In this document: piece by piece, positions 1-21,608 of the stretch
How positions within the stretch are numbered: the stretch's first letter is position 1
Layout: each line of letters starts with the position of its first letter
IMG/VR virus record: IMGVR_UViG_3300050133_000012
Span: 1 to 21,608 of that record
Source: a virus
Length of the DNA: 21,608 nt
Strand: one strand, 5' to 3'
Position numbers and translations under genes: made by a program
The notes under the pieces: generated by a model
Databases searched by the model: none
Told to the model about the DNA's origin: nothing
Seen by the model: the letters and a program-made list of their open reading frames with translations, nothing else

Positions 1-78
1 GATCAGTTGATATTGAAAGCAAATAGCGCAGTGCAAGTACACGAAGAGCATAAGAGTGAGAAAGAAATATGGACATAA
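1..78 (+). CDS. C-terminal end of an upstream gene (partial)
   Basis: An open frame enters from the left edge and runs for 25 codons in frame 1 to a TAA at 76-78, giving a charged tail that ends HEEHKSEKEIWT. It overlaps the start of the next gene by 10 bases, as expected for translationally coupled phage genes. Too little is present to identify it. The compact overlap and shared strand suggest it belongs to the same operon as the two genes that follow. Confidence 0.5.
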   Translation, partial: DQLILKANSAVQVHEEHKSEKEIWT

Positions 79-287
79 AATATAAAACTATGTATAACAA
101 ATTGCTGAAAAGAGAAAAGAAAGCTGAGTTATATATAGATAATCCAAATATTGCGATAGAAACTGTTATTAATAATTACATACCAGAATATCAGAAAATC
201 GTTAAAAAATTAAGTGTTCTGATGTTATTTCTTCCAGATGCAAGTAAAGATGAAATACTAAATGGTTTTAAATTAGGAGTTGAGTAA
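69..287 (+). CDS. Small hypothetical protein (72 aa)
   Basis: The 72-residue protein starts at an ATG inside the last codons of the upstream frame, with a purine-rich stretch (GAGTGAGAAAG) just before it as a weak ribosome binding site. Its stop codon directly abuts the ATG of the next gene. It is lysine-rich at the N-terminus (KLLKREKKAE) and then alternates helical and hydrophobic segments; there is no signal peptide, cysteine cluster or recognisable motif. I do not recognise the family. Its position just before the putative late regulator suggests a small accessory gene at the end of the early/middle region. Confidence 0.65.
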   Translation: MDIKYKTMYNKLLKREKKAELYIDNPNIAIETVINNYIPEYQKIVKKLSVLMLFLPDASKDEILNGFKLGVE

Positions 288-716
288 ATGAAAGAAACCT
301 ATAAAAATCTTATAGAGCTAATAGAAATTAATGAAAATATAAAATTCAATTGTGAAAGTAATTTAAGACTTATCCAAAAATTTATATTAAAGCAAGCACC
401 TAAAAATTATAGTTGTGGGACCTCGTATTTGGATGCTGATACGATACATGGTGGGAAACCAGAGCTGCATGATACAGACTATGAAAAATTGATAGATGAA
501 ATGGAAAAACTTAATAGCATGATATTTTTACAGGAAAGTATTCTGAGAGGATTATATTCAACAAAGGCAAGTATAGATGAAAGATTAAAAGATTTAAAAG
601 GAATTAATTATGATGTTGCTTATTTAAAATTAGTTGAAGGATATGGACTACAAGCCATCGCAAGCAACTTACACTTAAGTTATGATCGTATTAAACATAT
701 AAGTTCAATGATATAA
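288..716 (+). CDS. Putative late-gene transcription regulator (ArpU/RinA-like position, HTH)
   Basis: The 142-residue protein has a helical, probably coiled-coil N-terminal and middle part (about residues 1-105). Its C-terminal segment (about 110-142: LKLVEGYGLQAIASNLHLSY then DRIKHI) reads as a helix-turn-helix like sigma-70 region 4. GGAG lies 8 bases before the ATG. In Firmicute phages a gene of this size and build commonly sits just before the terminase genes and controls the late operon (ArpU, RinA and relatives). Here it is followed at once by tandem 11-bp repeats and a promoter, which are plausible targets. The family name is inferred from position and the HTH, not from a confident match; a phage sigma-like factor is an alternative. 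Confidence 0.6.
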   Translation: MKETYKNLIELIEINENIKFNCESNLRLIQKFILKQAPKNYSCGTSYLDADTIHGGKPELHDTDYEKLIDEMEKLNSMIFLQESILRGLYSTKASIDERLKDLKGINYDVAYLKLVEGYGLQAIASNLHLSYDRIKHISSMI

Positions 717-718
717 AG

Positions 719-740
719 ACGACACTTTAACGACACTTTT
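719..740 (+). promoter_or_regulatory. Tandem 11-bp repeats, probable activator binding site
   Basis: ACGACACTTTA (719-729) is followed without a gap by ACGACACTTTT (730-740): two copies 10/11 identical with a period of one helical turn. The second copy ends 17 bases before the TATAAT at 758, so the repeats occupy the -35 and upstream region. There is no TTGACA-like -35 box. This is the layout expected for an activator or alternative sigma factor binding two sites on the same DNA face. The likely partner is the HTH protein encoded immediately upstream; that link is inference. Confidence 0.6.
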
Positions 741-754
741 ATCGAGAGGATCCA

Positions 755-763
755 TGATATAAT
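755..763 (+). promoter_or_regulatory. Extended -10 promoter for the late operon
   Basis: TGATATAAT matches the extended -10 consensus (TGnTATAAT) exactly. A -35 hexamer is missing at 16-18 bp spacing and the tandem repeats stand in its place, which suggests activator-dependent use. Transcription would begin near 770 and run into the hairpin at 785-819 before the first gene at 855. It is the best promoter-like sequence seen in the window. Confidence 0.55.
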
Positions 764-784
764 GATATTAGTTATAGATCCCTA

Positions 785-819
785 AAGAGAACATTCTGTT
801 TAACCAGGTGTTCTTTTTT
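785..819 (+). terminator. Terminator-like hairpin just after the late promoter
   Basis: AAGAGAACA (785-793) pairs with TGTTCTTTT (809-817), nine pairs including one G-T, with an inner CTG/CAG pairing (796-798/805-807). The right arm runs into a T tract ending at 819. It lies between the regulator gene and the first late gene. It may end transcripts of the upstream operon, or act as a leader terminator that must be overcome for late expression. Confidence 0.6.
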
Positions 820-854
820 AATGTGAAAATATTATAAAGAGAGGAAGTATATAT

Positions 855-1097
855 ATGAATTTTAGTCAAGCATTACAATTATTAAAGTTAGGTAAGAAGC
901 TAATACGTAAAGGTTGGAACGGCAAAGGTATATTTATAGAACTACAGCAACCAGATAGTAATAGTAAGATGTCAGGACCTTATTTGTTTATAGATACTAC
1001 AGGATTACAGACTAAGAATGTTGATGCTCCAAGATGTAGAGTGCCATGGCTACCTAGTCAAACTGATATGTTAGCTGATGATTGGGAAGTATTATAA
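855..1097 (+). CDS. tad2: Tad2-family anti-Thoeris protein (DUF2829)
   Basis: The 80-residue protein has the hallmark layout of the Tad2/DUF2829 family: MNFSQALQLLKLGKKLIRKG followed by WNGKG, then LQQPDSNSKM with PYLFI, then PWLPSQTDMLADDW near the C-terminus. Family knowledge: Tad2 proteins are small phage sponges that bind the cyclic ADP-ribose signal made by Thoeris TIR enzymes, so the effector is never activated; some members have been reported to bind CBASS-type cyclic nucleotides too. The length is typical. A GAGAGGAAG ribosome site precedes the ATG. It is the first gene after the late promoter, directly before terS. The family call is strong; activity of this copy and its exact ligand are inferred. 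Confidence 0.88.
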   Translation: MNFSQALQLLKLGKKLIRKGWNGKGIFIELQQPDSNSKMSGPYLFIDTTGLQTKNVDAPRCRVPWLPSQTDMLADDWEVL

Positions 1098-1117
1098 TAT
1101 AAGAGAGGTGATATATT

Positions 1118-1525
1118 ATGGTTACAGGTAGACCTAGAAAGTTTACTAATGCTGATGATATGTATAAGGTTGGTATGGATTATATTAATAAGATGTCTGA
1201 TGAAGGTAAACACTTGACTGTAACTGGTGTGGCTATTGCGTTAGATACTACTAGAGACGTTTTAAACGAGTATTCTAAAGGTACTTATGATACTGATTTA
1301 CAAGACTTTTCCACCCCCGTTAAAAGGCTTAAAGCGTTATGTGAGCATTATGCAGAGGAAAGATTGTTTGCTAATAACCCAACTGGAGCTATATTTGCAT
1401 TGAAGAATTATGGTTGGAAAGATAAAACAGAAGTAACAACTACAGGAGTGCAAACAGTTAAGGTTATAGATTTAAGCAGTTTCAGTGTGGAAGAGTTAAA
1501 AGAAATGTCAAAAGACGATAAATAA
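1118..1525 (+). CDS. terS: Terminase small subunit
   Basis: The 135-residue protein begins GRPRKFTNADDM, has a helix-turn-helix-like segment around residues 33-55 (LTVTGVAIALDTTRDVLNEY), and continues with the NPTGAIFALKNYGWKDKTEV motif that is very characteristic of phage DNA-packaging small subunits. It ends with DLSSFSVEELKEM, also typical of the family. It should assemble as a ring that recognises the packaging site and hands the DNA to the large subunit. GAGAGGTGAT precedes the ATG. Unusually, the large subunit does not follow directly: about 790 bp of mostly non-coding sequence and a small gene come between them. Confidence 0.88.
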   Translation: MVTGRPRKFTNADDMYKVGMDYINKMSDEGKHLTVTGVAIALDTTRDVLNEYSKGTYDTDLQDFSTPVKRLKALCEHYAEERLFANNPTGAIFALKNYGWKDKTEVTTTGVQTVKVIDLSSFSVEELKEMSKDDK

Positions 1526-1617
1526 CGAATATTGCTCAAATAACTGATGAACTTCGATTATTTGAAAGAGAATATTATACTATGAGAATGATTAAACATT
1601 CAGAAATTGATGAATAG
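1522..1617 (+). pseudogene. Orphan open frame after terS, possible gene remnant
   Basis: One base offset from the end of terS, a frame with no ATG start runs 31 codons to TAG at 1615-1617. It reads TNIAQITDELRLFEREYYTM then RMIKHSEIDE, which looks protein-like in composition. It loosely resembles the start of the large terminase downstream (ELRLFEREYYTMRMIK beside ELCRQDFYSFCKYM), which could make it a stranded N-terminal fragment. No ribosome site or normal start codon is present. It may be chance, and the resemblance is by eye only. Confidence 0.3.
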
Positions 1618-1631
1618 TAATGCATAAACAC

Positions 1632-1771
1632 TGAGAATGATGCCTTTAAAACGTTGATATAAGGCACTTTATAGGCTAGATGATAACCCAACTTCGCTAA
1701 ATATACGTTTTGCGCTAATCGGTTCTCACTAGAAATAACGGATGATTAATTGAATATAACCGGTAATGTAT
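1632..1771 (+). ncRNA. Candidate branched RNA structure or structured 3' UTR
   Basis: TGAGAA (1632-1637) can pair with TTCTCA (1723-1728). This encloses two hairpins: TGCCTT/AAGGCA (1641-1646/1661-1666), and CGC-T-AAA with TTT-T-GCG (1695-1701/1708-1714) with one mismatch. A strong intrinsic terminator follows at 1772. Together this could be a small RNA with its own terminator or a folded 3' end of the tad2-terS transcript. The pairings were found by eye; no known RNA family was recognised. Confidence 0.3.
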
Positions 1772-1803
1772 GGATTGAAGTATAAAAGCTTTAATCCTTT
1801 TTT
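1772..1803 (+). terminator. Strong intrinsic terminator downstream of terS
   Basis: GGATTGAAG (1772-1780) pairs along its whole length with CTTTAATCC (1789-1797), nine pairs including one G-T, around an 8-base loop, and six T residues follow (1798-1803). This is a textbook Rho-independent terminator on the + strand. It would end the tad2-terS transcript before the large terminase, so terL must depend on read-through or on a separate promoter. Confidence 0.8.
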
Positions 1804-1976
1804 ATCTACCTGATTACATTATATGCTCCAGGATCCTTAATAGATACTGCGATTTAGCCATTCTCATTTGCAGATTGTCGCACTTTGATTTGATGCAGAT
1901 GCACATGTTACGACGATGCTACATTATGAACGGCTATATATCAAGGGTTGTATGAGGTGGGTCCATATGTTGCGGC

Positions 1977-2032
1977 CTTATATGATAGGTCCTATATGAT
2001 GGGTGTATGTACTACCTACCCTACCTACCCTA
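1977..2032 (+). repeat. Adjacent tandem repeats (14-mer pair, then 9-mer pair)
   Basis: CTTATATGATAGGT (1977-1990) is followed directly by CCTATATGATGGGT (1991-2004), 12 of 14 bases identical. After 7 bases come two exact copies of CTACCTACC (2012-2020 and 2021-2029) plus CTA of a third. The reverse strand of the second block has four short G runs separated by TA, which could form a two-layer G-quadruplex. The GGT-rich 14-mers can also pair with the ACC-rich 9-mers. Directly repeated sites near terminase genes are reminiscent of packaging-site elements, but this is inference. Confidence 0.6.
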
Positions 2033-2121
2033 TACATGCATACAATATATAATGTTTATTGTTTTCTTTTTTATTTTCTTTTATTTGTTGTGTGTGTATG
2101 CTGCGCGTTCTACTCCTGGCA

Positions 2122-2225
2122 GGGGTGGGGGTGCTGAATAAATTGAATGAAATATCTCAAACCAATAAACCATTTGCAATCACTCACAGGATTGGGGGTG
2201 GGGCAACTTTTGCCGGCGGTACCCC
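2122..2225 (+). other. Two G-rich 9-mers and a G-rich hairpin, possible packaging site
   Basis: GGGGTGGGG occurs at 2122-2130 and again at 2195-2203, striking in AT-rich DNA. The second copy lies in a fold: GGGGTG (2195-2200) pairs with TACCCC (2220-2225), and inside it GGCAA (2202-2206) pairs with TTGCC (2210-2214). Many Gram-positive phages have short G/C-rich cohesive ends next to their terminase genes, so this is a candidate cos or pac element. G-quadruplex formation on the + strand is another possibility. No direct evidence of cleavage can be read from sequence. Confidence 0.35.
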
Positions 2226-2315
2226 TGTAGTATATACCACCATAACAAAATTTATATTTTCCACAAATGTTTTAGTCCTACAAAAAATATTTTTTATTTT
2301 TGGAAAGGTGATTAA

Positions 2316-2507
2316 ATGTCTGATAATAAAAAAGAGTTAGAACATTCTAGAGAAACTTTAAGAAAAATGTTTTTAAAAAATCCAGAATTAAAAAAAGCAT
2401 TTAAAGAAACTTTAGATGAATTAAGTAAGCCTGAAGAAATTGATAAAATGGCTAAAGGAATTTGTAAGGGCCTTAAAGCTTTATCAAATTTAAAGGTGAT
2501 TAGATGA
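2316..2507 (+). CDS. Small helical protein upstream of terL (63 aa)
   Basis: The 63-residue protein is lysine- and glutamate-rich and almost entirely helical in pattern (SRETLRKMFLKNPELKKAFK then ETLDELSKPEEIDKMAKGIC), with no membrane segment. GGAAAGGTGAT precedes the ATG, and its TGA stop overlaps the terL ATG by four bases (ATGA), so the two are translationally coupled. It is the first gene after the long terminase gap. I do not recognise the family; a small terminase accessory protein is possible from position alone. Confidence 0.7.
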   Translation: MSDNKKELEHSRETLRKMFLKNPELKKAFKETLDELSKPEEIDKMAKGICKGLKALSNLKVIR

Positions 2508-4024
2508 AATTAACAGCAGAACAGAAAATAGAATTTGCTTTAGAAGTACAAAGAGAATTATGCAGACAAGATTTTTATTCATTTTGTAAGTATATGGACA
2601 GCAAATTTTTCACTCCTGGCAAGCCACATTTAAAACTTATAGCTGAAGCGTTACAAGAAATTGCCGATGGAGTTATTAAGAAGTTAGCAATATCTTTACC
2701 ACCTAGAGCTGGAAAGTCATATATTACGAGTTTGTTTTGCGCTTGGTTACTTGGGAAACATCAAGAGGGAAGTATTATGAGAAATTCATATGCTGCAAAA
2801 CTTGCTGAAAAATTCTCAAAAGATATTAGAGACGGAATTATACCCTCTGAAAAGTATCAAAATATATTCAATATTAATATTAGTTCTAAGAGTTCAGCGG
2901 TTGATGGTTGGAGCTTAGAAGGGCATACACAAACAGCATATTTTTGCGCAGGAGTTGGCGGCGCGATTACTGGCTTTGGTTGCAAGACCGTTGCAATACT
3001 TGATGACTCAATTAAAAATATTGAAGAAGCATTATCAGAAATCACGGTAGAAGCTACATGGAATTGGTATACTTCTACTCACTTATCGAGGTTGGAAGTT
3101 GATTGTCCCGAGATACATATTGCTACAAGATGGACTCGCCACGATTGTATTGGAAGATTAACTGATGAATTTTCACCTGAATATGATCCTGATTATAGGG
3201 TTATAAATATTCCAGCTTTAGATGAATACGGTAAGAGTTTTTGTGATGAAGTCCATACAACTGCAGAGTATATGGCAATTAAAAAAGTTACTGATGAGTT
3301 TATATTTGAAGCTGAGTATATGCAGCACCCAGTGGAGTCAAAAGGATTGTTATTTCCTAGTGATGCACTCAATCGGTTCACTTTAGAAGAATTAAAAACA
3401 ACTGATAAAGACGGAAACAGTGTTAATAAAAAACCTGATGGAACCCTAGGCTTTACAGATACAGCAGATAGAGGGGCAGATTTTTTATGTTCACCTATAG
3501 GCAAGAAATTTGGATTGTATACTTATATTACTGATGTAGTATTTACACAGGATGGTGTAGAAATAACGGAGCCTTTGGTTGCACAAATGTGTATAGATAC
3601 TAAATGTGACATTATGAAGATTGAGTCTAATAACGGTGGAACTGCTTTTGCAAGAAATATAAGGTCATTAATTCGGGGTAAATCTCCGTGCATGGTCATT
3701 GATGAAGTAACCACTAGCAACAAAGAGACAAGAATATTAATGAACGCAGGATATATCAAAGAATATTTTTACTTCCGTAGTGATTATGTAGTTGGATCTG
3801 ATTATGACAAGTTTATGAGATATTTAACTTCGTATGTTAAGATGGGCAATAATAAACATGATGATGCACCTGACGCGGTTACAGGACTTGCGGAATATGT
3901 AAAGTATAAAACTTATTCTGCTCCACAAGAAAAACCTACTTATAATTTTAACTCTGAAAGACCAGGAGTTAATTTTTTCGATTCAGTAGAGGCAACAGAG
4001 AGTTATATAAACGGAGGTTGGTAA
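2504..4024 (+). CDS. terL: Terminase large subunit
   Basis: The 506-residue packaging motor appears complete. The ATPase domain shows a Walker A motif PPRAGKS at residues 66-72, a Walker B with hydrophobic strand and acidic pair (TVAILDD, ending near 168), and an ATRWTRHD coupling motif around 207-214. The RNase H-like nuclease has its acidic residues in GFTDTADRGAD (D319 and following), IESNNGG (E373) and HDDAPDAVTG (D452-D456). It pumps DNA into the prohead through the portal and cuts the concatemer. Its start overlaps the stop of the preceding gene, with AAAGGTGAT as ribosome site. Length is in the normal range for phage large terminases. Confidence 0.93.
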   Translation: MKLTAEQKIEFALEVQRELCRQDFYSFCKYMDSKFFTPGKPHLKLIAEALQEIADGVIKKLAISLPPRAGKSYITSLFCAWLLGKHQEGSIMRNSYAAKLAEKFSKDIRDGIIPSEKYQNIFNINISSKSSAVDGWSLEGHTQTAYFCAGVGGAITGFGCKTVAILDDSIKNIEEALSEITVEATWNWYTSTHLSRLEVDCPEIHIATRWTRHDCIGRLTDEFSPEYDPDYRVINIPALDEYGKSFCDEVHTTAEYMAIKKVTDEFIFEAEYMQHPVESKGLLFPSDALNRFTLEELKTTDKDGNSVNKKPDGTLGFTDTADRGADFLCSPIGKKFGLYTYITDVVFTQDGVEITEPLVAQMCIDTKCDIMKIESNNGGTAFARNIRSLIRGKSPCMVIDEVTTSNKETRILMNAGYIKEYFYFRSDYVVGSDYDKFMRYLTSYVKMGNNKHDDAPDAVTGLAEYVKYKTYSAPQEKPTYNFNSERPGVNFFDSVEATESYINGGW

Positions 4025-4025
4025 G

Positions 4026-4265
4026 ATGGTTACAGGATTAATTTTAGGATTAGTCTTTTTTTTATGCACAATATCAGCTTATAGTTTAGGGATCAAGCAT
4101 GGTAAACAAATGTCTGAAAAGATAGTACCTAACTTAAACCCTATAAAAGCTATTAAAAATCATATTGAAAACAAAGAAATTAAGACAAAAGATGATTTAG
4201 TTGCGGAAGGTATGGCAAATATAATGCGTTATGATGGTTCGTCGCAAATGAAAGAAGGTGAGTAG
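4026..4265 (+). CDS. Small single-pass membrane protein between terL and portal
   Basis: The 79-residue protein opens with a hydrophobic stretch (about residues 3-22, VTGLILGLVFFLCTISAYSL) suited to one membrane span, followed by a lysine-rich, probably cytosolic tail ending MKEGE. It starts one base after the terL stop, with GGAGG inside the end of terL as ribosome site, and its stop directly abuts the portal ATG. I do not recognise the family. Position suggests a head-assembly or membrane-tethering accessory, but no function is claimed. Confidence 0.7.
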   Translation: MVTGLILGLVFFLCTISAYSLGIKHGKQMSEKIVPNLNPIKAIKNHIENKEIKTKDDLVAEGMANIMRYDGSSQMKEGE

Positions 4266-6353
4266 ATGGAAGAAATAACAGATCAATACGGCTTATATCT
4301 TAAAGGCAGAAATTATAATAACAGATTGAGTCCTTCTTATTATCCAACCGTAGATAAAAATTATAGATTTTATTCTAATAATCAATGGTACGGAGTTAAA
4401 GCAAATGGTTTGCCGACACCTGTATTTAATATTTTGAAACAGATAGTAGATTATAAAATATCTTCGGTTACAAGTTCCAAAACTAAAATGCAATTTGGTA
4501 TAGAAAATCTTGCGGACAATTCAGACGATCCAGCAGAGCAAGAACTTCAAAAAGAGTGTGATATGATCTCAGGCTATTCAGAAGTTAAGTGGGAAAAACT
4601 TAAAATGGATAGTTTAATCAGAGAAATTCTTTTAGACGGCGCAGTTTCAGGAGATATGTGTTTTTATACTTACTGGAATAAAGATATTGACTCATATTCT
4701 ACTAACGGTGTAGAACCAGAGCAAGAACAGCCACAACCTATACAGCCACCAACTCAGGACCCTCAACAAGAAGGGCAATCTAATGCACCTATTTTAAATA
4801 CGGATCCCGCGCAAGAGATACCTGAGCCACAAATGAAAACTAAAAAAGTAAAAGTGATGGGTGATTTTGTTACTGAGGTAGTGGATGGATCAAACGTAAT
4901 GTTTGGCAATCCTAACAATAATAAAGTACAATCACAACCTTATATACTTATTGGTGGCAGAGATTTAATTGACAACCTTAAGGACAAAGCTAAGGCAAAT
5001 GGAATAGGTAAAGATGAAATTGATAAGATATGTTCAGACTTGGAAATACAAGACCAAGCAGGAGATAGAGGTAAAATTGAGTTAGATGTTGCTAATAAAT
5101 GTCTTTATCTTATAAAACTATGGAAAGAAAAAGATCATGTGTTTATGGAGATAGTAACTAAATCAGCTACTATTCAAGAAAAGACGGATACAGGCCTTAA
5201 ATTATATCCTATTGCTTGGGCAAATTGGGACTTACTTAAAAACTCATATCATGGTCAAGCTGAAATTAGTGGCCTTATTCCTAATCAAATACTTGTCAAT
5301 CAAATGGCTTCAAATATTGCTTATCATATGAGAATGACAGCTTTTGGGAAAACAATTTATGATAAAACTAGGATTACGGCCTGGAATAATGCAATCGGTT
5401 CAGCTATTGGAGTCGAGGGTGATGTTGGAAATGCAGTACAGCAACTATTACCTGGCCAAATGAGTAATATGATTATTGAATTCTTTGATAAAGTTGTTAA
5501 TTTGACAAAAGAATTAGTTGGAGCAAATGACTCAGCACTTGGAAACGTTGATCCTAAGAATACGAGTGCAATAATAGCAGTGCAAAGACAAGCATCCGTT
5601 CCTTTGGAGGGAGTAAAGGGTAGATTTTATCAACTCATAGAGGACTTAGGTTTGATATGGCTTGACTTCATTATAAATAAATATCAAGTTGAAAGAACAA
5701 TATCTTATAAAGTAAATGATGTTACTAAAACAGGTCAGTTTGATGGTTCTAAATATAAAGATGTTCCGTTTAAACTTAAAATTGATGTAGGAGCTTCAAG
5801 TTATTGGTCAGAGATTGCTTCAATGCAAACTTTAGACAATCTATTAACTTCTCAAAAGATTACTTTCTTGCAATATTTAGAGAGAGTACCACAAGGAATT
5901 TTATCTAAGAAACAAGAATTAATAGATGAAATTAAAGCGCAGAAACCACCTGTAGCAACTGATAAGCCAAGTATTAATATACCGTTTGTTAATATGCCAA
6001 TGGCGGCTCAGATACAAGCCTTAGGACTTGCTGGAATAAAGGTTAGTCCAGAAGATATGCAACAAGTTCAACAGCAACAGATGCAAGAGCAAGGTCAACA
6101 GATGCAACAACAAACGGACCAATTGAACCAAGCACACCAACAGTTATCGTTTGGACAAATGAAGCAGTTTGTTGAAACTTTAGCACCACAAATTCAGGCA
6201 GAGTTAAAGAAATTGCCTGATGCTCAATATGAACAAGCGGTTAATCAATTAATGGAAGTCGGGAAACAAGGTGGGTTCCAACCACCACAACAAGGAGGTC
6301 AACAAAATGGTCAAGAAAGTTCCAACCAACAAGGTAGCCAAACGAACAGTTAA
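4266..6353 (+). CDS. P22-like portal protein
   Basis: The 695-residue protein fits P22-type portals in length and gene order (after terL, before scaffold and coat). The N-terminal part (YYPTVDKNYRFYSNNQWYG) and the segment ending ...GNVDPKNTSAIIAVQRQAS (around residues 420-445) are typical of this portal family. A low-complexity insert rich in Q, P and E lies near residues 155-190. The C-terminus (about 597-695) is very glutamine-rich, with a heptad-like pattern matching the helical barrel of P22-type portals. It should form the dodecameric ring at the DNA entry vertex. It starts right after the previous stop, and its last 47 bases overlap the next gene. Confidence 0.85.
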   Translation: MEEITDQYGLYLKGRNYNNRLSPSYYPTVDKNYRFYSNNQWYGVKANGLPTPVFNILKQIVDYKISSVTSSKTKMQFGIENLADNSDDPAEQELQKECDMISGYSEVKWEKLKMDSLIREILLDGAVSGDMCFYTYWNKDIDSYSTNGVEPEQEQPQPIQPPTQDPQQEGQSNAPILNTDPAQEIPEPQMKTKKVKVMGDFVTEVVDGSNVMFGNPNNNKVQSQPYILIGGRDLIDNLKDKAKANGIGKDEIDKICSDLEIQDQAGDRGKIELDVANKCLYLIKLWKEKDHVFMEIVTKSATIQEKTDTGLKLYPIAWANWDLLKNSYHGQAEISGLIPNQILVNQMASNIAYHMRMTAFGKTIYDKTRITAWNNAIGSAIGVEGDVGNAVQQLLPGQMSNMIIEFFDKVVNLTKELVGANDSALGNVDPKNTSAIIAVQRQASVPLEGVKGRFYQLIEDLGLIWLDFIINKYQVERTISYKVNDVTKTGQFDGSKYKDVPFKLKIDVGASSYWSEIASMQTLDNLLTSQKITFLQYLERVPQGILSKKQELIDEIKAQKPPVATDKPSINIPFVNMPMAAQIQALGLAGIKVSPEDMQQVQQQQMQEQGQQMQQQTDQLNQAHQQLSFGQMKQFVETLAPQIQAELKKLPDAQYEQAVNQLMEVGKQGGFQPPQQGGQQNGQESSNQQGSQTNS

Positions 6354-6525
6354 AAAAGTTACACCTAAAAACATAGCACCTAAACTTACAAAATCTATGT
6401 TAAGTACAGGAAGTATTATGGCAAACTTCCCTCCGGCTCCTAAAAAGAAAGTAACAGCTGCAGATTCTAAAAATGCTTTTATTAAATTCACTAAAAAAGC
6501 TAAAAAAGCTAAAAAAGCTAAGTAA
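6307..6525 (+). CDS. Lysine-rich small protein overlapping the portal gene
   Basis: The 72-residue protein starts at ATG 6307, chosen because a near-perfect AAGGAGGTC ribosome site lies about 6 bases upstream; a longer frame back to GTG 6271 is less likely. It overlaps the portal 3' end by 47 bases in another frame. It contains about 21 lysines, one arginine, one aspartate and no glutamate, and ends FTKKAKKAKKAK, a repeat like those in histone H1-like DNA-binding tails. It probably binds nucleic acid or an acidic protein surface. Role options are a DNA-condensing virion protein or a scaffold/portal partner; this is inference. A terminator follows just 5 bases after its stop. Confidence 0.75.
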   Translation: MVKKVPTNKVAKRTVKKVTPKNIAPKLTKSMLSTGSIMANFPPAPKKKVTAADSKNAFIKFTKKAKKAKKAK

Positions 6526-6530
6526 TCATC

Positions 6531-6557
6531 AGGCACAAATTAGAGTGTCTTTTTTTA
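6531..6557 (+). terminator. Intrinsic terminator before the scaffold gene
   Basis: AGGCAC (6531-6536) pairs with GTGTCT (6545-6550), six pairs with one G-T, around an 8-base loop, and is followed by seven T residues. The short stem suggests partial termination. It separates the terL-portal block from scaffold and coat, and no clear promoter was found in the 50 bases after it. Confidence 0.6.
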
Positions 6558-6610
6558 TACGGTAAATTCGCTTGAAGTAGCGTAAAAACTTTAAAATGAA
6601 AGGAATTATT

Positions 6611-7417
6611 ATGAGTGATGAAATTGAAAGTTCAGTAAACGCTGAACCAGTGGCAACCGTTGAACCACAAACAACTGAAAAGGTTGAAGAAACTACTAAA
6701 CCAGTAGAAACTACTGAAAGCGTAAAAGAGGAAGTCGCTGCTCCTGAAGTAGATGAAAAACCAGTTCAGACGCAAGAAGAAAACGCTAACTATGCAAAAT
6801 TACGAAGAGAGTATGAAAGTAAACAGGTAGCTTCAAATAATCAAGCAGTGGATGATTATATAAAGGCCCAGGGTTATGTTTTCGAAGACAAACCTATAAA
6901 TACTAAGGCTGAATATGATGTGGCTATTGCAGCTAATGACGAAGCTAAAAGACAAGCGAATATGCAAGAAGAAGGTATTGATCCAAATATAGTTAAGGAT
7001 TATGTAAATACGGATCCTACTGTTAAATGGGCGAATGAATATAAGGCCGCTCATGAACAGGAACAGGCAAAACAGCAACAGTTTACAGAGTTTGCAGAAG
7101 CTTATCCTGGAATTAAAGGTGATGATATACCTAAAGAAGTTTGGACAGAGTTCAATAAAGGTACTTCATTAAAAGTTGCTTATGCTATAAACGAGAATAA
7201 GTCTTTAAAGACTAAATTAGCAGCATATGAAAAAGGTTTAAAAACTAAAGCAGCTAACGAGAAAAATGCAGAAAGTTCTACAGGAAGTGTAATTGGAAAC
7301 GGTACAAGTGAACAGACTCTTTATACCAGGGAACAAGTTAATAAAATGTCTGTAGAACAAATTAAAAAAGATTATAAAAATGTAATGACTTCACAGAGAA
7401 GTTGGAATAAAAAATAA
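6611..7417 (+). CDS. Scaffolding protein
   Basis: The 268-residue acidic protein lies directly before the coat gene. The start at 6611 is preferred over 6596 because AAAGGA sits 7-8 bases upstream of it. The N-terminal 60 residues are a low-complexity run of E, T, V and P. The middle (about residues 60-220) is helical and charged. The C-terminus is basic (IKKDYKNVMTSQRSWNKK). A disordered acidic start, a helical body and a basic coat-binding tail are the usual features of phage scaffolds, which direct shell assembly and then leave. Assignment rests on these features and position rather than on a specific motif. Confidence 0.75.
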   Translation: MSDEIESSVNAEPVATVEPQTTEKVEETTKPVETTESVKEEVAAPEVDEKPVQTQEENANYAKLRREYESKQVASNNQAVDDYIKAQGYVFEDKPINTKAEYDVAIAANDEAKRQANMQEEGIDPNIVKDYVNTDPTVKWANEYKAAHEQEQAKQQQFTEFAEAYPGIKGDDIPKEVWTEFNKGTSLKVAYAINENKSLKTKLAAYEKGLKTKAANEKNAESSTGSVIGNGTSEQTLYTREQVNKMSVEQIKKDYKNVMTSQRSWNKK

Positions 7418-7440
7418 TATAAATGAGAGGATGATATATA

Positions 7441-8280
7441 ATGAGTACAGCTAATTTCGTACCTAAAATCTGGGCAGCCACCATAATGAGAACCTTAGAG
7501 GACAATCTTATTGCAAGACAAGTTTGTTCCACAGAATTTACAGGAGAAATTAAAAAACGTGGAGATACAGTTTATTTTGAAGGACTTGCTGATCCAACTA
7601 TTTCTCAGTATACAGGAGTAGCAATAACTTATGAAAACTTACAAGACAGCAGAGTTTCACTTGTAGTAGATCAAGCAGATATGTTCGCTTTCAAAGTTGG
7701 AGATATTGAAAAAGTACAGGCTAACATGGATATGAAGGGTAGTCAAGCACAAAGAGCAGCTTATGGCCTTAAGAAACAATGCGATACAAACCTAATGGCA
7801 TTATATCCAAATGCAGGAACCACAGTAACAGCAGCTTCAATTACTACAGCTAATATACTTTCATTCTTAGGCGCATTTCAACAAAAATTAGCAGAGGCTA
7901 ATGTTCCAGAAAGTGAAATGTGGATGATCCTTCCTCCTTGGATGAAGTTAAAATTAACACTTGCAGGAATTAAATTTCAAATTCAAAACGGTATTAATGG
8001 AACAGGTACTTTAGCATATACTAAAGAATTAGGTTTTGATGTTTATGCTACCAATAATGTTAAAAATACAGGAACAGTTCCCGTTCCAATTTCTCAGATT
8101 ATGGCTGGTTCTAAAAATGCAGTAGCGTTTGCAGACCAAATTACTGAGTCTGAGGATATTAGACTTGAAAGTACATTTGATACAGCGGTTAGAGGACTTC
8201 ATACTTATGGTTTTAAAGTTGTTAAACCTATAGAATTAGTTACAGGCGCAGCAACGTTTGCAGCAGAGTCAACGATCTAA
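7441..8280 (+). CDS. Major capsid (coat) protein, P22 gp5-type
   Basis: The 279-residue protein begins MSTANFVPKIWAATIMRTLE and continues with DNLIARQVCSTEF, KKRGDTVYFEG and a VSLVVDQADMFAFKVGDIEK segment, all typical of the P22-type coat family in Firmicute phages. It is well shorter than P22 coat itself (about 430 residues), in line with lack of the extra insertion domain. It would form the icosahedral shell with an HK97-like fold. GAGAGGATGAT precedes the ATG. It follows scaffold and precedes a small beta-rich protein. Confidence 0.88.
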   Translation: MSTANFVPKIWAATIMRTLEDNLIARQVCSTEFTGEIKKRGDTVYFEGLADPTISQYTGVAITYENLQDSRVSLVVDQADMFAFKVGDIEKVQANMDMKGSQAQRAAYGLKKQCDTNLMALYPNAGTTVTAASITTANILSFLGAFQQKLAEANVPESEMWMILPPWMKLKLTLAGIKFQIQNGINGTGTLAYTKELGFDVYATNNVKNTGTVPVPISQIMAGSKNAVAFADQITESEDIRLESTFDTAVRGLHTYGFKVVKPIELVTGAATFAAESTI

Positions 8281-8298
8281 TTTAAAGGAGGTTTTATT

Positions 8299-8703
8299 AT
8301 GGCAGCAGGAATAGGTCTTGCAGTTGGTGGAATTAAGGTAGCTGTTAATACTCCTATTGATGTTTCAGCTTCACAAATGATTGCTTCAACTAATGCAGGA
8401 GCAACAGCGGCAGATACAGAAACTTTTAATATTGCAGTACCAAATAACGACGAGAATATGCTCATTTTAGTTACTAATGGGACAGGCGCAACTATCACAG
8501 CTAAAATGTTAAAAGGTGATATGTGGGCGAGTACATCAGATTCAACTCCTGTTTCAATTCTTACAGGCAAAACTTATGCTATGACAATTGACTCAGGAAA
8601 ATATAAACAAGACGATGGAACAATTAAAGTAGTGCTTACTAATTCAGGAACAGTTGCTTTAAATGCAAGTGCAAAGGCAACAGTAACAGCTTTATTTATA
8701 TAA
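8299..8703 (+). CDS. Probable capsid decoration or head protein
   Basis: The 134-residue protein is rich in A, T, G, V and S, with alternating beta-strand patterns throughout (for example MLILVTNGTGATITAKML and GTIKVVLTNSGTVALNASAK). It has no cysteines or membrane span. AAAGGAGG is its ribosome site, 18 bases after the coat stop. Small beta-sandwich proteins directly after the coat gene often decorate or stabilise the shell, which is the best reading here. I do not recognise a named family, and another structural role is possible. Confidence 0.6.
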   Translation: MAAGIGLAVGGIKVAVNTPIDVSASQMIASTNAGATAADTETFNIAVPNNDENMLILVTNGTGATITAKMLKGDMWASTSDSTPVSILTGKTYAMTIDSGKYKQDDGTIKVVLTNSGTVALNASAKATVTALFI

Positions 8704-8707
8704 TTTT

Positions 8708-8735
8708 AAGGGGTGAAATTCCCCTTATTCCTTTT
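8708..8735 (+). terminator. Hairpin after the decoration gene, weak terminator or attenuator
   Basis: AAGGGG (8708-8713) pairs with CCCCTT (8721-8726) around a 7-base loop, with an extra T-A pair possible outside. Five T residues follow only at 8731-8735, after a short gap. It would be a leaky terminator or a processing/stability hairpin that lowers expression downstream of coat and decoration genes. Confidence 0.45.
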
Positions 8736-8749
8736 TGAAGGAGGTATTT

Positions 8750-9007
8750 ATGAAATTTTACGGAAATGTAAATGAAACAGTTTCAAGACAAATTAAATTA
8801 AATGGAATAAGAAAACTTAAATATTTATTCAAATTTGATGATAAAGGCGAATATGAAACAGAAGATATTAAATTAATTGAAAAACTTAAATTACATTTTA
8901 AATATGAAATTGAAAATATGAAACATTGTAAAAAATGCGACTTTAAATGTACTAATCAAGGGGAATTGCTTAGTCATTATAGAAAAGAACACCCAAAGGA
9001 GGATTAA
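8750..9007 (+). CDS. Small protein with a C2H2 zinc finger
   Basis: The 85-residue protein starts at ATG 8750, set by the GAAGGAGG ribosome site; a TTG-initiated extension to 8735 is unlikely. The N-terminal half is lysine-rich and beta/helix mixed. The C-terminus carries CKKCDFKCTNQGELLSHYRK then EH, which fits C-x2-C-x12-H-x4-H exactly with leucine at the usual core position: a classic C2H2 zinc finger. The usual core aromatic is replaced by cysteine, with a phenylalanine two residues earlier. Zinc binding is likely. Whether it binds DNA, RNA or a protein in head assembly is unknown; it lies between decoration and connector genes. Confidence 0.8.
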   Translation: MKFYGNVNETVSRQIKLNGIRKLKYLFKFDDKGEYETEDIKLIEKLKLHFKYEIENMKHCKKCDFKCTNQGELLSHYRKEHPKED

Positions 9008-9011
9008 CAAA

Positions 9012-9620
9012 ATGACGGGGTTAGATATATTTAATATCACAGCTAGTTTAATTGATGAGTTGTTAGCTACAGGAGCAGTTAACGGAACAACTACGGCTAT
9101 ATATAAAGCAAGAACACCAGCAATATTAAACTTATGGCAAACGGAGAACTTTACTGCTTTATTTAATTCTTTTGAAATAGTTTGTGTTCGTACTACTCCT
9201 GAAACTTGGGTAAAACAAACAATGCCAGTAGATTTTAAAAATGTTAGTCAAATTATATCTATAGGAGCATCAGGAGATTATATAAAAAATACTGATTATA
9301 AATGGGAAGATAGAAATAGTTTATATGTTAGTAGTTTGTTTGAAGGAATTATAAGAATAGTATATAAACCTATTCCGGTTTTAATAACTTCTCTTGATAA
9401 TGTATTACAAGCTGATGCAGTTACTTGTATGTCAGCACCTTACTTTTTAGCAGCACATTTACTTTTGGTAGAGGACTCAGCAAGTGCTTCATTCTTCAAT
9501 CAGAGATATGACGAATTTAAAGCTATAACCACCATTAAAAACCCTTCTCCTATTGAGGATATTGTTGACGTTTTAGGTGGAGATGATGGCAATAATGTAG
9601 ATACTGGATGGTGCGTATAA
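9012..9620 (+). CDS. Head-tail connector / adaptor protein
   Basis: The 202-residue protein follows the head genes with an AAAGGAGG ribosome site. The N-terminus (residues 1-45) is helical and ends with a tryptophan-containing segment (LNLWQTENFTALF). The middle shows beta strands (EIVCVRT, YKPIPVLI), and the C-terminus has a helical stretch around LAAHLLLVEDSASASFFNQR. This build and position match the small adaptor proteins of P22-like phages that extend the portal ring and start the tail. Assignment is by architecture and order, not a strict motif. Its stop overlaps the next gene's start (TAATG). Confidence 0.6.
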   Translation: MTGLDIFNITASLIDELLATGAVNGTTTAIYKARTPAILNLWQTENFTALFNSFEIVCVRTTPETWVKQTMPVDFKNVSQIISIGASGDYIKNTDYKWEDRNSLYVSSLFEGIIRIVYKPIPVLITSLDNVLQADAVTCMSAPYFLAAHLLLVEDSASASFFNQRYDEFKAITTIKNPSPIEDIVDVLGGDDGNNVDTGWCV

Positions 9621-11437
9621 TGGCTAAAATCAGAGTGCCGAAAGAAATACCACCAACTGAAATTAAAGCTTTTAAAGGACTCAATGAAAATGTAGATGGA
9701 GAATATGGTCTTAAGTTGGGTGAAGCTTCAAAACAAGTAGGTTGGAGAGTTACAAGCGGTTATCAGCTAAAAAGGATGGAAGGATATAAGACTATCTTTT
9801 CAGGACTTACAGGCAAGGTCCAGGGCATGTGGTATGGTAAATTTAATAGTGTACCTTTCTTTTTATTTGCTAATAATGGGCATTTATGGAGTGGCAAACT
9901 TTCAGATGGTACTAAAACAGATCTTGGAATTTTAACCGATGCACCAACTTGTTTTATACCTTTTGGAAATAAAGTTTATATAAATAACGGCACAGAATAT
10001 AAGAGTTTTGATGGTACTACTTTTGCAGTAGTTGCAGGATATAGACCTTTAATTGCGGTTGGTTGTCCTCCTAGTGGTGGTATTGGTTCCGTTGCTAATG
10101 ATGGTATGGGAAGATTATTTGAACAAATTAATTTATTAAACGGAATGAAACATCAAAGTTTTTCTCCTGATGGAACAGCAAAGACTTTCCAACTTGCAGA
10201 AACTTCTATTACAAGTTTAGATTTTGTTAAAGTTAATGGAATTTTAAAGACTTTAACAACTGATTATACGGTTGATTTAACTACAGGAATAGTAACTTTT
10301 GTAACTGCTCCAATTACAGGAACACCAAGTAATGTTGATATAGGATGGACAAAAGGTTTAGGTAATAGAGCTTATATTGAGAATTGCAGATTTAGTATGG
10401 ATTACTCAGGAGAAACAGATACAAGAGTTTTTCTATGGGGTAATGTTAATTTTAAAAATAGACGATTTTGGTCAGGACTTGCAGCAGGAATACCTTCGGC
10501 TGAATACTTTGAAGCCAATTCATATAATGACGAGGGCGATGGACAATATGCTATTACAAGCATTGTAAGGCAATATTCAAGTCAAAAGATATTTATGGAA
10601 AACGGAGCAAGATATTCTAATTATTCTACAATAATTGATGCTTTAGGTAATGTTATAGCTGATTTTCCCTCTTTTGAATTAAATGATAGTGTAGGGAATG
10701 TAGCTTATAATCAAGTTCAAATAATAAATAATAATCCTTTAACGCTTTATAAAGGTGTTAGAGAGTGGTATTTATCATCAAGGTATTCAAATGTTAGAGA
10801 AGAAAATAACGAGAAAATTATAAGTCAAAGAGTACAAGACACTTTAGATTCTGTTGACCTATCAACTGCAATAACTACAGATTGGCAAGAGAAAAAAGAG
10901 TATTGGATTAATATAGGTTCAATAGTTTGGATATACAATTATCTTAATGACACATGGTATAAAAGAAATAATGTTACTGCAACTTGTTTTATTACTATTG
11001 ATGGTGATTTATATTTTGGCACAAATGGAAGTATTGAAAAGTTTGACGATGATAATAGAACAGATAACGGAAATGTGATTGAAACTACTTGGGAAATGGG
11101 TTTTTATGATTTTGGAGCAGAATACTTAAAAAAGTACATGAGTAAATTATGGGTTAGTTTAAAGCCGACTTCTAAGAGTAAGGTTGCTATAAATGTAATA
11201 ACTAATAATGAAGGTACAAGTGAAAAACAAGTTATTTATTATAGTTTAATTACTTTTAAACATTGTGATTTTGAACATTTTAGCTTCAAAACTTCATATA
11301 ATGCACAGCCTTTTAGACTTCACATGAAAGCCAAAGGTTTTGATTATTTAAAGTTAGTATTAAGTAGTGATAGTTTAACTGATGTTGCTATAATTTTGAG
11401 TATAAATATTCTGATACGGTTAGGAGGTAAAATATGA
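9620..11437 (+). CDS. P22 gp10-like DNA stabilisation / tail hub protein
   Basis: The protein is 605 residues from ATG 9620, which overlaps the preceding TAA (TAATG coupling); an upstream ATG at 9608 would add four residues. The sequence shows repeated beta-sheet blades with aromatic and glycine motifs (KRMEGYKTIFSGLTGKVQGM, FLFANNGHLW, NKVYINNGTEYKSFDGTTF), pointing to a beta-propeller core. Position after the adaptor and before the fibre agrees with packaged-DNA stabilisation proteins of P22-like phages, which plug the portal and join it to the tail. Homology is judged by pattern, so the specific gp10 label is moderate. Confidence 0.65.
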   Translation: MAKIRVPKEIPPTEIKAFKGLNENVDGEYGLKLGEASKQVGWRVTSGYQLKRMEGYKTIFSGLTGKVQGMWYGKFNSVPFFLFANNGHLWSGKLSDGTKTDLGILTDAPTCFIPFGNKVYINNGTEYKSFDGTTFAVVAGYRPLIAVGCPPSGGIGSVANDGMGRLFEQINLLNGMKHQSFSPDGTAKTFQLAETSITSLDFVKVNGILKTLTTDYTVDLTTGIVTFVTAPITGTPSNVDIGWTKGLGNRAYIENCRFSMDYSGETDTRVFLWGNVNFKNRRFWSGLAAGIPSAEYFEANSYNDEGDGQYAITSIVRQYSSQKIFMENGARYSNYSTIIDALGNVIADFPSFELNDSVGNVAYNQVQIINNNPLTLYKGVREWYLSSRYSNVREENNEKIISQRVQDTLDSVDLSTAITTDWQEKKEYWINIGSIVWIYNYLNDTWYKRNNVTATCFITIDGDLYFGTNGSIEKFDDDNRTDNGNVIETTWEMGFYDFGAEYLKKYMSKLWVSLKPTSKSKVAINVITNNEGTSEKQVIYYSLITFKHCDFEHFSFKTSYNAQPFRLHMKAKGFDYLKLVLSSDSLTDVAIILSINILIRLGGKI

Positions 11438-13122
11438 TTACAACTTTAGATACTGATTTAAATATTATTCAAGGTTTGGATGACGAGCCAAACGATGTTA
11501 CAGGAATAACATCAGACCAATTAAAAATTAAATTCGACCAAGCAAGTAATAGTATTAAAGATTATATCAACAATGTTTTAATACCTGATTTAATAGCTGC
11601 AAATATTCCTATATCTGAGATTACGGACTTAAATTCTTTGTTTATTCAAGATGCAATAGCAGAATTAAAAGGTATTAGCGATGATAATAAAGAGTATTTA
11701 TTACAAATTTGTAATGACAATAAACAATATTTAGCAGATCAGCTTCAAGGGGTTGTTTTAGGGCAACTTCCTGATGGCAGTTTAACCGATATTAAATTAA
11801 GTAATGCTGATGGACAAATTAAAGACAATTTTGCTAAACATATAGTAGATATGACAAAACATTTACCTACAGGCGCAATTACAGGGCAAGTATTACAAAA
11901 ACAAGAAGTTGGTTATGGTTTTGTAGATTTACCACCAAGCAAAGATGCTGATAATGGAAGGTACCAAAGTGATTTTAGTTTAGATAGTGTTATATTAAAT
12001 ATGACTAAAATTACAAATGGAATTGTTGATTTGGATTATGCAATTGGTTCAACAGCTACGAGAGTACAAGATACTGCATCAAGTTCGTATCCTGGTAAGA
12101 GTGGATTAAAGGTTCACATTAATGCTGGATATAATCCTATTGGTATAAAATTTGTATTAAGTAGTCTTGCTGTAGGGTGTACTAAAGCATATGTTTTAAA
12201 TTCTTCTAAATCTGTTTTGCTAACAATAGATATAACAGGAAAAACTTCATCAGATATAATAAATATAGTATATAATTTTCTTTCAAATACTGATTATTAT
12301 ATTGCAGTAGATGGAAATGGTTCTTCTTTTATGATAGGGAATGCTACTGTAACTTATCCTTATACTTCAACTGAAATAAATATAACAGGTGGTTTAAATA
12401 ATGATAATGATACAACTACAACAGGATGCTGTGTCTATTCTGTAGCAACTATTTATTCTACAAAAACAGGCACAGTAGTAAAAACAATATCACCATCAGA
12501 TATTAAAAAATGGGGTAATGTAAAATGGGTACAAACTACAGTTGCAAGTGGTAGTACGATAGTTTGTAATGTTTATAAATCAGATGGGACGACTTTACTA
12601 TTATCTAATATTACATCAATAGCAGACTTATCAAGTATAGATTTTGTTGTTAATCCTATAATAAATGTTAAATGGACATTAACGAGGTTATTAGTTACTG
12701 ATACAAGTCCTACTATAAGTAATGTGAGTGTTACATGGGAAGGGGAACTTCCTCCTAATGATTATAACATAGGTAACGGAGTAATTTATTCAGATGCTAC
12801 TTCAACAGCGTGTACTAGTGGAACTTATATTAAAGCAAAGGAATTGCAATTACTTAGAGGTGGAGATTTAAGAATATGTTTTTCATTAACAGGTGGTACT
12901 CCTTCTACTATATATGCACAAATATATAGAAACGGTATTCCAATAGGTATAGAACGTTTAAACCCTACTTATATCGTTGCTTTTAGTGAAGATATTAAAG
13001 GATGGAAAGCAAATGATTTACTTCAAATATATATAAAAAGACTTGACTCTACTTTTTCTGTTAGTTTTAGTTTATTTTTAGTTAAAGCCGCAAATATAGA
13101 TACACCATTAAAATTATTATAG
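11434..13122 (+). CDS. Tail fibre / receptor-binding protein
   Basis: The 562-residue protein overlaps the previous stop by four bases (ATGA), with TAGGAGG as ribosome site. The N-terminus (LDDEPNDVTGITSDQLKIKF ... IKDYINNVLIPDLI) is the anchor type common in Firmicute phage fibres. Residues 60-170 are helical and glycine-poor, then from about 180 onward the sequence turns to repetitive beta structure rich in T, S, G and N, as in fibre shafts and receptor-binding heads. It likely contacts the host surface. Two small genes follow it as in many tail-fibre cassettes. Confidence 0.72.
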   Translation: MITTLDTDLNIIQGLDDEPNDVTGITSDQLKIKFDQASNSIKDYINNVLIPDLIAANIPISEITDLNSLFIQDAIAELKGISDDNKEYLLQICNDNKQYLADQLQGVVLGQLPDGSLTDIKLSNADGQIKDNFAKHIVDMTKHLPTGAITGQVLQKQEVGYGFVDLPPSKDADNGRYQSDFSLDSVILNMTKITNGIVDLDYAIGSTATRVQDTASSSYPGKSGLKVHINAGYNPIGIKFVLSSLAVGCTKAYVLNSSKSVLLTIDITGKTSSDIINIVYNFLSNTDYYIAVDGNGSSFMIGNATVTYPYTSTEINITGGLNNDNDTTTTGCCVYSVATIYSTKTGTVVKTISPSDIKKWGNVKWVQTTVASGSTIVCNVYKSDGTTLLLSNITSIADLSSIDFVVNPIINVKWTLTRLLVTDTSPTISNVSVTWEGELPPNDYNIGNGVIYSDATSTACTSGTYIKAKELQLLRGGDLRICFSLTGGTPSTIYAQIYRNGIPIGIERLNPTYIVAFSEDIKGWKANDLLQIYIKRLDSTFSVSFSLFLVKAANIDTPLKLL

Positions 13123-13132
13123 GAGGTATTTA

Positions 13133-13339
13133 ATGAAAATAAGTGTTAAATATATAAATGCTGATGATAGGGCAACGATTATAACACAAAATACTGATAA
13201 ATTTTTAATTGAAGAACAAAACTTAATTGATGGTAACTATCTTATTTTTGATGATACTCAGCCAATTATTACAGTTTCACCGCCAACAGAAAGTGAACGT
13301 TTATCAGCGTTAGAGGATATAATGTCAATATTAATCTAA
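13133..13339 (+). CDS. Small tail-fibre-associated protein (68 aa)
   Basis: The 68-residue protein has an N-terminal beta-like part (MKISVKYINADDRATIITQN) and a short C-terminal helix (SERLSALEDIMSILI) suited to coiled-coil pairing. AGGAGG lies before the ATG. Small proteins ending in an ERLxALE helix often follow fibre genes in Firmicute phages, but their function is mostly unknown. No membrane segment is present. It is followed at once by another small gene. Confidence 0.7.
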   Translation: MKISVKYINADDRATIITQNTDKFLIEEQNLIDGNYLIFDDTQPIITVSPPTESERLSALEDIMSILI

Positions 13340-13351
13340 GGAGGTGATAAA

Positions 13352-13525
13352 ATGAATAGTCCAGCGTATGCATTTATCCTAAATATGTGGATAATGAGAA
13401 AAGTTGATGAAGTTTACGTCCAAAGTAAAGTACCTACAAGAATTACACAAACTGAATGTGACATGATACTTTTAACTCCGCAAATGACAGTAGAAGAAAT
13501 AGCCGCAAAAACAGAAATAGTTTAA
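13352..13525 (+). CDS. Small conserved-looking protein after the fibre (57 aa)
   Basis: A 57-codon frame starts at ATG 13352 with the excellent ribosome site AAGGAGGTGAT, 12 bases after the preceding stop. It reads MNSPAYAFILNMWIMRKVDE and continues VYVQSKVPTRITQTECDMIL, ending TVEEIAAKTEIV. An aromatic helical start followed by an RITQ-E-DMI segment is typical of tiny proteins placed after fibre genes in Firmicute phages, similar in position to XkdX-type proteins, though I cannot firmly assign the family. It closes the structural block before two terminators. Confidence 0.75.
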   Translation: MNSPAYAFILNMWIMRKVDEVYVQSKVPTRITQTECDMILLTPQMTVEEIAAKTEIV

Positions 13526-13531
13526 TTAAAC

Positions 13532-13576
13532 GGACAAAGTAGAGACTTAATAGGTCTTTTTATTTTGTCCTTTTTT
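13532..13576 (+). terminator. Strong intrinsic terminator closing the tail block
   Basis: GGACAAA (13532-13538) pairs with TTTGTCC (13564-13570), and an inner stem AGAC/GTCT (13543-13546/13554-13557) continues it. Six T residues follow directly. It begins 7 bases after the stop of the last small tail gene. Confidence 0.8.
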
Positions 13577-13594
13577 CTTAAATATTAAATTCTA

Positions 13595-13620
13595 AGCACT
13601 CTTTAATAGGGTGCTTTTTT
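13595..13620 (+). terminator. Second intrinsic terminator in tandem
   Basis: AGCACTC (13595-13601) pairs with GGGTGCT (13609-13615), seven pairs with one G-T, and a T tract follows to 13620. It lies about 20 bp after the first terminator and just before the ribosome site of the first ejection-protein gene, whose start is at 13638, leaving almost no room for a promoter in between. Confidence 0.75.
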
Positions 13621-13637
13621 ATAAGGAGGTTTAATAT

Positions 13638-15335
13638 ATGGCAGACTTAACAAGTACCGCACCACCAGCAGTTTATGGTTTAGCTAATCCAACTACACCT
13701 AAAACTTATACTGACCCTGTATTTAATACTAATGCTTATTTAACTGCTCATCCAGAAGTTGCACAAGCATTAAAGGACAATGCGTTTCAAGGTCATTCAA
13801 TAGATTTTACAACAGCAGAGCAACATTATAATCAATATGGGAAAGCGGCTGGGTATACAACTCCTATAGGTAATTATTCAGAGGATGGTTTGGGCGGTGC
13901 TTATGCGAGTGCTTCACCTACTACAACACCTACACCACAATCTACAACTCAGGCACAATCAACGTATACACCTCAGACTTATACACCTATAGTTTCTACA
14001 CCTCAAACGCAACAGGATCCAATATCAATTTATGATCCTACTAATGACATAAAAGCTTTAGGAGAATCGCAAAAAGCCGCAGCACTTGCTGGACTTCAAA
14101 AGGCACATGACCAAAATACAAGTGATTTATCTACAGCGGCCGGGAAAATTGAACCACAATATTTAACTCAAAGAAATGCTGCAAGTACAGACAATCAAGT
14201 TGCCGCTAGAAATTTTGCAGAATATATGGCTCAACGTGGAGACAATAATCAGGGTGGAAATAATGGAACAATGGATCAATCGAATATAGCTTCAAATATG
14301 TCACTTCAAGGTAATTTAGGGAGTTTGGCAAAAGGTGAAGCAGGAGCATATGCAGACAATGCAAAACAAGTAGGAGATATGAATGTTGCTTATAACAACG
14401 ATGTAGCTTCAAGTAATGCAAGTATAGATGCTTCTAATATGCAATCATTAATTTCAGCACAGCAACAATATAATGCGGCTAAATTAGCACAATCAAATAC
14501 GGATAGAACTTATAACTATCAGGTCGGTAGAGATACAACAGCAGATGCTAATACTAATTGGCAAAATCAGAATACGGTTAATAATGAAAATCAAGACCAG
14601 GCTAATAATGTTTGGACCCAAAATAACACTATTAATCAACAAGCGGTAGATCAAGCTAATATAGATAAGAATTATAACTATCAAGTAGGTAGAGATGCCG
14701 TTGTAGATACAGGCAAGACAGCAGATGGAACAGAAACTATGGCTGGTCAAGAACAATCTGCAAGTATTAAAAATCAAAATTTACAATCAGCTTATCAAGC
14801 TTTAGTTAATGCCGGTTATCCAGCTGAACAAGCGGCTAAAATGACAGGACTTAATCTTGCTAATGCAGGACAGAGTTTAACTAATCAAATATCAGCTTTA
14901 ACTTTAAAATATCAACCTCAAATATTAGCAGGACAAGTTACTCAACAAAATTTAGCTAACGCTTATCAAACTTTAGTTAACAAAGGGTATTCTGCAACTC
15001 AGGCTTCAACGCTTGCTTATCAAGCAGCAGAAACAAGAGCAGTAAACCGATCAAATATTGGCACTTCGGGTGGTGGTGTGGGTTCGAGCAGTTCAGGTAA
15101 AAGTTCTGCAAAAACGAGTGCTAAAAAGAAAACTACAACAACTAAGAAATCTACTTCTTCGTCTAAGTCAAGCGGTTCTAACAATCAACAAGCAATACAA
15201 TCCGCTTTAAGTAGTACGAATTTGGCTCAATGGGTTAATGATAATAAAAAGAATATGGAAACTTTAACAGCAAGACAAAAGGCAGCATTAATGCCTGGTG
15301 GTAGTACATATCATGCAATCTTAAAAGGTGATTAA
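13638..15335 (+). CDS. Putative ejection / internal virion protein
   Basis: This 565-residue protein is rich in Q, N, A, T and S. Residues about 32-73 (NAYLTAHPEVAQALKDNAFQ ... HYNQYGKAAGY) resemble a short repeat unit seen in phage virion proteins. A proline/threonine linker (about 92-125) follows. The centre is glutamine/asparagine-rich and helical, with YNYQVGRD repeated at residues 292 and 346 and AYQxLVNxGY at 385 and 442. Near the C-terminus a Lys/Ser/Thr-rich stretch (about 475-515) could touch DNA. It is paired with the giant gene downstream and follows the fibre block, as ejection proteins do in P22-like phages. AAGGAGG precedes the ATG. The function is inferred from composition and context. 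Confidence 0.6.
   Translation: MADLTSTAPPAVYGLANPTTPKTYTDPVFNTNAYLTAHPEVAQALKDNAFQGHSIDFTTAEQHYNQYGKAAGYTTPIGNYSEDGLGGAYASASPTTTPTPQSTTQAQSTYTPQTYTPIVSTPQTQQDPISIYDPTNDIKALGESQKAAALAGLQKAHDQNTSDLSTAAGKIEPQYLTQRNAASTDNQVAARNFAEYMAQRGDNNQGGNNGTMDQSNIASNMSLQGNLGSLAKGEAGAYADNAKQVGDMNVAYNNDVASSNASIDASNMQSLISAQQQYNAAKLAQSNTDRTYNYQVGRDTTADANTNWQNQNTVNNENQDQANNVWTQNNTINQQAVDQANIDKNYNYQVGRDAVVDTGKTADGTETMAGQEQSASIKNQNLQSAYQALVNAGYPAEQAAKMTGLNLANAGQSLTNQISALTLKYQPQILAGQVTQQNLANAYQTLVNKGYSATQASTLAYQAAETRAVNRSNIGTSGGGVGSSSSGKSSAKTSAKKKTTTTKKSTSSSKSSGSNNQQAIQSALSSTNLAQWVNDNKKNMETLTARQKAALMPGGSTYHAILKGD
14511..14698 (+). repeat. Internal 26-bp repeat within the ejection gene
   Basis: The 26 bases at 14511-14536 and 14673-14698 differ at only three positions by eye, and both encode YNYQVGRD; the spacing is 162 bases, an exact multiple of three (54 codons). 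The flanking residues (DRTYNYQ and DKNYNYQ) are similar too, suggesting duplication of an approximately 54-residue unit in a glutamine/asparagine-rich segment. Confidence 0.6.
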
Positions 15336-15348
15336 GGAGGATTAAATT

Positions 15349-18300
15349 ATGACTAATTGGATAAGTAATGGTAATGGGAACGGTAGACAAAAAACTTTAT
15401 TAGAAAGACAACAAGCATCAGTCCCAAAAGTTGATTTAAAGCATTTATATGATAAACCAACTCCTGCTCCAGCTCCTATAAAAAAAAATAATAATACCCT
15501 TAGTAATCTTTTAAGTGGATTTTTACATTTTGCTAATACTCCTATTCAGCAATCACCTTTAAAAGTAAACCTAACACCTGCTCAACTTGCTCCTAAAAAT
15601 GTTTTGCCTAATATTTTGACTACTCCGCATGATACTTATAATAAAGTATTGAATAGTCAAGGTCAGTTTAATGACTCAGCTAATCAACATTCAGATTTTA
15701 TGAATAAGGTTAATGCGGCTACACAGCATGATATTAAAGCTATCCCAGCATATCGAATACAACAAGATAAGCAACAGGCTAAGGATAATGCTTTAATTAA
15801 GAATCCTTTCTTAAAAGGACTTGCAAGAACTTCACAATCGGCTGGAAACATGATGACTTTTGGAAATGGTGTTCAAAATCAAATAGACACAGGCAATAAA
15901 GCAGTTAATTTTTTAACCGATACTTTAGGTTCTGTCGGTGGTGCTATGATTAACCCAATGGGAATTGGTGATACTCTTTATTCAGGAGCTAGTAAATTTG
16001 TAGGTAATCCGTTGCAAAATGCTTTAGCTAAGAAAATAGGTACAAATACAGTAGCTAAAAGATTTATTCCTGGTGTAGTTGGTAATGCTGGAACAATGGC
16101 GGCAATCAATGCGGGACTTGAAGCTCCACAAGCTAAAAATATTAAAGATGTGGGTAAAGCTGCATTATCAGGAGCAGCACAAGGAGCATTATTTGGTAGT
16201 GCTTTAGGTGGCCTAAAAGAAGGAAATTTCCAATTAAATAAAGCGGTTAATAATTTAGGTATAGATAAGATAATTGGTAATGCAGATTTAGGAACAAGAA
16301 ATAAAATTGAGCCTAAATTTACACCTGAAACAGTTATAAAGAAAGGTAATACTAATGTTCCTGTAAAGGCTATACCTTCTATTAAACAAGCTATCACAAA
16401 GCCTGTTATTCAATATAAACCTAATGATGAATTTCTGCTAAATAATGAAGGTGGAAAGATTAATTCTATTAACGGTGATGGAACATATAACGCTACTATT
16501 TATAAAGCAGATGGAGAACATCAGGCGACCGTACAAGCTGATGGTGAGAATATGAAACAAGTATTTAAGAACACTACAAAAGATCAGTTAAATATGGATC
16601 AAAGAACAACTGAAAATGTTGGTAATCAGAAAATAAAAGCATATCAAACACTTCATCCAGAGACTTCAATTTATATCCAAAATGAAGCTAAGATTTTAAA
16701 AGGTGAGTTAGATAGTACTAAACATGGTGGGTTTGAATTAAATCAGGATGAGTTAGGTAATAATGTAGGAAGAAATACACCTAGAGTATCTACACCAACT
16801 ATTGCGAGTATTTTAGATGAGCATAAAGCTACTTATCAGGAAATTAGTGATTCTCTTGATAAAATAGCAAATGGTACAGGTAAGGATGCACTTTCTAAAA
16901 AGATTGAAATGAAGATACATGATAGATTAATTTATGGTTATCAAGATGGTCAATTTGATGTGCCAGCTAATGAAAATTATAAATCATTAATTAATAATAT
17001 AGAAAATCCTGAAAAAACAAGTTATTCAAATGTTAAAATAGAAAAACCTACACCTATTAATAATAATTTAGAAGTTTCTCAGAAAGAAATCAGACAAACT
17101 CAGAGAGATGAAGTTTCTGCAGAACCATTAAAAGATGGTGAAGTACCTACTAAGTTATCTATGAATGTTGTTTCAGGAGATAAAAAAGCAAAAACAGGAT
17201 TAATAACTAAAATTGGTAACGGATTAAATAAATTTTATACTCATGTTGTAGATAAAAATAAAGCTATTTCAGACTTTTCAAAAGATGCTAATAAGCAGGG
17301 TGGAGATAGTGAAACATATATAAAAGCTACTAATGCCGCTAATGTAAGTACAAAAGTTAGTCATATTATGGATCAAGGCTTAAGGGATAGTTCAGGTAAA
17401 AATATTATTGGTGTTTCATTCAAAAAGTTAGTTCAATCAATGCCTAAAAATAAGACAGATTTTATAAATTATTTATTACAAAATCATAATATAGACAGAA
17501 GTATTGAAGATAAAGCTATAGATAGTAATTTTTCAGCAAGTCAATCACACCAGGCAGTACTGAAAATATTACAAGATCATCCAGAGTTTGAGGCCAAAGG
17601 GAAAGAATTTACTTCATGGATTAATAAATTCATGGGTGAGTATGGTAATAAGTCAGGTTTAATTTCAGATGATTTATGGAAAAACTTGAATGAGACTTAT
17701 AAAAACTATCTTCCTACTAACAGAGATTTTACGGATATTGAGGGTGTTAATCCTGCTACTAATGGAAAGGGATTCACAGGTCAGAATATGCCTGTTAAAA
17801 AACTTTCAACTAATACATCAAGTAGAGATATAGTTGATCCTTATGAGTCTGTAATGAATACCATTAATCGTACTGTTAGAGGTGCAACTAATAATGATGT
17901 AGCTCAATCTATGCTTAAAGATATACAAGCCAATCCTGAAGGTATGAAAAAATGGGGAGAAGTTATTCCAGAAGATCAAAAAGTTAATCCTAACGTTAAT
18001 AATGTAGTTACTGTTTTAGATAAAGGACAAAAAGTTAATGTTCAAATAAACGACATAAACTTATTAAAGTCACTTGAAGGATTTCAAAAGGGTGGAGATC
18101 ATCCGTATCAAAATGCTATGAAGAAAATAACTAATCCTTATAAAGCATTAATAACTACGAAGAACCCTCTATTTACTGTAAGAAATATGGCAAGAGATTT
18201 ACCTTCAGCATATGTTAATGGTAGTGAACATAATCCGGTTAAATTCGGTATAAACTATATTAAAGCCGCTAAAGATTTATTAACTAATAACGAAACAGCT

Positions 18301-19944
18301 CAGCAATATAATTCAGTTGGGGGCGGTGGATCTAACTTTGATTTTAACGGAGATAATGCTACAAAGAGTTTAAAAAATTTAACTAAGAAAACTAATGTAT
18401 TTACTAAATTAAGTCGAGGTATTGAAAAAATAAATAATACAGTAGAGTCTACACCTAGACTTGCAGAATATAAAAACTCACTTAAAAAAGGTAATAGTAT
18501 AGATAAGGCTTTATATGATGCAAATGAGTTGACTACTAACTTTTCAAGAGGCGGAGACTTAACAAAGGCTATTGATAGTGGTGTTCCTTACTTAAATGCA
18601 AGTGTTCAAGGCTTAGATAAAATAGTAAGACAATTCAAAGACCATCTAGTAGGAACGGTAGCAAAAGGTTTAATTAGTGTTACAATACCAACAATGGTAT
18701 TAAATAACATGAATAAAGATAATCCTAATTATCAAGCTTTAGACAACAGGACAAAAGATAATTATTATTTGTTTCCTAATCCTGGGGGGAACACATTTAC
18801 TAAAATACCTAAATCACGTGAAATAGGAGTTGTATTTGGTAGTTTGGCCGAAAGATTATTAAGAGCAAATAATGGTGAAGCAAACGCATTCAAAGGTTTT
18901 GGAGGACTTAATGGAACAATAGCAACAAACTTTGCACCAACCAATCCGCTTGAAAATAATTTATTAAGTCCTATAATAAGTGGCTTGGGAGCAAATAAAG
19001 ACTTTGCAGGTAGAACAATAGTATCGCAAGCATTACAAAATAGATCACCTTCACTACAATATGATGAAACTACTTCTGAAATTGCTAAGAAGTTTGGAGA
19101 GCTAACCAATTTATCTCCTAAGAAAATAGATTATATAATTAAATCATATACTGGAGTTATAGGACAGATAGGACTTCCAGCGGCAACAAAACAGAACTAC
19201 ACAGGAGATACTAAAAGTAATTTGCTAAAACCTATTGAAACAAGTTTTACTGCGGATCCGTTATATAGCAATCAAGATGTTACGGATTTTTACGATAACT
19301 TAGATAAAGCAACTAAAGTAGCAGCAGACAACAACTTTACGAATAATGTTGATCCTTCAATAACTACAGATCAAGAATATGCTAGAAGTGCATTATCTAA
19401 AAATGCAACTAAAATGTCTGATATGGTTAAGGCAGCAACCGTAGCTTCACAAGCTGGAGACGATACAAAGGCCAGAGTAATAAGACAGCAAATGGTAGAC
19501 TTGGCGAAATCAAGTAATGCAGATATTGGAAATGAACCTAACGGAAAGATACTTGATTCTATAAGTGCAGTTTTAAAAGACAATAATGGTGATGAAGCCA
19601 AGGCATTAAGACAAAAAGTAACTGCAATTAAAGACCAAAGTAAAGCTTCTACTATTTCAGATGTAGATATGAGGGCACAATTAAGTGATCTTAGAATACA
19701 AGCTCAAAATACATCAATGCCAACCACAGAGTTTACTAAGGCTATTAGTGCTAGTTTGTTAAAAAATACTTCAAAACAAGCTACAGCTCTAAGAAAAGAA
19801 GTTACACAAATAACAACAAGTAATTTAAGTGTTAAGGAGCAACGAGACAAGTTGCAACCATTATTACAAGAAGCAGCAAATGCACCTGTTAAACGTGCAA
19901 AGGCTAGAAAGAAAAAGACCGTTTTAAATCCATTTGATAAATAA
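15349..19944 (+). CDS. Giant internal virion / ejection protein with LPD38-like region
   Basis: At 1531 residues this is the largest gene of the window. After a proline-rich start, residues about 187-290 are glycine/alanine-rich and hydrophobic (GSVGGAMINPMGIGDTLYSG, LSGAAQGALFGSALGGL), fit for membrane insertion. Residues about 935-1110 carry a pattern like the large polyvalent protein domain LPD38: KNPLFTVRNMARD at 938-950, then ELTTNFSRGG near 1060 and PYLNASVQGLDKIVRQF. The last 250 residues are helical and end in a basic tail (KRAKARKKKTVLNPFDK). Such proteins are packaged in the virion and enter the host with the DNA. AAGGAGG is the ribosome site, 13 bases after the previous stop. No lysozyme motif was seen. 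Confidence 0.72.
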   Translation: MTNWISNGNGNGRQKTLLERQQASVPKVDLKHLYDKPTPAPAPIKKNNNTLSNLLSGFLHFANTPIQQSPLKVNLTPAQLAPKNVLPNILTTPHDTYNKVLNSQGQFNDSANQHSDFMNKVNAATQHDIKAIPAYRIQQDKQQAKDNALIKNPFLKGLARTSQSAGNMMTFGNGVQNQIDTGNKAVNFLTDTLGSVGGAMINPMGIGDTLYSGASKFVGNPLQNALAKKIGTNTVAKRFIPGVVGNAGTMAAINAGLEAPQAKNIKDVGKAALSGAAQGALFGSALGGLKEGNFQLNKAVNNLGIDKIIGNADLGTRNKIEPKFTPETVIKKGNTNVPVKAIPSIKQAITKPVIQYKPNDEFLLNNEGGKINSINGDGTYNATIYKADGEHQATVQADGENMKQVFKNTTKDQLNMDQRTTENVGNQKIKAYQTLHPETSIYIQNEAKILKGELDSTKHGGFELNQDELGNNVGRNTPRVSTPTIASILDEHKATYQEISDSLDKIANGTGKDALSKKIEMKIHDRLIYGYQDGQFDVPANENYKSLINNIENPEKTSYSNVKIEKPTPINNNLEVSQKEIRQTQRDEVSAEPLKDGEVPTKLSMNVVSGDKKAKTGLITKIGNGLNKFYTHVVDKNKAISDFSKDANKQGGDSETYIKATNAANVSTKVSHIMDQGLRDSSGKNIIGVSFKKLVQSMPKNKTDFINYLLQNHNIDRSIEDKAIDSNFSASQSHQAVLKILQDHPEFEAKGKEFTSWINKFMGEYGNKSGLISDDLWKNLNETYKNYLPTNRDFTDIEGVNPATNGKGFTGQNMPVKKLSTNTSSRDIVDPYESVMNTINRTVRGATNNDVAQSMLKDIQANPEGMKKWGEVIPEDQKVNPNVNNVVTVLDKGQKVNVQINDINLLKSLEGFQKGGDHPYQNAMKKITNPYKALITTKNPLFTVRNMARDLPSAYVNGSEHNPVKFGINYIKAAKDLLTNNETAQQYNSVGGGGSNFDFNGDNATKSLKNLTKKTNVFTKLSRGIEKINNTVESTPRLAEYKNSLKKGNSIDKALYDANELTTNFSRGGDLTKAIDSGVPYLNASVQGLDKIVRQFKDHLVGTVAKGLISVTIPTMVLNNMNKDNPNYQALDNRTKDNYYLFPNPGGNTFTKIPKSREIGVVFGSLAERLLRANNGEANAFKGFGGLNGTIATNFAPTNPLENNLLSPIISGLGANKDFAGRTIVSQALQNRSPSLQYDETTSEIAKKFGELTNLSPKKIDYIIKSYTGVIGQIGLPAATKQNYTGDTKSNLLKPIETSFTADPLYSNQDVTDFYDNLDKATKVAADNNFTNNVDPSITTDQEYARSALSKNATKMSDMVKAATVASQAGDDTKARVIRQQMVDLAKSSNADIGNEPNGKILDSISAVLKDNNGDEAKALRQKVTAIKDQSKASTISDVDMRAQLSDLRIQAQNTSMPTTEFTKAISASLLKNTSKQATALRKEVTQITTSNLSVKEQRDKLQPLLQEAANAPVKRAKARKKKTVLNPFDK

Positions 19945-19955
19945 AGGAGATAAAA

Positions 19956-20102
19956 ATGAAAAGTGTGGGTTATTTCTTTTTACTGTTACTTATAGCATTT
20001 TGTATTTTACGTTTGGATATTGTATTTGATATTTTTGGGGTTTTATATGGATTAGCAATAATTATAGCAATAGGAGTAGGAATATATCAAGGGAATAGAT
20101 GA
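19956..20102 (+). CDS. Small hydrophobic membrane protein (48 aa)
   Basis: A 48-codon frame starts at ATG 19956, with AAAGGAGAT as ribosome site, 11 bases after the giant gene. The protein is almost wholly hydrophobic: residues about 4-20 (VGYFFLLLLIAFCILRL) and 27-43 (FGVLYGLAIIIAIGVGI) form two probable membrane spans with a short acidic turn (DIVFD) between them, ending YQGNR. A terminator lies just downstream. Two-span hairpins of this size next to lysis genes can be holin-like, but no family is recognised and another membrane role is possible. Confidence 0.72.
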   Translation: MKSVGYFFLLLLIAFCILRLDIVFDIFGVLYGLAIIIAIGVGIYQGNR

Positions 20103-20130
20103 TTATAAAATAAAGAAACAAAATAAGAAA

Positions 20131-20158
20131 GCATCCTAAATAATAGGGTGCCTTTTTT
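20131..20158 (+). terminator. Intrinsic terminator before the lysis genes
   Basis: GCATCCT (20131-20137) pairs with AGGGTGC (20145-20151), seven pairs with one T-G, around a 7-base loop, and is followed by six T residues. It would end or reduce transcription from the virion block before the lysis cassette. Confidence 0.75.
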
Positions 20159-20189
20159 ATATAAAAATTTATGAAAAGTGGTGATTTAT

Positions 20190-20243
20190 ATGTGGAATTG
20201 GTATACATGGTGGATGTCAGTTATGACAGGAACACAACTTTAA
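20190..20243 (+). CDS. Candidate tryptophan-rich mini-ORF (17 aa)
   Basis: An ATG at 20190, with GTGGTGAT about 6 bases upstream as a fair ribosome site, opens a 17-codon frame reading MWNWYTWWMSVMTGTQL. Four of 17 residues are tryptophan. It lies alone between a terminator and a hairpin ahead of the lysis genes. It might be a real micropeptide, a leader peptide tied to the following hairpin, or chance. A 25-codon frame from ATG 20171 overlaps it but lacks a ribosome site. Confidence 0.35.
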   Translation: MWNWYTWWMSVMTGTQL

Positions 20244-20257
20244 TCTAAGTAAGGAAC

Positions 20258-20290
20258 ACTCCCTGGGGCAACCTTAATACCTTAGGGAGT
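20258..20290 (+). other. Hairpin upstream of the lysis cassette
   Basis: ACTCCCT (20258-20264) pairs perfectly with AGGGAGT (20284-20290) around a 19-base loop that itself allows a short GG/CC pairing. It is followed by A residues and not T, so it is not a terminator on the + strand. It begins 15 bases after the mini-ORF stop and ends 35 bases before the XhlA-like gene. It could control translation or stability of the lysis message. Confidence 0.45.
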
Positions 20291-20325
20291 AAAAAATGTA
20301 ATAGAACTAAAGGAAGCGATAAAAT

Positions 20326-20565
20326 ATGGGTGAGGAAGGAAATGCGGTAAGAATAGATCTAATTGAAAAGCATGAGGAAGCTAGAGATTTAAAACAAGAA
20401 AAAATGGCTGAGGAAATATCATCAATAAAAATAATTAATATTAGACAAGAATTATATTTAAAGGCTATTATGTGGACACTGCGGTCAATGCTAGGTGTAT
20501 TTATTGTGTTCGTAATTACAAACGGATTAATGTATTTAAATACACTATTAAAATGGAGGGGATAA
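20326..20565 (+). CDS. XhlA-like (hemolysin XhlA family) lysis protein
   Basis: The 79-residue protein has a charged, helical N-terminal part (residues 1-45, with EKHEEARDLKQEKMAEE) and one hydrophobic span near the C-terminus (about 54-71, SMLGVFIVFVITNGLMYL), ending KWRG. This is the layout of the XhlA family, membrane proteins that work with holin and endolysin in cell lysis. AAAGGAAG precedes the ATG, and its stop lies 2 bases before the amidase start. Family placement is by architecture and context. Confidence 0.65.
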   Translation: MGEEGNAVRIDLIEKHEEARDLKQEKMAEEISSIKIINIRQELYLKAIMWTLRSMLGVFIVFVITNGLMYLNTLLKWRG

Positions 20566-20567
20566 AA

Positions 20568-21230
20568 ATGTTTATACAAGCACCAGTTTTAAGACAAAAC
20601 GGTACACTTACTAAAGGTAATAAACCAAACAAAATTATACTTCATCATCCAGTTTTTAATGGAACACCTCAGCAACTTAATGAAATGGAGATAACAAATA
20701 AAAATGATCCTATGATTATGTCAGGTTATAACTATTACGTGCGTAAAGATGGTTCCACCTATGCTATGCGACCAACTTGGGCAGTAGGTGCTAATTGTTA
20801 TGGCCAGAATTCACAGAGTATAGGAGTTGCAGCAGAAGGTAATTTCATGGTAGATACAATGTTAAAGGCTCAGGAAAATGCAATCATTATACTTTGCAAA
20901 TACCTAATGCAATCATTTCCGGATATAAAAGAAGTAGGACCACATAAAAAGTATAGTTCTACAGATTGTCCAGGGAAAAACTATCCTGTAAATGAAGTCA
21001 TAAACTCTATAAGTTCAAAGACTCCACTAACTCCAGTTGCAACTACTACAAGTGGTGTAGTTAATGCTACTACATTAAATGTGAGAAGTGGACAAGGTAC
21101 CACTTTTAAAATTATTGGAACTCTTAAAAAGGGTGCCGTAGTTAAAATTGGTAAGAATTATCCTAACGGTTGGTCGAACATATACTTTGGTGCTCATGGT
21201 GGTTTTGTAGCTTCTAAATATATTAAATAA
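20568..21230 (+). CDS. Endolysin: N-acetylmuramoyl-L-alanine amidase with SH3 domain
   Basis: The 220-residue endolysin starts at ATG 20568, fixed by GGAGGGG 6-7 bases upstream; the longer frame from 20472 would overlap most of the XhlA-like gene. The catalytic domain (about 1-150) has the zinc ligands of Amidase_2/PGRP enzymes: HH at 26-27 (KIILHHPV), H126 and C134 (GPHKKYSSTDCPG), with the conserved lysine near 128 and GYNYYVRKDG around 53-62. It cuts the bond between muramic acid and L-alanine in peptidoglycan. A linker of T, P and V leads to a bacterial SH3 domain (about 163-220: TTLNVRSGQGTTFKIIGTLK then GWSNI, GFVASKYIK) for wall binding. No signal peptide, so release needs the holin. 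Confidence 0.92.
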   Translation: MFIQAPVLRQNGTLTKGNKPNKIILHHPVFNGTPQQLNEMEITNKNDPMIMSGYNYYVRKDGSTYAMRPTWAVGANCYGQNSQSIGVAAEGNFMVDTMLKAQENAIIILCKYLMQSFPDIKEVGPHKKYSSTDCPGKNYPVNEVINSISSKTPLTPVATTTSGVVNATTLNVRSGQGTTFKIIGTLKKGAVVKIGKNYPNGWSNIYFGAHGGFVASKYIK

Positions 21231-21245
21231 GGGGGAATTTATCAA

Positions 21246-21608
21246 ATGAATAATACTCAGGTAATAGCAGCAATACAAACGGTTATACTAGGTCTTGTGG
21301 GTGGCTTTTTTGTTAGTGCGATAGTAAAGCTCTATCCAAAGGTTGATGCCTTTATAGTGGCTCATATAGGGCTTGCAAATAGTAAAAAATTATACTCGTT
21401 TGGATGGAAAGCATGGTACATAGTAGAAGAATATTTCAGGACGTCTAATCCAGTACTTTCTAAAGTTGAATATTTTAAATCACTTATGCTTGCTAAGTAT
21501 CCTGAAATTACAGACGTTCAATTAAATAATACTAGACAAGCTATTGCGGGTGAATTTAATAAAGATAAGGCCAAAATTATTAAAGAATTAGATCCAACAG
21601 CTCCAGAA
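21246..21608 (+). CDS. Phage holin, LLH-type (3' end outside window)
   Basis: The frame opens at ATG 21246 after AAGGGGGAATTT and is still open at the window end (121 codons seen). The N-terminus has one hydrophobic span (about residues 6-27, VIAAIQTVILGLVGGFFVSA). The soluble part (AWYIVEEYF ... VEYFKSLMLAKYPEITDVQL) matches the LLH holin pattern of a helical tail with an ITDxQ segment. It should open the membrane to let the amidase out. The lysis order is XhlA-like, endolysin, holin. Confidence 0.7.
   Translation, partial: MNNTQVIAAIQTVILGLVGGFFVSAIVKLYPKVDAFIVAHIGLANSKKLYSFGWKAWYIVEEYFRTSNPVLSKVEYFKSLMLAKYPEITDVQLNNTRQAIAGEFNKDKAKIIKELDPTAPE

Follow-up and report, generated by a model that had tools for sequence, protein, structure and literature searches.

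What occupies the 790 bp that follow the end of terS (position 1525) in a 21,608-bp record of an uncultured virus? This whole record, at its full length, is called the window here. The 790 bp are without a convincing gene and lead to a 63-aa ORF and then to terL. To our knowledge, packaging sites have seldom been recognized from sequence alone, and for most uncultured phages none has been assigned. We propose that a cis-acting DNA-packaging site of the cos or pac type most likely occupies the right half of the gap (about 2120-2312), a reading of the sequence to which we give a probability of roughly 0.55. The place of this candidate site, between terS and terL, is unusual. The features are as follows, with the strand where one applies; much of the block anatomy given here and below was read from the sequence by eye:

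1118-1525, plus strand: terS, small terminase subunit (Pfam/PHROGs, PF16677 GP3_package)
1526-1771: AT-rich spacer with palindromic segments, directly after terS
1772-1797, plus strand: intrinsic terminator-like hairpin GGATTGAAG..CTTTAATCC, then TTTTTT, after terS
2012-2032: CTACC-type repeats in tandem, within a low-complexity zone
2120-2133: first G-run, CAGGGGTGGGGGTG, direct-repeat copy 1 (run GGGGTGGGGG at 2122-2131)
2187-2203: second G-run, CAGGATTGGGGGTGGGG, direct-repeat copy 2 and candidate core, cosN-like (run GGGGGTGGGG at 2194-2203)
2222-2260: the segment of strongest conservation, containing TATATACCACCATAACAAAAT at 2231-2251, TATATACC at 2231-2238 and the A/T tract AAAATTTATATTTT at 2247-2260
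2282-2301: second A/T tract, AAAAAATATTTTTTATTTTT; most relatives that carry the block have a similar tract downstream of their G-run
2316-2507, plus strand: 63-aa ORF, replaceable cargo, overlapping the terL start and missing in the sister contig L001
2504-4024, plus strand: terL, large terminase subunit (phrog_38; PF22530 nuclease domain)

The original prediction described a 790-bp gap without a convincing ORF between terS and the terL block, with which the coordinates and our ORF and family checks agree. The next plausible start after terS is that of the 63-aa ORF at 2316, with the RBS-like GGAAAGGTG in front, and the sole longer ORF in the gap (2059-2340, TTG start, 93 aa) has no family match in Pfam or PHROGs. 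The idea that a C-terminal remnant of TerS lies beyond 1525 was rejected, since by eye the TerS proteins of relatives stop at the same motif. The predicted GC counts (45/100 at 1941-2040; 69/140 at 2101-2240) were exact on recount, and only 15 of 21,468 intervals of 140 bp are as GC-rich as 2101-2240. The whole gap is barely richer in GC than the window (34.9% vs 32.8%); hence the compositional oddity that had been ascribed to the gap is real for its right part, with its G-runs and GC content, and does not extend to the gap overall. Elsewhere in the window, a Tad2-like protein (Thoeris anti-defence 2-like domain, PF11195) is encoded at 855-1097, directly before terS, and a 1531-aa protein with an LPD38 polyvalent-protein domain at 15349-19944.

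The two strict G-runs of the window gap, which lie in direct-repeat copies 67 bp apart, compare with 0.055 expected from dinucleotide shuffles, in which at least two runs arose in 2 of 2000 cases; the remainder of the 21.6-kb record contains none. Left of the runs, positions 1526-1810 match nothing among the fetched loci other than the 99.7% sister L001. The low-complexity zone that includes 2012-2032 matches in position the GTATGT-type repeats of L003 and L004, related phages from one sample, which by eye also have a terminator-like hairpin at the place corresponding to 1772-1797. In both contigs an ice-binding-like protein (PF11999, tested in L003) is found at the contig end upstream of terS (L003:25-474, L004:18-428). 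The terminator at 1772-1797, together with an AT-rich stretch and an RBS ahead of the next ORF, would suit a gap devoted to transcription control, in which the terS transcript would end at this hairpin and the terL operon would be driven from the right half by a late promoter or leader. We consider this unlikely, as promoter-like sites are no commoner than in shuffles (5 found, 5.7 expected) and a promoter has no need of repeated G-runs.

Relatives were collected by a TerL search that gave 66 loci in viral contigs and by a genome search that gave 3 more, and terS was located by profile in 35 of the tested loci, the window included. Two layouts occur: terS and terL either abut or overlap, or lie ~130-2700 bp apart. 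The original statement that the two genes normally abut describes about a dozen relatives and fails as a rule, many others carrying gaps; among annotated isolates with TerS or TerL relatives, the genes abut in most of those examined, the gaps of HTVC027P and HTVC023P are small and free of runs, and no isolate yielded a usable terminus. Many wide gaps share a block with the order G/C-run, usually TATATACC nearby, then A/T tracts. TATATACCACCATAACAAA is identical in the window, L003 and L004 amid an otherwise poorly alignable gap, and a comparable arrangement (a G/C-run, in many cases a TATA-type segment, then an A/T tract) was seen by eye in L005, L011, L013, L014, L016, L018, L019, L029, L044, L048 and L049. 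The runs are weak in L003, L004, L014, L016, L044 and L048. A DNA profile of the block (seeds: window, L003, L004, L005, L011) picks up L018 at the expected position, but weakly (E=0.28). The block is absent from some gap-bearing relatives (L002, L010, L022, L024, L028, L053) and from phages with abutting terS and terL. CCCCGGCCCC runs upstream of terS in three abutting phages (L032, L033, L041) were considered as a relocated block and rejected, since by eye they appear inside a minus-strand reading frame.

Across 19 gap-bearing genomes, all 11 strict G/C-runs fall inside the terS-terL gap and none elsewhere, in a count that covered 18.9 kb of gap (11% of bases) and 152 kb of other sequence. 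For runs placed at random by length, the chance of this is ~3e-11, or 2e-7 with each of the 7 loci counted once, both generous figures that assume independence and make no correction for the non-coding nature of the gaps. G/C-runs are also common, though not universal, upstream of terL in a large marine family. The A/T tract as a general terL-upstream mark was discarded after showing no clear enrichment in a marine family (6/66 vs 4.7% background). Relatives recovered with the window's TerS (L092, L097, L099, L102) likewise have G-runs after terS, and the TerL of L102 belongs to another family, phrog_2. The TerS of L014 is phrog_51-like. The block thus occurs with more than one TerS family and is not the co-evolving partner of a single one; this, like its absence from some gap-bearing relatives, counts against a packaging site.

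We further scanned viral contigs for the 16-mer GGGGTGGGGGTGCTNA, which had been picked after inspection of the window and L031. Among the 118 listed contigs with this 16-mer, 8 have TerL 115-1439 bp downstream of the element, and TerL lies just upstream of it in none of the matches listed. Of these 8, L254 duplicates the already-known contig L031; the remaining ones belong to other lineages, including the GC-rich phage L171 and the contig L158, in which the element is followed by HNH, a candidate terS (without a PHROG match) and terL. The pattern TATATACC-N4-TAACAAA, run over all viral contigs, was dropped because its 48 hits are nearly all apparently due to chance.

The gap is a cargo hotspot too. 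Where terS and terL are separated, other genes often lie between them: recombinases of the small serine type (L002, L022, L044) and of the tyrosine type (L024), a DNA methylase (L003), metallophosphoesterase-type genes (L031, and by eye L048) and, by eye, HNH genes (L002, L047). Sister L001 is >99% identical on both sides of a swap in which window positions 2313-2483, 171 bp including the 63-aa ORF, are replaced by 149 other bases including a tRNA-like element. The latter (L001:4830-4975) carries a terminator-like tail of its own, and a long insert separates its D-arm side from its T-arm side. Its Rfam tRNA match scores 34 bits, above threshold, and its match to SpF41 sRNA is weaker; ARAGORN does not call it. 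SpF41 was set aside as a family in relatives, its weak matches occurring in control genomes too. In another contig, L058:3328-3943 encodes three small ORFs in succession, each ending in ARLV, apparently via a repeated ribosome-binding/stop-start sequence.

Cargo that varies in almost every relative, as well as the exchange of 171 bp with a small ORF for 149 bp in a 99.7% sister, could mean that the gap is a non-functional insertion hotspot shaped by repeated gain and loss, with the G-runs as low-complexity debris. The block nevertheless stays while cargo and flanks change, and the confinement of strict runs to gaps argues in the same direction, so that we rate this explanation as rather unlikely. 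A replication origin or dimer-resolution site that lies near the terminase genes by chance might likewise combine G-rich and AT-rich sequence with direct repeats, and recombinase genes do lie in the same gap of L002, L022, L024 and L044. However, the block is missing from three of these four recombinase-bearing gaps, and its constant link is to the terminase genes, making such a site improbable. A non-coding element that keeps its place beside the terminase genes while the cargo and the TerS and TerL families vary is best read as a packaging site.

The original prediction had also offered a conserved structured RNA and the scar of a lost mobile element such as an intron. A covariance-model search of the window gap with Rfam, including ROOL, GOLLD and group I models, gave no match even at E<=5, nor did a search of the gaps of five relatives; the single Rfam match among relatives is the tRNA-like element adjoining the gap of L001. 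In favor of a gap-derived RNA that works through its structure, the fold of the 790-nt window gap is more stable than those of shuffles (z -3.05, or -2.6 when local composition is preserved) and surpasses 15 other window segments (z -1.1 to +2.2), and a tRNA-like RNA does lie next door in L001. Yet in the gaps of 13 relatives the mean folding z-score is ~-1.6 for the coding strand and ~-2.1 for its complement, and this missing strand preference argues against an RNA and fits DNA palindromes or terminators. In addition, the covariation term is unfavorable (+0.64 kcal/mol) in a consensus fold of the alignable post-terS segment of five relatives, and the left half of the gap matches nothing beyond L001. 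We therefore hold a functional RNA to be quite improbable. The intron scar fares no better, because no intron model matches, the terminase genes are both intact and the block shows conservation; what remains of the mobile-element idea is that relatives' gaps do hold mobile cargo (resolvases, integrase, HNH, methylase). The packaging site is thus the best supported of the three options.

Two other non-coding elements were noted after terS. The inverted repeat TGTCGTGAAAT-N4-6-ATTTCACGACA and its variants lie shortly after terS in the gaps of L010, L011, L013, L014, L016, L019, L028 and L059, thus including genomes without the G-run block; paired changes preserve its symmetry, which would suit a hairpin and a dimer-binding site alike. 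A conserved stretch, TTTTAAGAATGGGG..AAATGCCA..CACCG.TGGGTAA, is present in L003:2361-2539, L004:1467-1655 and, despite an apparently different TerS type, L049:2424-2570, with a weak likeness in L010 and L059; it is absent from the window and has no Rfam match.

How might a packaging site at this position work? TerS would bind the repeated G-run with its A/T-tract flank, which is probably bent, and TerL would then cut at or next to the G-run to start packaging. A staggered cut in the GC-rich core of an AT-rich genome could yield stable cohesive ends. The terminator after terS and the cargo before terL would fit a junction of two transcription units, which, if the site is a cos site, would be the genome-end junction as well.

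A cos site has fixed genome ends with complementary single-stranded overhangs. The block is recurrent and positionally conserved. It is non-coding and flanked by terminase genes, as expected of cos, and combines A/T tracts with a G-run core that is GC-rich as in documented examples, a common though not strictly defining trait. Its two direct G-run repeats, 67 bp apart, might conceivably correspond to the repeated TerS-binding (cosB-like) elements of a cos site. Contigs L005, L018 and L211 start at most about 15 bp from a run, as linear genome ends would; G-runs are also able to break assemblies. This contig-end signal is weak, since among the 118 listed 16-mer contigs the coding control L237, like L211, starts less than 20 bp from the 16-mer. 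Many contigs cross the block, among them the window, L001, L029 and L049. These are compatible with cos, because reads across real cos sites are often recovered and assemblers may then put cos anywhere along a contig (PMC5557969, PhageTerm authors).

It is possible, though doubtful, that the G-run and A/T-tract block between terS and terL is a widespread class of packaging site, common to phages of differing TerS and TerL families and GC content and undescribed in the part of the literature searched. If so, packaging would divide the terminase genes between the two genome ends. Such a block would be a test case for the reading of DNA by TerS, called unresolved in a review (PMC9611059). Moreover, a recognizable block that tracks the terminase genes across lineages would permit the prediction of packaging starts and genome ends.

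Among known systems, the window phage resembles P22, a headful phage, in its P22-type portal (Pfam/PHROGs) and PF16677 TerS. This resemblance counts against the gap block as a packaging site, since the 22-bp pac sequence of P22 falls within terS (PMC9611059), whereas the block lies outside terS and is G-rich. HNH-dependent cos phages have a layout matched by L158, and L003 is alike in having an HNH gene just before terS; by eye, no HNH gene was recognized beside the terminase genes of the window or in the parts of L001 that were read. Cos and pac sites are recognized by TerS, with recognition of bent DNA reported for SPP1 (PMC7672466). The cohesive ends of lambda (GGGCGGCGACCT; PMC9611059), PaP3 (GCCGGCCCCTTTCCGCGTTA; PMC7672466) and SpaA1 (TGGAGGAGG; PMC3398947) are GC-rich, and the last may be compared with TGGAGGGGGGAT in L014 and L016. 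The likeness of this candidate site to these cos sites is one of layout. In SpaA1 the genome ends lie upstream of terS, whereas the block lies between terS and terL. Like the block, the cos sites of lambda, PaP3 and the Bacillus-type SpaA1 lie beside the terminase genes and join a GC-rich core to repeats and an A/T-rich flank that possibly serve TerS.
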